64,000 nucleotides of DNA from Nitrospira sp. (GTDB taxonomy: Bacteria > Nitrospirota > Nitrospiria > Nitrospirales > Nitrospiraceae): NCBI GenBank assembly GCA_005116835.1, contig SWDM01000016.1, positions 314,351 through 378,350 of the forward strand. Direction: 5' to 3'. Shown one piece after another: positions 1 to 64,000 of this stretch. The notes beneath the pieces were generated by a model that saw only the letters and a program-made list of their open reading frames with translations, had not been told where the DNA came from and ran no database searches. Position numbers and translations under genes: made by a program. How positions within the stretch are numbered: the first letter of the stretch is position 1; each line of letters opens with the position of its first letter.

Positions 1-72
1 CAGGTAGTCCCAACAGGCCTCCTCCGTGGAGAACTGGCGGTTGAATTCGGCTGCCGTTCGTGGGTACTCCAT
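1..72 (-). CDS. IS1595-family transposase, N-terminal part (runs off the window)
   Basis: Read on the minus strand from the ATG at 72, the 24 visible codons begin MEYPRTAAEF and continue through FNRQFSTEEACWDYL. This is the usual opening of IS1595-family DDE transposases, ahead of their zinc-ribbon segment; the assignment rests on recalled family sequence. The rest of the gene lies beyond position 1, so integrity cannot be judged. It sits immediately downstream of, and in the same direction as, a metallo-beta-lactamase-fold gene that stops abruptly, which fits an insertion. Confidence 0.75.
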   Translation of the reverse strand, partial: MEYPRTAAEFNRQFSTEEACWDYL

Positions 73-121
73 GGCCCCCAACTACAACCTAGGGGGGTCA
101 CTCAAGTCAAGGTAATACCCC
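1..121 (-). mobile_element. End of an IS1595-type insertion sequence
   Basis: The element is inferred to reach from the window edge to about 121. Similarity of the neighbouring gene to its family ends there, and a minus-strand stretch beginning GGGGTATTACCTTGACTTG looks like a terminal inverted repeat. The transposase ATG follows about 50 bases inside. The other end and the target duplication lie outside the window, so the exact boundary is approximate. Confidence 0.55.
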
Positions 122-412
122 TTTGCCCACAAGACTGCAGACTGCCGTGGATTCAGGCGCAAGCTGCTGCCACTCGGGCAGCGCCCCGCATTCATCCGCT
201 TCAAGATGACTGAAACCGACCCATTTAACCTTTGCCGGATTGAGCAACGTCGCCACAGCGTCCCGCACCGCGGCAAACATCACACGAGGGCCGGTATGAA
301 ACAGCAACGGTTCCTCGTCGCGTACCAAAAACTGATTGAACTGCAGATCGAATTCCTTCACGAATGTGGAAATCCTGAACAGGTCAGGCGCAATCTCTGA
401 AACGGTCGTCAT
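107..412 (-). pseudogene. MBL-fold (FprA/ODP-like) hydrolase, truncated by the IS
   Basis: The protein starts at ATG 412, preceded by GGAGG at a good distance, and reads [15 protein letters not shown] and then [16 protein letters not shown]. This is the typical N-terminus of flavodiiron/ODP-like metallo-beta-lactamase-fold proteins. The motif [10 protein letters not shown] occupies the position where canonical members carry HxHxD, matching the ODP subgroup. After about 95 residues (ending AVCSLVG) the frame enters IS sequence and stops at a TGA (107-109). The second half, with the remaining metal ligands, is missing, so the product should be inactive. Only the left part of the gene remains in this window; whether the rest lies beyond the IS cannot be seen. 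Confidence 0.7.
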
Positions 413-1125
413 GGAAGCCTCCGAAGTAGGGGGAGAATAAGGGACAAAACGGTATAGTCTTCTAGACAAAGTGTCAACGAGAAGGGCGACAAATTACAGA
501 TCAACCCCCGACCGGATTGCCTGACGGAAATCCCTAATGAGGCCACTCCCTCTCGTTCAATGCAACCAAGCTAGAGACTGAAGAGTTGTTAACTGTGCCG
601 TCGAGCGAGCCGTTCTTATCGTGCGCGTTCCGCGAGCAGGAGGACGACCAGGTGCCCGACTCCTGCAACCTGGCTCCCTGAGCCAACTGAGAACCCGTTG
701 ACCGAGCCTCACGATCGGCGTAGCATATCCTCGTGACGTTCCAGTGACGGTGGCTGCTGATTCTTCCGCACGCTACTCCTCGTCACCCTGCGCGCCGGAT
801 CCTACAGAGTCACCCACACTGCTACGCCAGATCTATTCTCAGAAGGCAATACCGTCCGGATGGATCCTTGTGCTTGAGGGCCCATATGGTGACTGGCAGC
901 TGCCGAATACTCCGACCCTTCTTGGCGCCGGTCCTTGGGCCAGCCGTTTGTCCTACGCACACATCACATTCCGTTTTAATCAGTGCGACTCGTCCGACTA
1001 CAACAAGTCATGCCGAAAGAGGAGTTCGGAGTCGTTGATCTTTATTTGGAGACCGAACCGCAAAAGGAAGGGGGTTGTGCCGCACATCGCAGTGAACGCC
1101 TAACTATCAGAGGGAGGATCTGATC
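413..1125. other. 713-base gap without a convincing gene
   Basis: Open frames here (for example a + frame at 744-1103) have low-complexity, Ser/Pro/Arg-rich translations, no good ribosome site and no recognisable domain. A 'gcgttccgcgagcag' motif near 625 resembles the 'cgcgttgcgcgagcacag' repeats at 1.5 and 16.4 kb. I see no RNA gene. Confidence 0.5.
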
Positions 1126-1365
1126 ATGGCTTCGCATATACCCGTCACTGATCGCATTCTCGGAGCAGTCCAACGTGCCCATGGGTGCGATCTGGATTCT
1201 TTGGCAGACAGTCTCTCTGACCTATCCTGGAGCCAGATTTTTCTAGAAGTCGACCGGCTAAGCAGAGATGGGCAGGTGCGGGTGACGCTCGGCACTGGCG
1301 GCCGCTACATGATCCGCCTGCCGGATCATGATAGAGTATCCGAGAGCCACCTCGTCCGTTCCTGA
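1126..1365 (+). CDS. Small putative winged-helix protein (79 aa)
   Basis: The ORF begins at ATG 1126 behind a clear Shine-Dalgarno (AGGGAGGATCTGATC). The sequence has a helix-helix-strand layout: RILGAVQRAHGCDLDSLAD, then SWSQIFLEVDRLSRDG, then QVRVTLGTGGRYMIRL. This order resembles a minimal winged helix, with the second pair as putative recognition helix and a beta-wing at the C-terminus. No enzymatic motif is visible. It stands alone among repeats and decayed genes. A DNA-binding role is inferred from the predicted fold only. Confidence 0.65.
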   Translation: MASHIPVTDRILGAVQRAHGCDLDSLADSLSDLSWSQIFLEVDRLSRDGQVRVTLGTGGRYMIRLPDHDRVSESHLVRS

Positions 1366-1479
1366 TTGACGAAGTAGTCGCAGAGGGTTCGTCATACTCA
1401 TTCTCGCGTGGGTAGTGTGCCTGCCTAGCCCCGCCCCCTGGCTCTCGTACTTCTCACTTCAGAGGGCGGCCTGGATCGG

Positions 1480-1608
1480 TCTCAACGTGCGCGCGTCCAA
1501 CGAGGGCCTTCTGAGGCCGCGCGTTGCGCGAGCACAGAAGATTATCAGCCTCAATCCCCTCCTCTGTTCCGCGAGCACAGAAGACCGACAGGCTGCCCTC
1601 CCTCTCTT
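1480..1608. repeat. GC-rich intergenic repeat with 'cgcgttgcgcgagcacag' core
   Basis: The string gagggccttctgaggccgcg is followed by gcgttgcgcgagcacagaag, and a second gcgagcacagaag lies about 60 bases on. The core recurs near 16,400-16,430 (gaccgcgcgttgcgcgag) and in weaker form near 16,210-16,250. No gene is visible here. It lies just downstream of the coiled-coil gene on the minus strand. Confidence 0.5.
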
Positions 1609-2244
1609 CTATTCGAAAAACCTCTTCATCCCCGCCTTAATCTGATCCAGCCCTTCGCGTAAATCGGCCTCAAGAACATCGGCCTTGGCTTGCACCGTGA
1701 GGCGCTTGGCCTTGACCTGATCCTTGAACAGAACCAGCTTGGTCAGCAACTCTTCCTTCTTCCATTCCAACGTGACTTGCTGCTTAGCTCGCTCGCTCTC
1801 AAACCGGTCCTTGAGTGCCTCAAACTCTGCGTCAAGCTTGCTCGTCCGTCCCACGAGATCTTCCCACACCTTGCCTGACTCGAACGAGGCCCCTTTCAGC
1901 TTCTGTTCTGCAATGGATTCAAACTCATTCAGAGCCTTGAGAATCTTCGTCCTCTGTTCTTCGAATGTATCGCGGGCGTCTGCCTTGCCGAGGGCCAATT
2001 GCACTTGAAGATGTTCAAGCTTGGCCTGCACCTCCATCTTCGCCTGCGCGGCGATTTCCTTCGACTTCTGCACGTCGGCCTCGACTTGTTTGAGCAGATC
2101 CTGCAGCTGTTGCTTACGCTGTTCCAGACCCTGCATCGCCTGATCTTTCGTCTGGGTCAGTTGCGACTCCAGCGCCAGCGCCTGGTGCTCCAATGCATCC
2201 AATTTCTTGTCGAACGACGCTCTGAGTTCCTTGATTCGCGACAT
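1609..2244 (-). CDS. Coiled-coil protein (211 aa)
   Basis: Start ATG 2244 follows GAGGAGGAACCC, an excellent ribosome site. Almost the whole protein is charged, helical heptad sequence, for example KKLDALEHQALALESQLTQ and QKSKEIAAQAKMEVQAKLE. There is no signal peptide, membrane segment or catalytic motif, so it is probably a cytosolic elongated dimer. It resembles uncharacterised coiled-coil proteins. It is co-directional with the lipoprotein gene upstream at 2296-2772 with a 51-base gap, so co-transcription is plausible. Its function is unknown. Confidence 0.8.
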   Translation of the reverse strand: MSRIKELRASFDKKLDALEHQALALESQLTQTKDQAMQGLEQRKQQLQDLLKQVEADVQKSKEIAAQAKMEVQAKLEHLQVQLALGKADARDTFEEQRTKILKALNEFESIAEQKLKGASFESGKVWEDLVGRTSKLDAEFEALKDRFESERAKQQVTLEWKKEELLTKLVLFKDQVKAKRLTVQAKADVLEADLREGLDQIKAGMKRFFE

Positions 2245-2295
2245 GGGTTCCTCCTCGTGTGTGAAATGGAACAGTCAAACCAACTACGTTTTGCC

Positions 2296-2772
2296 CTACT
2301 GGGTACTAGAAACACCCTCCTTCCTTGCAACAGGCTTGCCACTGTCACGGGCCTGATGGAGAGTCTGCTTGATCGTATCCAGAATCCTTCTCGACCGAAC
2401 CTCATCGCCTGTAAAACCTACGCGAACGGTGACCCTGGTTCTGGACTCATCCAGGGACTCCAGGTCAATCCAGACATGCGCACGATCGGCAAACTCCGAT
2501 TCCATGTGAGCTGATAGTGCATCGGCCCGGTCCTCCGACAGCGTCAATCCCAGCCTCTTCATCGCATGCTGCGCAGCCCCATGGACAGCAGGCACGTCGT
2601 AGCTGAGTTCCTCCGTTAATTTGCCCATCACATAGACGGTGCCGGCGGCTCCCCCCGCCGCCCCAAAGAACAGGGCCACGCAGCCTGAACTAAGCGCGGC
2701 AAGCAAGACCAAGGTCGCCCAGCCCGCCATCGTGGCAATCCACGGCGGTGCCATGAATATGTTACGGCTCAT
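2296..2772 (-). CDS. DUF3568-type lipoprotein
   Basis: I place the start at ATG 2772 because AGGAGCG lies about ten bases upstream; an in-frame ATG at 2829 would add a tail with no family resemblance. The N-terminus has a hydrophobic stretch ending LAALSSGCVALFF, a plausible lipobox with Cys as the lipidated residue. It is followed by the Gly/Ala-rich segment GAAGGAAGTVYVMGKL and then a small alpha-beta domain (LDTIKQTL near the C-terminus). This matches DUF3568 proteins, small lipoproteins of unknown role. It probably shares a transcript with the downstream coiled-coil gene. Confidence 0.75.
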   Translation of the reverse strand: MSRNIFMAPPWIATMAGWATLVLLAALSSGCVALFFGAAGGAAGTVYVMGKLTEELSYDVPAVHGAAQHAMKRLGLTLSEDRADALSAHMESEFADRAHVWIDLESLDESRTRVTVRVGFTGDEVRSRRILDTIKQTLHQARDSGKPVARKEGVSSTQ

Positions 2773-2867
2773 ACGAGATTTCGCTCCTGTGCTCCATCTG
2801 AAGTGTCGATTCCGCGAGCACGGTATCATCCAGGCCGCCCTTTCATCTCCTATAATTTCCCCCAGCC

Positions 2868-3373
2868 CTATTCCTCTGCCTTAACCCCTGGATGATAAGT
2901 CACATACACAGGAATGGACAGATGTCCGAGATGTTTGTCCATCAACGGCTTCACATCTTTCCAGTCGTGCCCACCGACACCAGTAGTCAAACGTGGGAGC
3001 GCGATACTCTTGAACTTCTCCGCTTCGATCACCTTGCCTAGCGCTTTGAGACAGTGATTCACGTTCTCGATCGTGGCCCGGCCTGGGTGACTGGCTCCGT
3101 GACTGGTATCAGCCTCCTGAGTAAACAGATTCACGATCCGAGCAGCTCCGACTCCGGACCAAGTCCAGACCTCTCCCCTTTGTGGGTAGAGGTCTGAGAG
3201 TTATGCCGGAAGTCCTTATAGATTCCCGGCCACCGCTCTCTGAGCGCCAAGGCTAGCCCGTTAGCAAAGTTGTCGTTGGGCGCGACACCCTGCGCCAGAG
3301 CTTCTGCCTTCGTCAATAAAATATCCCCTGCCACTTCCTTCAACCTATAACGCCCTCCCCCTGAGTTAATCAT
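2868..3373 (-). pseudogene. Macro-domain (ADP-ribose-binding) protein, frameshifted
   Basis: The first piece (from 3373) reads GDILLTKAEALAQGVAPND and then LRERWPGIYKDFRH. The second (to 2868) reads NLFTQEA, then RATIENVNHCLKAL and ALPRLTTGVGGHDWKDV. Together they make one macro-domain protein of a bacterial ADP-ribose-binding type. The frame breaks near 3160-3170: in the second frame the DNA reads EVWTWSGVGAARIVNLF directly after HKG, so a two-base insertion in GGGGAGAGG separates the halves. Removing those two bases restores one frame of about 168 codons. It may be a true pseudogene or a consensus error. Confidence 0.8.
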
Positions 3374-3471
3374 GAGCCGTGCGTCGGATCACAGCAAGAG
3401 GGATGATTCGCTCCCGCGCTCACACCGCGGACCCCCTCGACGATCTTGGTCTCTTCCGGCTGGTCGAAGAG

Positions 3472-3926
3472 CTATGAGCGAAACGGTTTCACGTCACCCG
3501 ATTTACGCAACAGCTTGTTCACCTCGTCAAGGTGCAGTTCCTCACCAACAATCATCTCTCGCGCATACTCTTCCAGCAGGATGGACTTTCCCTCGGAAAC
3601 TTTCAGGAGTTCGTAGTAGGAAGCGGCAGCAGCCTTCTCGTGCTCCAAGCTTTCCTGCAGGATATCTCCCACATCATGCTTCTCGGTTTCCAAGAGTGTT
3701 CCGATTTTCAGCGACGGGTGCCCGCCGAGTAAGGTGACCAATTCCCCCGCTTTATATGCATGGGCAAGGCTCTCATCGGCATTACTCTTCAGCCAAGACA
3801 GGATAGGGATACGGTTATAGCCATAATCATGAGGGAGTAATGGGTATAGCGGACGACTCCCGCCAACTCATGATCCATTATTTTATTGAGAATTCCAACC
3901 GCTCGTTTCGTGTCTTGACCGTTCAT
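3472..3926 (-). pseudogene. bfr: Bacterioferritin-like protein, frameshifted
   Basis: From ATG 3926 (AGGAGG six bases upstream) the first frame reads AVGILNKIMDHELAGVVRY and then THYSLM before going out of frame. The adjacent frame continues YGYNRIPILSWLKSNADES, then AHAYKAGELVTLLGGHPSL, and ends at 3472. This is one bacterioferritin/ferritin-like four-helix protein broken by a single-base change in the ATGATTATGG run near 3820. The conserved helix with DESLAHA and the later LEHEKAAAASYYELL and GEELHLDEV are intact, so the lesion alone prevents a full product. Expected role of an intact copy: iron storage or detoxification. Confidence 0.8.
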
Positions 3927-4653
3927 CTCATGCCTCCTGTTCACAATAGTATTCCGACATCGGTAACGTCACGCCCTAACCCGCTTGATTCATGAACGCT
4001 TCCGCGCAATCGCCGATGCCAATTCATTTTCGTTGGCTTGAACAGTGGCAGTACATTGTCGAGGTACCAGCAGCGCCCCACGAGCAACCGGCGCGACCTC
4101 GGTTACCGTCCGCGCAAGTTCTTCGGCTGCGAGATGGACCATTCCTGGCTATCAGCCACAGCCTTCTTGGCCTCAGTTGCTTGATCCTGACTTCGCTCGC
4201 AGGCAAGAAGTCCAGCGAGCGCACAGGCGAGGAGGAGAACTGTAGCGTGACCTGCGTGAAACGTTCGAATCCGGAAACAAGGAACGCTTCACGAACAACG
4301 CTTCACTCTTAAGCATCCTGCTAGAAACTCCAAGCCTCATGGTCATACGTCTCCGCTTAGCCAATCAGCATGACGTGTGCCACGGAAAACCTGCGGTTTT
4401 ATAGAGAGAGCTGGTGGATCCCGCAACCTTTCCCCACGTTCAGAATGGAGGACTGTGGTGAAATACGACAACGAGGAATCATAGCCTTCTCGATCTTCTG
4501 CCGTTCTTCTTAACTAACCCCTCTCTTATTCACAAGTTTGAATGATCGCGCCTGCGAAGTATTCATGGCATTTCATTTGCTCATTTGATCGGTTAGACTG
4601 ACCACGCGTTTATTCGTATCTGTGGGCTCTGTCTATCAGTAAGGGAGGCTGCC
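3927..4653. other. 727-base gap with repeat fragments
   Basis: No gene is convincing here, since both strands give short Arg/Ser-rich frames. The gap holds a half-copy of the 'cccgcattattcatgaacgcttc' repeat at about 3978-4015 and a copy of the 'cgtgaagcg/cgcttcacg' repeat at about 4251-4312. The stretch 4440-4640 is AT-richer and could carry the promoter of the YbaK-type gene. Confidence 0.5.
4251..4312. repeat. Palindromic repeat, 'gcttcacg' family
   Basis: The string gtgaaacgttcgaatccgga is followed by aacgcttcacgaacaacgcttcac. The same layout (gtgaaRcg, then a 'ccgNNtccgga' centre, then tandem cgcttcacg) occurs at 29,986-30,053, 36,437-36,530 and 41,284-41,346. Confidence 0.6.
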
Positions 4654-5139
4654 ATGCCGGTACTGAAACGACTCCAGAGTTATCTCGATGCCAACAAAAT
4701 TCCCTATGAAGTGGTCAACCACCCAAAGGCCTATACCGCCCATGACGTGGCCCATACACTCGATGTGCCGGGGAAACTTGTCGCCAAAGTCGTCGTGGTG
4801 AAGGCTGATCGCTATTTCGTGATGACGGTCCTCCCCGCACCCTGGCGAGTGGATGTGAAACGATTGCGGGACGTATTGGATGCCGACGATGTGCGACTGG
4901 CAACAGAGGCAGAAATCTCAAATCTGTTCCCTGATTGCCAAGTAGGAACGATGCCGCCGTTTGGAAATCTCTATGGGGTGGAAGTCTATGTGGATCAGCT
5001 TCTGACGGAAGATGAGTCTATTGTCTTTGAAGCAGGAACCTATGTCGGGGCGATGAAGCTACGGTACAAGGACTTTGCCGATCTCGTTCGCCCAAAGGTT
5101 GCCGAGTTTCATTTTGAGCCATCAAAGATTGAGAGCTAG
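4654..5139 (+). CDS. ybaK: YbaK/ProX-type aminoacyl-tRNA deacylase (161 aa)
   Basis: ATG 4654 follows AAGGGAGGCTGCC. The protein covers a complete YbaK/prolyl-tRNA-synthetase-associated domain: VVNHPKAYTAHDVAHTLDVPG near the N-terminus (with the substrate-pocket strand-helix), KVVVVKADRYFVMTVLPA, the loop SNLFPDCQVGTMPPFGN, then LYGVEVYVDQ and FEAGTYVGAMKLRYKDF. Family members hydrolyse mis-charged tRNAs in trans (Cys-tRNA-Pro, Ala-tRNA-Pro). The exact substrate cannot be told from sequence. The gene stands alone, and its length is typical of free-standing deacylases. Confidence 0.85.
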   Translation: MPVLKRLQSYLDANKIPYEVVNHPKAYTAHDVAHTLDVPGKLVAKVVVVKADRYFVMTVLPAPWRVDVKRLRDVLDADDVRLATEAEISNLFPDCQVGTMPPFGNLYGVEVYVDQLLTEDESIVFEAGTYVGAMKLRYKDFADLVRPKVAEFHFEPSKIES

Positions 5140-5231
5140 CAGGGAGAGGGATGGCCCTGGAGAAGGTCAATGAGCAAGCCTGGAAGGATCTTTTAGTTGC
5201 TCGCTGCGGCCTTGCTGGAAAGTCTTTTTGT

Positions 5232-5375
5232 TCAGCCTGAAACTACTCCGCCATCGGCATCCACTCCCGGTCCAAACTCCACGACAGCAGCAATAGGAGT
5301 CGGTAGTCGGATTTGGGTCAGGAGCAGGGTGCCAGCCAAAACCAGGATGATCTTGAGCAGGCCTCGTTGTTTCAT
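5232..5375 (-). CDS. Possible 47-aa secreted or membrane peptide
   Basis: From ATG 5375 the minus strand reads MKQRGLLKIILVLAGTLLL, a strong signal-peptide or membrane helix, followed by a short Pro/Gly/Asp tail ending GPGVDADGGVVSG. A decayed relative of its first 30 codons lies at 6017-6160 (RGLLKIVLILGG, then PAPISAAVDL). The tail runs into a 'ttgctggaaagtctttttg' fragment of the palindromic C-family repeat. There is no clear Shine-Dalgarno, so expression is uncertain. Confidence 0.35.
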   Translation of the reverse strand: MKQRGLLKIILVLAGTLLLTQIRLPTPIAAVVEFGPGVDADGGVVSG

Positions 5376-5594
5376 GGATTATTGCGTGGCGCAATGCTGA
5401 GGCCAGCACGATCTGCACCAGAAAACCGCAGAGTCGCGCCCATCAGTATGTCAGCGGGACCGAATTAACGTAGTGGTCTACCAGCTGGAAGCAGATCGCT
5501 CAGAACCTATCCGCCTCCCGCTGGCTCAACGACACCCAAAAGTGCGGCCCCCCCATCAATCGGAAGATGGAGAGATGCACGGTCTAGCGTACTA

Positions 5595-5687
5595 TTAACT
5601 CTGTCTATCGTATGGCCACCACAAAATCAAAGATGCCCCCAACACGAATACGCCGACCAAGGCGCCAAAAGCAATTGCGATTTCCAA
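5595..5687 (-). CDS. Putative 30-aa single-span membrane protein
   Basis: A perfect AGGAGG (5692-5697 on the minus strand) precedes TTG 5687 by a normal distance. The frame reads MEIAIAFGALVGVFVLGAS and then LILWWPYDRQS before TAA at 5595. That is one uninterrupted hydrophobic span followed by an aromatic belt (WWPY) and a short charged tail, the layout of tiny membrane subunits such as those of respiratory oxidases or transporters. No partner gene adjoins it. The reading rests on the ribosome site and the composition only. Confidence 0.5.
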   Translation of the reverse strand: MEIAIAFGALVGVFVLGASLILWWPYDRQS

Positions 5688-6016
5688 AATAGCCTCCTAG
5701 GGTTGATGGTAGATACACATAAAGTCACGGTTACGTGGAGCCTTGACTATGCCAAGGCAGACAAGCGCTACTATGCGCTTAAATGTTGCGCCAAGCAAGA
5801 GGTTCATCGGTAGAAATGTTAGCACCACGGGGGACTTTACTCCACAGATCCAAGCCAACTGGCATGTTTGTCCCCACCGCTCTATGGCTGGATGCTGCCC
5901 GATGGGAATGTTGATCAGAACCTTGGCGCACGTCCGATCTGTTCAAGCCATGATAGTTCTAGGCCTTAGAGGAGAACGTCGTAAGCGAATCGACATCCGC
6001 CTGCTTGAACGCCGTC

Positions 6017-6160
6017 TCAGCTCCTTGATGCCAGGCTGAACGGCATCCGCTCCCACTCCTGATGCAAATCCACGGCTGCGGAGATGGGGGCAGGCGGTCG
6101 GCCATGGATCAGGGATCCTCCCAGAATCAGAACGATCTTGAGCAGGCCTCGTCACTTCTT
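6017..6160 (-). pseudogene. Decayed copy of the 47-aa small peptide gene
   Basis: On the minus strand the codons AAG AAG TGA CGA GGC CTG CTC align with ATG AAA CAA CGA GGC CTG CTC of the gene at 5375. The start codon is changed and a stop replaces codon 3. The next residues, LLKIVLILGGSLI and PAPISAAVDL, match the hydrophobic leader and the following segment. Beyond that a frame change is needed to recover GVGADAV, which matches GVDADGG. It reads as a dead tandem paralogue about 0.8 kb away. Confidence 0.5.
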
Positions 6161-6535
6161 GGTTGCAGCATGCCGCAATGCTGGTGCCATCGTTGCAAGG
6201 GTGAAAAGCCCCCTCGATCATTCCAGCTAGAAACTCTCTTCATCAATTTCCTTAGCCCACATGATGCATGACGGTTCGTGGCGAAATCGCTGAGCCGCGT
6301 CGCGATAGCGGCGCGAGGAGCCGTGAAGATCCGATATGTGCTCGTGCAGTATGTTGAGAGTCCGAAGGGCGAGCCCACTGACAATGCAAGACTACTTGCT
6401 CTAAGCGCAACGTTCCCAAGTCGGGCAGGCTTCCAGCTATATAATGGCGATGTGATCGTCGCTACCGATGAAGATTTGGGCTGAGGCCGCGAGGCAGATC
6501 GTCACCCCGGCGCGAGCGCGTCCACGACTCGCCTC
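6161..6535. other. 375-base gap, no confident gene
   Basis: A + strand frame at 6278-6484 ends FQLYNGDVIVATDEDLG and looks weakly protein-like. However, it opens inside a 'gcatgacggttcgtggcgaa' fragment of the B-family repeat and lacks a ribosome site, so I do not call it. Confidence 0.4.
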
Positions 6536-7009
6536 TCAATGATGGTGATGCTGACGGTCATGGTCATGAGCTTCAGCCGATGCCTTTCCCTCCTTGACCG
6601 TCTTTGGCTTCAGCGGGGTAAACTTGGCGCCATAGGCATCCTGCCCCGCCAACTTGACGAATACCACGATCACTGTCTCCTTGGTGACCTGAAACTCGCC
6701 GCTGCCAGTCAATATGTTCTCTTGTGACGGTTCCAGCGTCACGGTGATCCTGCTCCCAGCTTTATCCTGTTGAATATTCGCCTTTCCCTCTCCGCCACCG
6801 GTCTTCATCGCTTGCCATGCGTGATCAGTCACATGCAGGACCAGCTCTCCATCCTTTGCGACAAGCTCCAGATGATAGGGGCCTGCCGCGCGGACCTGCC
6901 CGCCATGCGGCGCCTTCATCGCATCCAAGGATTCATCGGTATGGGACCACACCGGCTGCAAGAGAATCAAGGGGGCAGCCAACACAGCGGCAACAATCGA
7001 AGGCTTCAT
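6536..7009 (-). CDS. His-rich periplasmic protein, probably copper-related (157 aa)
   Basis: ATG 7009 follows GAGGAGAACAG. A cleavable signal peptide ends near VWSHTDE. The mature part is a single beta-rich domain, with APHGGQVRAAGPYHLELVA near the start, LVLHVTDHAWQAM, ITVTLEPSQENILTGSG, and TVIVVFVKLAGQDAYGAKF. The tail AHDHDRQHHHH is a metal-binding run. The layout resembles small periplasmic copper or nickel handling proteins, but I cannot name the family. It lies 1.3 kb from copB/copA with the same orientation, which supports a metal role by inference. Confidence 0.7.
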   Translation of the reverse strand: MKPSIVAAVLAAPLILLQPVWSHTDESLDAMKAPHGGQVRAAGPYHLELVAKDGELVLHVTDHAWQAMKTGGGEGKANIQQDKAGSRITVTLEPSQENILTGSGEFQVTKETVIVVFVKLAGQDAYGAKFTPLKPKTVKEGKASAEAHDHDRQHHHH

Positions 7010-7247
7010 CTGTTCTCCTCATCGTATGACTGTGAACTGCAGGGGGAATGCCGTTCCTGCGTTTGTCGCGAACGGCATTGCCGGACAGATTCTAGTAACA
7101 CCAAATACCCCTTCCTGACAATGGCAAGATCAGCTGCGACATTTGTCCATATTATCCTTCATAACCTCTCGTCCAGCCTGTAGATAGCAAGTTAACTTGT
7201 CCGGTGTTTGTAGCACATGATCTGTCCGGTTTTACTCTTCGAGTTGT

Positions 7248-7532
7248 TCAGCCGTGCGCCGAAATACTGTCGCGCACCGTTGGCCTATGATCGACGAGCG
7301 GGACGTTCGACCCGAGGGTCAGGCCGCTGCGGGCTGGGAGGGCTCGTCCGGTCTCGATCAGCCGGCCATCCGCCTGGTAGCGTGCCAGACACAGGGAGCC
7401 ATGGAACAGGGCCACGGTGCCATCCGGATAGGCATGGACCCGCACCGTGACCTTCACGTAATGGAATCGGAGGAGATCCTGCTGAATTTGCAGGCTCAGG
7501 ACCTGCTACCGCACCGTATTGTCCTTGGCCAT
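7248..7532 (-). pseudogene. Transposase C-terminal remnant (ISNCY/integrase-core type)
   Basis: The minus strand reads AKDNTVR, a TAG, then QVLSLQIQQDLLRFHYVKV and TVRVHAYPDGTVALFHGS, then LCLARYQADGRLIE. This matches the post-catalytic C-terminal domain of large DDE transposases of the ISNCY/integrase-core type, as recalled. The TAG at 7506-7508 replaces a codon that normally encodes an aromatic residue. No catalytic domain or IS end is visible, so only a fragment remains. It abuts the truncated cytochrome gene directly. Confidence 0.6.
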
Positions 7533-7970
7533 GACCGCCTGCAGCTTGGAGCTATCCGGTGGGGAAGGCGCGTCCATTTAAGCTCCGCGCATACACTCGT
7601 TGACGCGATCGGCAAGCGTATTGACCTTCGCGCTACGGGTGCGGTACTCGGGATAGACCGATGCAAGGCCGACAAACGAGTCCGCGTTCGGATTGAGCCC
7701 GCCGTCGAGATGGCAGTTGGCGCAGTTGAGGCGATTACCGACATAGGGTTTGGCATACTCCTGTGTATTGACGACAATATGATAGCCGAGCCGGATCTCT
7801 TCACCTAATTGACTGCCTGGGATAGTGTCGGGGGAGGGTGGAGCGAATTCTATTAGCGCGTGAACAGTTTGGCTGGCCGCTCGAAGCTCGTCAGTCGTAA
7901 CCCGAGCCTTTTCACCTGAGCAACTTGCGAGCGCTATCATTCCGAGAACAGCCGGCAATAGCCATATCAT
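7531..7970 (-). pseudogene. Class I c-type cytochrome lipoprotein, broken
   Basis: From ATG 7970 there is a lipoprotein leader (MIWLLPAVLGMIALASCSG), then LGYHIVVNTQEYAKPYVGN and RLNCANCHLDGGLNP. CANCH is a haem c site, and the family is that of TsdA/SoxA-like monohaem domains. The frame stops at 7578 after RVNECM. Two short frame changes recover RSLNGRA and then PPDSSKLQAVM, as expected for this family. The sequence then passes into the transposase remnant near 7530. The distal part with the axial Met ligand is lost. Confidence 0.65.
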
Positions 7971-8274
7971 GCCCCTCTCTTGTGCCAAGACCGTGCCACT
8001 ATCAAGAGGAACGGGCCGATCCTTTACTCCTGTCAAATCACATGATTAGTCGTGAGGCTCCGATCGCCATGGAGCGAAAAGCCACAGCGCGGACTCTGTA
8101 ATTGTTGCGGGATGCTACAGAAGACTGGTGGGACAGGCAAAGAAGTTCTGAGTTCTGGGTTCTGAGTTAGAGACCGACGGAAAGAACGGGGTAGGCGAGA
8201 GTCCGAGGTTCCTTGAACTTCAAACTTCTTGTCGCGCATGTCTCGATTCTCGCTTCACGCGCAAGAGTTCCTGC
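7971..8274. other. 304-base gap between copB and the cytochrome fragment
   Basis: There is no gene. Short direct repeats (gttctgagttctgggttctgag, about 8,147-8,168) resemble the 'tgctgagtgctgagtt' arms of the palindrome at 20,818-20,907. A terminator for the copA-copB transcript is expected here, but I cannot point to a clean hairpin with a T-run. Confidence 0.4.
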
Positions 8275-9216
8275 TCAGAACCAGGCCCGCACGCCCATGA
8301 CAAGCCGAATTTGTTCCGGAGTACCCCCATCCTCGCGCACGAGAGTCGCGGTCTCCCCAAAACTCCGATCGAAGGAGATGCCGACATAGGGCGCAAGCTC
8401 GCGCCGGATTTCATAGCGCAGCCGTACTCCCAATTCCAGGTTGTTGAGCCCTGAGCCGGTCGTGAACTCTTCAACTCGTTGTATGGCCGCGTTGGTCTCG
8501 AATCGGGACTGGAGGATCAGTTGTTGTGTCAGTACCATGTCCTTCGTGAACGACAGACGAGCGGATACCTTGCCATTCTGATCGAAAAACAGAGCCGACT
8601 CGAAATCGTAGTTGTACGGCACGAGTCCCTCGATTCCAATCACACCAAACCCGCGTGTCACATTGCGTCCCTTGAAGGACTGCGTTTCAACACGGCTGCC
8701 CATTTGCAGATCGTAATGTTTCCGGATAAACCGGCCATACAGCAGTTGAAAATCCACGTCGTAGTCCGCCTTGAATGCCGTATCGCGCTGTCCTTCGCTT
8801 TTGAACCAGACTCGGTTGTAGTCCCCTCCATACCAGCCTTCGACATCCCACCGGTAGTCGCTCGTACGTTCACCGGCCCCTGTGCTCGGGCGGTATTCCA
8901 GAACGTCAACCAGTGTGTATAGGTAGCGCGCTTGATCGTTGACGGGAGAGGGCCAGACCTGTTGCAAAGAGATGTTCTGCAGAGTGCGCTCCTGTCCGGT
9001 TGGCGCATCCGATGGTTGGCCCAGCCGTACCTGCGCCGTTTGCAGGAGTGCTTTCGGCCCAGCGGCCATAGTGGGGGTCAGAAACGGCATCTCCTTGGAT
9101 GGGCCGACCACCGTCTGTGCGAAGACGACGGAGGCGAAGAAGCCCACGCTCAGGAGACTGAACAGAACAATTAGGTGGACATGCCGAACAGACATGCGCG
9201 CCCCACGGCTATTCAT
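8275..9216 (-). CDS. copB: Copper resistance protein B, outer-membrane barrel
   Basis: The start is set at ATG 9216, which overlaps the last codons of copA (GTCGAGGTGTCGAATGAATAG). The GAGGTG serves as ribosome site and the overlap implies translational coupling. A signal peptide (LFSLLSVGFFASVVFAQ) precedes a CopB/PcoB domain: LYTLVDVLEYRP, YRWDVEGWYGGDYNRVWFK, FQLLYGRFIRKHYDLQMGS, GLNNLELGVRLRYEIRREL and the C-terminal VMGVRAWF, whose terminal Phe is typical of outer-membrane barrels. CopB binds or sequesters copper in the outer membrane. The Met-rich N-terminal tract seen in some CopB proteins is absent. Confidence 0.9.
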   Translation of the reverse strand: MNSRGARMSVRHVHLIVLFSLLSVGFFASVVFAQTVVGPSKEMPFLTPTMAAGPKALLQTAQVRLGQPSDAPTGQERTLQNISLQQVWPSPVNDQARYLYTLVDVLEYRPSTGAGERTSDYRWDVEGWYGGDYNRVWFKSEGQRDTAFKADYDVDFQLLYGRFIRKHYDLQMGSRVETQSFKGRNVTRGFGVIGIEGLVPYNYDFESALFFDQNGKVSARLSFTKDMVLTQQLILQSRFETNAAIQRVEEFTTGSGLNNLELGVRLRYEIRRELAPYVGISFDRSFGETATLVREDGGTPEQIRLVMGVRAWF

Positions 9217-11077
9217 TCGACACCTCGACGACGCGGAACATCCCCGCATCCATATGGAAGAGCAGATGGCAGTGAAACGCCCAACGTCCTGGTGCATCTG
9301 CGCTGATGGCGACAGACAGCCGCTCAGCCGGCTTCACGATGACCGTGTGCTTCCTCGGAAGATAGGCCCCCGCGCCATTCTCCAAATGCATCCACATCCC
9401 GTGCAGATGGAGCGGATGTTCCATCATCGTGTCGTTCACAAAGGTCACCCGCACCCGCTCGCCATAGCGAAAGCGAATCGGCTCTGTGCCTTCTGAATAT
9501 TTCTTGCCGTCGAACGACCACATGTACCGATTCATGTGGCCCGTGAGATGGATTTCGATCTCACGCTCCGGTGCCCGCTGGTCTGGGTAGGGCGTAAGGC
9601 TTTTCAAATCCGTGTAGAGCAGCACCCGCCGCTCACTGTCTTCCAATCCTCTTCCTGGTTCCCCCAACCGGTTCTGCGAATACCCGGCCACCGCTTGATT
9701 GCCAGAGCCATGATCGTCGGGGCCATGCTTCACCGGCTCGGCGCCTGGTATCGGTGAACGACTTTGATCGCCCGCATCTATGGCCGGCATGTCTTGCATA
9801 GGCGGCATTCCCGAATCATGCTGCCGATGCTCCATGCTGGAATGATCATCCAACGGTTTCATCTTCTGGGTGCCGCCGGAGGGCTCCATGCCCGGCATGG
9901 TCATGCCGCCATGGGAATCCTTCATGCCTCCCATATCCATCCCTTCCATACTCATGCCCATGTCTTCCATCGCGCGGAGGGGTCTGGGCCGACGTGCAGG
10001 GATCTCCGCACTCATGCCCTCGTGCGGCGCGAGCGTACCTCGCGCATAGCCGCTGCGATCCATTGTTTCGGCAAAGATGGTGTAGGCACGGTCCTCAACT
10101 GGTCCGACGATCACATCGTAGGTCTCCGCCACTCCCATGCGTAGCTCATCCACCATGACAGGCTGGACGTTCTGCCCATCCGCCTGCACCACCGTCATCG
10201 TGAGACCTGGGATACGCACGTCGTAGAGAGTCATGCTGGCGGCGTTGATCAATCGCAGGCGCACCCGCTCGCCGGGACGAAACAGCCCGGTCCAGTTGCC
10301 CCCGGGCGACAAGCCGTTCATGAGATAGGTGAAGGTGTAGCCGGTGACATCGGCGAAATCGGTCGGGTCCATCCGCATCTGGTCCCACATCAAATAGTTC
10401 TGGAGCGCCGGCCAGAAACCCATGCGCCTCACATCGGTCAAAAACTCACCCGCCGTGCGCTTCTGAAAGTTGTAATATCCCCCCTGTTTCTTGAGATTGG
10501 AGAGCAGCGTCTCGGGTGAGTCGAAACTCCAGTCCGAGAGCATCACCACATAGTCGCGTTCATAGCGAAACGGCTCCGGCTCGACTGGGTCGATGATCAT
10601 CGGCGCGTACATCCCCAAGAGCTCTTGGCCGCCCGAATGGCTGTGAAACCAATAGGTGCCGCTTTGCTTGACCGCAAAACGATAGGTGAAGGTGGCGCCC
10701 GGCTTGATCCCGGCGAAGCTCACGCCTGGCACGCCGTCCACGGCGGGCGGCAGGAGCAACCCGTGCCAGTGAATCGACGAACTTTCTTCCAGGCGGTTCG
10801 TCACGCGTAGTGTTGCTGATTGCCCTTCTTTTAAACGAATGATGGGACCCGGTATCGTCCCATTGATTGTGATGGCAGGCGCGAGTCGACCGTCAAGGCG
10901 GAATAACTGCTCGCTGATGGTCAAATCGATCACGTCTCCGCTTAGTGCGGTTTGTGAACCGGAGTCGGCTGTCGTGCGTGTCAAGGCATAGGCTGGTGCG
11001 AGTCGTTCCATCGTTGCCAGCACACCCAGAGCCGTTGCACGCTTCAGTAGCAGACGCCTGGAAATAATGTCGTTCAT
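9209..11077 (-). CDS. copA: Multicopper oxidase CopA (copper resistance)
   Basis: The 622-aa protein has a Tat-like leader (MNDIISRRLLLKRATALGV) and three cupredoxin domains. Copper ligands are visible in SIHWHGLLLP, YWFHSHSGGQE, HPLHLHGMWMHLE and FHCHLLFHMDAGMFRVVEV, covering the T1, T2 and T3 centres. A Met/His-rich insert of about 80 residues (MGMSMEGMDMGGMK and similar) lies before the last domain, as in PcoA/CopA. The enzyme oxidises Cu(I) to less toxic Cu(II) in the periplasm. It is followed directly by overlapping copB. The small Cys/His membrane protein gene lies just upstream in the same direction. Confidence 0.93.
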   Translation of the reverse strand: MNDIISRRLLLKRATALGVLATMERLAPAYALTRTTADSGSQTALSGDVIDLTISEQLFRLDGRLAPAITINGTIPGPIIRLKEGQSATLRVTNRLEESSSIHWHGLLLPPAVDGVPGVSFAGIKPGATFTYRFAVKQSGTYWFHSHSGGQELLGMYAPMIIDPVEPEPFRYERDYVVMLSDWSFDSPETLLSNLKKQGGYYNFQKRTAGEFLTDVRRMGFWPALQNYLMWDQMRMDPTDFADVTGYTFTYLMNGLSPGGNWTGLFRPGERVRLRLINAASMTLYDVRIPGLTMTVVQADGQNVQPVMVDELRMGVAETYDVIVGPVEDRAYTIFAETMDRSGYARGTLAPHEGMSAEIPARRPRPLRAMEDMGMSMEGMDMGGMKDSHGGMTMPGMEPSGGTQKMKPLDDHSSMEHRQHDSGMPPMQDMPAIDAGDQSRSPIPGAEPVKHGPDDHGSGNQAVAGYSQNRLGEPGRGLEDSERRVLLYTDLKSLTPYPDQRAPEREIEIHLTGHMNRYMWSFDGKKYSEGTEPIRFRYGERVRVTFVNDTMMEHPLHLHGMWMHLENGAGAYLPRKHTVIVKPAERLSVAISADAPGRWAFHCHLLFHMDAGMFRVVEVSNE

Positions 11078-11210
11078 GGTGTACGACCCTTCGCCTTTCT
11101 GGGCTTAATATCCCCTTGCCCACGATCGGTACTTGGGCGTACCGGCCCAAGCAAACCCATCGCAGCTATTTTCTTAGAAAGCGTTCTCGTAGACGAAACG
11201 GCGATAGAGG

Positions 11211-11465
11211 TCAGTGCGCGCGAGGAGGGTGGAACTGACGGATAACCAGTTGAAGCGCAGGTGCGGCAGGAATGATGCGGCTCGAAAGGCCCAGTACGGT
11301 GAAGAGCACAACGATCGCGCTCGTGGCCACCGCCCCGACACAGGAGGAGCAGGCCGTTGCCGCACCGTGGTGCAGATGGTCTGAGGCGAGCTGATGGCTC
11401 CCCATGAGCGGGACCATGCACAACAGAGACAGGCAGAGCAGACCGAGAACAATAATTTTACACAT
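11211..11465 (-). CDS. Small membrane protein upstream of copA (84 aa)
   Basis: The protein has a hydrophobic N-terminal helix (MCKIIVLGLLCLSLLCMVP), a short Cys/His segment (SDHLHHGAATACSSCVG) and a second hydrophobic helix (IVVLFTVLGLSSRIIPAA). The HLHHG and CSSC groups are potential Cu(I) ligands. Position and direction, 134 bases before copA, suggest it belongs to the copper operon. No named family is recognised. The ribosome site is weak. Confidence 0.6.
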   Translation of the reverse strand: MCKIIVLGLLCLSLLCMVPLMGSHQLASDHLHHGAATACSSCVGAVATSAIVVLFTVLGLSSRIIPAAPALQLVIRQFHPPRAH

Positions 11466-11526
11466 GCCGATTCAATGATACATATGCATACATAGTTCGT
11501 CAATTTCACGACGCCACAGGTCTACT

Positions 11527-12338
11527 TCATCCCGATTGGTTCTTCGACGCGCAGGCTTCACTGTACAATTCGACTCGGTTTCTCCCCTTACGTTTGGCGC
11601 AATACATAGCCCCATCCGCTCTAGCCACATGGAGGAGCACATGATCGCCGAACACATGCTCATGCAAGTCATTGATCTCTTTGAAGCAGTCCACGTCGAG
11701 AAACAACAGCGCGAAGGGATGCTGATAGCGGCGGCTCCGGTGAAACTCCATGGCCAGCGCCTCCATCAGTGCGCGCCGGTTGTCCACCGCAGGCTCTCTT
11801 CCAGACGTTGCATCGTTGCATGGAAATAGGTCTCCACGACAATGATCTCATCGAACGTAACGATCTTATTCAGGGTGTGGGTCAATGATGACAGCCGGCG
11901 CTCGTCGCCCAAATAACGATCCGCAATCCGCTGCAGGATCAACTCAAAGAGCTTGTGGTAGGCGCCCAGGTACCACTTCTGCTTAAGCCCAACTCGTTCG
12001 TGTGTCAGTCCAATTCGAAGCCGCCCCTCCGCATACTCCACGCAGTCGGCGGATAGCCCAAGGCTGAGCAAGTACTGACGCTGCGTCCCCTTGAGTCGCG
12101 CCACGAGCGCCGGATCGGACAAGATCCCACGCAGTTCCTCGAATTACAGCAGGTGATCGTAGAATGATCCGATGATCTCCTCGACATGCGACGCGATCAC
12201 GTCGCGGATCTCGATGAGATTCTGTCTGTCTTGTTCGCCAAAGGAGAGAAACGCCAGCCTGGTTTGTAGCTCTTCCGTTGTAATTTGCAGCTGATCGCAC
12301 AGACTGCTCGACGCTTTCGTACCCGGTTGTTCAGCCAT
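11527..12338 (-). pseudogene. Globin-coupled diguanylate cyclase, decayed
   Basis: From ATG 12338 the sequence reads ITTEELQTRLAFLSFGEQD and then FYDHLL before an in-frame TAA near 12,144. The same frame continues as FEELRGILSDPALVARLKG, LGAYHKLFELILQRIADRY, then DEIIVVETYFHATMQRLEE. This is a globin-coupled-sensor (protoglobin) domain with its proximal-helix region. A frame change near 11,785 leads into DNRRALMEALAMEFHRSRR and ALLFLDVDCFKEINDLH, the start of a GGDEF domain. That domain then jumps to ADGAMYCAKRKGRNRVELY. The GG(D/E)EF catalytic loop is deleted. The original protein would have made c-di-GMP in response to a haem-bound gas. Confidence 0.8.
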
Positions 12339-12405
12339 ATCGCCCTGTCGCGTGCAATATACATGCGACAGGGCCGACCTGAACTTTCAGACCTTCGAAC
12401 CTTCT

Positions 12406-12990
12406 CTACTCCTTCACAATCACGCCGCAGGCGATGCGGGGCCCGCCCGGCGCATCCTTGGTCACTGGGTCCGGCAAATACTTGTCGTCGAATTCATGGA
12501 TGATGAACGCGCTCCCATCCTTATCGAACAGGGTGTTCAGCCCATCGGACAGGGTCACCCGGCTCGTGATGGTATACAGCGAACCCTTCTGGTCATCGTT
12601 CACGGAAAGGTTCTGGAGATCGCCGAGATGGTAGGGATGGTTCCCTAATCCGGACGTCACGTTCGCCTCCGGATTGATGGCCGCATCCACATTCCCATCA
12701 TAGTGCCCCTTGGCTGCCGCGAAGGGCTCGCAGTTGCCGACCTCGTGAATATGGACCGCATGGCGTCCCGGCTTCAACTTGCTGTCCGACGCGCCGGTGA
12801 GCTTCAACTTGATCGTGACGCGTCCTTCATACTTCTCGTAGAGATGCGCCTCTCCCGTAATGCCGGGGCCGGCGATGATGGCCTTCGCATGCAAAGGCTT
12901 TTCGACTTTGCCCGTATAATAGGACGAGCAGCCGGCAAGCGGCAGCAATGCCGACACCGCAATCGCAGTTCCCACAAGTATCCGATTCAT
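12406..12990 (-). CDS. sodC: Cu/Zn superoxide dismutase, lipoprotein type
   Basis: ATG 12990 follows AAGGAGGGTGC. The leader ends LLPLAGCSSYY, a lipobox, so the enzyme should be membrane-anchored in the periplasm. Metal ligands are in place: HAVHIHEVGNCEPF (Cu ligands and first Cys), KGHYDG, NHPYHLGDLQNL (Zn loop), and FIIHEFDDKYLPDP with GGPRIACGVI (last Cu ligand, second Cys and the end strand). It converts superoxide to peroxide. It lies downstream of the decayed sensor gene and in the same direction as the copper genes, suggesting a shared copper/oxidant-stress theme. Confidence 0.93.
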   Translation of the reverse strand: MNRILVGTAIAVSALLPLAGCSSYYTGKVEKPLHAKAIIAGPGITGEAHLYEKYEGRVTIKLKLTGASDSKLKPGRHAVHIHEVGNCEPFAAAKGHYDGNVDAAINPEANVTSGLGNHPYHLGDLQNLSVNDDQKGSLYTITSRVTLSDGLNTLFDKDGSAFIIHEFDDKYLPDPVTKDAPGGPRIACGVIVKE

Positions 12991-13223
12991 GCACCCTCCT
13001 TGTTTATCCAGCAGTCAGAATATGCGCCTCTCCCTATTGAGAGGCGCACGAAGATACTCTCACAATGGCATTTGGCCCGCAACCGCTAGGGCGCGACTCA
13101 TATCATGGATCTGTTATTCGACAATCCTTGCGGATGCTGGGAAAGTCCGCCGGCAGTCTGGTTGTTTGGTCTCTCTGGTTTGTTGAGTTTTTTGGGTGAA
13201 CGAAAAAACCGGGTCCACTAATC

Positions 13224-13624
13224 TCATCGAAGACCGCTGCCCATGCCACCGGTTCTTTCTGGAGCCAGCGTTCGGACATAGGCGAGCACATCCCAAATCT
13301 CGTCGTCTGTGAGTGCTTCCCGCCAGGCCCCCATCGCCGTATTCTGCTTGCCGTCATGCACGCTCTTAAATAACCTCGCGTCCAGCTTTCCTTGAACCGC
13401 CGGAGACGTCAGGTCGGCGACCGGAGGTGTAAACTTCATCTGCCCATCCCCCTTCCCTTTGACCCCATGACAACGGATGCAGGTCGTCGAGTAGATGACT
13501 CTGCCGCTCACACATCACGCTCCGGCTGAGACACGTTTAAATCCTTCAGGCTCGGCCCACCGGCGTATCCCAACCCCGTGATCCCCGCAAACAGCACAGC
13601 GCCCCCGACAATTACAGCTTTCAT
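13224..13624 (-). pseudogene. Small c-type cytochrome, frameshifted
   Basis: From ATG 13624 there is a signal peptide (MKAVIVGGAVLFAGITGLG) and SLKDLNVSQPERDV before TGA. The next frame starts GTGAGCGGC and reads SGRVIYSTTCIRCHGVKGK, a CxxCH haem site, and ends with DEIWDVLAYVRTLAPER. One base is missing at the GATGTG/TGAGCGG junction (about 13,510). Restoring it gives a normal 130-residue monohaem cytochrome of the cytochrome c/cbb3-subunit III type. As read, the haem domain has no signal peptide. Confidence 0.75.
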
Positions 13625-14147
13625 CGCATCGCCTCCATAGCCGCATGGCTCAAGCGTGACGGGCGAGACTGGCGGGAAAAGCGCGACTGGTGAAACAGCC
13701 TGCACCCCTTCAGCCCTTGGATTACATTGTCGCGCCATCACCCTTCCTTCTAATCCACAGGAACACTGTGCGAGTAAGATGCCAGGCTAGCGTGACAGTG
13801 TACGCAGCCAAACATCTGCACAAACAATGCGTTAAGAGAGAGATGGGAGGCGAGACCGACAGATCGCCGCAACTGGCGAGAAAGGCCCCGCCGAGTATCT
13901 GGTCACTGTCGCAAGACGCCACAGCGGGGAGAGCGTCAATGGTTATTCGTCGGAACGACTCAGGTAAAGAGGCTGAAGGTTTTTAGCATTCAGTATTCAG
14001 CCTAAACACCTTAGCAACTACCATTCTGCATCGACCATCCTTCGACAATAATGGGTGGAGCTAGCTCCGCTTCCGAGAGGTGCTTGTCCCCTTCTTCTCC
14101 CTCCCTCAGTCTTGCGGCATCCAGGCAATTAGTGTATATACAGCACT
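13625..14147. other. 523-base gap, no gene
   Basis: Short frames on both strands lack ribosome sites and domains. At 13,957-13,990 'gactcaggtaaagaggctgaag' resembles 'gactcaggtagatagaccga' at 61,440 and 'cccaggtagataggctaaag' at 19,952, a small repeat family. The brn promoter probably lies near 14,100-14,147. Confidence 0.45.
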
Positions 14148-14438
14148 GTGTTTACGTAGGACATTCCGAAGGCCATCGCGAACTTCGAGAAGCATGGCGT
14201 CCCGTTTGAGGAGGCCACCACCGTCTTCGCCGACTCCGATTCGCTCGATGGCGACGACCCAGAACACTCGACGCACGAACGTCGCCGTCAGCGCATCGGG
14301 CGATCATTGACGGGACGAATCCTCTTTGTGGTGTATACGATACGGAGGGCAACACATGAAAAAGAAACGATCCGTATTATCAGTGCCAGGCAGGCGAGCC
14401 GCAAGGAACGTCAAACATATGCCCGACTCGCAGATTGA
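14148..14438 (+). pseudogene. brnT: BrnT-type toxin with an early amber codon
   Basis: The frame reads (GTG) VFT, TAG, then DIPKAIANFEKHGVPFEEA and TTVFADSDSLDGDDPEHST, then GRILFVVYTIRR and TIRIISARQASRKERQTYA before TGA at 14,436. This is a full-length BrnT ribonuclease toxin: family proteins open F-x-W-D, so the TAG at 14,157-14,159 sits where Trp (TGG) is expected. The C-terminal RIISAR and YxxR motifs are intact. It overlaps brnA by 83 bases in the usual brnT-brnA order. The stop codon should silence the toxin unless it is read through or an internal start is used. Confidence 0.8.
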
Positions 14439-14649
14439 TTTTTCCGACATCCCGGAAGCTACAGACGCACAATTGAAGCGCATGCGTCGGGTCGGCAGAC
14501 CGGTCAGCGGCATGGCGAAGCAGTTGATCGCCATTCGTCTCTCCCCCCGGCTATTGAGCCAGCTTCGAAAGATGGCCGCCAAGCAAGGGAAGCCCTATCA
14601 GTCACTGATTCATGAGCTCTTAGAAAAGGCCGCCAACAAAGCCGCATAA
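14356..14649 (+). CDS. brnA: BrnA-type antitoxin
   Basis: ATG 14356 follows GGAGGGCAACAC. The protein has the BrnA layout: a basic N-terminus, the toxin-facing segment IDFSDIPEATDAQLKRMRR, and a ribbon-helix-helix part IAIRLSPRLLSQLRKMAAK followed by YQSLIHELLEKAA. In known systems BrnA neutralises BrnT and represses the shared promoter. Here the toxin frame has an amber codon while the antitoxin is intact, so it may survive as a repressor or as an antidote to another BrnT. Confidence 0.85.
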   Translation: MKKKRSVLSVPGRRAARNVKHMPDSQIDFSDIPEATDAQLKRMRRVGRPVSGMAKQLIAIRLSPRLLSQLRKMAAKQGKPYQSLIHELLEKAANKAA

Positions 14650-14653
14650 CGGT

Positions 14654-14755
14654 CCTTCTGGTCTGTCTGGTCTATCGGGTCTGTCTTGTTGGCCTGACCG
14701 GAACCCCTACCAAAGAGACCGGATAGACGAGACAGACCAGAACCCACCAGACCCG
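14654..14755. repeat. Inverted repeat of 'ggtctgtctggtctatcggg' type
   Basis: Left arm ggtctgtctggtctatcggg (14,660 region) pairs imperfectly with the right side gatagacgagacagaccaga (14,720 region), giving a long hairpin just after brnA. It may act as a terminator or be a mobile palindrome. No T-run follows directly. Confidence 0.5.
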
Positions 14756-15016
14756 TCTCGCATCGGAACCCCGTTCGCTCTAGCGCGAGCATGCAGGGGC
14801 AAGGTCAAGCAACCACCCCGGTGCTTGCCTCATGTCAACAGAGGGTGGACTACATACTGATACTTCAAGACGCCGCGCGCGGACGAAGCGATTAGAAATG
14901 TAGCATGTCCCCGTTTCTGCCCCCTAAAGTCCTGTGCTGCGCCGTGAGGGGCTTAGGCTCCGCTTGACGCTGAGTACCCACTAGGTATAAGTTCCATACA
15001 AGGGGAGGAAACTGTT
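14756..15016. other. Gap with an IS-end-like string
   Basis: No gene. 'gattagaaatgtagcatgtc' followed by 'cccgtttctgcc' resembles remnants of transposon ends. The ribosome site AAGGGGAGG of the next ORF lies at its right edge. Confidence 0.35.
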
Positions 15017-15352
15017 ATGAACAAGTGGCCTATTATCGTTATTGTCACCGGGACTCTCGCAGCTCAAGAAGTAAAGCACCAAAGGATGGAATTGCCCACC
15101 AACCAAGCAACGCCAGTCCTGAGTCCATCATTGCTTGAAGCAGTAAGGATTGTAGATGCTGATGTGCATACGCACCAAGAACCCAGTAGCGTCGATCTAC
15201 CGATCGGCCACGAAGGCACGATAGGCAGCGGTTCCACTTCCGGCCCACCACCCATAGGGCGAAACCGTGAGATTCTCTATACGATTCTGGAATCGTGGAA
15301 TGTAGAGCACACAGCTAGGCCGTTCGTGAACCGGTCTAGGGTTCCTGTCTGA
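15017..15352 (+). CDS. Hypothetical protein (111 aa)
   Basis: ATG 15017 follows AAGGGGAGGAAACTGTT, a strong ribosome site. The N-terminus (MNKWPIIVIVTGTLAAQE) could be a weak signal peptide. The rest is low in hydrophobic clusters (LLEAVRIVDADVHTHQEPS, then GSGSTSGPPPIG) and shows no recognised domain. The good ribosome site is the main support. The lower half may be non-homologous sequence picked up from rearrangement. Confidence 0.4.
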   Translation: MNKWPIIVIVTGTLAAQEVKHQRMELPTNQATPVLSPSLLEAVRIVDADVHTHQEPSSVDLPIGHEGTIGSGSTSGPPPIGRNREILYTILESWNVEHTARPFVNRSRVPV

Positions 15353-15413
15353 TACTTCCCCGCATCACAATGAGGGAACACGGCAAAGAGCCGCTGGGGA
15401 CAGAATTGTCTGC

Positions 15414-15923
15414 TCAGGTCTTGAATCCGATGCGGCGGGATTTCGGAGTCGGCGGCTCCATGAGCTGACGGATGGCATCAAACAGCGATCGAATCTGTCC
15501 ATCATGCCCTCCCACTTTTCGCTCAAGTTGCTCCAACTTCGTGGCCAAGCTCTTGTGGCTTGCTGCAAACTCTCGCAGCTTCACAAAGGCCCTCATAATC
15601 GCGATATTCACATGGATGGCCCGTTTACTTCGGAGAACACTGGAGAGCATGGCAATCCCTTGTTCCGTAAAGGCCCTTGGCAACTTCCTGGTCCCTCCCC
15701 AACTTGATGTTCCAAATTGGAACTTCAAGTCGTTGAACTCTGAGCGTGTCAACTGGAGCATGAAATCATTGGGGAATCTATCCAGATTCCTCGATACCGC
15801 CTTATTGAGATCCCTGGTTGAGACGCCATACATTGCGGCCAAGTCTCTATCAAGGATGATCTTGTGACCACGAAGCAAAAGAATGGTTTGCTCTATTCGT
15901 TCGCTCGGAAATACCGCACTCAT
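15414..15923 (-). CDS. ORF6N-domain DNA-binding protein
   Basis: The start is ATG 15923, after GAGGAGAGAGTC; a longer frame exists but lacks a ribosome site. The N-terminal ORF6N domain is clear: IEQTILLLRGHKIILDRDL, AAMYGVSTRDLNKAVSRNL, FPNDFMLQLTRSEFNDLK, then LPRAFTEQGIAMLSSVLRS and AIHVNIAIMRAFVKLRE. The C-terminal part is a coiled coil (LATKLEQLERKVGGHDGQ) ending in a basic tail. ORF6N proteins are typical of phages and integrated elements and are thought to bind DNA. It stands alone here as probable accessory cargo. Confidence 0.85.
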   Translation of the reverse strand: MSAVFPSERIEQTILLLRGHKIILDRDLAAMYGVSTRDLNKAVSRNLDRFPNDFMLQLTRSEFNDLKFQFGTSSWGGTRKLPRAFTEQGIAMLSSVLRSKRAIHVNIAIMRAFVKLREFAASHKSLATKLEQLERKVGGHDGQIRSLFDAIRQLMEPPTPKSRRIGFKT

Positions 15924-16189
15924 GACTCTCTCCTCTGATCGCAAAAGCTCTTCTCTCGCCCGCGTAGAGATACCCTGTCCAATGCATGAAATCAAACGAA
16001 TGGCTTTCTAAAATGGTTGCATTTACATGGTATCGGAGCATGGACTAAGGCTTCCGGAATGGCGAATGGCAGGGGGAAAAGAATGAATAGACTCGGTACA
16101 TGCACGTCTTCCGCGCGCATTGAACGAGCACGATCAACCTATTTGATCCATCCGAGCTTGCTTATTTCCTCTCTCCAGGAATGGCGCCC
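15924..16189. other. Upstream region of the ORF6N gene
   Basis: No gene. Together with the adjoining repeat tract it forms a 535-base gene-free stretch up to 16,458. Confidence 0.4.
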
Positions 16190-16440
16190 ATGTTGGTCTA
16201 GGTGCGGCCGTCGAGCGCGGCCCTCTGAGGACGTGCGCTCCGGGAACACAGGACCAACGTGGAGCCCTTCCCATCCCTCCAAGCTCGCTTGTTCTCTCTT
16301 TAGGGATGGGGGCTGATTGATCTTCCACTTCGCGCAACTTTCTCACCCTCCCACCCACTGGCACGACGAGACGTGCCAGTAGCCCGAGCGAGGGCTTTCC
16401 GCGACCGCGCGTTGCGCGAGAGCACAGGGGACTCACCGAG
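16190..16440. repeat. Two copies of the GC-rich 'gcgagcacag' repeat
   Basis: ggtgcggccgtcgagcgcgg leading to 'gggaacacaggaccaacgtg' and, 170 bases on, gagcgagggctttccgcgac leading to 'gcgcgttgcgcgagagcacag' share the core of the tract at 1,480-1,608. Between them are pyrimidine-rich stretches (ccatccctcc). No coding frame is convincing. Confidence 0.5.
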
Positions 16441-16458
16441 CCATCCCTCCCTCCCCTG

Positions 16459-16614
16459 TTACCGGATCGTCGCTTCCAAGCTCACCTTCGTCTTCATGGA
16501 GTTGGAAATCAGACAGTTCGTCTCAGCTTTCTCGATCAACTCCTTGGCTTTGGCCGGGAGCGTGATGATGGGCTTCAACGTAATGGCTGTAATCCGCGCC
16601 GGAAAACCGTCACA
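16459..16614 (-). pseudogene. OsmC-family protein, C-terminal remnant
   Basis: Immediately after the HAD stop the minus strand reads GFPARITAITLKPIITLPA, then KAKELIEKAETNCLISNSM and KTKVSLEATIR before TAA. This is the C-terminal half of an OsmC/Ohr-type protein, with the conserved Cys in ETNCLISNS. The N-terminal half, including the first catalytic Cys, is absent, so this is a truncated relic. It has no proper start of its own (a GTG at the junction is possible). Confidence 0.65.
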
Positions 16615-17296
16615 ACTCACGAGCCGCCGCGGCGACAAGCTGGGGAAGATCGTACCGGAGCAGATCGCCGATGCGGTCGATCGTCAGGTCCGCCGGTGGG
16701 TAACTCTTGAGCAGATGCGGATCGAGGGCATAGTGTCCCTGCCGCGGAAAGACGGTCGTCACCCGCGCGCCCCAGACTTTCTTGACCGATGTGAGGATTC
16801 GGAGCTTGTCGTCAATCAACACATAGTGATCACCCGGATACCGCTGCTCGACATCGTCGAGTTCTTGCTCTTTATGGATGTAGATCAGCACATGGCCCTC
16901 CACAGCCTCGAAGAGACCGGACCGTTCGACTTTCCTCGGTTGGAACACCACATCCCCGTCCGACAGGATGACCGCCTTCCCCCATTGCTTCACATGTTCC
17001 ACCGCATCGAGCGCATTGGGAAACAATCGATTCGCGAACGGATAGTTCACCAGAAAGTGCGAGACCGTCAATACTTGTGGGTCGCGTGGATGCTCGACAC
17101 GAAAGCGCTGAAGCGCCCCCAAGTAATCGGCGTAGCCGAGTTCCATTCGCAACCGCTCGAAGATCGCCCAATAGTTTTCCTGCCGCTCATGCCCCATCGT
17201 CTGTTCAAGATGGCGTTTGAGATCGGCCGTCACCCGATCGTTGTCGAGGAGGGTGTTGTCGACATCGAACAGAAACACCACGTTCGGCCTGGTCAT
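16610..17296 (-). CDS. HAD-superfamily hydrolase
   Basis: ATG 17296 follows GAGAGGTGCGTCT. The four HAD motifs are present: VFLFDVDNTLLDND (motif I, nucleophile and acid Asp), AVILSDGDVVFQPRK (motif II Ser/Asp, then Lys), and YVLIDDKLRIL (motif IV Asp pair). A helical cap lies between residues 20 and 110 (RLRMELGYADYLGAL and similar). It is likely a small-molecule phosphatase of unknown substrate. Remnants of phosphoketolase and OsmC genes flank it in the same direction, so it may be a survivor of a former operon. Confidence 0.8.
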   Translation of the reverse strand: MTRPNVVFLFDVDNTLLDNDRVTADLKRHLEQTMGHERQENYWAIFERLRMELGYADYLGALQRFRVEHPRDPQVLTVSHFLVNYPFANRLFPNALDAVEHVKQWGKAVILSDGDVVFQPRKVERSGLFEAVEGHVLIYIHKEQELDDVEQRYPGDHYVLIDDKLRILTSVKKVWGARVTTVFPRQGHYALDPHLLKSYPPADLTIDRIGDLLRYDLPQLVAAAAREL

Positions 17297-17339
17297 AGAC
17301 GCACCTCTCATCTATATAGAATTCGTGGATCTGGATGCC

Positions 17340-17438
17340 TCAGACTGTCCCGCTCCATCGCCAGTTGCGGATCTCCGGCATGTCTTCGCCATATTTGGCG
17401 ATGTACTGTTTGTGCTCGAAGCGCTTGTCGCGGAGGGC
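17340..17438 (-). pseudogene. Phosphoketolase C-terminal tail
   Basis: The last 32 codons of this frame read ALRDKRFEHKQYIAKYGED and then MPEIRNWRWSG. This is the conserved C-terminus of D-xylulose-5-phosphate/fructose-6-phosphate phosphoketolase (family pattern LRDKL-EHKQYI-GEDMPEI-W). Upstream of it the frame is not phosphoketolase but IS3 OrfA sequence, so the tail is a leftover of a disrupted gene. Confidence 0.7.
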
Positions 17439-17854
17439 CTGTTTGAGCCGTGTCGACAGCCGCGCGTTCTCCTTACGGAGGGTATCATTCTCTGTCCGCA
17501 GCGGATACTGGGCCGAGACTTTTCGGCCTCGCTTCTGAGGCGTCAAGGCCGAGAGCATCCCCGCCGTGCGTTGGCGACGCCATGTCGTCAGGTTCGAGGC
17601 GTAGGGGCCTTCAGCGCGAAGTAGCGCCCCCAGCCTGCCCACCGCGGTACAGGCATCGGCTAATTTCAGGATGCGCAGCTTGTCCTCCGCCGTGAAGTGG
17701 CGCCGGGTCGGCGTGGCGACCACCTCGGGGTCTGGCGGAATAATCGCGGCTAGTCGGGGTGAGGCGGTGCCTTGAGGGGCTCGTCCGCAGGGGGCGCCGT
17801 TGCCCACCTGGCTCCTTCGAGGCCTCGACTGGCGTGCTTCTTCTCAGCATTCAT
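17439..17854 (-). pseudogene. IS3-family OrfA remnant fused to the phosphoketolase tail
   Basis: A good start (ATG 17854, AGGAGC upstream) leads to a short frame MNAEKKHASRGLEGARWAT that stops. A frame change near 17,760 gives TRRHFTAEDKLRILKLADA, then LGALLRAEGPYASNLTTWR and SALTPQKRGRK. This is the HTH (transposase_8) part of IS3-family OrfA, followed by the leucine-zipper-like ENDTLRKENARLSTRLKQ. No OrfB with the DDE domain follows; the frame instead enters the phosphoketolase tail. Frameshifted and truncated. Confidence 0.65.
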
Positions 17855-18128
17855 GAGGGATGCTCCTCTCCACCCGCTACTCTAATTGAAGAGAGGTAAC
17901 GTGTCCCACTCATATTGGCACAGAGGGGAAATGGGGCATTGTGGTAGATGGCGAGTCGATTGACGACGTCGCACTTGCGGTAGCGACAGGTTCTTCTCGC
18001 CTTCAAGGCTGGAACAACCGCGGTTCATTCGAAACCGCAGACTCTGCTCATCGGCAGCCTGAAGCGGGTCGCGGGCCACTCTATGCTCTCCCCTCGGAAT
18101 CGGTACAGGCGGCGATATCACTCGCAAG
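17855..18128. other. Gap, origin unclear
   Basis: Low-hydrophobicity, Cys/Arg-rich frames are seen on both strands, none with a start and ribosome site. The string taacgtgtcccactcatatt near 17,896 may be an IS end belonging to the OrfA remnant. Confidence 0.3.
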
Positions 18129-18770
18129 TCATGGGAATCTAGCGGGAAACTGTTTCGCCAATGCTGCCACGAGAGTATCCGCGATGACATAGACGTGTTG
18201 TCTCATTGTAGACCAGGTTTCCTCCAGCTTCTCATACTCCTTTTTCTCGTATTGGTTGATTTGGAGAACATGGTGGGCTCCATGCGCCGCGATCAGACCC
18301 CCAACTGTGCCTTTCGCCAGATTGTGCGGATTAATTCCGTTGAAGAATACGTCGAGGTCTTCGGCATTAGACGCCATGCGGGCAAGCGCAGCATCCTGTT
18401 GAGGCTGGTCTCCCGCGATGGTGGCCACGGAGTATTCTTTCACCGCGCCATAATGATCGCTGAGCATGGTAAAGAGCTTCTCGGTTCTGGCTGGGCCGTA
18501 GAACGGCTTGAATATATTCGCCATCTGTTTTGCGTTGGCCAACACTTGTTTGTCTGCCGCATTCCGCGCTGCCGGATCGTTCGCCGCGCTGTAGAGTACG
18601 ACGTGCTGAATCAAAAAGATGTGCCCGAGCCAGAGATCGCGAAACTCCTTCTGCATCTCCCCCACACGGACGGGATTCGGATCCAAGCTTCCTCGCGATT
18701 CACAATCATTGCCCACTAGGCTGACCAGCACGAAGACCAACAAGGCTATACATAGATTCTTCTTGCTCAT
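18129..18770 (-). CDS. Secreted helical protein of unknown function (213 aa)
   Basis: ATG 18770 is preceded by AAGGAGGGGTAA. A signal peptide (LCIALLVFVLVSLVGND) is followed by an all-helical domain: EFRDLWLGHIFLIQHVVLY, DKQVLANAKQMANIFKPFY, then KLFTMLSDHYGAVKEYSVA and GLIAAHGAHHVLQINQYEK. Several His residues in helices (HIFLIQH, LSDHYG, AHGAHH) could bind metal or haem. It resembles uncharacterised periplasmic helical-bundle proteins. Its neighbours give no clue. Confidence 0.75.
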   Translation of the reverse strand: MSKKNLCIALLVFVLVSLVGNDCESRGSLDPNPVRVGEMQKEFRDLWLGHIFLIQHVVLYSAANDPAARNAADKQVLANAKQMANIFKPFYGPARTEKLFTMLSDHYGAVKEYSVATIAGDQPQQDAALARMASNAEDLDVFFNGINPHNLAKGTVGGLIAAHGAHHVLQINQYEKKEYEKLEETWSTMRQHVYVIADTLVAALAKQFPARFP

Positions 18771-19023
18771 TTACCCCTCCTTCTGGCGACCCACTCCCAC
18801 TGGTTCTTGACCTCCACCGCCATGCTACATATACGCAACAGCCATGCCTCGGCTATTTCACTCCACTCTATTGACTGGTACTCAGGTTAGCACAGTGAAT
18901 GAATGATAAGAACTGTGTTACCTGTGGCATTCTTCCACAGGGCTAGGAAGTCCATGGACCTTGTGTTGATACTGGCATCAGATTCATACTGATGCCCTTT
19001 CACAGTCTTGGTATTCGATCGTC

Positions 19024-19944
19024 ATGCAGAATAACCGTCATCTCGCTGGATTCATAGGCCGAGGATGGAGATATCGTCTCGCCGTCTGCTCTATCCTCAT
19101 CACGACCGTCATGGGTGCATCGTATCTTTCCACAGCAGCGGCTACAACGCATGATGCGCAGAGCCCTATTGAGAACATTGCCGCGCTCGCCGGCAGCGCG
19201 CTCATGCTGACAGTGGCCGAAGGCCCCTTCATCATGGGCACCTCCCGCGCAAACCACGAACCATTCAGCCTGGATCTCCAGTACGACGACACAGAGCAAC
19301 CACAGCGTCGTGTCTGGCTCAACCGGTATGAAATCGATCGTGACGAGGTGAGCCTCGGAGAATACTTGCTGTGGCTACGGCAGCAACAACGCCACGTTCC
19401 GGAGGAAATCAGGAAACTGATCGATCATGTCACGACGATCCATGCCATGCAGCCTGAGACATTGGCGCGTTGGCCTGCGCTCTATGTCACCTGGTCTGAA
19501 GCTTCAGACTTTTGCCGCGCGCAGGGGAAACGGCTTCCCACAGAAGCCGAATGGGAAAAAGCCGCGCGGGGGGACAGGGGCAATCTCTTTCCTTGGGGGC
19601 AGAAACCTCCCGCATCGGCACTGGCAATGTTCGGGCAATATCACGCCCATGAGATCCCCATCGTCGCCTCTGTCGACAGTGGAGAGGAGGGCCGAAGCCC
19701 CTATGGCCTGCATCATATGGCAGGGAATGCGGCCGAGTGGGTCGAGGACTGGCTTGGGATCGACTACTATGCAACCATGCCGGATCGCAACCCCCATGGA
19801 CCTGCCACAGGCCGATACAAAGTGGTGCGTGGAGGATCGTGGAAGAGTGCACCGGTGTTGTTGCGAACTGCCACCAGAAGTGGGGCATCGCCTGATCAGC
19901 GCGCCGCGACCATCGGGTTTCGTTGCGCGAGGTCTGCACAATAG
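19024..19944 (+). CDS. SUMF1/FGE-fold secreted protein
   Basis: A signal peptide region (RLAVCSILITTVMGAS) precedes a complete formylglycine-generating-enzyme-like domain: EGPFIMGTSRANHE, YEIDRDEVSLGEYLLWLRQ, PALYVTWSEASDFCRAQGK, RLPTEAEWEKAARGDRGN, LFPWGQ, HHMAGNAAEWVEDW and KVVRGGSWKSAPVLLRTAT with IGFRCA at the end. The active-site Cys pair of true FGE is not seen in the RGGSW to FRCA stretch, so sulfatase maturation is unlikely. Such proteins are often called SUMF1-domain proteins of unknown role in the envelope. Confidence 0.85.
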   Translation: MQNNRHLAGFIGRGWRYRLAVCSILITTVMGASYLSTAAATTHDAQSPIENIAALAGSALMLTVAEGPFIMGTSRANHEPFSLDLQYDDTEQPQRRVWLNRYEIDRDEVSLGEYLLWLRQQQRHVPEEIRKLIDHVTTIHAMQPETLARWPALYVTWSEASDFCRAQGKRLPTEAEWEKAARGDRGNLFPWGQKPPASALAMFGQYHAHEIPIVASVDSGEEGRSPYGLHHMAGNAAEWVEDWLGIDYYATMPDRNPHGPATGRYKVVRGGSWKSAPVLLRTATRSGASPDQRAATIGFRCARSAQ

Positions 19945-19949
19945 TAACT

Positions 19950-20118
19950 ACCCAGGTAGATAGGCTAAAGGCCGAAGGGGTACAGGCTGAAGGGGTTAAG
20001 GCTCCGAATACAGGCCGAAGGGTTCTGACCTCCGGCCTTCAGTCTGAACCCCTGAATCCCTTCAGCCTGCGCCCGTGACCTTCAGCCTGAATCCCTTCAG
20101 CCTGAACACCTGAGTCGT
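19950..20118. repeat. Tract of 'ttcagcctga' direct and inverted repeats
   Basis: Repeated units such as gccgaaggggtacaggctga, aggggttaaggctccgaata and cccttcagcctgaacacctg alternate in both orientations and can fold into several hairpins. The left edge (cccaggtagataggctaaag) resembles sequences at 13,957 and 61,440. It separates two + strand genes for secreted proteins. Confidence 0.6.
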
Positions 20119-20131
20119 TTTATTAAATTAC

Positions 20132-20758
20132 ATGAGGACTCGAATGATCCTGACTTGCCTACTGATTACGATGGTGATGAGCCTTGGCGTACCGGCCCAG
20201 GCCTCCCTTGCCGCTTCGCCAGGGAATGAGGAGCGAGCGTGGAAAGTCTATACGAACGCCCGCTTCGGCTTCTCTGTCCGCTATCCGGAGCACTGGCATC
20301 TTGGAAATCCGATATCGGATGGGGTCGGCGTGACGCTCCACCCTCCTATCGACAACAGCCTCGTCGCATTATCCGGTCACATGAATGTCTTGGAGGGTAA
20401 GAGCCAGGACGGACGGCAGACGCTCGATGAGTTTGCCACGGCCCATCGCCGCATTATCACGGAACTCTTCGGCAAGAAATCGATCACGGTGAAGTGGCGG
20501 CAGGATCAGGAAATGTCGTTGGCGGGATTCCCCGCGAAACGATTGGCCTTCACATATTCTGATGTCACGCGCGGCGACATGGTCGAACATCACATCTTTA
20601 CACTCGGCCGCAACGAGGGCCGCGGGATACGGGTCAAAGTGCCTCTCTCGGCAGAAGAACAAGTGATGCCGGCAGTCACGAGAATGTTGGAGATCTATCA
20701 GCCTGGGCGAGATCAGAACGCAGTCAGCCCTCTCGTGCCGAAGCCCGACGCTCCCTAG
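20132..20758 (+). CDS. PsbP-like secreted protein (208 aa)
   Basis: A signal peptide (MILTCLLITMVMSLGVPAQ) is followed by WKVYTNARFGFSVRYPEHW, the hallmark opening of PsbP/MOG1-like domains, then FGKKSITVKWRQDQEMSLA, GFPAKRLAFTY and a C-terminal helix AVTRMLEIYQP. Either ATG 20132 or ATG 20144 could start the protein; only the second has an AGGA upstream, but the first supplies the basic n-region. It is a periplasmic protein of unknown role. Confidence 0.75.
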   Translation: MRTRMILTCLLITMVMSLGVPAQASLAASPGNEERAWKVYTNARFGFSVRYPEHWHLGNPISDGVGVTLHPPIDNSLVALSGHMNVLEGKSQDGRQTLDEFATAHRRIITELFGKKSITVKWRQDQEMSLAGFPAKRLAFTYSDVTRGDMVEHHIFTLGRNEGRGIRVKVPLSAEEQVMPAVTRMLEIYQPGRDQNAVSPLVPKPDAP

Positions 20759-20817
20759 CGCGTGAAACGTCGTTCGTGAAGCGTGAAGCGCAGAACGCAC
20801 GCGACTGGCGAAACAGG

Positions 20818-20907
20818 AAGTGCTGAGTGCTGAGTTTCGATAACCTCGGACTTCGAACTCTCCCCGTCTCGGCTTTCTTATCCTCCTCTAACTCAGCACT
20901 CAGTACT
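20818..20907. terminator. Palindrome between convergent genes, probable bidirectional terminator
   Basis: Left arm aagtgctgagtgctgagtt (20,818-20,836) and right arm aactcagcactcagtactt (20,889-20,907) are complementary at 18 of 19 positions. The hairpin sits between the convergent genes ending at 20,758 and 20,931, where a two-way terminator is expected. Similar 'ctgagttctgggttctgag' strings lie near 8,150, so it may be an amplified element. Just before it, at 20,760-20,800, is a half-copy of the 'cgtgaagcgtgaagcg' repeat. Confidence 0.6.
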
Positions 20908-20930
20908 TCTTCCCAAGCTTCCCCCGTCGG

Positions 20931-21521
20931 TTACTGTTGCGGCGGCGGATTCGCCCTGTCCAATCTACGCGGAAGTTCGAACAAGAACGGAGATTGCTCG
21001 GTAAAAATCAACCGTTGAAACTCCTCGGACCAGCTCCCCTCTTTGCTCACTGTCTTTACCGGAAACCGCTGAACCTTGGTCACCCACTGGTAATAGCGCC
21101 GCTCGCCTCCCTGTTCAAAAACCGTCACTTCGAACAGCTCGGTAGGATAGCCGTTGAGGGTCTGATCGCCGACGAGTTCGCGCGCGAGCTCCCCTTCCAT
21201 CGTCTCGGTCACTGCCAATAGATGTTCTTTGACAATCGGTACCTCTGCATACTGCCGCCTCTTGGACAATATGAGCCAGGAGCTTTGGCGGTCCATCCTT
21301 ACAATGATAATACTGGCGCCCTCTTGCGGTTGGGCAAACTCGAATCGCCAGCGATCGTCCTTGGCATTGACGTGAGCTGTCACCACTGATTTACCACTCT
21401 TCACAATTCGTTCAGCGGAAAAATCGAGCGCCGCCGCGTTATCGGCCATGACGACGAGCATAAATGATACCAGCCACCCCCAGCGCCATTGAGACTGTCC
21501 CCTGCACCCCCTCTTTTTCAT
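20931..21521 (-). CDS. Secreted DUF4412-like protein (196 aa)
   Basis: The N-terminus has a long leader with a hydrophobic core (WLVSFMLVVMADNAAALD) and a plausible cleavage after AAA. The mature part is beta-rich: FSAERIVKSGKSVVTAHVN, WRFEFAQPQEGASIIIVRM, SSWLILSKRRQYAEVPI, ELVGDQTLNGYPTELFEVT and YYQWVTKVQRFPVKT. This order resembles DUF4412/LolA-like lipoprotein-carrier folds. It ends in a Pro/Gln tail. Function is not known. It is convergent with the PsbP-like gene. Confidence 0.7.
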   Translation of the reverse strand: MKKRGCRGQSQWRWGWLVSFMLVVMADNAAALDFSAERIVKSGKSVVTAHVNAKDDRWRFEFAQPQEGASIIIVRMDRQSSWLILSKRRQYAEVPIVKEHLLAVTETMEGELARELVGDQTLNGYPTELFEVTVFEQGGERRYYQWVTKVQRFPVKTVSKEGSWSEEFQRLIFTEQSPFLFELPRRLDRANPPPQQ

Positions 21522-21837
21522 GTGGTGGTTCTACCGCAAGGGAGAGCTTTCCTTCAAGAGTCGTGGGACAGGCACCGATGCAGACGTCGGAGCCAGTCCC
21601 ATCTATCCACAAAGGTGAAATTATGCACTGGCGACTTGAATCCGCGGGGGAATATTGGGGCAGAGCTGAACGATCAAGTTGACTCAATCGCCGACGGCCA
21701 CGATTTTTCATTGCCGGACTGCATGTATTGACAAGAGATGAGTTCACTCAGTTGTACAGAATATCTGTTGCCACAGTTTGGTGAGCAGGCATCGTGGATG
21801 GTGCGGGAGAGTGTGTTCTCGGCTGTATCCGATGACA
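21522..21837. other. 316-base gap, nothing recognised
   Basis: No open frame with a ribosome site and no clear repeat. It may carry promoter signals for the minus-strand gene at 20,931-21,521 and the terminator of the LuxR-type gene. Confidence 0.4.
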
Positions 21838-22545
21838 TCAACCGGCGGCACGTTCATCAAGGCCCTGCTTGTGAGCCACGATGAGCAGCTGTTGGCGGGA
21901 GGAGACTTGCAGTTTGCTATAGATCGACGTGAGGTGATGGCGGACGGTCGTGTCGGAGACATACAGCCTATCCGCAATACCCTTGTTTCTGAGACCCTTG
22001 GAGATCAACACGATGATCTCCCGTTCTCTTGTAGTCAGGCTGTCAATAGACTCTGGAGAGACAAGATCCTTGCTTCCGGCTGAAGATATGTCGCGGATTT
22101 GACAATCGGCAGATTGCACAAATCGATCGCCCGCGGGTCTTGAGGCAAAACCGGACAGAGACTCAATGGCGGCAATCAACACGGCAGGAGGTTGAACGTT
22201 CAGCACGACCCCTTCTGCGCCGGCCGATAAGGCATCGACGGTCGGCTTTGAATCGTTCAAGCCGCTCAGCACCAAGATACGCGAAGCTGCAAATGACACG
22301 CGCAATTCTCTGATGACTGCCGACGGATCTGCCTCGGACAGGTCCAAGTCGACGATGATGACCTGCGGCTTTTCCCGGACGACAATATCCCTTGCATGGG
22401 CGCCTACAGGGATGTCAACGATTTTTGAAATGAGAGGATCTGTTCCCAAGATCAGATGCAACCCCATGCGAATGACATGATTGCCGGTAATCAGCCCTAC
22501 GCAAAGGAATCGGCTACTCGACTCTTGGTTAGTCAACGGCTGCAA
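21838..22545 (-). CDS. LuxR/NarL-type regulator with degenerate receiver (left flank)
   Basis: It starts at TTG 22545 behind GGAGAAATACC. The receiver-like domain spans residues 10-130 and keeps the phospho-acceptor Asp (VIIVDLDLS) and the Ser of LVLSGLN. The acidic Mg-binding pair is replaced (LITGNHVIRMGL instead of LIDDHP), and the conserved Lys is Asn (GVVLNVQPP). The C-terminal HTH is canonical: SLTTREREIIVLISKGLRN, KGIADRLYVSDTTVRHHLT, SIYSKLQVSSRQQLL. A paralogue with the same losses lies at 59,115-59,858. It is divergent from the exopolysaccharide locus, so local control of that locus is a reasonable inference. Confidence 0.88.
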   Translation of the reverse strand: MQPLTNQESSSRFLCVGLITGNHVIRMGLHLILGTDPLISKIVDIPVGAHARDIVVREKPQVIIVDLDLSEADPSAVIRELRVSFAASRILVLSGLNDSKPTVDALSAGAEGVVLNVQPPAVLIAAIESLSGFASRPAGDRFVQSADCQIRDISSAGSKDLVSPESIDSLTTREREIIVLISKGLRNKGIADRLYVSDTTVRHHLTSIYSKLQVSSRQQLLIVAHKQGLDERAAG

Positions 22546-23209
22546 GGTATTTCTCCGACAGAACCAGAATAGGATTGAAGCCTAAAACCCGCCGGCAGCG
22601 TTCTCGCGTTGCTTCGCAATGCCGTCATACGTCAGCATCCATCGTGAATGGCGCAACTGCTTGGCGCGAATGACGAAGGCGCGTCCCTCTGACTCGCTGC
22701 GACCTTGCTTGGGACAAGTCGCGTCTCGGCCCGCTAAGGTAGGGCGGGTGAGAAGTCTGGCCCTTTTTGCATCCTGCGCCTATGGGACATCGGTATCATG
22801 CTGCAAGATTCCGACGCTGGCTAATGTGTGAGCTGAGTTTGTCCGCAGCCCGCTAGCAGGCTGTTGACAAAGTCCGCCAGCGGCGTTCTCACATCGTTCA
22901 GATCCTCAACGTACCCCAGAGGGTACGCCTCCGGTCTTCACTCGCTGCGGCCTTGCTGGACGGCCTTTCTGAACAGCCTGCGGGCCATTCAGTTTCTGTC
23001 AGTGCTCTCAGATCTGGCATCGCTTCTGGTGTCGTCATCTAGTTTGTCAATAAACTGCCAGAGACCTATCGTCACATTTCACGAAAATCCATAATGAGAA
23101 TTGTGATGCTGCACGCATCGGCACAAACCGCCGCACATGATACGCAATCAATTTATACTGTCGCAGCATTATAAGAATAGGTCTCATATTTCTCATAACT
23201 AATTGAGAG
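22546..23209. other. Divergent intergenic region with C-family repeats
   Basis: No gene. It contains a diverged 'gccggcagcgttctcg' repeat (22,590-22,790) and a better copy at 22,856-22,986. The AT-rich stretch 23,085-23,205 probably holds the promoter of the exopolysaccharide operon. Confidence 0.5.
22856..22986. repeat. C-family palindromic repeat
   Basis: Outer arms gcaggctgttgacaaagtcc and gcctttctgaacagcctgcg are inverted. The centre cgtaccccagagggtacgcc is itself a palindrome, followed by ctgcggccttgctggacggc. The same plan is seen at 55,891-56,017, and a fragment at 5,198-5,240. Confidence 0.65.
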
Positions 23210-23241
23210 GCCACGTCATCTCCCCTGACAAATAACGTGGC
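23210..23241. promoter_or_regulatory. Hairpin in the leader of the exopolysaccharide operon
   Basis: gccacgt (23,210-23,216) and acgtggc (23,235-23,241) form a perfect 7-bp stem with an 18-base loop, about 75 bases before the GTG of the NusG-like gene. It could be a regulator site, an RNA hairpin or a pause signal used by the NusG paralogue. Only the dyad is observed; the role is inferred. Confidence 0.4.
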
Positions 23242-23314
23242 GAAATATAGCCACAGCTGTCCCCAAGTTAGATACCCTACAATAGTAGGGGGCACAAAGC
23301 AGGGGGAATAGACC

Positions 23315-24061
23315 GTGAAAAACTACGGAGAAAAAAGGGACATTCAGACGATGTGGGATTTTGGAAAGACCGTTATAACGTGCACGTTCGTATCTAAGAA
23401 ACATGCCCAGTCTAAATGGGAACGAATAAGACAGAGGCCCTCTCCAACGATGGGACCAAGAGGGCGAAGCTCTATCGATCAGAAGGGGAACCCACAGTCT
23501 GTGATGTTGCACAATTGCCCAGCCGCTTCTTGGTATGCGCTGCAGACACGTTCGCGGCACGAAAAATTGGTGCGAGATCGCCTTACCGGCAGAGGGTTTG
23601 AGCCATTGCTGCCCCTGAGCAGGCGTCTGAGTCAGTGGTCGGACAGAAAAACTTGGATCGACGCTCCGCTATTCTCCGGTTTTTGCTTTGCAAGATTTTC
23701 GCTCCATGACCAGTTGGCGGTGCTGACACTGCCCGGCGTCATCAGAATTGTGGGATGCAATGGACCTGAAGCCATTCCGGATGAAGAGATGATCTCCCTT
23801 CAAAAGCTGGCCGTCAGCAGACTGGATTGCGAACCCCACCAATACTGTGAAGAAGGAATGCTTGTCGAAGTGATCGAGGGCCCGCTCGCAGGGGTCAGAG
23901 GAACCTTTCTTCGGAAAGCCGGCCGCGATTGTGTTGTGGTTCGAGTACGTCTGATCCAACAATCTGCATCGGTACAGGTCGCGCGCAGCAATATCAGACC
24001 GGTATGCAATTCAAATAACATCCCGTTAGCAGATCACACTCAGTCACTGTCAGCTCGGTAA
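23315..24061 (+). CDS. NusG-paralogue transcription antiterminator
   Basis: GTG 23315 follows AGGGGGAATAGACC. Residues 1-63 have no recognisable similarity, so a start at ATG 23504 is possible. From residue 70 the NusG N-terminal domain reads ASWYALQTRSRHEKLVRDR, GFEPLLPLSRRLSQWSDRK, APLFSGFCFARFS, LPGVIRIVGCNGPEAIPDE. A KOW segment follows: GMLVEVIEGPLAGVRGTFL and then VQVARSNIRPV. Specialised NusG paralogues (RfaH, UpxY, LoaP types) sit at the head of long polysaccharide operons and suppress early termination. Its place as first gene of a 35-kb co-directional locus fits that role. Confidence 0.88.
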   Translation: MKNYGEKRDIQTMWDFGKTVITCTFVSKKHAQSKWERIRQRPSPTMGPRGRSSIDQKGNPQSVMLHNCPAASWYALQTRSRHEKLVRDRLTGRGFEPLLPLSRRLSQWSDRKTWIDAPLFSGFCFARFSLHDQLAVLTLPGVIRIVGCNGPEAIPDEEMISLQKLAVSRLDCEPHQYCEEGMLVEVIEGPLAGVRGTFLRKAGRDCVVVRVRLIQQSASVQVARSNIRPVCNSNNIPLADHTQSLSAR

Positions 24062-24245
24062 GGCGCCATCGGATTGCTGTGACGCGGCAATGGCGGAGAG
24101 CGTCGTCGTTCCATCAACATTTACATTCTGCATGGTTTCCCCTATCAACCCGCCGGCGATGGCACATGCGGGCATCCGCAAATTTACAGGGTATCACCCA
24201 GACCTACCCCGTTTCGCATTTGAGATCGGCTGACAATGAGCCACT

Positions 24246-25415
24246 ATGACCATAGGTAATCATCAAATGAAATTGCAGAATGACTCGCCACGGTTTCGGG
24301 TACGAACCATTCACCCAGCCGAGCTGACTCCGGAAATTGTGCGGGCATGGGCAGATCTTGAAGGCGGATCGCTGCACTTCAATGCCTTTCTTTCTCCCCA
24401 CTTTATTCTTCCGGCTATCCGCCGCCTCACCTCGGACAAGAATGTCCTCATTCTGTTGGTGGAAAGCCCATCACCATCCCAGCTTTGGGGTGTGGGGGTC
24501 TTTGAAATAAATCGCCCCTCCTTAATCTGGCCGCTCCCGTACCTCACAGCGTACCGACCCCCTCATTCGTATCTGAACGGGCTCTTGATCGATTCTCGAA
24601 ACCCTCGTGAAATTATCACCGCGCTCTACGACCACTTGTCTCATCCTGAATTTCCTTACAATTATGTCGATCTGAATCTTCATCCTGAATGCAAAATTAC
24701 AGAGGAGACGCATAGTGCCCTGGCACAAACTCACCCACTGCAGTGGCAAAAGACGGGAACGATCCGGCGAGCTGTCCTCAGGCCTGAGGCAGCGGGTGAA
24801 GAGTATCTGCAAACACAACTGAAAAGCCGCTACAAGGACTGCATGCGACTGCTGCGCCAGCTCTCCAAACTCGGCGCCGTAACCTGGCATTATCTCACCG
24901 GTGAGGATGTGACCGGCGATACCGTGGAACGATTTCTGGAGCTCGAACACAAGGGTTGGAAAGCCGCCGAAGGCAGTTCTTTGGCTTCCAGTTCTTCCCA
25001 TACCGCGTTCTTCAGAGAAATGGTTGAAGGCTTCCAATCCCAACATCGTGTGTTCTTCACTGAGTTACGCCTGGATGGGAGGGCGATTGCATCCACCTGT
25101 AACTTGATTTCCGGAAAGGCCGGATTCGGTTTCAAGATCGGCTGGGATCCGGAATACACCCGGTACTCCCCTGGGATTCTCAATGCATTCCAGCTGATAC
25201 TCCATGCGCCCACATATTGTAAAAGCATGGAGATGATCGATAGCTGCTCCTCCCCACAATCCTTCATCAACAATCTGTGGCTGGAACAGAGATCGTTGGT
25301 AACCAGCGCCTACACCTCTTCCTTCCTGGGAAATTGTTCGATGAAGGCCCACAAGCGGACCCACCGCGTAATGAGGACAATTAATAAAATGGGCAGTTGG
25401 GTTAGTGGAAGATGA
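24246..25415 (+). CDS. GNAT/FemAB-like protein (CelD/BcsL type)
   Basis: The 389-aa cytosolic protein carries the Acetyltransf_6 domain: LKSRYKDCMRLLRQLSKLG (nucleotide/CoA side), RFLELEHKGWKAAEGSS, FFREMVEGFQSQHRVFFTE, LRLDGRAIASTCNLISGKA, FGFKIGWDPEYTRYSPGI. The N-terminal half is the matching upstream GNAT-like lobe. Such proteins, common in exopolysaccharide loci, are thought to acylate sugars or transfer amino acids, but no substrate is established. Two further members lie at 44,919 and 56,131. Confidence 0.8.
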   Translation: MTIGNHQMKLQNDSPRFRVRTIHPAELTPEIVRAWADLEGGSLHFNAFLSPHFILPAIRRLTSDKNVLILLVESPSPSQLWGVGVFEINRPSLIWPLPYLTAYRPPHSYLNGLLIDSRNPREIITALYDHLSHPEFPYNYVDLNLHPECKITEETHSALAQTHPLQWQKTGTIRRAVLRPEAAGEEYLQTQLKSRYKDCMRLLRQLSKLGAVTWHYLTGEDVTGDTVERFLELEHKGWKAAEGSSLASSSSHTAFFREMVEGFQSQHRVFFTELRLDGRAIASTCNLISGKAGFGFKIGWDPEYTRYSPGILNAFQLILHAPTYCKSMEMIDSCSSPQSFINNLWLEQRSLVTSAYTSSFLGNCSMKAHKRTHRVMRTINKMGSWVSGR

Positions 25416-25485
25416 GACATGAAGCGAGTCGGCAGATGAGAAAAGGCAAATGTCCCGGCCTCATTCATAAGAAGAAGGTGGCGCT

Positions 25486-25755
25486 ATGAGACGGTCGCGG
25501 TTTTCCGACGATGAAATAGCAAAAATATTAGCGGAGGCTGCCGGGGGGCTGAAGCCAAGTGTCGTGTGCCAGTCACACGGGATTTCCTTGCAGACCTTCT
25601 ACCGCTGGAAAACACTGTTCCAAAACCATAACGGAATGAGTATCGTGCGGTTGCGCAATCTTGAACTGGAAAATCATCGGTTAAAACAAACCGTGGCGGA
25701 CATTTCTCTCGATGTCCGCACTCTGAAAGTCGCCATTTCGAAAAGCGCTCAATGA
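25486..25755 (+). CDS. Solitary IS3-OrfA-type HTH protein (89 aa)
   Basis: The ORF reads RRSRFSDDEIAKILAEAAG, LKPSVVCQSHGISLQTFYR and then WKTLFQNHNG, a transposase_8 helix-turn-helix. It is followed by a leucine-zipper-like LRNLELENHRLKQTVADIS and ends AISKSAQ. The ribosome site is GAAGGTGGCGCT. No OrfB DDE domain or inverted repeats follow, and it sits between two exopolysaccharide genes. It may be a stranded IS fragment or a co-opted DNA-binding protein. The frame is intact and full-length for OrfA. Confidence 0.7.
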   Translation: MRRSRFSDDEIAKILAEAAGGLKPSVVCQSHGISLQTFYRWKTLFQNHNGMSIVRLRNLELENHRLKQTVADISLDVRTLKVAISKSAQ

Positions 25756-25992
25756 TCACGGCCCCGTCGTAAAAAATGGCCCGCCAAGTAAGGTGCCGAA
25801 CAGGGGGGAGCCGGCTGATCTCATGTATCGCCGATGTGCGCGAACGCGGAGAGGACAAGGCTGTAAATATTCTTGACAATGCAGGGTTGTTTGCTATGGT
25901 CAGGACAGGAAGACTCGCATTACGTAAAAGACAAATATTGTCGTGGGCTTCCCGCTACGCCGATTCAAACTTCGAACACTCCAAGGTCGTCC

Positions 25993-27405
25993 ATGATTCG
26001 TTCAGTTCAGACAGCCGTATGCGCCATAGGCATCTTCGCAATTGTATCGGCAGCCGACATGACGTCGGCACAACAACCAGTCTCTCCGAGCGCTCCTTCT
26101 CAAACTCCGGAGTCCATTCAGAGCGCATCGGGGTCGACGTTCGTGTCTCAGTTTGCCAATCCGGCGCTCAGGGGATCCCTGTACCTGACCCCACAGTGGC
26201 CCATGACCGGTTATTATCCCATCTACCCGGGAAATCTCTCTCGAGCGATTCCCGGCGATGGGGTATCGGTGGGGCCGCTCCGGTTGCACCCCCACATGGG
26301 AGTGGCCCAAATGTACACCGATAACGTGTTCAGGACCAACGGCAACAGGGTCAGCGACTTTGTGACCACCCTTGCGCCAGGCATCCAGGCCCAATTGCCG
26401 TTTGCCGGATTCCACTCCTTCATCATCGACTATCGGACCAACATTCAATACTTTTCTCGGTCTTCGTCGAACGATGTCCAGGATCAGACAGCCTCAGGAG
26501 GCTTTAAATTCGATTTTCCCGGCGGCCTCAAAGTCGATCTTCAGGGCGAACACAAGCTCGGACATGATCCTAGAGGCTCTGCCGTAGATAATGTGAATAC
26601 GCAGGGTCTCGGAGTGAACAAATGGACGGCCAATGGTTTCGCCGGTCAGGCGGAGTACGTTGGGGCCCAGTCCAGTGTGAGATTGAACGTCCGAACGATT
26701 CACTGGGACTACTTGAATAATGGCCTGAGCCCCAGTCGAGATAGGCTGCTGAATAATGCTGTCCTGACGTTCTCCCGCAACGTCACAGGCAAAACGTCTC
26801 TGCTGGTCAACGTTGGGGCGCTTCAATCGATTTATGACCAGAATAAGAATCTTGATAACGTCATCTACACCATCAGCGGAGGAGGGACGTGGAATGTGAC
26901 CGATCTGACCTCCGGAGAGATTTTGGTCGGCTATCAGAACGTGCAATTTTCTCGCGCGCAGGTCAGTCAACCCCCTCCGTTGGACGAGTTTACGAGGGTC
27001 AAAGACAACTACGCCAATTTCTATTTCATGGGAAGGCTCAATTGGCAGGCGACACCGCTGTTGAAGATAACGTTTCAGCCCTATAGGACGATTCAACAGG
27101 TGGTATCAGCAGGCTCCCTGTTCTTTACCGTGACCGGCGCAAACCTTACAGCCAGGCATGAATTGACCGACGACACGACGTTAGATCTCAATCTGGGGTT
27201 CGAGCAGGATAAATTTCAAAGCTCTGTTTCCGGCGGGTCGGATAGAACCGACTACATGAAGAATGTCTCTATCGGAATGACGTACCGAGCTGTCAAATGG
27301 GTGGGGCTGGGTATCCAATACATTTATGAGGACCGGAACTCCAATCAGACTCCGTTCACCTACCAAGCCAACACCGTGATGTTGTCCGCTCAAGCGCTCC
27401 TCTAG
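25993..27405 (+). CDS. Outer-membrane beta-barrel protein of the exopolysaccharide locus
   Basis: The start is ATG 25993, the first one with a signal peptide directly behind it (MIRSVQTAVCAIGIFAIVS ending near TSAQQ). After a low-complexity linker the protein has amphipathic strands throughout: VGPLRLHPHMGVAQMYTDN, FHSFIIDYRTNIQYFSRSS, VRLNVRTIHWDYLNNGLSP, LDLNLGFEQDKFQSSV, VGLGIQYIYEDRNSNQTPF. The C-terminal ANTVMLSAQALL suits a barrel. It resembles outer-membrane proteins of Wzx/Wzy exopolysaccharide clusters, probably involved in secretion. No specific family is claimed. Confidence 0.8.
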   Translation: MIRSVQTAVCAIGIFAIVSAADMTSAQQPVSPSAPSQTPESIQSASGSTFVSQFANPALRGSLYLTPQWPMTGYYPIYPGNLSRAIPGDGVSVGPLRLHPHMGVAQMYTDNVFRTNGNRVSDFVTTLAPGIQAQLPFAGFHSFIIDYRTNIQYFSRSSSNDVQDQTASGGFKFDFPGGLKVDLQGEHKLGHDPRGSAVDNVNTQGLGVNKWTANGFAGQAEYVGAQSSVRLNVRTIHWDYLNNGLSPSRDRLLNNAVLTFSRNVTGKTSLLVNVGALQSIYDQNKNLDNVIYTISGGGTWNVTDLTSGEILVGYQNVQFSRAQVSQPPPLDEFTRVKDNYANFYFMGRLNWQATPLLKITFQPYRTIQQVVSAGSLFFTVTGANLTARHELTDDTTLDLNLGFEQDKFQSSVSGGSDRTDYMKNVSIGMTYRAVKWVGLGIQYIYEDRNSNQTPFTYQANTVMLSAQALL

Positions 27406-27564
27406 GAGCCGGACAGGCTCCTCACCCGCATAACAATCTTCCGGTATCGCGCGCTCATTGCTCCCAAGAAGCATCCTCTTCTTCTAAAACGTTTCACGCT
27501 TCACGCTTCACGGACTGCCAAACCCGAGATATTCCCCAACCTGTTTAACCGGAGACCGCCTATC

Positions 27565-29853
27565 ATGGATCGCAATGCGGATTTTATCCCATTCCAATCA
27601 GCCCAAGGTGATGGCCCTGAAACCGCCCTTGTCGATTATGCCCGCGCCTGTCGGCGACGGATAAAGCTCATCGTCGCCTGTGCAGTGGGGTTTGCAGTGG
27701 TCGCGGCTGTTTGGTCGCTCATGCAGACGCCGCTCTATCAGTCAAAAGCCACTGTGGTCGTCAACCAGGAAGGACCGAGCGCGCTCGATAAAGACCGGGG
27801 CTACAATCCCGACCTTACCCCGGAATACTTCCAGACTCAGTTTGAACTGATGAAGAGCCATCATGTGTTTCAGCGAACGGCGCAGCTCCTTCATCTCTCC
27901 GAGCGTCCGGAATACAAACCTAACCCTTCTGCCCTGCGGTCACTAGTGGGCGGCCTCATGCCTGCCCCGCCAACTATGGATGTTCGCGCGCCAAATAATG
28001 GAGCAACCGAACCGCCGTCGGAAGAAGTTGACGATCGATTGCTCAAGCGGTTTTCCGAGTCTATCGACATTGTGCCGATTCGTGGCGCACGATTGGCTCA
28101 TGTGATCGCAACTTCCGAGGATCCAAAATTTGCTGCCCAGACCGCCAATACGCTGGCGTCGGTTTATATCGAACGCACCCAGGAACTGAACGCCCTGTCG
28201 AAGGAAAAATCCGTTCAGTGGGTGACCGGCAATCTCGATGGGCTGCGCAAGAAAGCCGAAGCGGCGCAACAGGCGCTCTATCTCTTTCGTGTGAAGCATG
28301 GGCTGTTGGGGGGACGGGATCGGCAATCGGTGACCGTTCAAACGAACAGCGAATTGGACACGGAGCTGGTCAGAGCGGAAATGAAGCGAGCCGAGGCCCA
28401 ATCACGGATGGAGCAGATTCAATCGGTGTTGCGTAACCGAACCGGCCAAGACGGAGTGATCGAAATCGACTGGTCGAGCTTGGACTCCTTGAGCGAAGTG
28501 CTAACCTCGCCGCTGATTCAAACGCTGCGGGCGCAGGACATCAGGGTTTCAGGACAGGTTGCCGAGCTGGCGGAAAAGTATGGCCCGCTTCATCCAAAAC
28601 TGGCTCGCGCAAAGGCGGAGATGCAGGATCTTCGTGAACGGATCCGGCAGGAGGTCCAGAAAATATTTGACTCAGTGAAACTCGAATATAACGCGGCGAT
28701 AAGCCGAGCGCGTGTCATCAAGGAAGCAGCTGGCCGCCATAGGCAAGAGAAAATCCTGCTCGAACGCCATGAAATCGAGTACGGAACCCTCGAACGGGAA
28801 GCAGAAAGCACGCAGCAGATCTACAACATCTTTCTCAAACAGACGAAAGAAACCGATCTCTCGGCCGGACTGGTCACGGCCAATGTGTATCTCGCCGACC
28901 CGGCAGTGCCAAGCTCCATTCCAGTAAAACCCAAGAAGCAGCTCAATACCCTTTTAGGGCTTGTGCTGGGTCTCATGGCGGGGGTTGGCATCGCTCTCGT
29001 TCTTGAATCTCGCGACCGGACCCTGAAGGGACCGGATGATCTGGAGCAGTATCTGCCAAGAGTCTCCCTGCTGGGGATGGTACCGCTCTTGCCAAAAGCT
29101 GAAACGGGAGAGAGAGCGCAGCTCACCTCTGACCAGTCCTCCGGCGCCACGGCTGAAAGTATACGTATCATCAGGACCAGCGTATTGTTCTCCAATCCCA
29201 ACAAGCTGCCTGCCTGTGTTCTCATAACGAGCCCTGGGGAAAGCGAGGGGAAAACCACGCTTTCAGTGAATTTGGCGATCGCGATGGCTCAGTTGAAAAA
29301 TACGAGGGTCCTGCTCATCGATGCGGATCTTCGGAAACCTGCTCACCGATTCATCCATGGTATCCAACGCGATGGAGGTCAGACAAAAGGTCTCGCTGGT
29401 TTCCTGGCTGGAAGGTTCGAACTGGATGACATTATTCATCACACCAACATTCCCAACCTGTCGGTAATTCCTCGAGGGAAGCGCCCATCCAATCCTTCGG
29501 AGCTGCTCTACTCCGATCAGATGGGCTTACTGTTGAATCGATGCCGGGAGGAAGGCTATCACGTCATTCTGGATGCTCCACCGGTACTTCCTGTCACCGA
29601 CCCTGTGATTCTCGCAAGCCAGGTCGATGGCGTGCTCTTGGTTGCCAGTGTCGGCCAGACAACCAAGGAAGCCTGCCGATTGGCGATCCAACGGCTGACG
29701 GCTGCGGGAGGGAAAATACTGGGTATCGTTCTACAGAAAGTCCAAGTCCCCGATAACTCGTACTACTGTCATTTGCCTGAGGAGACCGACGAGGCTGTGG
29801 AGAATGGAGTGGCTCCGGAGGCCGACGAATGGACCTCCTCCTCAAAATTCTGA
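27565..29853 (+). CDS. Polysaccharide co-polymerase/tyrosine autokinase (Wzc type)
   Basis: The 762-aa protein combines a Wzz domain (TM near 33-52, LIVACAVGFAVVAAVWSLM), long periplasmic coiled coils, a second TM after VPSSIPVKPKKQLNTLLGL (the Pro-rich signature), and a BY-kinase domain. The kinase part has Walker A SPGESEGKTTLSVNLA, Walker A' VLLIDADLRKPAHR and Walker B YHVILDAPPVLPVTD. The C-terminus has only a short Tyr pair (NSYYCH) instead of a long tyrosine cluster. In Wzx/Wzy systems it sets chain length and pairs with the SLBB exporters. Confidence 0.92.
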   Translation: MDRNADFIPFQSAQGDGPETALVDYARACRRRIKLIVACAVGFAVVAAVWSLMQTPLYQSKATVVVNQEGPSALDKDRGYNPDLTPEYFQTQFELMKSHHVFQRTAQLLHLSERPEYKPNPSALRSLVGGLMPAPPTMDVRAPNNGATEPPSEEVDDRLLKRFSESIDIVPIRGARLAHVIATSEDPKFAAQTANTLASVYIERTQELNALSKEKSVQWVTGNLDGLRKKAEAAQQALYLFRVKHGLLGGRDRQSVTVQTNSELDTELVRAEMKRAEAQSRMEQIQSVLRNRTGQDGVIEIDWSSLDSLSEVLTSPLIQTLRAQDIRVSGQVAELAEKYGPLHPKLARAKAEMQDLRERIRQEVQKIFDSVKLEYNAAISRARVIKEAAGRHRQEKILLERHEIEYGTLEREAESTQQIYNIFLKQTKETDLSAGLVTANVYLADPAVPSSIPVKPKKQLNTLLGLVLGLMAGVGIALVLESRDRTLKGPDDLEQYLPRVSLLGMVPLLPKAETGERAQLTSDQSSGATAESIRIIRTSVLFSNPNKLPACVLITSPGESEGKTTLSVNLAIAMAQLKNTRVLLIDADLRKPAHRFIHGIQRDGGQTKGLAGFLAGRFELDDIIHHTNIPNLSVIPRGKRPSNPSELLYSDQMGLLLNRCREEGYHVILDAPPVLPVTDPVILASQVDGVLLVASVGQTTKEACRLAIQRLTAAGGKILGIVLQKVQVPDNSYYCHLPEETDEAVENGVAPEADEWTSSSKF

Positions 29854-29950
29854 GTCACTCGAACCAAGCTCTTAGCAAGCTACGGAACAACTCGGTTCAT
29901 ACATAAAATACCGCTGCAATCTCACGGAATGCCGCTGCTACCACATTAGC

Positions 29951-30089
29951 TCAGGATGCTCAAAAAGGGCCGTCCTCGTCGTTCGTGAAACGTGAAGCGT
30001 GAAACGTCCGAGTCCGGAAACGAACGACGCTTCACGAGATACGCTTCACGGGTTCGATCGCGCTGCCGGCGGACTTTTTCAGCATCCTG
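29951..30089. repeat. C-family element with an A-family repeat inside
   Basis: The outer ends are caggatgctcaaaaagggcc (29,952 on) and gcggactttttcagcatcct (30,069 on), as in the C family at 55,891. The interior from 29,986 to 30,053 is instead the A family: gtgaaacgtgaagcgtgaaa, then a tccgagtccgga centre, then acgcttcacgagatacgctt. One repeat thus lies inside another. Confidence 0.65.
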
Positions 30090-30104
30090 TTAGGAACCTA
30101 CCAG

Positions 30105-31499
30105 ATGGGTGGATACGTTGGGATTATGAAGGGCACCGTTCAAGTCGGCCTGAACTGGTGGAACACATGGCAGGAACGATCGGTCAATCGTCGAATCTTT
30201 GCGGCCATGGTCACGGTGGGGGGCGTCACGACTCTGGTCAAAATTGCCGCCGCCGCCAAGGAAATGGCCGTTGCATACCAATTCGGCACGAGCGACGAGC
30301 TCGATGCGTTTCTCATCGCATTACTTCTGCCGGCGTTTGCTGTCACGTTGATAGGGGGATCGCTCAATGGAGCCCTGATCCCCACCTACATTCAGGTACG
30401 GGAACAAGAGGGACAGCCGGCAGCCCAACGGATGTTGTCGAGCATCATGGTTGTGAGCATCGGGTTCCTGGTAGTCCTGTCGATAATCTTGGCCCTCACC
30501 GCTTCGTACTTCCTACCACTGATAGCATCCGGCTTTTCCGCCGAAAAGATGGCGGTGACCCTGTCGCTCTATTATGGCTTGCTATCCACGTTAGTCTTGA
30601 GCGGGGTGGCCACAACCTGGGGTGCGATTCTTAACGCCGAGAACCGCTTTGCCTTGGCGGCCGCGGCGCCGGTGGCCACCTCAATCGCCACGATGTGTGT
30701 GGTGATCGTCATGGCACAATACTGGGGCAGCTATGCCCTTGTTGTCGGCATAGTCGGTGGCGGGCTTATTGAAGCGGGCGTGGTGGGATGGGGGTTGATA
30801 CGAGCAGGAGTCTCACTGGTTCCTCGGTGGTACGGAACCTCGCCCGCCATCAAACAGGTATTACAGCAATATGCGCCGATGGTCGCCGCAGCTTTCTTAA
30901 TGAGCGGTACAAGTCTGGTAAGCCAGTCCATGGCTGCGATGCTGGGTCCAGGCGATGTGTCGGCTCTGTCCTACGGGAACAAGGTCACGAGTCTCATACT
31001 CGGGATAGTGGCGCTGACGGTGAGTAGCGCCGTCATGCCTCACTTCTCTCGTATGGTAGCCCTGGCGGACTGGCCCGGTCTGCGGCACACCCTCCTGACA
31101 TACTCACGATGGCTTCTTGCCGGTACGCTTCCAGTGACGGTCGCGCTGATCTATTTCTCCGAACCAGTGGTGGCATTCGTGTTTCAGCGGGGAGCGTTTT
31201 CGGCTGAGGATACTCAGCTCGTGGGACAGATCCAGGCGATGTATGTGCTGCAAGTCCCGCTGTATGTCGTGAGCATGCTGTTCGCGAGGCTTATATCGTC
31301 CTTGAAGGAAGTCAAGTGGTTCATGTGGGGGAACGCGATCAATCTCTCCGTATACATTGTCCTAACCTATGTCTTGATGCAGCGGTTCGGAGTCGTCGGG
31401 ATCGCGTTGGCGACCAGCCTTATGTATCTCATCTCGTGCGGTTTTCTGTTGTGGGTCGCATTGCGACTGTTGCGAGCAAGGGCCGAGGGCCGGGAATAG
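30105..31499 (+). CDS. MurJ/Wzx-like lipid-linked oligosaccharide flippase
   Basis: A MATE/MVF-type polytopic protein of 464 aa with about 12-14 membrane helices. ATG 30105 follows AGGAACCTACCAG. Family features: FGTSDELDAFLIALLLPAF near the N-terminus, SGVATTWGAILNAENRFAL, SLVSQSMAAMLGPGDVSAL, ALIYFSEPVVAFVFQRGAF and RFGVVGIALATSLMYLISC. MurJ moves lipid II; in a polysaccharide locus this paralogue most likely acts as the Wzx flippase for the repeat unit. A second, housekeeping MurJ would be expected elsewhere in the genome. Confidence 0.88.
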   Translation: MGGYVGIMKGTVQVGLNWWNTWQERSVNRRIFAAMVTVGGVTTLVKIAAAAKEMAVAYQFGTSDELDAFLIALLLPAFAVTLIGGSLNGALIPTYIQVREQEGQPAAQRMLSSIMVVSIGFLVVLSIILALTASYFLPLIASGFSAEKMAVTLSLYYGLLSTLVLSGVATTWGAILNAENRFALAAAAPVATSIATMCVVIVMAQYWGSYALVVGIVGGGLIEAGVVGWGLIRAGVSLVPRWYGTSPAIKQVLQQYAPMVAAAFLMSGTSLVSQSMAAMLGPGDVSALSYGNKVTSLILGIVALTVSSAVMPHFSRMVALADWPGLRHTLLTYSRWLLAGTLPVTVALIYFSEPVVAFVFQRGAFSAEDTQLVGQIQAMYVLQVPLYVVSMLFARLISSLKEVKWFMWGNAINLSVYIVLTYVLMQRFGVVGIALATSLMYLISCGFLLWVALRLLRARAEGRE

Positions 31500-31512
31500 G
31501 GGCAGAGTAATT

Positions 31513-32628
31513 GTGCGTATCGCCTTCGTGATTTCATCCCTGGGATCCGGCGGAGCTGAGCGGGTGATGTCCGCAATGGCCAACTATTGGGCAGAGAAGG
31601 GAGAGGACATTACCCTGATCACTCTCGGCTTGCAATCCAGCGATTGGTACAAGCTTCACCCTCGTGTCACGCGCGTAGGGTTAGGGGTCTTATCGCGCTC
31701 GACCCACATCGGCCAGGCGATACGTCACAATGTCCGGACAGTCCTATCTCTGCGTCAGGCACTACGCAGAGCGCATCCTGACATGGTGATCAGTTTTATC
31801 GATACGACCAATACCCTGACGCTCATGGCAAGCCGGGGCCTTGGCGTCCCCGTTATCATCTCAGAACGCAATGATCCTCAGCAGCGTTCTATAGGCTTGG
31901 CCTGGAGCGGATTGCGGTCTTTGTTGTATCGGCATGCCGATGCTGTCGTGGTTCAAACCTGCGTCATTCGTGACTGGGCCTTGAGGTTCCAGGGAATAAA
32001 ATCCATCTATGTCATTCCAAACCCAGTGAACCCGACAATGAACGGATCTGCGCGGGCTTCGAGCCGTCGCGGTTCCCGTCATACCATCGTCGCCATGGGA
32101 CGATTGGTGCGACTCAAGGGATTCGATCTCCTGATTGAGGCGTTTGGCCGATGCGCGGCGAAGCATCCTGATTGGTCGCTTGTCATCCTCGGCGAGGGGC
32201 CGGAACGCGCGAACCTACAGACCGTGGCCGCCGACTTGGGAATCGCGGACCGGGTCAGTTTAGCCGGACAGTGTCAAGAGCCGGTCACCATTCTAAAAGG
32301 GGCGGACCTCTTTGTGTTGTCTTCTCGAACTGAAGGGTTTCCCAACGCGTTGTTAGAGGCAATGGCCTGTCAACTTCCGGTTGTGAGCACCGACTGTTCC
32401 AGCGGCGGTCCGCGCGACATCATCCGCGACGGGGTAGACGGCCTTCTGGTTCCGCCCGACGATGTGGCTGCCCTCGCCGGCGCAATGGATCGTCTCATGG
32501 CAGATTCAGATGAGCGACGCCGTCTCGGGAGAGGAGCGCTCAACGTCATCGAGCGGTTCAGTATGGAGAGAATCATGACCATGTGGGACAAGGCAGTGAC
32601 CCACACATGCCGGGCGGTGAACCAATGA
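31513..32628 (+). CDS. Glycosyltransferase family 4 (first)
   Basis: It starts at GTG 31513, 13 bases after the flippase stop. The GT-B fold opens with IAFVISSLGSGGAERVMSA and has a hinge near HTIVAMGRLVRLKGFDLLI. Donor-site residues of GT4 are in VLSSRTEGFPNALLEAMAC (the E-x7-E motif), followed by STDCSSGGPRDIIRDG. It adds one sugar of the repeat unit on the cytosolic face. Donor and acceptor are unknown. Its stop overlaps the next GT gene by four bases (ATGA). Confidence 0.9.
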   Translation: MRIAFVISSLGSGGAERVMSAMANYWAEKGEDITLITLGLQSSDWYKLHPRVTRVGLGVLSRSTHIGQAIRHNVRTVLSLRQALRRAHPDMVISFIDTTNTLTLMASRGLGVPVIISERNDPQQRSIGLAWSGLRSLLYRHADAVVVQTCVIRDWALRFQGIKSIYVIPNPVNPTMNGSARASSRRGSRHTIVAMGRLVRLKGFDLLIEAFGRCAAKHPDWSLVILGEGPERANLQTVAADLGIADRVSLAGQCQEPVTILKGADLFVLSSRTEGFPNALLEAMACQLPVVSTDCSSGGPRDIIRDGVDGLLVPPDDVAALAGAMDRLMADSDERRRLGRGALNVIERFSMERIMTMWDKAVTHTCRAVNQ

Positions 32629-33818
32629 GGATCTGTTTTCTCATTCGAGAGCTAACCCACGGCGGCGCTGAGCGGCAGCTGGTTGCCCTTGCAAAAGGAC
32701 TTCACGCGCGCGGACATGATGTCACCGTTGTCGTGTACTACTACTACTCCGGAGAACCTCTGGAGAACGAATTGCTGGAAGCGGGGGTCCGGATTCGTTC
32801 GCTACAGAAGCGTGGACGGTGGGATCTGCTGGCTTTCCTATTCCAGCTCGGCCGGGTCATGCGGGAGGAGCGCCCGGATATCCTGCATAGCTATCTCACC
32901 GATCTTGTGACGGTGATCCTCAAGCCATGGTTCCCTTCGACCAAGATCGTATGGGGGATCAGATCCTCGAGCATGGATCTCAGCCTCTGCGATTGGCTTA
33001 CGCGGGTCAGCTGCAAACTGACCTTCCGGTTGTCGCGCTTCGCGGATGCCGTGATCGCGAATTCACGAGCAGGACGCGACTATCACATCGCCCAAGGGTA
33101 TTCCAGGGAGAAGGTCGTCGTGATTCCCAATGGGATCGATACCCAGCGGTTTCGTCCAGACCCTGAGGCCCGTCGTCACGTCCGATCCGAGTGGGGCATC
33201 CAGGACAAAGAACAGGTGATCGGGATCGTGGGGTGGCTGCGCCCCATGAAGGATCACCCCACGTTTTTCCAGGCGGCGAGCTTGTTGGCGCAGAAACGGA
33301 ATCACCTCCGGTTTGTCTGTGTGGGAGCGGGAGCCCCAGAATATCGCGAGTCTCTCCATCGACTGACCCGATCGTTGAAGTTAACCGACCATGTGATCTG
33401 GCCTGGCGGACGCAGCGACATGCCCGCCGTCTTCAACGCGCTGGACCTTCTCGTCAGCAGTTCGATCACCGAGGGATTCAGTAACGTCATCGCAGAAGCC
33501 ATGGCCTGCGGGGTTCCGTGCGTCGCAACCGACGTCGGGGATTCGGCCTGGCTGATGGGGAACACGGGTGAGGTCGTTCCGCCCCACGAGCCTGTCGCGT
33601 TGGCAAACGCGATGGGGAAATTGCTCGCTCGAAGACCGCGTACCGCGATACAGATCCGCCAACGCATCGTAGAGCAGTTCTCGGTCGAGAAGCTCGTCGC
33701 CGATACTGAACAGACTCTTCTCACGTTGCTGGACAACACAAAGTCAGATCCCCCACTCCGCGCAGTACAGGCGGCATGTAGCGGCGCTCCGGAGAAATTC
33801 CCTGTTGGAAGGAACTAG
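32625..33818 (+). CDS. Glycosyltransferase family 4 (second)
   Basis: ATG 32625 lies in the ATGA overlap with the preceding gene, so the two are translationally coupled. The GT-B protein starts MRICFLIRELTHGGAERQL. The conserved interdomain segment is VVVIPNGIDTQRFRPD, the hinge GIVGWLRPMKDHPTFFQAA, and the E-x7-E site SSITEGFSNVIAEAMACG with VATDVGDSAWLMGNTGEVV. It is close in sequence to the first, third and fourth GT4 of this locus. The specific sugar is unknown. Confidence 0.9.
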   Translation: MRICFLIRELTHGGAERQLVALAKGLHARGHDVTVVVYYYYSGEPLENELLEAGVRIRSLQKRGRWDLLAFLFQLGRVMREERPDILHSYLTDLVTVILKPWFPSTKIVWGIRSSSMDLSLCDWLTRVSCKLTFRLSRFADAVIANSRAGRDYHIAQGYSREKVVVIPNGIDTQRFRPDPEARRHVRSEWGIQDKEQVIGIVGWLRPMKDHPTFFQAASLLAQKRNHLRFVCVGAGAPEYRESLHRLTRSLKLTDHVIWPGGRSDMPAVFNALDLLVSSSITEGFSNVIAEAMACGVPCVATDVGDSAWLMGNTGEVVPPHEPVALANAMGKLLARRPRTAIQIRQRIVEQFSVEKLVADTEQTLLTLLDNTKSDPPLRAVQAACSGAPEKFPVGRN

Positions 33819-33853
33819 CCCGCATTAATCGGGAGAGTTTAGAGGATACGCCG

Positions 33854-35095
33854 ATGCCAATCACCTACTATCGTAACGCGCTCGCGATCCTTGCTGTGGC
33901 GACGTTTTGCACGGGATGGTCCATATATCAATCGTACGCATTCCCGGCTCTTGGGCAACCGAAGGATTGGATTTTGGGGCTGTCCCTGTTGTCGATACCC
34001 CTATGGTTGTTCAAACCGAAGTTCCAGCAACCCTTTCTGAAGGTGCCTCTCGTTGTCTGGTGCTTCGGCTTCGCCTTCGTGACGATGTTGTGGTTTTTCG
34101 GATCCTCCCAGTCCGAGATCGCTTGGCGGGAAGCGCGGGGGAGACTGTCGGCCATCATGTTGGTGCTGTCCTGCCTGATGATCTTTGCAAGCCCCAGCGC
34201 GGTCCGTTCGGCACGATGGGCGCTGGCCATCGCGGTGCTGTTCGGGACCACGCTCAATATCTATGAGTTTTTTGTGCCGATGACATTTAGCCTGATTCAG
34301 GGCCGTTCAGCCGGCCTCTATATCAACTCAAACACTTCGGGCGAAGCGCTGGTGCTCGGGATGATTCTCAGCGTGACGGTTCTTCCACAATTTTTTCGCG
34401 GTCCCTTTCTCCTGTTGACCGGACTCGGGATCTTTGCGACGTTCTCTCGCGGTAGTATCGCCGCTTGGCTCATCGCTGTGAGCGGCTTGCTCTTCTTTAC
34501 AAAGGGGGTGCGAGCGAGGGATGTGGTGTGGACGTTCTTGTTGAGCCTGCTCATTGTCGGCATCGTTCTTCTGCCGAAATTGGACGCCATCCTGACGTCG
34601 ATGGACCGGGCCGGGGTAATCAATAAGAACACTGAGGAACGGCTCGCATGGCTGACGAACCCCTCCGGCGTGTCCGACAATTCCAGTACTGCGCGCATCC
34701 AGGTTGCGCAACAAGCCTGGATGAAGTTTTCCGATCACCCTTGGGTTGGGAGTGGGACCGGAACGATGAAGGAAGCGTTCGACATTCCCCCGCATAACCA
34801 GTATCTGGCCCTTATGCTGGACCATGGCGCTTTAGGCGCGGCCATCGTGCCCCTGTTGATCCTGGCCCTCATCTGGAGAGCGCAGGGAGAGACGAGGCGC
34901 ATCGGACTCGTCTTCGGTACGATCACCTTGTGGCTGGCCTTCTTTACACACAACATATTGACCTATGAGCACAGTCTGGTCCCGTTCGCGCTACTGGCCG
35001 CCATGGTTTCGACAGAACCATTCCTGGTGCGTGCAGCCACGAAGGCCTCGGCGGAGGGTGAGGCGGATCTCGACAGGGCTTTGACGGGGGCATAG
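33854..35095 (+). CDS. O-antigen ligase/polymerase-like membrane protein (Wzy type)
   Basis: ATG 33854 follows AGAGGATACGCCG. The 413-aa protein has about ten hydrophobic helices and a large loop after residue 230 with NPSGVSDNSSTARIQVAQQ. The signature IPPHNQYLALMLDHGALGA matches the H-x-x-YL-x-G motif of the Wzy/WaaL O-antigen-ligase superfamily. In a locus with flippase, co-polymerase and export genes it most probably polymerises the repeat units. A ligase role cannot be excluded from sequence. Confidence 0.85.
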   Translation: MPITYYRNALAILAVATFCTGWSIYQSYAFPALGQPKDWILGLSLLSIPLWLFKPKFQQPFLKVPLVVWCFGFAFVTMLWFFGSSQSEIAWREARGRLSAIMLVLSCLMIFASPSAVRSARWALAIAVLFGTTLNIYEFFVPMTFSLIQGRSAGLYINSNTSGEALVLGMILSVTVLPQFFRGPFLLLTGLGIFATFSRGSIAAWLIAVSGLLFFTKGVRARDVVWTFLLSLLIVGIVLLPKLDAILTSMDRAGVINKNTEERLAWLTNPSGVSDNSSTARIQVAQQAWMKFSDHPWVGSGTGTMKEAFDIPPHNQYLALMLDHGALGAAIVPLLILALIWRAQGETRRIGLVFGTITLWLAFFTHNILTYEHSLVPFALLAAMVSTEPFLVRAATKASAEGEADLDRALTGA

Positions 35096-35200
35096 CTGGC
35101 TTCTTCCGTCTTGTCCTGAGCAGTACCGGTCGATCCAATGCCATGATGAAACCAGAGGATCATGGATGGAGACGTTACAAGTCGGCAGGAGCAAAAGAAC

Positions 35201-36382
35201 ATGCCGATTGTTGAAGGAACGAACAGGCCAATTTCGCTACTGTTTCTCGTCACGGATCTTGGCACAGGCGGAGCGCAGGAGATGCTGTACAAGCTTCTCT
35301 CTCGAATAGACCGCGCTCGGTTCACACCACAGGTTATCTCGCTGATGGATCATGGGCTTCTTACCCCAAAAATCCAGGCGCTGGGCATACCGGTGCACTC
35401 CTTGGGAATGCGTCGAGGCGTGCCAAATCCACTGGCTATACTGCGGCTGGCTCGGTGGCTGTGGCAACACCATCCGGATGTGATCCAAACATGGATGTAC
35501 CACGCAGACCTCGCCGGGTGCCTGGCCGCCCGATTGGTTGGACGCATCCCGGTGTCCTGGGGAATTCGCCACAGTGATCTCAGCCGGGAAGGAAATAACT
35601 CCCGTACTTTGCACATCGTGAAAATCTGCGCGCTGTTGTCTCGATGGTTGCCGACTCGGATTGTCTGTTGCTCAGAAGCCTCCCGGCTGGCCCATGTCGA
35701 AGCTTGGTATTCTTCCGAGAAAATGGTCGTGATTCCCAACGGCTTTGATGTCGACACCTTCATGCCTGACGCGGTAGCGCGCAACTCCATCCGAAAAGAG
35801 TTGGCCATTCCCGATGACGCCACGGTGATCGGAATGGCAGCCCGCTTTGAACCGATAAAAGACCATGAAAACTTCGTTCGAGCCGCGAGAATACTCTATC
35901 GAACCAGATCAAATGTCCATTTTGTGCTTTGCGGTCGGGGTGTGAGCTGGGATAGCGAAAAGCTGGTGAGGTGGATCGATGAAGCAGGCATTCGACATCG
36001 ATTTCATCTGTTGGGATTGCGCAATGATATGTCCAGTATCACCGCTGCCTTTGACATCGCCACGTTAACTTCCTTCGGTGAGGCGTTCCCGAACGTCGTC
36101 GGCGAGGCCATGAGTTGCGCAGTTCCCTGTGTCGTAACTGATGTGGGAGATACGGCTCGCATCGTGGGAGAGACCGGCACAGTCGTTCCTTCAAGAAATC
36201 CTGACGCCCTGGCAGAAGCCTGGGGGGAAATGCTGGATCTTGGCCCAGAGGGCCGATGTCGACTGGGCATGGCAGCCCGGGAACGTGTCAAAGAAAACTT
36301 CAGCCTGCCGAAGATTGTGGATTGGTATCAGAATATTTTCGAAGAACTCGCTTACGGCGTGCGTCATAAGAGAGCCCTCTAA
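35201..36382 (+). CDS. Glycosyltransferase family 4 (third)
   Basis: I prefer ATG 35201, nine bases after AGGAG; an upstream ATG at 35162 has a poorly spaced site. The protein opens SLLFLVTDLGTGGAQEMLY, has VVIPNGFDVDTFMPD, the hinge VIGMAARFEPIKDHENFVR, and LTSFGEAFPNVVGEAMSCA as the E-x7-E donor site, with VTDVGDTARIVGETGTVV after it. It is a retaining GT-B enzyme acting on the lipid-linked intermediate. Donor unknown. Confidence 0.9.
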   Translation: MPIVEGTNRPISLLFLVTDLGTGGAQEMLYKLLSRIDRARFTPQVISLMDHGLLTPKIQALGIPVHSLGMRRGVPNPLAILRLARWLWQHHPDVIQTWMYHADLAGCLAARLVGRIPVSWGIRHSDLSREGNNSRTLHIVKICALLSRWLPTRIVCCSEASRLAHVEAWYSSEKMVVIPNGFDVDTFMPDAVARNSIRKELAIPDDATVIGMAARFEPIKDHENFVRAARILYRTRSNVHFVLCGRGVSWDSEKLVRWIDEAGIRHRFHLLGLRNDMSSITAAFDIATLTSFGEAFPNVVGEAMSCAVPCVVTDVGDTARIVGETGTVVPSRNPDALAEAWGEMLDLGPEGRCRLGMAARERVKENFSLPKIVDWYQNIFEELAYGVRHKRAL

Positions 36383-36436
36383 CCCTCATTATTCGTGAAC
36401 GCTTCCGCTTCAAGCACCGATCCGCTGCGTTTACAC

Positions 36437-36530
36437 GTGAAGCGTCATTCGTGAAGCGTGAAGCGCAGGACGGAAAGAGTGTGTCTGTATCGTCGCATGC
36501 GAGATACGCTTCACGAATAACGCTTCACGA
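36437..36530. repeat. A-family palindromic repeat
   Basis: cgtgaagcgtcattcgtgaa and gcgtgaagcgcagg on the left are mirrored by gatacgcttcacgaataacg and cttcacg on the right, giving a long imperfect hairpin in the gap before the amidotransferase gene. A B-family half-copy (cattattcgtgaacgcttcc) precedes it at 36,388. Confidence 0.6.
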
Positions 36531-36549
36531 TTTTCAGAGAGAGCAACCT

Positions 36550-38511
36550 ATGTGCGGTATCAGTGGGTTTCTCGACACATCGCGGCGCAGGGGAGCTGAC
36601 GAGCTTCGGGACATCGTGCTCGATATGGCGAGCAGTCTCCGCCATCGGGGGCCTGACGACTTCGGCTCATGGGTCGATGCGGCAACGGGCATCGCGCTCG
36701 GGCATCGCCGCCTATCAATTGTGGATCTCTCTCCGCTCGGCCATCAGCCGATGCACTCAGCTTCCGGCCGCTATGCGCTCAGTTTCAACGGCGAGATATA
36801 CAATTTCAGAGCCCTGCGCGGAAAATTGGAAGACCTCGGACATTCATTCCGCGGCCATTCCGATACCGAGGTGATGCTCGCCTGCTTTTCGCGATGGGGC
36901 GTCCATCAGGCCCTGAAACTTTTCACCGGCATGTTTGCGTTTGCCTTGTGGGACCGTGAAGCGCGGCTGCTCTACCTGGCTCGCGACCGGTTCGGCGAGA
37001 AGCCCTTGTACTATGGGTGGATGGGGAAGACGTTCCTGTTCGCCTCGGAACTCAAGGCTCTGCGGGCCCATCCGGACTTCAAGGGGGACATTGATCGAGA
37101 CGTTCTGGCGCTCTATTTCCGATACGGCTACATTCCCGCTCCCTATTCGATCTATCGCGGTATCTCGAAGATCTTGCCTGGAACGGTCTTGACCCTGACG
37201 CCAGAAACCGGCTCCCCTCCAACTGTGACTCCCTATTGGTCCCTTCGAGCCGTCGCCGAACAGGGAACCGCAAACCCCTTCACCGGCACCGAGACGGAAG
37301 CAGTCGCGCGCTTGGATCAACTGCTGAGGGATGCGGTCAAGCTCCAGATGGAGGCGGACGTGCCGTTGGGCGCATTTTTGTCCGGCGGCGTGGATTCCTC
37401 GACCATCGTCGCGCTCATGCAGGGACAAAGCGCAGAGCCAGTGAGAACCTTCAGCATCGGATTTCACGAGGCGGCCTATGACGAAGCCCCCTACGCGAAA
37501 GCGGTGGCGAAGCATCTCGGGACAGCCCATACAGAGCTGTACGTGACGCCCGAAGAGGCCATGGCCGTCATCCCCCGCATCCCGACGCTCTACGACGAGC
37601 CATTTGCCGACCCTTCGCAAATCCCGACGTTTCTGGTTTCTCAATTGGCTCGGCGGGATGTGACCGTGAGCTTGTCGGGGGATGGCGGCGATGAACTGTT
37701 TGCAGGCTATTCCACCTACCTCTGGGGACTGCGTGCTTGGAATCAGATCGAGCGTATACCTCGATCCCTGCGGGCGTTGTCGGGGAAAGGCTTGACCCTG
37801 CTGTCGTCGGAAGCGTGGGAGTCCCTGTTTCGGATGATCGAACCGATTGTGCCGAAGCGCCTCCGGCAACGGAACCTCGGATCTAAGTTCAGAGCAATTG
37901 CCGGCCTCCTCCCCGCAGAAAGCGCTGAAGCCTTGTATCAGGCAATCCTTACCCACTGGGAGGCTCCCGGCTCGTTGGTCATCGGGGCTTCGGAACCTCT
38001 AACTCCCTTGACGGATCGGACCCAGTGGGGAAATTTTCCCGACCTGCTCCGGCGCATGATGTACAACGACGCGCTGATGTATTTGCCCGACGACATCCTC
38101 GTGAAAGTGGACCGGGCCGGTATGGGCGTGGGCCTCGAAACGCGCGTGCCCCTGCTAGACCATCGTGTGGTCGAGTTTGCCTGGCAGCTCCCTGACTCGA
38201 TGAAAATTCGCGATGGGCGCGGGAAGTGGATCCTCCGGCAAGTGCTCTCCCGTTACCTTCCTCCCTCGCTGATCGACCGGCCCAAGATGGGGTTCGGGGT
38301 GCCGATCGGCGCCTGGCTCCGCGGTCCCCTGAAGGAATGGGCCGAGGCGCTGTTGGATGAGAAGCGGCTGAAAGACCAAGGGTTCCTCAATCCAGACCCC
38401 ATCCGGAACACATGGAACGAGCACCTCTCAGGGACATCGAATTGGGAAACCCCCTTGTGGGATGCGCTCCTGTTCCAATCCTGGTTGGAACAAGAGCGGC
38501 AGGATTTGTAA
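36550..38511 (+). CDS. asnB: Asparagine-synthase-type amidotransferase
   Basis: The start is ATG 36550, because class II amidotransferases need Cys at position 2 after Met removal (MCGISGFLDTS); the longer frame upstream is repeat sequence. The N-terminal glutaminase shows SLRHRGPDDFG, LGHRRLSIVDL and NGEIYN. The synthetase half has the PPi-loop LGAFLSGGVDSSTIVALMQ and YDEPFADPSQIPTF, then LSGDGGDELFAGYSTY. In exosortase/exopolysaccharide loci such proteins probably amidate a sugar acid or a modifying group, not free aspartate. That role is inferred. Confidence 0.9.
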   Translation: MCGISGFLDTSRRRGADELRDIVLDMASSLRHRGPDDFGSWVDAATGIALGHRRLSIVDLSPLGHQPMHSASGRYALSFNGEIYNFRALRGKLEDLGHSFRGHSDTEVMLACFSRWGVHQALKLFTGMFAFALWDREARLLYLARDRFGEKPLYYGWMGKTFLFASELKALRAHPDFKGDIDRDVLALYFRYGYIPAPYSIYRGISKILPGTVLTLTPETGSPPTVTPYWSLRAVAEQGTANPFTGTETEAVARLDQLLRDAVKLQMEADVPLGAFLSGGVDSSTIVALMQGQSAEPVRTFSIGFHEAAYDEAPYAKAVAKHLGTAHTELYVTPEEAMAVIPRIPTLYDEPFADPSQIPTFLVSQLARRDVTVSLSGDGGDELFAGYSTYLWGLRAWNQIERIPRSLRALSGKGLTLLSSEAWESLFRMIEPIVPKRLRQRNLGSKFRAIAGLLPAESAEALYQAILTHWEAPGSLVIGASEPLTPLTDRTQWGNFPDLLRRMMYNDALMYLPDDILVKVDRAGMGVGLETRVPLLDHRVVEFAWQLPDSMKIRDGRGKWILRQVLSRYLPPSLIDRPKMGFGVPIGAWLRGPLKEWAEALLDEKRLKDQGFLNPDPIRNTWNEHLSGTSNWETPLWDALLFQSWLEQERQDL

Positions 38512-38546
38512 CGCGGTGGCTAAAAAAGCCGGAGATTGAGACTGCT

Positions 38547-39467
38547 ATGAACTACATGCTTCCTGCCGCAAAACAACTATTTCTAGAAGTCAATCCGCTA
38601 CCGGACGAGACCGCGACCACCCGTGCTCAAATGGAAAAAGAGTTCTTCTCGTCCGTGCGTTTAAGCAATGGCGTGTTTAAGACAACCTCGACCCTGCGAT
38701 TGGACGATGTGAATAAGGCCTTGATTGCTCTGTTCCAGGATCTCGGCGTCGCGCCTAAGACCTTCCTCGATGTCGCTGTGTCTTCAGGCATTTCTACGAT
38801 TGAGTGGTTCGAATCACTGCAACAGGCGAGCTTGAAACCGAGCATGACTGCGACTGATTTGACCATGACCGCCTATCTGGTGAGGCTGTTCAGCTGGTGC
38901 AACGTGCTGGTCGATAAGGAAGGATTTCCCCTTCAGTACGAGTGTGGCGGCTTTGCCTTGCGCCCTTGGTCCCCTAAACGATACTACGTTTTGGGAGATT
39001 GGTTCTTAACCCTTCTCTACCGCACCCTGTACCGGCGGTTTGGGCAACGGCTTGGTCTTTTGAACCGCCTCAAATCATTAGAGGGAAATCCGCCGCCGAT
39101 AAATGATCCTGTGATCAAGGCTCGAATACAGCTGGTCACGTGGCGGCTGCGGGACAATACAAATATTGAATTGCTCGACGATGATATTACCCAGCCAACC
39201 CCACCACATTTAAGAGGCAGATTCGAGGTGATCAGGGCGGCGAATATTCTTAATCGGGATTACTTCTCGATCCCTCAACTTCGTGAGGCAGTGATAAACC
39301 TCCGTAGCCGATTGGTAGGGCCTGGAACCTTCCTGATCGTTGTATGCACGGAAGAAACAGACAGCAATCACGGAACCGTATTCCGTCTTAGCCATACAGG
39401 ATCTTTCGAAGCGCTGACGCGTATCGGCAGGGGATCCGAAATCGAGGATATTGTGCTGAGTGTCTGA
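38547..39467 (+). CDS. Putative SAM-dependent methyltransferase
   Basis: ATG 38547 is taken as start; a longer frame overlaps asnB and has no family support. The central part has a Rossmann methyltransferase order: motif I TFLDVAVSSGISTIEWFES, a following acidic loop TATDLTMTAY, NIELLDDDITQPTP, then FEVIRAANILNRDYFSIPQ and LVGPGTFLIVVCTEETD. The arrangement recalls CheR-like or sugar methyltransferases. The glycine-rich loop is atypical (AVSSGIS), so activity is uncertain. It lies 35 bases after asnB in the same direction, so a role in the same modification is possible. Confidence 0.6.
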   Translation: MNYMLPAAKQLFLEVNPLPDETATTRAQMEKEFFSSVRLSNGVFKTTSTLRLDDVNKALIALFQDLGVAPKTFLDVAVSSGISTIEWFESLQQASLKPSMTATDLTMTAYLVRLFSWCNVLVDKEGFPLQYECGGFALRPWSPKRYYVLGDWFLTLLYRTLYRRFGQRLGLLNRLKSLEGNPPPINDPVIKARIQLVTWRLRDNTNIELLDDDITQPTPPHLRGRFEVIRAANILNRDYFSIPQLREAVINLRSRLVGPGTFLIVVCTEETDSNHGTVFRLSHTGSFEALTRIGRGSEIEDIVLSV

Positions 39468-39476
39468 GAGGATCTT

Positions 39477-39755
39477 ATGACACCGGTCTCTCGTTACTGG
39501 TCATTACGGTGCATGCCGTGGATCTTTGTTCTGTGGGCCGTGACGGCCTGCTCAAGTTCCGACAGCACATCGACGACGGGGCCGGAAGAAACCGTCGCGC
39601 TTACATGCCCGGACGGACCTCCTCCTGTTCCAGAGTCCTTTCTAACCGAAACGCCAAGCACAGGTTTTGCCATCTTGCGTTCTCACTCCAAGCGCAACAG
39701 TACCAGTCCTGATGGACAGAGATGCTGGCAAGCCAAAGAGATCCTATCGAAATAA
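39477..39755 (+). pseudogene. Truncated duplicate of the propeller lipoprotein gene
   Basis: The frame opens MTPVSRYWSLRCMPWIFVL and has a lipobox-like AVTACSSSDST, followed by ESFLTETPSTGFAILRSHS. These match the beginning of the next gene (MTPISHYLSARSLRWIF, AIAACSNTNST, DSLITETPTGGFTILR). After about 70 residues it loses the match and ends. It keeps a better ribosome site (GAGAGGATCTT) than the full gene. The order suggests a tandem duplication with loss of the body of the first copy. A short secreted lipopeptide could still be made. Confidence 0.65.
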
Positions 39756-39893
39756 GAGTGAGGAAGACCGTGAGACCTTGATCCCTGCCTGTCCCATGGT
39801 GATCCCCCGAAAGTTGGCATGGCTTTGGCTCTTGCAAGGCCGTCGATTCCGCTCCTGCCTGATGTGCCCAGGAGTTCGTAGAAAAAAGAACCT

Positions 39894-41234
39894 ATGACAC
39901 CGATCTCTCATTACCTCTCAGCGCGTTCCCTGCGATGGATCTTTGCCGCCTGCGCTATTGCGGCCTGTTCCAATACCAACAGCACGTCAGTTCAGACATC
40001 GGCTCCAGATTCGCTTATCACCGAAACGCCGACCGGAGGGTTTACTATCCTTCGCGAGCGAGATCCTCTTCCGCCATTGCCCAAGGCTGGAGATACGTTT
40101 ACCGATCCTACTTTCGGTACGACCATTCTGCGATTGACCGACGGCGCCGACGGCAACCAGGAAATGGGGGTCCAATACTCCTACTGGCCCGCATTCAACA
40201 GCGACAGCACGCGCATTCACGTGAATGGCAAGTATGGCCCGTCCCGCAGCGTGTTCTTTACTTTCGATCCGGCGACTCTAACTGCCGGGTCTCCTTTCAA
40301 ACTGGAGATCCCCCCTCCGGAGGGTTTCCTGTTGGAGCGCTCCGACATGATCTGGAGCGGCATCGATCCAGATCTGATTTATGGACATAACGGACATGTC
40401 GATGCCAGTGGAGGCGCCCCTCGGCAGCTTTGGGCCTACGATCTGGTCTTGCGGCAATATACGAAGATCAAAGACTTTTCCAGCGTACTGCTACCGGATG
40501 GCTCCAGCTTATTGTTGCCGGATGGCAATCTGGCCCAAATGAGCAAGAGCCTGGATGACCAGGTATTTGCCTTCACCCTCACGGATGCCACTGGCTTGCC
40601 GGCAGGCTATTTCGCTTGGGATCGCGGTCGCGATCAAATCCTAGTCCGGGAAGTGGTCCCACTTCTCGATGAAGTGCAGGTGGATAAATCTGGGCGGTAT
40701 CTGATTGTAGTCTATGACGGTGGGAATGATGACATTTTCGACCTCGCAGCCTCCCCGCCGACATTGATCGCCAAACTCACACGAGCGGAGGGCTTCGGAT
40801 TCGTCCATCGCGATACAGGGATGGGAACCATCGTCACTGCCTTCCCGACCGATGCCCTTGGATTTCGACGACTCGCAACGCCGAGGGACGTGAAATCGTT
40901 GATCCAGGGACATTGGTCCTATCATACACAGCAGGACCATGTCTCGATGTTGGCAGACAACGAGCGCTGGGTATTGAGCAGTCGTTTTTCCACCAGCGGG
41001 GGACCGGTCCTGAACCCCTTCGACAATGAGATCGTGCAAGTCGCTACAGACGGCAGCGACCGTGTGCGTCGGATCGCTCATCACAGAAGTGTCGTTAGTA
41101 TTTTTGAGGATCAGCCGAAGGCCTCGATCAGTCGAGACGGACGACATGTTGCCTTTACCAGTAATTGGGGAACGATCGGTGGACGCAGGGACGTCTATCT
41201 CGTCGTCAACATTCCCCCAGCCCCCACAAGTTAA
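39894..41234 (+). CDS. Secreted propeller-like lipoprotein
   Basis: A signal peptide with lipobox (FAACAIAACSNTNS) precedes a beta-rich protein: FTDPTFGTTILRLTDGADG, SYWPAFNSDSTRIHVNGKY, QLWAYDLVLRQYTKIKDFS, YLIVVYDGGNDDIFDL and a closing SISRDGRHVAFTSNWGT. Repeats of 'SxDGxxxAF' and 'YDL' type suggest a WD40/TolB-like propeller. It is related to the product of 54,448-55,668 and, in part, to oligogalacturonate-lyase-like propellers. A lyase role on the polysaccharide is possible but not shown. The ribosome site is weak. Confidence 0.65.
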   Translation: MTPISHYLSARSLRWIFAACAIAACSNTNSTSVQTSAPDSLITETPTGGFTILRERDPLPPLPKAGDTFTDPTFGTTILRLTDGADGNQEMGVQYSYWPAFNSDSTRIHVNGKYGPSRSVFFTFDPATLTAGSPFKLEIPPPEGFLLERSDMIWSGIDPDLIYGHNGHVDASGGAPRQLWAYDLVLRQYTKIKDFSSVLLPDGSSLLLPDGNLAQMSKSLDDQVFAFTLTDATGLPAGYFAWDRGRDQILVREVVPLLDEVQVDKSGRYLIVVYDGGNDDIFDLAASPPTLIAKLTRAEGFGFVHRDTGMGTIVTAFPTDALGFRRLATPRDVKSLIQGHWSYHTQQDHVSMLADNERWVLSSRFSTSGGPVLNPFDNEIVQVATDGSDRVRRIAHHRSVVSIFEDQPKASISRDGRHVAFTSNWGTIGGRRDVYLVVNIPPAPTS

Positions 41235-41283
41235 CCAGCATGATTCATGACGGTTCGTCGCGACAGCGCCAGGACGCGCGTTC

Positions 41284-41346
41284 GTCGTGAAGCGTGAAGC
41301 CTCCGACTCCGGAACGAAATACGCTTCACGAACGACGTTTCACGCA
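41284..41346. repeat. A-family palindromic repeat
   Basis: cgtgaagcgtgaagcctccg on the left and atacgcttcacgaacgacg on the right pair over cgtgaagcgt/acgcttcacg exactly. A 'cagcatgattcatgacggtt' fragment of the B family lies 45 bases before it. The element fills the gap between the lipoprotein and deacetylase genes. Confidence 0.65.
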
Positions 41347-41387
41347 TAAGGCGACAGGAATGAGCATGCCTGCTCAGGAGTTTGGCA

Positions 41388-42428
41388 ATGACCAACAGCA
41401 AGCCCGGCACGATGGTGGTGAGTCTCGATCTGGAATTGGCCTGGGGACGGTTCGATCACCATCCCCTCCCCATACTCGAACACGAGTCGCTGCAGGAACG
41501 GAAACATATCACGCCCCTCTTAGAGCTCTTCGACCGCTACGATATCCCTGTGACCTGGGCGGTGGTCGGCCATCTCATGCTTGAGAAATGTCTCCGCAAT
41601 CGCCACGGCATCGCGCACCCCGATCTGATTCCCCACGCGTACTATTCCTGGTTCCCGCTCGATTGGTATTGCTTTGACCCCTGCACGACCGTCGACGCCG
41701 CTCCGGCCTGGTATGCGCCGGATATTGTCGAGTGGATTCGCCACGCGCGCGTCCGGCATGAAATCGGATCACATTCATTCGGCCATATCTGTTATGGAGA
41801 CCCGGAATGCACTCCCTCCGCCGCCTTGGCCGATCTGAACGCCGCGCTTGAAGCAGCCGCGCGGCAGGGGATTGTGCTGAAAAGTTTTGTCTTTCCTCGC
41901 AATCAGGTCGGCCATCTGGATCTCCTCAAGCATTTCGGATTGCGGTCCTATCGGGGAGCGGAGCCTCCTCTCATCCGCGCCGACAACCGACTGTTCAACA
42001 AGACCCTGCGTTATCTGGATCAGTTGCTCGCGCTTCGGCCCAGGGACGTACGGGCGGAAGAAGTACTGCCTGGCCTGTGGAACCTCCCAGGCAATCATTT
42101 TTTCATCGCGCGCGACGGGATGCGCAGGATGATTCCAATGGCCAGCCGCGTGCTGAAAGGGAAGCGCGGCATCACGCATGCGGTGAAGACCGGCGGGCTC
42201 TATCACCTCTGGTTTCCCCCATTCAACCTGAACAAGGATACCGAGGCCATGATGTCCGGCTTGGCCAGGATCTTCGAGTACGCCTATCGCATGCGCGAAC
42301 AGGGGCTGCTTGAGATCCTCACCATGGATGACTATGCGCGGCAGCTGGCGCGTGAGAAGCAGGAAGGATCCCCTGGAATGGAAGAAAGCCTTCTGGAGCA
42401 ACAGACGGAGGCGCAATTGTCGGTGTAG
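41388..42428 (+). CDS. Polysaccharide deacetylase (NodB-like), first
   Basis: ATG 41388 is seven bases after CAGGAG; a TTG two codons earlier is too close to the site. The NodB-like fold shows VVSLDLELAWG (strand with the catalytic Asp), YDIPVTWAVVGHLMLE, HEIGSHSFGH (zinc His pair), and SFVFPRNQVGHLDLLKHFG. The C-terminal part has GGLYHLWFPPFNLNKDTEA. Such enzymes deacetylate N-acetyl-hexosamines. No signal peptide is seen, so it probably acts on the lipid-linked precursor in the cytosol. Confidence 0.87.
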   Translation: MTNSKPGTMVVSLDLELAWGRFDHHPLPILEHESLQERKHITPLLELFDRYDIPVTWAVVGHLMLEKCLRNRHGIAHPDLIPHAYYSWFPLDWYCFDPCTTVDAAPAWYAPDIVEWIRHARVRHEIGSHSFGHICYGDPECTPSAALADLNAALEAAARQGIVLKSFVFPRNQVGHLDLLKHFGLRSYRGAEPPLIRADNRLFNKTLRYLDQLLALRPRDVRAEEVLPGLWNLPGNHFFIARDGMRRMIPMASRVLKGKRGITHAVKTGGLYHLWFPPFNLNKDTEAMMSGLARIFEYAYRMREQGLLEILTMDDYARQLAREKQEGSPGMEESLLEQQTEAQLSV

Positions 42429-42503
42429 GGGGAGCCTGCCGCTGAGTATTGTCGCAGCAAGCCGTCAAGAATAATGCGGGCGAGCATAGGAGGGTTATCA
42501 CAC

Positions 42504-43340
42504 ATGCGTTCATCTAGCGAGACTGACCGTTACAGGAGGCTCACCGCCGGAGTGCCGGGCCGGCAAGCTAGCTTAGCGCCTCGCACCATCATCAGTGCGA
42601 CCTATCTCATGCTGTTCACGGCATCCATCCTGCTGTTCCTCTCGATCGATACCCTGGCCTGGTTGGCCGAGGAAGACGGTCCCATCGAGAATGCCGGGGC
42701 TCTCTGTTTCCTGCTCGCCGGCATCCTCTTTCTCATGACTGCCCGCCAGACATCGGGGCTCCACAGACAATCCGGCGCCAACCACACTGAAAGCTCTCTG
42801 GTCCTGTACGCTCTCGGAGCCCTCCTCCTCGTCTGTTTCGGCGAGGAAATTAGCTGGGGACATCGGCTGTTTCACTTTTCCGTCCCTTCTTGGCTCGAGG
42901 CCATCAATCAGCAAGGCGAGTGGAACCTGCACAATCTCACCTGGTTTCAAGCGCATACAACGGAAGGCGTGAGAAAATCGTTCTGGGCGCGCCTGATCGA
43001 CATGAATCGCCTCCTGGCCATCTTCCAGCTGACCGTCTTCACGCTGGTACCGGTTCTCACCGCCTACTCCGCAACCTTCCGCACATGGATGGCGCGTATC
43101 GGGCTCCCGGTTGTCCCATGGTGGATCGCCGGCCTTATGCCAGTTCATTTCCTCGCTTCACAGGCACTCTACACGATCATCGGCGGGGACGGGGGTCTGA
43201 TCCTGGGTGATGCGCTCGATGAATCCAAGGAAACTTTGAGGGCCTTTATCTTTCTCGTGATCGCCATCTGGACGTACACACAGACCACCGTGTCACGCGT
43301 CTCATCGGGCAAACGGCCACTCGAAGCGGTCAGACCCTAA
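42504..43340 (+). CDS. Polytopic membrane protein of unknown function
   Basis: ATG 42504 is nine bases after AGGAGGG; an earlier ATG at 42474 lies in a B-family repeat half. Seven or so hydrophobic segments are visible, with the loop motif LLLVCFGEEISWGHRLFHF and, later, NLHNLTWFQAHTTEGVRK. The 'GEEISWG' sequence is conserved in a widespread family of uncharacterised membrane proteins and has paired Glu and Trp residues that look catalytic. Position suggests a part in polysaccharide export or modification. Confidence 0.7.
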   Translation: MRSSSETDRYRRLTAGVPGRQASLAPRTIISATYLMLFTASILLFLSIDTLAWLAEEDGPIENAGALCFLLAGILFLMTARQTSGLHRQSGANHTESSLVLYALGALLLVCFGEEISWGHRLFHFSVPSWLEAINQQGEWNLHNLTWFQAHTTEGVRKSFWARLIDMNRLLAIFQLTVFTLVPVLTAYSATFRTWMARIGLPVVPWWIAGLMPVHFLASQALYTIIGGDGGLILGDALDESKETLRAFIFLVIAIWTYTQTTVSRVSSGKRPLEAVRP

Positions 43341-43408
43341 CCCGCATTATTCATGAACGCTTCTGCTGCAATCGCGGATTCGCCACGAACCGTCATGAAT
43401 AATGCGGG
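43341..43408. repeat. B-family palindromic element (perfect 16-bp arms)
   Basis: cccgcattattcatga (43,341-43,356) and tcatgaataatgcggg (43,393-43,408) are exact inverted repeats around acgcttctgctgcaatcgcg and gattcgccacgaaccg. Half-copies occur at 3,978, 36,388, 42,470 and 59,100. It starts directly at the stop of the membrane protein gene. It could be a small non-autonomous mobile palindrome, or the transcript's hairpin. Confidence 0.75.
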
Positions 43409-43483
43409 CTAAGCCAAAATTGAAGGGTCTGACTGATGCCTGCGTGATCGCTACGGCGACGCGCATCCCGAATGGAGGAACTT

Positions 43484-44764
43484 GTGAATAAGATCAAAGT
43501 CGCGCATGTGACGACCGTTGCCCAATCGTTACAGGGCCTTCTGTTGAATCAAATGAACAGCATTCAATCAAAGGGGTACGAGGTGGTCGGCATCTCCTCG
43601 CCGGGAAGGGAAGTCCCCATGATCGAGAAAGCCGGCGTCAGGCACATTGCGATCGGCATCAGCCGCAATGTAACCCCGCTGCTCGATCTGATCTCACTGA
43701 TGCGTCTCTATTCGGTTATGCGACAGGAAGGCTTTACGATCGTCCATACCCACACTCCCAAAGCGGGATTGCTGGGCCAACTCGCGGCTCGTTTGGCCGG
43801 TGTGCCGATCGTAATAAACACGGTTCACGGTTTCTATTGTCATGACCTCATGCATCCGATCTTGCGCCGTTTCTATATCGGCCTTGAGAAAGTAGCAGCG
43901 CGCTGTTCAGATCTGATCTTGGCGCAAAACCAAGAAGATATAGAGATGGCCCTTTCCATGGGAATTTGCTCCCCCGAAAAGATCAAACACTTGGGTAATG
44001 GAATTGACCTGTCCTCCTTTAGTCGGGATCGAGTTAAGACAGGAGACATTCGCATAAAACGCCAGCAGCTTGGCATACCGGATGACGCGAAGGTCGTGGG
44101 GTTCGTCGGCCGATTAGCCGGAAAGCGGAAAGGCTTCATCGATTTCCTCAAGGCCTGCCAACGCGTCGCCGGACAGCACCAGAATGTGCGGTTTTTGATC
44201 GCCGGCGAAGCGGATGCAGGCAAAGCCGACGCAGTCAGCCCTGGGGCCGCCAAGGATTATGGAGTTTCCGATCAATGTCTGTTTCTCGGAGCGCGTCCGA
44301 ATGATGAGCTACCGAGCCTCTATGCATTGATGGATGTGCTCGTGCTGCCATCCCTCTTTGAAGGAATCCCACGGGTCGTCATGGAGGCTGCGGCCATGGG
44401 TGTGCCGGCTGTGGTCACCGATGTGAAGGGTAATCGGGAGGCCGTCATGCACGGCCGCAACGGCCTGCTCGTACCATTGGGTAACCCCCAAGCCTTAGCG
44501 GAGGCGATTATCGATCTCCTGACGAACCAGGAGAAAGCGAAAGGCATGGGGGAGGAAGCCTATCGCATGGCCCTGGAGCAGTTCGATGAACGTGTGGTAT
44601 TCGCGAAAGTGGTCAATGAATATTCGGGATTGCTGGCGGACAAAGATCTCCGACTTCCTGTATCCAATTCAACGGCTACCGAGCCGGCGCGCGCTTCTTC
44701 AAACGGGCGGCCAACGTATGCTCGACGGCTGTCGGTGCTCTCAAGAGAAGACCTCCCACGTTGA
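43484..44764 (+). CDS. Glycosyltransferase family 4 (fourth)
   Basis: I choose GTG 43484 because GGAGGAA lies three to nine bases upstream; an ATG at 43472 precedes the site. The protein opens KIKVAHVTTVAQSLQGLLL, has TIVHTHTPKAGLLGQLAAR (a WbpH/CapM-type segment), VVGFVGRLAGKRKGFIDFL as hinge and LPSLFEGIPRVVMEAAAMG as donor site. A basic C-terminal extension (ARASSNGRPTYARRLSVLS) is unusual. It is a retaining sugar transferase. Confidence 0.88.
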   Translation: MNKIKVAHVTTVAQSLQGLLLNQMNSIQSKGYEVVGISSPGREVPMIEKAGVRHIAIGISRNVTPLLDLISLMRLYSVMRQEGFTIVHTHTPKAGLLGQLAARLAGVPIVINTVHGFYCHDLMHPILRRFYIGLEKVAARCSDLILAQNQEDIEMALSMGICSPEKIKHLGNGIDLSSFSRDRVKTGDIRIKRQQLGIPDDAKVVGFVGRLAGKRKGFIDFLKACQRVAGQHQNVRFLIAGEADAGKADAVSPGAAKDYGVSDQCLFLGARPNDELPSLYALMDVLVLPSLFEGIPRVVMEAAAMGVPAVVTDVKGNREAVMHGRNGLLVPLGNPQALAEAIIDLLTNQEKAKGMGEEAYRMALEQFDERVVFAKVVNEYSGLLADKDLRLPVSNSTATEPARASSNGRPTYARRLSVLSREDLPR

Positions 44765-44918
44765 GGTCACTTCCCCACCCAATATGATGAATTGTTCTGT
44801 CCAAGCGCCGCTGGCAAGAACAGGGACCGACGCCTAGCTTTCGGACCCTGGCATGCTCATCCGAGTAGGGCATGGAGCCGGTTAGGCCTACGCAAAGATC
44901 GCAATAGGAGGATCACAG

Positions 44919-46022
44919 ATGTCGACGTCGTTTAAAGTATTGACTGCGGATACAGATCAAGGCGAGATTTGGGATGCCGTCGTTGCCGGCATAGACCGGT
45001 GTGACGTGTACTTTCATAGGTCCTTGTGCCAAGCGTTTGCAGCATACGAAGGATGCGTCGCGCGCTTGGCGCACTTTCGTCACGGCGACTCCGTGATCGT
45101 CTATCCGTTCTTTCAGCGCCGCATCGCGTCATTGCCGTTCCTGCAGTCGCCCCAAGACTGGAACGATTATTCCGACATCGTCTCTCCCTACGGGTACGGC
45201 GGGCCCCTGGCACAGATAGCGGCGGATAGCGAGGAAGAGAGCGGACGGATATGGCCGGAGTTTCTGGAGGCGTTTCACGCCTACTGCCTGGACCACAATA
45301 TTGTCAGCGAATTTGCGCGCCTGCATCCCTATCTGCAGAACCATCGCCACTTGGACCTGTCGAACGGGCTCGAGCGGCGCAGCACAATTGTGACCGTGGA
45401 CCTCTCTCAATCGGAAGAGGAAATCTGGCGGGGATTTACGAAAGAGAACCGGAAAAAGATCGGTCGCGCGCAGGCGAACGGGCTGCGGGTGGAAGAAGCC
45501 AACAGCCCGGCCGATGTGCAACTGTTCTCCCGGCTCTATCATCTCAATATGCAGCGGCTGCAAGCGCGTGACTGGTATATGTTTCCTGAATCCTGGTTGA
45601 GCGACCTGCATGCCCGCTTCTCAGAACACCTCACGCTGTTCCTTGTGTTCGAAGGAGATCGCGTCATAGCCGGCGGGTCCATGTTTCATATGAACGGACT
45701 CGTCAGTAACTTTTTATCGGCGACGGCGGAGGATCCTGGACAGTGTTCGCCGAATAATCTCTTATTCTATGAAATTATCCGGTGGGCCAAGCGCCGTGGG
45801 TATCGCTGGTACAACATGGGGGGCGGATACCGGACTAACGATGGTGTGATGCGGTTCAAACAGAACTTTTCCCAGCACACTGAGGATTTCTATACCTATC
45901 AAAAGGTGCATCTGCCCCAAGCCTATGAGGCGCTGGTTCAGGAATGGCGCCAGGCCCTTCCATCGACAATCGAACTGGAAGAAAGCAAGTACTTCCCGCT
46001 GTACCGAATGATCCCGCAATAG
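44919..46022 (+). CDS. FemAB/GNAT-like protein (second)
   Basis: ATG 44919 follows AATAGGAGGATCACAG. Two GNAT-type lobes are visible: N-terminal YFHRSLCQAFAAYEGCVAR with DSVIVYPFFQRRI, then TIVTVDLSQSEEEIWRGFT, KENRKKIGRAQANGLRVEE, LNMQRLQARDWYMFPESWL, FEGDRVIAGGSMFHMNGL and GYRWYNMGGGYRTNDGVMR. This is the peptidoglycan-bridge/FemAB-like arrangement. In exopolysaccharide loci these proteins may attach amino acids or acyl groups. It differs clearly from the proteins at 24,246 and 56,131. Confidence 0.82.
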   Translation: MSTSFKVLTADTDQGEIWDAVVAGIDRCDVYFHRSLCQAFAAYEGCVARLAHFRHGDSVIVYPFFQRRIASLPFLQSPQDWNDYSDIVSPYGYGGPLAQIAADSEEESGRIWPEFLEAFHAYCLDHNIVSEFARLHPYLQNHRHLDLSNGLERRSTIVTVDLSQSEEEIWRGFTKENRKKIGRAQANGLRVEEANSPADVQLFSRLYHLNMQRLQARDWYMFPESWLSDLHARFSEHLTLFLVFEGDRVIAGGSMFHMNGLVSNFLSATAEDPGQCSPNNLLFYEIIRWAKRRGYRWYNMGGGYRTNDGVMRFKQNFSQHTEDFYTYQKVHLPQAYEALVQEWRQALPSTIELEESKYFPLYRMIPQ

Positions 46023-46107
46023 GGAGAGGCGATGAAGCGGTCGTAGCGCTTCTCGATCACCTCCGATTTCACAGAGCCTTATTCGCTGAAGCCAGAGGCC
46101 GGCATAT

Positions 46108-46551
46108 ATGAAAACCGTCGTGCTTTATGCCTCGAGTCATGGATCGACCCGAAGGGTCGTCAAAACGCTTGCTGAGACGGTCCAATTTTCATTCGACTGT
46201 TTCGATGTCAAGAATCTCACGGACTCGAGTTCGATGGGCAAATACGATGTATTTCTCTTTTTTTCCCCGACCTATGGGAACGAAGAGCTTCAGCCGGACA
46301 TGGAGAAGTTCATCGTCAATTTCAGGCTGGATATGTCGAGCAAGTACTATGCGATCTGCGAACTCGGCAACTACTACGGGTATGAAGCCGATTTCGGCGC
46401 CATGAAAATTATCCGGCATCATCTGGAGAAACTATCCGGCAAGGAACTGGTCGGCCCTCTGTCGATGGATAGTCTGCCGAAAAAAGATTGGACAGCTTTC
46501 GCCACCTGGTGCGGAAAACTCAACCAAACTCTGCGAGAGACCCATGAATGA
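46108..46551 (+). CDS. Flavodoxin-like protein (147 aa)
   Basis: The flavodoxin fold is clear: strand and phosphate loop VVLYASSHGSTRRVVKTLA, the 60s-loop FFSPTYGNEELQPDMEKFI, and the 90s-loop ELGNYYGYEADFGAMKIIR, so FMN binding is likely. The length is normal for short flavodoxins. The last eight bases overlap the start of the LRR gene, implying coupled translation. No obvious redox partner is nearby, and flavodoxins are not usual members of polysaccharide loci. Confidence 0.82.
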   Translation: MKTVVLYASSHGSTRRVVKTLAETVQFSFDCFDVKNLTDSSSMGKYDVFLFFSPTYGNEELQPDMEKFIVNFRLDMSSKYYAICELGNYYGYEADFGAMKIIRHHLEKLSGKELVGPLSMDSLPKKDWTAFATWCGKLNQTLRETHE

Positions 46552-47509
46552 CTTCGACGCCATCGACCTGTTGAAGAAGAAGGTCGGGGTTCCCTTTCAC
46601 TACCGATTTGAGAATGAACGGTGCGTGGAGCTCGATCTCGCGTCTCAGGACTATATCTTCCGCGGACTTGTCCGCCATCATACGCAAGCGGAAAAATCCG
46701 AAATCCTTTGCGTGATTGCAGGCCTGACATATTTGGAGCGGCTGAACCTTCGTAGCAATATGTTCCATTCGATACCGGACTACTTCGGCAATCTGACACA
46801 CTTACGGTATCTGGATGTGAGCTCGAATCATTTAGAAAAGGTTCCCCTGTGGATTCAGGAAATACAGGATTTGGAACATCTCAATCTGTCGGCTAACGAA
46901 ATCGGCGAACTGCCCTCGTTCTTGAGCAAGTTTCACAATTTGAAAACATTGCGTCTCCATAAGAATACGTTCCGGATCTACCCCGATGAATATGGCGTCT
47001 TTGCACAGCTTGAGTTGCTGAACCTGTATAGCAGTCGATTGAAATACATTCCTTCCTTCATTTTTGACTATTCAAAATTACGAGTGCTGGCTTGGGGAGT
47101 GACGCCGATCGCCGAGCTCCCGGCGGACATCGAACGACTACAAGAGTTGGAGTGTTTGATGTTGCAGTGTAACTGCGTGAGGGTTCTTCCGGAGTCATTG
47201 TGCGGCTTAAAACGTCTGAAAGGCCTGTTTCTCCTTCAAAACAAACTCAGGGAATTGCCAGAGGACATCGGCAATCTGGAACACTTGGAACACATGACCT
47301 TGTATCAAAACGAACTCGCCGGCTTGCCCGCGTCTTTTGAGAATTTGAAGAATCTTAAGAAGCTGAATCTTGCGTGGAATCGATTCGAGGAGTTGCCCCC
47401 CGTCGTCATGAGCTTGCCGAAGTTAGAGTGGTTCGGGTTTTTTTACAATCCCATCCGGGGCGATTTGCCCAAACTGAAACACATTAAGGAAGTGATCCTG
47501 GAGAAGTAG
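46544..47509 (+). CDS. Leucine-rich-repeat protein (321 aa)
   Basis: ATG 46544 overlaps the flavodoxin frame. After an N-terminal cap of about 55 residues (RGLVRHHTQAEKSEILCVI) there are about eleven 23-residue repeats of the 'typical' LRR class, e.g. LTYLERLNLRSNMFHSIPD, LTHLRYLDVSSNHLEKVPL, LKRLKGLFLLQNKLRELPE. It has no signal peptide or membrane segment, so the solenoid is cytosolic and should bind a protein. It ends with LPKLKHIKEVILEK. The partner is unknown; coupling points to the flavodoxin. Confidence 0.85.
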   Translation: MNDFDAIDLLKKKVGVPFHYRFENERCVELDLASQDYIFRGLVRHHTQAEKSEILCVIAGLTYLERLNLRSNMFHSIPDYFGNLTHLRYLDVSSNHLEKVPLWIQEIQDLEHLNLSANEIGELPSFLSKFHNLKTLRLHKNTFRIYPDEYGVFAQLELLNLYSSRLKYIPSFIFDYSKLRVLAWGVTPIAELPADIERLQELECLMLQCNCVRVLPESLCGLKRLKGLFLLQNKLRELPEDIGNLEHLEHMTLYQNELAGLPASFENLKNLKKLNLAWNRFEELPPVVMSLPKLEWFGFFYNPIRGDLPKLKHIKEVILEK

Positions 47510-47563
47510 CCGTCTCACCTGTTCAACGGAACCCTCAGTCCGAATCGCAAACAGCATTGCAGC

Positions 47564-48190
47564 GTGAACGATATGCTGAAACGCCTTCTAGACATTGTTG
47601 CAGCCTCTGTGGGCCTGATGGTTTCTGGCCCGCTCATGGTCGTAGTGGCGGTCATAATTCGCGCGACCATGGGATCGCCGGTGCTGTTCCGTCAGCGCCG
47701 CCCAGGCTTACACGGACGGATTTTTACGCTGTTGAAATTTAGGACAATGTCCGTAGACCGCGACCGCGAACGTCAATCTCAGTTCGACGCGCATCGCGTC
47801 ACGCCGCTTGGCCGAATACTCCGGCAGACCAGCCTCGATGAGCTGCCACAGCTTTTCAACGTGCTTCGCGGGGACATGAGCCTGGTCGGTCCGCGCCCGC
47901 TTTTGCCGGAATATCTTCCCTATTACAGCACTCGCGAACTCCTCCGACATACGGTCAAGCCAGGAATCACCGGGTGGGCTCAAGTGAACGGACGAAACCG
48001 CCTGTCTTGGGATCAGCGGCTTGAGCTCGACGTCTGGTATGCAGAGCATCGATCGTTGCGCCTCGATCTTCGCATTTTGTATTTGACCGCGCTCAGGGTG
48101 CTCCAGCGACGCGATATCAACCTGGATCCACGAGTGAATCTGCTGCCGCTCGATCGAGAGCGGTCCCATTCCTCGACTGTTCCCCGCTGA
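47564..48190 (+). CDS. Phosphoglycosyl transferase (PglC/WcaJ catalytic type)
   Basis: The 208-aa length and lack of extra N-terminal helices match monotopic PglC-type enzymes. After a re-entrant hydrophobic segment ([19 protein letters not shown]) come [64 protein letters not shown] (the catalytic DE pair lies in the SLDELP region) and [14 protein letters not shown]. It transfers a phospho-sugar to undecaprenyl phosphate, starting the repeat unit. GTG 47564 and ATG 47573 are possible starts. Confidence 0.9.
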
Positions 48191-48266
48191 ACTTCCGTTA
48201 GCCGCTTACACGTTCCTCGGTTATCACCACACATTGCACGGGCTATCACGCCGAAGGAGTATGATT

Positions 48267-49382
48267 ATGCAGCTCTCCATTATCCGTCCGACGCTTCCAT
48301 CGTTGAGCGACATTACACAGCTTGTCGGGCCGAGCTGGGATTCCGGCACCGTCACACTCGGTCCCACTGTCAGGGCCCTGGAAGAGGAGGCTTGCATCAG
48401 AACCGGCGCGCGCTACACTGTAGCGTTGTCGTCCTGTACAGCCGGACTGATGCTGATCCCCGGAGCCCTGGGGTTGCCGCCGGGGAAAGAAGTCATCGTG
48501 CCGTCGTTTACCTTCGCTGCGACGGCACAGGCCTTGTTGTGGAATGGGCTGATTCCTGTATTCTGCGACATTCTTCCGGGAACCTGCACCATTGATCCCG
48601 AAGACGTCGAACGGAATCTGTCTCCAGACACGGCGGCGATTTGCGGGGTGTCCATCTTCGGGTTGCCCCCCGACAATGAGGCCTTGCTCGAGTTGGGCCG
48701 TCGCAAAGGATTGCCCGTCTATTTCGACAGCGCACAGGGTCTGGGCGCAACCTATCACGGCCAGCCGCTGGGGGGGTTCGGTTCCTGCGAAATCTTCTCG
48801 ATGAGCCCGACGAAAGTCGTGACGGCGATCGAAGGAGGACTGCTCACGACGAACGATCGGGCCCTCGCGGAGCGAATCCGGTCCATGCGGGATTACGGCA
48901 AGGATCCGGTGAAGGGGGAAGAAATGCATCATCTGGGCCTGTCGGCCCGCATGAGCGAGCTTCATGCGGCGGTCGGGCTGCTCTCGTTGCGGATGATGGA
49001 TGAACTGGTGAAAGCGCGCAGGGAGCTCATTTCGATCTATCGGGATCGGTTGGGTACGCTCCCCGGCTGTTGGGTTCAGAAGTTTCCAGCCGACCGGACC
49101 ACCAGCGGAAATTATTTCGTCTTGTTTGTCACGGACAGGGCAAAACGGAGCCGGGACGAGGTCTACGAGGCGTTGAAGCTGGCCGGGATCCAGACAAAGC
49201 GATACTTCTACCCGCCGGTGCATGAGCAACTCCTCTTTCAGCGATTTCCCAAGCGTGTGAGCGTGAATCTGCAGCACACACCGAAGATCAGCCGGGAAGG
49301 CCTCGCGTTGCCGTTGTACTCACACACAACCCTGGAGGAAATGAATCACGTCTGTACGCAAGTCGAGCAGTTGCTCGGTTAA
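48267..49382 (+). CDS. DegT/DnrJ/EryC1-family PLP aminotransferase
   Basis: ATG 48267 is eight bases after AAGGAG. The fold-type I enzyme shows GPTVRALEEEACIRTGARY, ALSSCTAGLMLIPGALGLP, VIVPSFTFAATAQALLWNG, YFDSAQGLGA (PLP Asp/Gln), and FSMSPTKVVTAIEGGLLTT with the Schiff-base Lys in SPTK. Then HLGLSARMSELHAAVGLLS. Members aminate 4-keto sugars on nucleotide carriers. Together with the dehydratase at 50,170 and the PglC-type transferase at 47,564 it could supply a 4-amino-6-deoxy sugar. Confidence 0.88.
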   Translation: MQLSIIRPTLPSLSDITQLVGPSWDSGTVTLGPTVRALEEEACIRTGARYTVALSSCTAGLMLIPGALGLPPGKEVIVPSFTFAATAQALLWNGLIPVFCDILPGTCTIDPEDVERNLSPDTAAICGVSIFGLPPDNEALLELGRRKGLPVYFDSAQGLGATYHGQPLGGFGSCEIFSMSPTKVVTAIEGGLLTTNDRALAERIRSMRDYGKDPVKGEEMHHLGLSARMSELHAAVGLLSLRMMDELVKARRELISIYRDRLGTLPGCWVQKFPADRTTSGNYFVLFVTDRAKRSRDEVYEALKLAGIQTKRYFYPPVHEQLLFQRFPKRVSVNLQHTPKISREGLALPLYSHTTLEEMNHVCTQVEQLLG

Positions 49383-49384
49383 AG

Positions 49385-50071
49385 ATGACCGGTCGAGAAA
49401 TTACGTGGCCTCCTGGAAGAAGATTGGCTCTCGTGCCGAGACGGTCGTCGAGCCGCAAATGGGTCTTGCTGGCGGCATTCCTCCTGCCCTTCGTTGTGCT
49501 CTATGGGCTGAACTGGCTGATCTTCCACCCAGGGATCGTAACGGTTTTCTCTCTTGATCCGCCGTTTGACACACCCCAACCGGCCGACGTGATCGTTGTG
49601 TTGGCAGGAAAACCTGAGCGCGCTCGATATGCCGCCTTGTTGATCGAGAAACAGTTGGCGCCGCGACTACTCTCTACCTTGGTCGATCCGGACTGTCTCA
49701 GCAAGAGCGGCGTGCGTGAACTCTGCACAACGGGCGTACGCAATACCGTCGATGAGGCCTTGACGATGCGTCGCGTGCTCGCCAGGAAGCGGGTGGATCG
49801 CGTGATGGTCGTCACGTCTCGCTCCCATGCGGTGAGAACCGCAGCCGTCTTCACCCTTGTTTTTGCCGGAACCGGCATGGAGGTGCGCGTCGTGGCGACA
49901 CCGCTCGACGCTCCACCGGGAGCGCCATCCGTCCGGGAGATCCTGTCATTCTTCCCCAGCCTGGGGGGCGCCGCACTCGGCCGGTTGAGCCCTGCACTGT
50001 ACGAATGGATCATGCAGTACCGCCGCTTGGCGCCCCTTCGCGGCGCTACAACGCCGTCGCATAGCGCCTGA
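49385..50071 (+). CDS. YdcF/ElyC-type DUF218 membrane protein
   Basis: It begins two bases after the preceding stop. After one membrane helix (WVLLAAFLLPFVVLYGLNW) the DUF218 domain reads PADVIVVLAGKPERARYAA, LLIEKQLAPRLLSTLV, NTVDEALTMRRVLARKRVD, RVMVVTSRSHAVRTAAVFT and VRVVATPLDAPPGAPSVRE. This family has been linked to envelope polysaccharide metabolism (ElyC, SanA), with unknown chemistry. Tight spacing supports a shared transcript. Confidence 0.8.
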   Translation: MTGREITWPPGRRLALVPRRSSSRKWVLLAAFLLPFVVLYGLNWLIFHPGIVTVFSLDPPFDTPQPADVIVVLAGKPERARYAALLIEKQLAPRLLSTLVDPDCLSKSGVRELCTTGVRNTVDEALTMRRVLARKRVDRVMVVTSRSHAVRTAAVFTLVFAGTGMEVRVVATPLDAPPGAPSVREILSFFPSLGGAALGRLSPALYEWIMQYRRLAPLRGATTPSHSA

Positions 50072-50169
50072 AGAAACCTTCGTTCGCGCCAGAACGCCGT
50101 AGCTCCCCCTAGCAAACAGCACAACGGTCTCTGGCTTGCACCTACACATTTACCAGTAGGACTATTACT

Positions 50170-52056
50170 ATGTTTAGAGCCTTGCTCCGATTCCGCCGGC
50201 CTCTTATTATCCTGACACACTTGGCGCTGGTCGCGCTCGCCAATTATCTGGCCTTCTGGCTCAGGTTCGACGGGGCGATTCCCGAATGGGCGATGGCGCT
50301 GTTTGCACAAACGCTGCCGATACTGATAGCGATTCGCATGCTGATGTTTGTGCCATTCCGCCTCTATCAAGGCATGTGGCAGTACACGAGCATCTGGGAC
50401 TTCAGGAACATCATTGTCTCCTCGATCTTGGGAATCGCGGTGTTTTATTGCACAGTCCAGTGGGGTATTGGGCTGGAGAAGTATCCGCGGTCCATCTATG
50501 TGCTGGATACGATCGTACTCATTGGACTGATGGGGGCGATTCGTCTCAGTCGTCGCTTGTACCGTGACGCGACCCATCGCACCAGTGAAACACGAGTCCT
50601 CATCTATGGGGCCGGCGATGCAGGCGAGCGCCTGGTCAGAGCGCTGAAACACAGTTCGGCGAATGGATTCAAAGCCGTCGGTTTCATCGATGATGACCCG
50701 GATAAAACAGGCCTGCGTATTCACGGCATGCGGGTCCTTGGCGGACGCCAGCACCTCAGCCGAATTATGGCGGAAGTTGCTCCGCATGTCGTCTTGCTGG
50801 CGATGCCGAGCGCCAAGCCCCGCATTATGCGCGATCTGGTGAAACTGTTAGAGCCTCACAAGGTGAGAATCCAGACGGTCCCGGATCTTCATAGCATTCT
50901 CGAGGGTCATGTCGAGATCACCAAGATCCGAAATCTGGCAGTCGAAGATCTTTTGGAACGGGCTCCGGTCGGGCTCGACGTGACGCCCCTGCGTCGTCTC
51001 ATCAAAGGTAAGTCGATCATGGTCACGGGGGCGGGCGGCTCGATCGGGTCTGAACTGTGCCGGCAGATCGCGGCGCTTGAGCCAAGCTGCCTGGTGCTGT
51101 TCGAGCGATATGAAAACAGTTTATTCGCCATCCATAACGAACTGATCGATCGTGCGCGCGAGACGCCGGCTTTCCCGATTATAGGAGATGTGGGAGATGA
51201 GGTCCGTGTTGATACGATCTTGAAAAGATTTAAGCCCGCCATCATTTTTCATGCAGCGGCTCACAAGCATGTGCCGTTGATGGAGGGCAGCCCTTGCGAG
51301 GCGGTGAAAAACAACGTGCGGGGAACTCGGATCGTCGCTCAGGCGGCAGCCCGTTGCGGAGTCGAGCGATTCATCATGATCTCGAGCGATAAAGCGGTGA
51401 ATCCGACCAGCACCATGGGAGCGACCAAGCGGGTGGCCGAACTCGTCGTGCAAAGTTTGGAGGAACGAGGCAAGACGAAACTCATGACCGTCCGATTCGG
51501 GAATGTACTGGGAAGCAACGGCAGCGTCGTGCCGCGTTTTCTTGAACAGATCAAGGCGGGCGGACCGGTGACCATCACGCATCCTGACATTCGTCGGTTT
51601 TTCATGCTGATTCCGGAAGCCGTCCAACTCGTTCTGCATGCTGCCGCTCTGGGTGAGAATGGCGCAACCTACGTGCTTGAGATGGGTGAACAGATCAAGA
51701 TTGTAGATTTGGCGCGAAATCTCATCCGCCTGTCGGGTTTGATTCCGGAAGAAGACATTGCTATCTCATTCATCGGGCTTCGTCCCGGTGAAAAGCTCTA
51801 TGAGGAATTGATCGGACCCGATGAGACCATCGAGCAATCGGGACTGGAGAAGATTCAAAAGGTCAAATCGGGCCATCCCTGGAATCCCTACGTATTAATG
51901 CCACTGGTGGCGTTATTGGAGCAACGCGCGGCTCAGCAAGATCTCGACCTCGTGATCGACCTTCTGTGTGAATTAGTCCCAACCTTCACACCCACGGGGG
52001 CTTACGCCGTTCAGGAGGCCGAACGAGTCTCACTCGGCACCTATAATGGCCACTAA
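50170..52056 (+). CDS. WbpM/PglF-type nucleotide-sugar 4,6-dehydratase
   Basis: The 628-aa protein has four N-terminal membrane helices (IILTHLALVALANYLAFWL and following), a first Rossmann fold (VLIYGAGDAGERLVRALKH) and a C-terminal short-chain dehydrogenase domain with MVTGAGGSIGSELCRQIAA, AIIFHAAAHKHVPLMEGSP and FIMISSDKAVNPTSTMGAT. The SxxxK-type site has Met (STMGATK) where smaller relatives have Tyr, as in the large WbpM/PglF subgroup. It makes a 4-keto-6-deoxy UDP-sugar from UDP-GlcNAc in known relatives. ATG 50170 follows AGGACTATTACT. Confidence 0.9.
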   Translation: MFRALLRFRRPLIILTHLALVALANYLAFWLRFDGAIPEWAMALFAQTLPILIAIRMLMFVPFRLYQGMWQYTSIWDFRNIIVSSILGIAVFYCTVQWGIGLEKYPRSIYVLDTIVLIGLMGAIRLSRRLYRDATHRTSETRVLIYGAGDAGERLVRALKHSSANGFKAVGFIDDDPDKTGLRIHGMRVLGGRQHLSRIMAEVAPHVVLLAMPSAKPRIMRDLVKLLEPHKVRIQTVPDLHSILEGHVEITKIRNLAVEDLLERAPVGLDVTPLRRLIKGKSIMVTGAGGSIGSELCRQIAALEPSCLVLFERYENSLFAIHNELIDRARETPAFPIIGDVGDEVRVDTILKRFKPAIIFHAAAHKHVPLMEGSPCEAVKNNVRGTRIVAQAAARCGVERFIMISSDKAVNPTSTMGATKRVAELVVQSLEERGKTKLMTVRFGNVLGSNGSVVPRFLEQIKAGGPVTITHPDIRRFFMLIPEAVQLVLHAAALGENGATYVLEMGEQIKIVDLARNLIRLSGLIPEEDIAISFIGLRPGEKLYEELIGPDETIEQSGLEKIQKVKSGHPWNPYVLMPLVALLEQRAAQQDLDLVIDLLCELVPTFTPTGAYAVQEAERVSLGTYNGH

Positions 52057-52128
52057 TGTTCTTCGGCAATCGCGCCATACAGCGAATATCAAGATTCAGA
52101 CATTCGGGAAAGCGCTGAGGAGGCAACT

Positions 52129-53394
52129 ATGACACGATCCAATCGGAATTCTACCTCGAGCGTCGGGCTCTGGCGTCTCATAAAATTGACCTGTTTATTC
52201 CTGATTGCGATGCTCGCGAACGGCGTGATGGTCGCCATTTCGGCTCAGCCCCAGAGCGAATATCAATATCAATTGGGGCCAAACGACGTGGTTCGCGTTC
52301 AGGTGTTCGGGGAAGAAGATCTTACGGTTGAAAGCAAAGTGGGTGGCGACGGCGCCATCAATTTTCCGCTGCTTGGCTCGGTCCCCATTGCCGGGAAAAC
52401 CATCAAGGAATTGCAGGAATACCTGGTAGGCCGACTGGCAGAGGGCTATGTGCGGTCGCCGAAGGTGACGGTCTTGCTGGTGCGCTACCGCAACTACTAT
52501 ATGCACGGGGAAGTGAAGACGCCGGGGGGCTATCCCTATGAAGCGGGGCTCACGGTGCAGAAAGCCATCAGCTTGGCCGGCGGCTTTACCGAGAAAGCCG
52601 AAACCAGGAGAATCGCTGCGACCAGGGTTGTAGGGGATCGAGCCGGCACGGTGATTTTAGGCATGGAGGCTCCCATCTTGCCCGATGACATCCTCGCTGT
52701 GGGCCCGATGCAAAAATTCTTTGTGAGCGGAGAAGTGAAGACGCCGGGACGTTACCCCTACGAGCCTGGGCTGACAGTCCAGAAGGCCCTATCGATGGCT
52801 GGCGGGTTGACCGAACGAGCAGACCCGGCCGGCATCAAGCTCACCCGGTTCAAGGAGTCCGGCGTCGAGACCGAAGTCGGCGCGCTGGAGACCCTGGTGC
52901 TGGCGGACGACATGCTCGCAGTCGAGGGCCTGAACCAGCGGCAGAAATTTTACATATCGGGCGAGGTCAGAACCCCGGGCCAATACTTCTATCAGCCGGG
53001 ACTCACCATCCAGAAAGCGCTGACGATGGCCGGCGGGTTCACCGACAAGGCGGATAAGGCCGAGGTAAAAGTGACGCGTTTCAACGGCAAGTCCGTTGAA
53101 ACGATGTTGCTGGAGGCGGACACAGTCATCATGCCTGACGATCTGCTCGTCGTCGTGCAAGCCAAGAAAATCTATGTCAACGGCGAAGTGCGGGCATCAG
53201 GCGCCTTTCCTTTTGAGAAGGGACTGACCGTGCATAAAGCCATCACGATGGCCGGCGGGTTTACCGAAAAGGCGGCCAAGACTTCGACGAAGGTGCTTCG
53301 CAACATCAACGGAGAGGAGCACACGATCGACGTCACACTCAATGCGTCGATCCTGCCAGAAGATATCATCGTCGTGCCGCAACGTTTCTTCTAA
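52129..53394 (+). CDS. Polysaccharide export protein with four SLBB domains
   Basis: ATG 52129 follows GAGGAGGCAACT. A signal peptide (CLFLIAMLANGVMVAISAQ) precedes a Poly_export domain (LGPNDVVRVQVFGEEDLTV, then AGKTIKELQEYLVGRLAEG) and four SLBB copies, each opening with a variant of SGEVKTPGRYPYEPGLTVQ and followed by KALSMAGGLTERA. The C-terminus is EDIIVVPQRFF. This is a Wza-like periplasmic/outer-membrane channel component. It lacks a clear outer-membrane helix such as that of Wza. Confidence 0.92.
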   Translation: MTRSNRNSTSSVGLWRLIKLTCLFLIAMLANGVMVAISAQPQSEYQYQLGPNDVVRVQVFGEEDLTVESKVGGDGAINFPLLGSVPIAGKTIKELQEYLVGRLAEGYVRSPKVTVLLVRYRNYYMHGEVKTPGGYPYEAGLTVQKAISLAGGFTEKAETRRIAATRVVGDRAGTVILGMEAPILPDDILAVGPMQKFFVSGEVKTPGRYPYEPGLTVQKALSMAGGLTERADPAGIKLTRFKESGVETEVGALETLVLADDMLAVEGLNQRQKFYISGEVRTPGQYFYQPGLTIQKALTMAGGFTDKADKAEVKVTRFNGKSVETMLLEADTVIMPDDLLVVVQAKKIYVNGEVRASGAFPFEKGLTVHKAITMAGGFTEKAAKTSTKVLRNINGEEHTIDVTLNASILPEDIIVVPQRFF

Positions 53395-53458
53395 GAGGAT
53401 CCTGAAACAATCCATCCTGTGGGTCGGTCACTGACCCTACTACGAAAGGAGGAGGACA

Positions 53459-54226
53459 ATGACCGTTCTTCGTCATCTTATAATTCTGTTCTTCACCGTC
53501 ATGCTTGTGTGCGAAGCCGGGGCCATTGAGATTCCAGGCCAACGCGACATCTATCGGATCGGACCGAACGATGTCATTCGGATACAGGTGTTCGGCGAGG
53601 AAGAGCTGTCCCTGGAACGGAAAATAGAGGGGGATGGCAAAATCGACTATCCCCTTTTGGGCACCGTTCCCGCCGAAGGCAAAACGGTTCAGGAGCTCCA
53701 GCAATATCTGACCTCACGCCTGGCATCGGGGTATCTCCGGAGCCCGAAGGTCAGCATCTCTATTGTGCGTCATCGTAACTTCTATGTGAGCGGGGAAGTC
53801 AAGACGCCGGGCGGGTTTCCCTATGAAGAGGGGCTCACTCTCCAAAAGGCCATTGCCATGTCCGGCGGGCTCACCGAAAAGTCGGACAAGACAGAAATCA
53901 GAGTGAACCGTGTAATCGGTCTGGTTGCGGCAAGTCTCAGGCTCGATCCGGACGCCCTCATCATGCCCGATGATCTCATTGTGGTCTCACAGGCACAGAA
54001 GTTCTACGTCAACGGCGAAGTGAGGAAACCAGGCGACTACCCTTATGAGAAGGGGCTCACGGTTCATAAGGCCATCACGATGGCCGGAGGATTTACTGAA
54101 AAGGCCTCGAAGGGTTCGACGAAGGTCTTGCGCAGCGTCAACGGGCAAGAGGAGACAATTGAGATGCCTCTCGATTCCTTAACTCATCCTGGCGACATTA
54201 TTGTTGTTCCTCAGCGGTTCTTCTAG
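53459..54226 (+). CDS. Polysaccharide export protein with two SLBB domains
   Basis: ATG 53459 follows AAAGGAGGAGGACA. A signal peptide (LIILFFTVMLVCEAGAIEI) leads to Poly_export (IGPNDVIRIQVFGEEELSL) and two SLBB domains (VSGEVKTPGGFPYEEGLTL, VNGEVRKPGDYPYEKGLTV). It ends GDIIVVPQRFF like its upstream neighbour, 64 bases away. The pair is a tandem duplication with loss or gain of SLBB units. Both may build one channel or serve as alternative exporters. Confidence 0.9.
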   Translation: MTVLRHLIILFFTVMLVCEAGAIEIPGQRDIYRIGPNDVIRIQVFGEEELSLERKIEGDGKIDYPLLGTVPAEGKTVQELQQYLTSRLASGYLRSPKVSISIVRHRNFYVSGEVKTPGGFPYEEGLTLQKAIAMSGGLTEKSDKTEIRVNRVIGLVAASLRLDPDALIMPDDLIVVSQAQKFYVNGEVRKPGDYPYEKGLTVHKAITMAGGFTEKASKGSTKVLRSVNGQEETIEMPLDSLTHPGDIIVVPQRFF

Positions 54227-54447
54227 CAGGGTGACTTTCTCAACGTGCTTTCTCCCAAACTTGAGAAGTGTCACGGCTGTATGTACCTGCCTACCGTCGG
54301 ACATACAAATCACTCAGGAATTCTGTTCGATCTCCCTATATTAATAAGATGTTGTCGGAATGTGATCTGTCGGCACTTAAATTGCTAGCTTCCGTCACAA
54401 GTGCGAATCGGTCGAAGAGAGGAATCGTTCCGGCTCAGAGGGACCAC

Positions 54448-55668
54448 ATGCAGGAAACAAGGCACGGTGAAACGATTGAATACCATGGATCTCGCCTTAG
54501 AGAAGTCTCTGCTTTGAGCCTCAGGGTCATGCTGATCATCGCCTGCCTGACCCTTTACTCTGAACACAATGCCTCGGCCCAGGCGGTCTATCCGCCAAAT
54601 TCAATTTACGACGGCGCCAAAAGCGTTCCTTCGCTTTCGCGGCCCGGCTACCTGCAACCAGTTATCGACCCGGTGTTCGGGGCAAAAATAAACCGCATCA
54701 GCGACGACTCAATGGGTCTGGCAAGCGCCGGTTATATGCAGCACCACTATTCCAAGGACCAGCCCTGGAACCACGACATGACGCTGATAAAGTTAGCCAA
54801 CACCCGCGTGATTCTGGATGCCAAGACCTATCAGATATTTAAAAAACCGAGCGGCAAAGGCGAGACAAGGTGGTCGACCGTAGATCCCAACATCATGTTC
54901 TACACCCGCGGAAACCAGTTCCGTAAATGGAACGTCCGAAGCGACGCAGATACCCTGCTCCATACATTTTCCGAAGGCAACATCTCGATTGGATCCAATG
55001 AAGGCAACATCTCCATGGGGGATAAGTCTGTCGTCCTGAATGTCGATACTCTCGTCATCGTGTACGACATAGCCAACGATGTCGTGATTGCGAAAAAAGA
55101 TCTCGGCCCCATAGACTGGGCGACCATGTCCCAATCTGGGAATTACGTCGTGTCCAGACCTGGTTCATCGTCGCTTGGCGTGGTGGTGTATGACCTCAAT
55201 TTAAATCTGTTAAGAAAGATTTTCGACAAGGGTGCGCATGGAGACGTTGGATACGATGCGGCCGGAAACGAAGTCTTTGTGCAAATGTGCCCTGTACAAA
55301 TGTCTCGTCTCGATACCGGGCAAGTGACCAGTTTGGGGATCAACATGTGCGGCCATCTGTCCACGCGAAACTATCAAAGGCTGGGATGGGCTTCGGTGAC
55401 CGACGGCTCATCGAACGGAGAGGTGCTGGCTATCAAGCTCGACGGTAGCAAGACCGTCGAACGGTTTGCGCACGGGCGTACGTCTGCGGCCAACTACGAT
55501 GCCCAAGCCAAGGGCGTATTCAGCCCCGATGGCTCGAAGGTGATGTGGAACAGCGACTGGGGGTCCGGGACGGTTTATGCCTATGTAGCAGAGATGCCGG
55601 GAAATTCTGGCAATAACGTGCCCCCAGCTGCCCCAACAGACCTCAAGGTGACAGGCATCTCGCCGTAA
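54448..55668 (+). CDS. Secreted propeller-like protein related to the lipoprotein at 39,894
   Basis: I take ATG 54448 (GAGGGACCAC upstream); an in-frame ATG at 54268 has no ribosome site. A hydrophobic leader (LRVMLIIACLTLYSEHNAS) ends near AQAVYPP. The body has propeller-like units: PVFGAKINRISDDSMGLAS, DHMQHHYSKDQPWN-like loops, NISMGDKSVVLNVDTLVIV, YVVSRPGSSSLGVVVYDLN and VFSPDGSKVMWNSDWGSGT. It closes with a Pro-rich linker and a truncated fibronectin-like beginning (PPAAPTDLKVTGISP). The likely site is the periplasm or cell surface; function unknown. Confidence 0.65.
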   Translation: MQETRHGETIEYHGSRLREVSALSLRVMLIIACLTLYSEHNASAQAVYPPNSIYDGAKSVPSLSRPGYLQPVIDPVFGAKINRISDDSMGLASAGYMQHHYSKDQPWNHDMTLIKLANTRVILDAKTYQIFKKPSGKGETRWSTVDPNIMFYTRGNQFRKWNVRSDADTLLHTFSEGNISIGSNEGNISMGDKSVVLNVDTLVIVYDIANDVVIAKKDLGPIDWATMSQSGNYVVSRPGSSSLGVVVYDLNLNLLRKIFDKGAHGDVGYDAAGNEVFVQMCPVQMSRLDTGQVTSLGINMCGHLSTRNYQRLGWASVTDGSSNGEVLAIKLDGSKTVERFAHGRTSAANYDAQAKGVFSPDGSKVMWNSDWGSGTVYAYVAEMPGNSGNNVPPAAPTDLKVTGISP

Positions 55669-55890
55669 ATCTGGACCGACCCTTCCTGGAATGCTTCAAC
55701 CGATATCGCAGGCGCGATAGGCCATTTCGCCTCCGCAGTGACTCCCCATCATTGACCATCACGGATAGAAACCTTTTGAACTTGAGCCTGTGCGGCCTCC
55801 CTGCGCCGTTCTAGCAGGCTGAGGAAAAACTCGGTTTATCCACAAAACGCTCTTGAAACCTTTCACGTGGAACTGATGATCAATTTATCG
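55669..55890. other. Spacer before the C-family repeat
   Basis: No gene; part of a 462-base gap. Fibronectin-like sequence does not resume after the stop at 55,668, so I see no sign of a lost domain. Confidence 0.4.
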
Positions 55891-56017
55891 CAGGATGCTC
55901 AAAAAGGCCGTCCAGCAAGGCCGCAGGCGAATCGAAACCGGAGGCGTACCCTCACGGGTACGTTGAGGATTTCGATGAGCCGAGAACGCCGCTGGGGGAC
56001 TTTTTCAGCATCCTGCT
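55891..56017. repeat. C-family palindromic repeat (complete copy)
   Basis: Arms caggatgctcaaaaaggcc and ggactttttcagcatcctg are inverted. Inside are gtccagcaaggccgcaggcg, the small palindrome gtaccctcacgggtac and gccgagaacgccgctggggg. It is the reference copy for the elements at 22,856 and 29,951. Confidence 0.7.
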
Positions 56018-56130
56018 AGAGGACCAGTCTCATCCACTTCATCTGCCTTCGCAGCCTCGATCTCCCATGAGGCATTTACATCACGGCCATCATCAGCGCG
56101 CTATCACTCAACGGGCAGTCTGGAGGAGTC

Positions 56131-57432
56131 ATGCAGGAACAAGCCGGAATCATCGCTTTTGACCAGGGGGGCACAACCACATGTTCTCCTTCCCCCTTTG
56201 TGAGGCAGGTTGCCGACGAGCCGGCGTTGCTCGATCAATCCAGTGTGGACATGACCCAAGGGTCACAGGGGATTACGGCAACGGTTCTCACCCACGAGAC
56301 CGATTTCGATGCCCTTGCTGGAGAATGGGATGAACTGGTTTCTGTAAGTTGTCAGCACGGGGGATTTTTCTCGCGGTGGCATTGGAATCGAGTGTGGTGG
56401 CGCATGTACGCCCCCCCTCACAGTGAATTGTTTCTGATCGCCTGTCGAGACCGGAACGGCCGATTGGTCGGGCTGGCGCCTCTCTATCGGCATGGCCGAT
56501 CGATCAAGGGTTTATTGACGGTTCAAGAGATCTGTTTCCTCGGGACTGGCGCCGGACTGAAGACAAGTGAACATCTCGACATCATCGCCCGAAGCGGATA
56601 CCAGCAGCTTGTCGGACAAGGGGTCGCAGCCTGTATTCAGCAACAAGCAGTGTGGCAGAGACTCTGGCTCTGGGGGGTTCACGCAAATTCACCCGTGCTC
56701 GCTCATCTTATGAAGGCGTTTGGCGCAGCGGCGACCGTACTCCCCTGCGACCGGCTTCCATACGTGACCACTCGCTCAGACTGGGCCACGGTCAAGCTGG
56801 GATTAGGGAGCAATTTACGAACAAACATCGATCGCTATATCCGGCGGATCCAGAAAGATTATAAGTGCGAATTCAGCTCAGTTCGTACATCGGAGCAATT
56901 GGAAGAATTCATGGATTCGTTCGTCCAGTTGCATCAGGAGCGCTGGCAGTCCAAAGGAGAGCCTGGGTCATTTACGTTACCCAACTTCAAGGAATTCATG
57001 CAGGAGACTCTGCGCGAAGCATTCCGCTGTGACAGAGCCAGGCTTTGGATGCTCTTTTTGGACGGGCAGTGTGTGGCGGTGCTGCAAGCGTTTGTAGACC
57101 GCGGGGTGGCGCATTATTTTCAAGGGGGGTTCAAAACCGGATATGACAAGCACCACCTTGGGAGTGTGATGATCGCGCTTGCCGTACAAGACTGTGTGCA
57201 GACCGATGGCATAGACGAGTTTGACTTTATGGGTGGCGGCGCCACGTACAAAGATCATTGGACAAAAACCGTGCATGAGGCAATCGAGCTGGAAGTACTC
57301 CGGACCGGATTCCGTCCAAAGTTATATGCGGCCATCAGTCACTTTGCATACGTCTACAAACGCACGCTTCCGCAGAAAGTCAGGAAAAAAATACGGAAGG
57401 CCCTTGGGCCACTGGCGCCTAAATTCCAATGA
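56131..57432 (+). CDS. GNAT/FemAB-like protein (third)
   Basis: ATG 56131 follows TGGAGGAGTC. The protein has an N-terminal lobe (FFSRWHWNRVWWRMYAPPH, LFLIACRDRNGRLVGLAPL) and the Acetyltransf_6 lobe: LGSNLRTNIDRYIRRIQKD, FMDSFVQLHQERWQSKGEP, LWMLFLDGQCVAVLQAFVD and AHYFQGGFKTGYDKHHLGS, then DEFDFMGGGATYKDHW. It belongs to the CelD/BcsL-type group, nearer to the protein at 24,246 than to that at 44,919. It probably modifies the polysaccharide or its precursor. Confidence 0.82.
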   Translation: MQEQAGIIAFDQGGTTTCSPSPFVRQVADEPALLDQSSVDMTQGSQGITATVLTHETDFDALAGEWDELVSVSCQHGGFFSRWHWNRVWWRMYAPPHSELFLIACRDRNGRLVGLAPLYRHGRSIKGLLTVQEICFLGTGAGLKTSEHLDIIARSGYQQLVGQGVAACIQQQAVWQRLWLWGVHANSPVLAHLMKAFGAAATVLPCDRLPYVTTRSDWATVKLGLGSNLRTNIDRYIRRIQKDYKCEFSSVRTSEQLEEFMDSFVQLHQERWQSKGEPGSFTLPNFKEFMQETLREAFRCDRARLWMLFLDGQCVAVLQAFVDRGVAHYFQGGFKTGYDKHHLGSVMIALAVQDCVQTDGIDEFDFMGGGATYKDHWTKTVHEAIELEVLRTGFRPKLYAAISHFAYVYKRTLPQKVRKKIRKALGPLAPKFQ

Positions 57433-57773
57433 AGGAGTGTTAGACCTTGCCGACAATTGGCCAAGCGCCCCGGTGCACCATGGCCACAGATGACGGCTCG
57501 CGCAAGTCCCGCGCTCGACAACGCTCCAATCGAAAACCACATTCTCATCTGCCTCAATCACCACTACAGATTCGACCTTGGCAGCGGCAAATGCCTCGAC
57601 GGCAATTGTTCGTTGCGGACTAATACGCTCAACTGAGGCCAAGATCGGGAAAGCCGAGCCAGTGGAAGGAACCAGCATTGCGTGGTTCCTCTCTGCTCTC
57701 CTGGATGGAGAGGGAGCAAACAATTTGCGCTGATTGGCGTTCAGATCAGTACCTTCGAAGAAAGGGTCACGTC
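57433..57773. other. 341-base gap, no confident gene
   Basis: A minus-strand frame (57,322-57,723) reads SPQRTIAVEAFAAAKVESV and then VVIEADENVVFDWSVVERG, which looks protein-like. It runs into the 3' end of the opposite gene and has no ribosome site. It may be a fossil fragment. I do not call it. Confidence 0.35.
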
Positions 57774-58796
57774 ATGCCTAGAAAACCAAGTTTTCTGATT
57801 ACGATAGATACGGAAGGGGATAATTTATGGTCAAGGCCCAGGACCGCTACAACTAACAACGCATCCTATCTTCCTCGGTTTCAGGAATTGTGCGAAAAGT
57901 ATGGGTTCAAGCCGACTTATCTCACCAACTATGAAATGGCCAATTCCATGACATTTCAAAAATTGGGGAAGGACATCATCGCGCGAGGCGTCGGAGAAGT
58001 CGGCATGCATCTGCATGCGTGGGATATGCCGCCCTCCTATGAATTGACTGACAATGACTCGCGGTTTCACCCCTACTTGATCGAGTATCCCGAGAAGGTC
58101 ATGCGGCAGAAGATTTCACTTATGACCGATCTGCTTGAGAATACATTTGGGGTCAAAATGCTCTCTCATCGAGCTGGGCGATGGAGTTTCGACGAACGAT
58201 ATGCGCAGATATTGATCGAGCTTGGTTATAAGGTTGATTGTTCCGTCACTCCCCATGTGTCATGGAAAAGCCATCTCGGAGACCCCGACAGAAATGGGGG
58301 TACCGATTATACAGACTTTCCTGAACAGGCTTACTTCATCGATCCGTTGGATATCAGCCGGCCCGGCCATTCAACTCTACTGGAGATTCCGGTCTCAATT
58401 ATGAACACCTCCGGTCTGGTGGATATGGCATTGTCTCGTTCCCCCCTCGGCAATATTTCACTTGTCAGCAGAATCTCGAATCGTCTTTTCCCCAAGATTT
58501 GGCTGAGACCGAACGGGAGGAATCTGAGTCAGATGTTAGGGTATCTGAATTACGCATTGGGCGCCAAGCGAGATTATGTAGAATTTATGTTGCACTCGTC
58601 AGAATTTATGCCAGGAGGGTCTCCGCTGTTCAAGTCTGAGTCCGCAATAGAGCAGCTGTATCGTTGCATGGAGTCCTTGTTTGCAGAGGCCAGTGTACAT
58701 TTTGCAGGCTGCACTCTTTCTGAGTATTTCGAACACTTTACCGAGGCTTTAGCCGAGCAAACCCCGGTGGCAGGAACTGTGGGAGCAAGGAGCTGA
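57774..58796 (+). CDS. Polysaccharide deacetylase-like protein, second
   Basis: ATG 57774 follows AAGAAAGGGTCACGTC. NodB-like features: SFLITIDTEGDNLWSRPR (Asp strand), KYGFKPTYLTNYEMANS, GEVGMHLHAWDMPPSYE (zinc His pair) and KMLSHRAGRWSFDERYAQI, then LIELGYKVDCSVTPHVSWK. The C-terminal half has VEFMLHSSEFMPGGSPLF. It is similar in layout to, but divergent from, the deacetylase at 41,388. It is the last gene of the polysaccharide locus. Confidence 0.82.
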   Translation: MPRKPSFLITIDTEGDNLWSRPRTATTNNASYLPRFQELCEKYGFKPTYLTNYEMANSMTFQKLGKDIIARGVGEVGMHLHAWDMPPSYELTDNDSRFHPYLIEYPEKVMRQKISLMTDLLENTFGVKMLSHRAGRWSFDERYAQILIELGYKVDCSVTPHVSWKSHLGDPDRNGGTDYTDFPEQAYFIDPLDISRPGHSTLLEIPVSIMNTSGLVDMALSRSPLGNISLVSRISNRLFPKIWLRPNGRNLSQMLGYLNYALGAKRDYVEFMLHSSEFMPGGSPLFKSESAIEQLYRCMESLFAEASVHFAGCTLSEYFEHFTEALAEQTPVAGTVGARS

Positions 58797-58984
58797 TGTT
58801 AAGTTCGGCGATGCGGTTCATATGCAGCCGACAAAAGACCAGCATGGATCGATGGTAATTCCGCCGGTGGCCGGCGAGCCACAGCCAATCGGAAATATTA
58901 AAGGAGAACCGGTCTTATTCGCTTACCAGCCCCAGAGATCCCGCCGACCTATCCGCCAAAGTCTCACGGCTTCCCGCCCTCAGC

Positions 58985-59118
58985 CTGCATCACTCACGAA
59001 CACTTCTGTTTCAACCGTTACTGATCGGGCGAGAGGCCCGTGGCCAGAGGCTAGCCCCGCGCATCTCGCTTCAACATGAGCGATTGCAGCAGAAGCGCTC
59101 ACGAATAATGCGGGCTAG
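58985..59118. repeat. B-family-related palindrome at the right end of the locus
   Basis: The left part gcatcactcacgaacacttc and the right part gaagcgctcacgaataatgc (ending gcgggctag) are inverted relatives of the element at 43,341. A separate inner hairpin, atcgggcgagaggcccgtgg, lies between them. It occupies the gap between the convergent deacetylase and LuxR genes and may end both transcripts. Confidence 0.5.
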
Positions 59119-59858
59119 GTGTGAGCTTGGAATGACGCAGGCTGGTCTTGACCCGAAGAGGCAAATTCGACCATTCCTCGCTGATGAGCCATGATGAGCA
59201 GCTGTTGTCGGCTGGTGACATGCACCTTACTGAATATCTGGGTGAAGTGATGGCGGACCGTCGTTTCGCTAATGCACAATTTGTCTGCGATTTCCTTGTT
59301 TTTCAAACCCTTCGCCAGCGCATGCACGATGTCGCATTCTCGAGCTGTCAGGCTCTCGATAAACCCCCTACGCGATCCATCATTGCCTCGCTCTAAGGGC
59401 CTATCGCTGCGCAGACCGTGGGCTGGTTCCCCAGATATAGAAACCGCGGGCTTTGGCACAAAGCCGCACAGTGATTCAATAGCGGCAAAAAGCACGGCAG
59501 GAGGTTGAACATTCAGCACCACTCCTCCTGCACCAGAGGCCAAAGCCTCGCGTGACAACTTTTCATCGCTCAATCTGCCGAGCGCCAAGATATGCGAGTC
59601 TGCGGCTGCCGAACGCAACTCTCTGATGACCCTCAACGGGTCTGCATCGGACAGTTCCAAATCGATGATGCTCACCTGCGGCTTTCGCCGGACGACAATA
59701 TCCACGGCGGTGGCGCCCAAGGAGATGACATCGATGTCTGCCACGAACGGATAGTCTTTCAAGACCATTTGCAAGCCCATGCGCATGACAGGGTTGTTGC
59801 TGATCAATGCTATTCTAAGAAAGCGAGTATTCGATTCTTGGATGGGTGTCGGCGTCAT
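59115..59858 (-). CDS. LuxR/NarL-type regulator with degenerate receiver (right flank)
   Basis: ATG 59858 follows CCGGAGGACAACG. The domain order matches the left-flank paralogue. The receiver keeps the acceptor Asp (VSIIDLELSD) but has SN in place of the acidic pair (ALISNNPVMRMGL) and Asn in place of Lys (GVVLNVQPP). The HTH is ESLTARECDIVHALAKGLK, NKEIADKLCISETTVRHHF, TQIFSKVHVTSRQQLL. The shared substitutions suggest common descent after loss of the phospho-switch. Confidence 0.88.
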   Translation of the reverse strand: MTPTPIQESNTRFLRIALISNNPVMRMGLQMVLKDYPFVADIDVISLGATAVDIVVRRKPQVSIIDLELSDADPLRVIRELRSAAADSHILALGRLSDEKLSREALASGAGGVVLNVQPPAVLFAAIESLCGFVPKPAVSISGEPAHGLRSDRPLERGNDGSRRGFIESLTARECDIVHALAKGLKNKEIADKLCISETTVRHHFTQIFSKVHVTSRQQLLIMAHQRGMVEFASSGQDQPASFQAHT

Positions 59859-60220
59859 CGTTGTCCTCCGGCAAAGCCGGATTGGATTTCAAACCTCCAG
59901 CCCAGCCACAGAGAGAGACTCGATGCCTGGAACTGTATTCCACGAACGTTTCCAACGTTGAACGTCATCATTCCTTTTTTTCGCCATTCGGCTCTGTCCT
60001 GTTCACCTTTGGCCGGTGCGGTTCGGAATGCTTCTACTCCTTGCAAACTGGCTCTAGGCAAGGGCTAGAGTACTATCATCACCATCAAATTAGCAACTGC
60101 CATACCCTTGGCTCTTTATCATATCGCGCATGAGCCGGAAGGCTATCTGACAGGAATTGAAAGGCGGGACCAGACGGGGGGTGAACGGGAAAGGCGGGAA
60201 GAGAAAATGTGAGGGTTCCC
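59859..60220. other. 362-base gap
   Basis: No gene is recognised. The string tatcatcaccatcaaattag near 60,074 is AT-rich and could be part of a promoter. No repeat family member is seen. Confidence 0.4.
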
Positions 60221-60682
60221 CTAGGGTTGACCGAAAGATCGCACGTAACGCAGCACCTGCCAGGCTTCTTCCTCATTCACTATAAGTGGAACAAAGGATG
60301 CCATCGCCGTACCCTTGCTGCCGTTCTTTAAGATCCAGAATAGTTCCCCATCGGTTCGAGCTGCCTGCCACTTCTTGTCGGTGAAATTTCTCGGCAAGGG
60401 GCCCTTCAAGCTTCCCGGCGCAATATCTGCCCCCAGCCCTTTTCCATCCGGCCCGTGGCATGCTTTACAAAAAGCTTTCCCTTCATACAGAACTTTGCCC
60501 TTCGCAATCGTCTCCTCGTCGGCAGGGAGCGGGTTTGTCACGGCGCGAGCCGCTTCGATCTGATCCCTTGGCACCCGCGGGCGCATAACCGCCTTGTCAG
60601 CCGCCCACGTCAGACCTTCGGTAATCAGGACTGCCCCGACCAGCAGCAACGCACTCGATGCAACCTTGATTCGACTGGTCAT
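60221..60682 (-). CDS. Monohaem c-type cytochrome
   Basis: ATG 60682 is chosen because AAAAAGGAACG precedes it and a signal peptide starts at once (VASSALLLVGAVLITEGLT). The haem site is KAFCKACHGPDGKG. The distal Met ligand is probably in GTAMASFVPL, and the C-terminal helix is EEEAWQVLRYVRSFG. It is an electron carrier or oxidase/nitrite-system subunit of cytochrome cbb3 subunit III type. It lies 85 bases after the DUF1264 gene in the same direction. Confidence 0.88.
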   Translation of the reverse strand: MTSRIKVASSALLLVGAVLITEGLTWAADKAVMRPRVPRDQIEAARAVTNPLPADEETIAKGKVLYEGKAFCKACHGPDGKGLGADIAPGSLKGPLPRNFTDKKWQAARTDGELFWILKNGSKGTAMASFVPLIVNEEEAWQVLRYVRSFGQP

Positions 60683-60767
60683 GGCGAACGTTCCTTTTTC
60701 TATTGAGATGGAGACAGAACGGGGAGAACCTGTGGCCAGGCTCTCCCCGTCATCGATCATTCAGCGC

Positions 60768-61307
60768 TTACTTCTTCCGATGCTTGTGGCTGACCGATGT
60801 CGGATGGCCGACCACACCGTTCGGCGCTTTGGCTCCATCCGGCCAGAGGTGGAAGATGATCCCGTCCGTCATTGCCGCAACTGCAGCGACTTCCTTGGCC
60901 TTTTCATCCGACATGTCGAGCACCTGCACACGTCCGCTCGCCACTTCTTCGGCATGGTCATGGTAGTACTTGTTCCAGGTTTTCAGCGGAACTTCCTTGC
61001 GCGAAACGGTCTTGGCGATAAAATACTCGACATCCGTGAGCCGCGCATTCGGTTCGGTCGATTCAAAGAGCAGACATTGCAGGACTTCGGGAGAAATCCC
61101 CTTGCAGTAATGATGATAGGGGCCATGCACCGTGCCGTCTTCAAATTTGTGCGGCGCCATGACATGGATATTGAAGCCATCGGCTGGGCCTGGCTTCTTT
61201 TCTGCCGCCGGAGCAGCTGGAGCAGGAGCATTGTCCTGGGCCAACGCCATTCCCGTGGAGAACACAGCGAAACTCAATACCGACGCAATACTCAGCGCTC
61301 GTATCAT
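60768..61307 (-). CDS. DUF1264 (oil-body-associated-like) secreted protein
   Basis: ATG 61307 follows TCAGGAGGTTCTC. A signal peptide (SVLSFAVFSTGMALAQ) and an Ala/Pro linker lead into a DUF1264 domain: FNIHVMAPHKFEDGTVHGP, YHHYCKGISPEVLQCLLFE, NARLTDVEYFIAKTVSRKE, KTWNKYYHDHAEEVASGRV and GIIFHLWPDG. The many conserved His residues (HVMAPH, HGPYHHYC) suggest metal or haem binding, not proved. It lies just upstream of the cytochrome gene, so they may work together. Confidence 0.8.
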   Translation of the reverse strand: MIRALSIASVLSFAVFSTGMALAQDNAPAPAAPAAEKKPGPADGFNIHVMAPHKFEDGTVHGPYHHYCKGISPEVLQCLLFESTEPNARLTDVEYFIAKTVSRKEVPLKTWNKYYHDHAEEVASGRVQVLDMSDEKAKEVAAVAAMTDGIIFHLWPDGAKAPNGVVGHPTSVSHKHRKK

Positions 61308-61556
61308 GAGAACCTCCTGAAATTAGGACTGGCAGACGGGGAGCCTCGACCTAGCCTATCTAAGCCGAGAAAGACCATGCCCATTCGAATGACTGTACGA
61401 GACACCGAGTTTTGAAAAGATTCAACTAAATTATGAGCGACTCAGGTAGATAGACCGAAGGCTTTTAGGGGTAAGGTTGTAGAAACCAGGAATGTGTTGA
61501 GTGGCGTGACTGGCAGCCTGAACGGCTGAATCGGTACCTGAATTGATATGTTCGCG
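61308..61556. other. Gap with a short E-type repeat
   Basis: gactcaggtagatagaccga at 61,440 resembles sequences at 13,957 and 19,952. No gene. Confidence 0.4.
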
Positions 61557-62153
61557 CTACCGGACCACCGTGGATTTCATCAATCCGTCTGCCTGTGGAG
61601 GCGAGAATCCCTGATACCCGCGGTGGCGTTCGGCGAGTTCCAATACGGAAAAGGGCTGACCCTCCACCATTTCCGGCGCTGTAAATATTTGGCGTAGCTG
61701 ACCGCCTCGGGCGCCGACAATCTGACCGGTAAACACCACCCCCTGTTCCTTCAACCGCTCAATCGCCCGCTCGATGTCTTCCACTCGCACCGCCACATGG
61801 TGGAACACCTGATCGCCAAATTTATTGACCCAACCGGGGATAATACTGGTGCGGCCCCGATCGTCCGGGTAGGCTTGATCCACGAACAGCGAAGGGTACC
61901 CGACCTTCCGATAGACCTTTGCGTACCAGTCTTCGTACTCGATCGTTTCACTGTACCCATAGCCAAGCTTCGTGAACGCTTCCGCGCGCCGGTCGATATC
62001 CATTGTCCGAATCGTCAGATGGTCTGCCAGAGGATAGAAACCGACTCCCACCGCATCCAGCGAATCCCGCAACGTTCTGGCTGCCCGATTACCCAACACA
62101 TAGTCCTCGATCATTTTGGCGATCAATGCATCGAGTTCAGCGCTGTGATCCAT
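61557..62153 (-). CDS. VOC-superfamily protein resembling half of HglS (2-oxoadipate dioxygenase/decarboxylase)
   Basis: The start is set at ATG 62153 (GAGGCAAGCC upstream), with ATG 62165 as alternative. The 198-residue protein has one VOC module pair: YPLADHLTIRTMDIDRRAE, then YPSLFVDQAYPD, DQVFHHVAVRVEDIERAIE and the end strand FSVLELAER. Candidate metal ligands are His in DHLTIRT, His in FHHVAV and Glu in LELAER. The DHLTIRTMDID motif strongly recalls NHLTPRTLDID of DUF1338/HglS, which turns 2-oxoadipate into 2-hydroxyglutarate. It follows the aminoadipate-semialdehyde dehydrogenase gene in one operon, so a role in lysine breakdown is likely but inferred. Confidence 0.6.
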   Translation of the reverse strand: MDHSAELDALIAKMIEDYVLGNRAARTLRDSLDAVGVGFYPLADHLTIRTMDIDRRAEAFTKLGYGYSETIEYEDWYAKVYRKVGYPSLFVDQAYPDDRGRTSIIPGWVNKFGDQVFHHVAVRVEDIERAIERLKEQGVVFTGQIVGARGGQLRQIFTAPEMVEGQPFSVLELAERHRGYQGFSPPQADGLMKSTVVR

Positions 62154-62203
62154 GGCTTGCCTCATGCCTAAAAGGTGTTGGTCGCTGGCCTATGACTTCC
62201 TCG

Positions 62204-63736
62204 CTACCCCCCAAACTGAATGCCCTGGGCCAAGGGCAAATCGTTGCCCCAATTGACTGTGTTCGTCTGTCGCCTCATATAGGCTTTCCAGGCATCAGAG
62301 CCGGCTTCGCGGCCTCCTCCGGTTTCCTTTTCTCCTCCAAAGGCGCCGCCGATTTCCGCTCCCGACGTCCCGATGTTCACATTGGCGATTCCGCAATCGC
62401 TGCCGGCGGTGGAGATGAACCGCTCGCTGCTCCGCATATCGGAGGTAAAGATCGCAGAAGACAGGCCTTGGGGTACCGCATTCTGCATCGAAATGGCGTC
62501 GTCAAGCTCCGCGAATGGCATCACATAGAGAATCGGCGCAAAGGTCTCGCGCTGCACGACCGGCCAATGGTTCTCCGCTTTCACGATGGTTGGCTCCACG
62601 AAATAGCCCTGCCGGCTCAATACCTGTCCCCCGTAGAGCACTTCCCCTCCCGCCTGCTTGACATCTTCAATCGCCTTTCGATAGGCCTCGACCGCATCTC
62701 GATCGATCAGCGGGCCCAGGAGGACGCCTGGTTCCAATGGATTGCCGATGTGTATCTGTTTATAGGCCGAGATCAACTTCGCGACCACTTCTTCATACCG
62801 AGACTCGTGGACGAACAGACGTCTGGTTGTCGTGCAACGTTGGCCGGCGGTGCCGACCGCGCCGAACAGGATGGCGCGAATCGCCAAGGAGAGATCCGCG
62901 GTCTGGTCCACAATGATCGCGTTGTTCCCGCTCAGTTCCAACAAGGTGCGCCCCAGCCGTTGCGCGACGGTCGCGGCCACCGCTCGACCGACCGGGACCG
63001 ACCCAGTGAACGAGATCAACGGCAATCGGCGATCCTGCACCAAGGTCTCCGCGATGGTCTTCTCGCCCGTGACGATCAGTGAGAAGATCCCTCGATAACC
63101 CTGTTGCTCCATCACACGGTTGCAGAGATGCTGCACTGCAATCGCGCAGAGCGGCGCTTTCGGCGAAGGCTTCCACACCACCGTATCTCCGGCAATCGCA
63201 GCCAGGAAGGCATTCCAAGCCCAGACCGCGACGGGGAAATTAAACGCCGTAATCACGCCGACCGGTCCGAGCGGATGCCATTGCTCCGACATCCGATGCT
63301 GGGCCCGCTCGGAATGCATCGTCGTTCCATACAACATGCGCGACTGGCCTACGGCAAAGTCCGCCATATCGATCATTTCCTGAACTTCCCCATCTCCTTC
63401 CGCTTTGATCTTGCCGACTTCAAGCGATACCAGTGAGCCAAGCAGATCTTTGTGCTCTCGCAAGGAGGCGCCGAGCAAGCGGATCAGTTCTCCTCGCTTG
63501 GGAGCCGGGACCAGCCTCCATTGTTGAAATGCCGCAATGGAATCCCGCACGATATGCTCATAGTCATCGGCCGAGCAGGCGCGAACCTGCGTAATCGTCT
63601 CACCGGTCGCCGGATTCACGGATTCCAGCAACGATGCGCCCTCTCCTCCGGAAGCCCACCAATGGGCTCCGGTACTACCCCCGGCGTTGATGGCGCTCAA
63701 ACCCAATCCCTTGAGGATTCCCGCGGCGGATATCAT
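62204..63736 (-). CDS. Aminoadipate-semialdehyde dehydrogenase (ALDH7 type)
   Basis: The 510-aa protein aligns throughout with ALDH7A1 (antiquitin): [36 protein letters not shown]-like NAD loop, [19 protein letters not shown] with the general-base Glu, [19 protein letters not shown] with catalytic Cys, and the C-terminal [19 protein letters not shown], then ESGSD-like [19 protein letters not shown]. It oxidises L-2-aminoadipate 6-semialdehyde to 2-aminoadipate. Its ATG overlaps the stop of the upstream gene (ATGA), so the pair is translationally coupled. Confidence 0.9.
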
Positions 63737-64000
63737 TTGTAGCAGGCTCCAAATCGATTGTTGAGTACGTCTTGTAGCGGAAAGGACTCCTGCGTGATGA
63801 ACCCCTTATACTCTGTCGGCGCAGCCAACACGAGGTCGGCTACGGCACAGAGGCTCGATGCGGTGGTCACTTGAATGGCGGACCACAGTTTCCCCTTAAT
63901 GCATTGGGGATAGATCTTCTTCACGTAGTTCTCCTCGAACAGCGCGCCTTCCCTCATCCCCATAACGGAGGTATAGATCAGCACCACATCCTGTAATGTC
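63733..64000 (-). CDS. Saccharopine-dehydrogenase-type enzyme, C-terminal part (runs off the window)
   Basis: The visible 88 residues read [57 protein letters not shown] and [19 protein letters not shown]. This pattern fits the C-terminal domain of saccharopine dehydrogenase/lysine-6-dehydrogenase family enzymes. Such enzymes deliver aminoadipate semialdehyde, the substrate of the coupled downstream dehydrogenase. Its N-terminal Rossmann domain is outside the window, so the subtype cannot be fixed. Confidence 0.78.

Follow-up and report, generated by a model that had tools for sequence, protein, structure and literature searches.

Flavodoxins and leucine-rich repeat (LRR) proteins both belong to known families, and the pairing of the two considered here is an unusual, narrowly distributed combination of known folds; no flavodoxin-LRR gene pair was found described in the open-access literature searched. 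Known flavodoxins (PF00258; FldA, long- and short-chain) share with the Nitrospira protein the same profile and recognisable FMN phosphate, 50s and 90s motifs, whereas the Nitrospira protein, unlike those of the FldA type, has weak similarity to solved structures, scores below the NCBIfam cut-offs, is encoded by a gene overlapping an LRR gene and lies in an EPS cluster. Of the bacterial LRR structures, those nearest in sequence or in Foldseek comparison are the Leptospira proteins LIC10831, LIC12759, LIC11098 and LSS01692, with a low identity (21–29%) to the Nitrospira LRR protein, and to our knowledge none of the four has been linked to a flavodoxin or an EPS cluster. XrtA/PEP-CTERM-associated EPS clusters likewise combine a FemAB-type protein, a GT4, a sugar transferase and an Asn synthase, but TIGR03019, TIGR03088 and TIGR03025 all scored below their cut-offs in the Nitrospira cluster, and no exosortase gene was identified among its scanned genes. 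A working analogy is SHOC2, the cytosolic LRR scaffold of MRAS-SHOC2-PP1C, in which the concave surface is conserved and is the site of MRAS and PP1C binding, and the convex surface is variable (PMC9452295).

The window (the whole 64,000-nucleotide stretch of DNA that was analysed) comes from a 3.94 Mb genome of the genus Nitrospira and holds the pair within the following features:

23315-58796, mostly + strand: host EPS cluster, delimited by Pfam scans
44919-46022, + strand: FemAB/GNAT-type acyl- or aminoacyltransferase (PF13480 and PF02388 above cut-off), directly upstream of the flavodoxin gene
46108-46551, + strand: short-chain flavodoxin ORF, 147 aa (Pfam PF00258 and PF12724 above cut-off)
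46544-46551, + strand: 8-base overlap ATGAATGA, comprising the LRR start and the flavodoxin stop, read in the sequence
46544-47509, + strand: LRR ORF, 321 aa (LRR_14, LRR_4, LRR_8 and LRR_1 above Pfam cut-offs)
47564-48190, + strand: initiating bacterial sugar transferase (PF02397), directly downstream of the LRR gene

The polysaccharide-operon setting proposed in the initial annotation is borne out by a Wzx/Wzy-type EPS gene set around the pair, as identified by Pfam: a NusG-type regulator, a BBP2 barrel, Wzz/BY-kinase, a MurJ flippase, GT4s, Wzy_C and Asn synthase, together with the FemAB-type protein, the sugar transferase, DegT, DUF218, a CapD-type epimerase and two SLBB export proteins. 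The overlap of eight bases between the short flavodoxin gene and the LRR gene, also noted at the outset, is exact and is kept in a second species (G005); the identical eight bases occur at the identical place both there and in G019, a third species, whose match equals that of the MAG CG24E. The flavodoxin gene follows the FemAB-type gene after 85 bases and the LRR gene is separated from the sugar transferase gene by 54 bases. Promoter and terminator scans of 44700-48400 gave no more sites than chance, with no terminator-like site on the + strand.

The flavodoxin exceeds the Pfam cut-offs for Flavodoxin_1 (PF00258; 41.4 bits, cut-off 25), placing it in the family, and for Flavodoxin_5 (PF12724; 39.7 bits, cut-off 27), and falls below every NCBIfam flavodoxin cut-off (FldA, the best, 53.6 bits vs 175; flav_short, 37.7 vs 123), with a best E of about 1e-5 against solved flavodoxins. 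A P-loop-like FMN phosphate motif (9-SSHGST-14) fits S/T-x-x-G-x-T, and the 50s-type loop (54-PTYGNEE-60) and 90s-type loop (85-ELGNYYGYEADFG-97) align with those of a solved long-chain flavodoxin. The protein is 92% identical to its orthologue in G005, in which all three FMN loops are unchanged, while its AF2 model (pLDDT 38) is too poor for a fold search. It is a flavodoxin-family protein carrying FMN-site motifs, with predicted FMN binding. The absence of a redox partner, part of the initial annotation, is borne out among the scanned neighbours of the pair but not genome-wide, where two stand-alone NAD(P)/FAD (FNR-type) reductase-like proteins and one other flavodoxin-fold protein are encoded. 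The latter (225 aa; L034 1369-2046, - strand, contig C10) has a signal-like N-terminus and is possibly exported.

The product of the LRR gene, the genome's only gene with LRR_8 matches, consists of an N-terminal cap region of ~60 residues, repeats spanning residues 62-314 and a short C-terminal tail. The repeats form eleven gap-free 23-residue units in tandem with the pattern LxxLxLxxNxLxxLP, the AF2 model is a solenoid (mean pLDDT 67), and neither a signal peptide nor a membrane segment was evident when the sequence was inspected by eye, all of which agrees with the cytosolic eleven-repeat solenoid first described. The type III effectors XopAE, XopL and XopAC were considered and rejected, scoring 139 vs 600, 112 vs 500 and 110 vs 450 bits, respectively, against the NCBIfam cut-offs, with the best stretches within the repeats.

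With positions assigned to concave, buried and convex classes from the repeat register rather than a solved structure, 51/55 concave, 80/88 buried and 48/88 convex positions are invariant across the three species (concave vs convex, Fisher p 6.6e-7). The same bias is present at the codon level, with a dN of 0.015–0.030 for the concave and 0.155–0.178 for the convex face, whereas in four other Nitrospirota LRR protein pairs, which are more diverged, with few repeats matched and orthology not proven, the concave face shows no clear excess of conservation over the convex. A concave face as conserved as the buried core is what docking platforms like SHOC2 show, and both proteins are solenoids with a conserved concave and a variable convex face, although the Nitrospira protein differs in being bacterial, in having 11 rather than 20 repeats and in having no known client. 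The concave conservation supports a putative fixed client for the LRR protein and names none.

Both genes are under purifying selection. Compared with G005, the flavodoxin of the source genome has a dN/dS of 0.073 and the LRR gene one of 0.113, the latter remaining at 0.10–0.13 over all three species pairs, and the flanking-gene segments tested fall at 0.10–0.20. Because the pair is intact in a second species and both of its genes are under purifying selection, it represents more than a chance arrangement.

Only a few Nitrospira species carry the pair, which is an optional extra and not a widespread module. The flavodoxin was recovered in 3/61 genomes in a search of relatives, and orthologues of the LRR protein and of the flavodoxin occur in the same 3/175 genomes of the family (the source genome, G000, with G005 and G019), so that the genes are linked wherever they are found in that set. 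Elsewhere across 396 Nitrospirota genomes there were just weaker, unpaired flavodoxin or LRR matches, and no flavodoxin match lay in the flanks of the thirteen further LRR loci that the phylum-wide search gave (L008-L020). A contig scan beyond Nitrospirota, sensitive to close relatives alone, yielded CG24E plus a single unrelated partial match of 34%. Rare adjacency elsewhere had been named as counting against the interpretation; Nitrospirota and this single scan for close matches showed no further case of adjacency, but no further orthologues either. The DegT gene, which marks this type of EPS cluster, is present in 13 family genomes. Three of them carry the pair, whole or truncated, a fourth (G436) has just the LRR remnant described below, and in the remaining nine neither gene was matched in the fetched stretch. 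Since nine clusters of the same type are without both genes, the pair is accessory and not a core part of the EPS cluster.

We tentatively favour, at somewhat under even chances, a reading in which a fixed client docks on the LRR protein as its scaffold and the flavodoxin is an FMN redox arm that adjusts a step of EPS production, with the binding, the FMN and the target all inferred. The LRR protein would act as a SHOC2-like docking scaffold whose concave face binds a fixed partner protein, and the flavodoxin, co-translated with it, would either take electrons from a general cellular reductase to the partner assembly or signal the redox state to that assembly. The partner assembly would most plausibly be an EPS-locus enzyme located in the cytoplasm or at the membrane surface, and the role of the pair would be to adjust the amount or composition of EPS to the redox state, not to make EPS production possible. 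This arrangement is supported by the joint occurrence in 3/175 genomes, the shared overlap, the low dN/dS, the invariant FMN loops, the concave bias with its parallel in SHOC2, the position of the LRR gene or its remnant just before the sugar transferase gene in four genomes (one of another genus) and the reductase genes, and is countered by the truncation in CG24E, the nine EPS clusters without the pair and the restriction of orthologues to only three species.

At the CG24E locus, flavodoxin codons 1 to about 40, including the FMN P-loop, are missing and the LRR gene is intact. The branch dN/dS of the CG24E LRR gene, derived by hand from pairwise values, is ~0.11, so no relaxation is seen, while the surviving flavodoxin segment has a branch dN/dS of ~0.19, a weak hint of possible relaxation. 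These junctions come from a MAG; provided that it is correctly assembled, CG24E speaks against a complex in which both proteins are obligatory. Because selection still acts on the LRR gene there even though the first ~40 flavodoxin residues are gone, the partner of the LRR protein may be something other than the flavodoxin. Nor does the overlap carry the fixed ratio and complex originally deduced from it: short start-stop overlaps are frequent in operons, the eight bases are by themselves no proof of either, and in CG24E an intact LRR gene stands beside a flavodoxin without its P-loop. The main rival to the scaffold model draws on the same observations and holds that the genes are independent neighbours, a free flavodoxin carrier (e.g., a low-iron substitute for ferredoxin) and an LRR scaffold that has an EPS partner of its own, their overlap being compact packing. 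The reductase-type proteins of the genome could serve such a free carrier, and a remnant in another genus (G436, below) is of the LRR gene only. We rate this as less likely than not and slightly below the scaffold model, given that flavodoxin orthologues are found only alongside the LRR gene and inside a polysaccharide cluster, with gene order and overlap conserved.

The FemAB-type gene is intact in G005 and split in G019, where its 3' part is missing from the locus and is found on another contig (the two parts at L043 3961-4676 and L044 8093-8680). The moved 3' part ends beside ATGCTGAAAAAGTCCGCCAG, near copies of which are at 30066 and 55992 of the window.

In G364 and G445, in which the pair is absent, the GT4 and sugar transferase matches are ~100 bases apart, while in G436, from another genus, a remnant of the LRR gene (residues 273-321, the last 49 codons and the stop) lies between the GT4 and the sugar transferase. 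The remnant shows that two genera or more have had the LRR gene at this position, whether inherited or transferred. The LRR gene or its remnant is directly upstream of a sugar transferase gene in all four genomes that carry it, a placement that would suit an LRR protein acting, with or without the flavodoxin, as a non-redox assembly factor for either the initiating sugar transferase or the FemAB-type transferase, the flavodoxin fold serving as a binding domain; the unrelaxed selection on the LRR gene in CG24E would suit it as well. Such a role is nonetheless unlikely, as the three FMN loops are intact and invariant, unlike those of a redox-dead fold, the sugar transferase occurs without the LRR gene in nine clusters, and CG24E keeps the LRR gene although its FemAB-type gene is split.

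The patchy distribution, the CG24E truncation and the G436 remnant would also fit a passenger inside the EPS cluster, either selfish or in decay, such as a defence gene set, a toxin or mobile cargo, as would the GC content of the pair (48–49%), which is below that of most flanking genes (55–59%). Purifying selection on both genes stands against a passenger, as does the GC3 of the pair, which is similar to that of the flanks and lends no support to recent import as the source of the low GC. A defence system was rejected with no PADLOC profile match at E 0.01, and mobile cargo with a flavodoxin tblastn that was empty in plasmids and gave one 31% match, an unannotated record, in phages. An LRR relative was not found in the viral contigs searched, and plasmid LRR matches in Vibrio and Neochlamydia had no annotated flavodoxin among their neighbours, for which the gene tables are incomplete. 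Overall, a passenger is the least probable of these explanations and, in our estimation, very unlikely.

Returning to the redox-tuned scaffold, its bolder form, an undescribed bacterial redox switch formed by an FMN flavodoxin mounted on a SHOC2-like LRR scaffold and controlling polysaccharide initiation or decoration in response to the redox state of the cell, seems improbable to us. The suggestion that the pair is a redox-sensing module controlling an enzyme of the locus found no evidence tying it to any EPS enzyme, and nine homologous clusters are without it. The interpretation first offered is partly supported: linkage, the conserved overlap, purifying selection and the concave face, conserved as a fixed binding partner would require, speak for it, and the evidence runs against an obligate complex and against any need for it by this EPS cluster type. 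Were the redox-tuned scaffold true, polysaccharide assembly would gain a connection to a flavodoxin, and client binding would become a role of a cytosolic LRR protein in bacteria; we know of no precedent for a flavodoxin tied to polysaccharide assembly via a client-binding bacterial LRR protein. As the evidence stands, the pair is a well-bounded two-gene set with a predicted binding face in a few Nitrospira species.

Several other features of the cluster were observed. The NusG-type protein (23315-24061, + strand; PF02357) heads the EPS cluster and is possibly an RfaH/LoaP-like antiterminator, and similar-looking response-regulator-type genes are located at each end of the cluster (21838-22545 and 59115-59858, both - strand), the latter with receiver and LuxR-type domains by Pfam. 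The cluster of G005 (L041, L042) has second copies of the Asn synthase, a polysaccharide deacetylase-like gene, a GT4 and part of a sugar transferase, and in the source genome the two SLBB export proteins (52129-53394 and 53459-54226) are in tandem and look duplicated.
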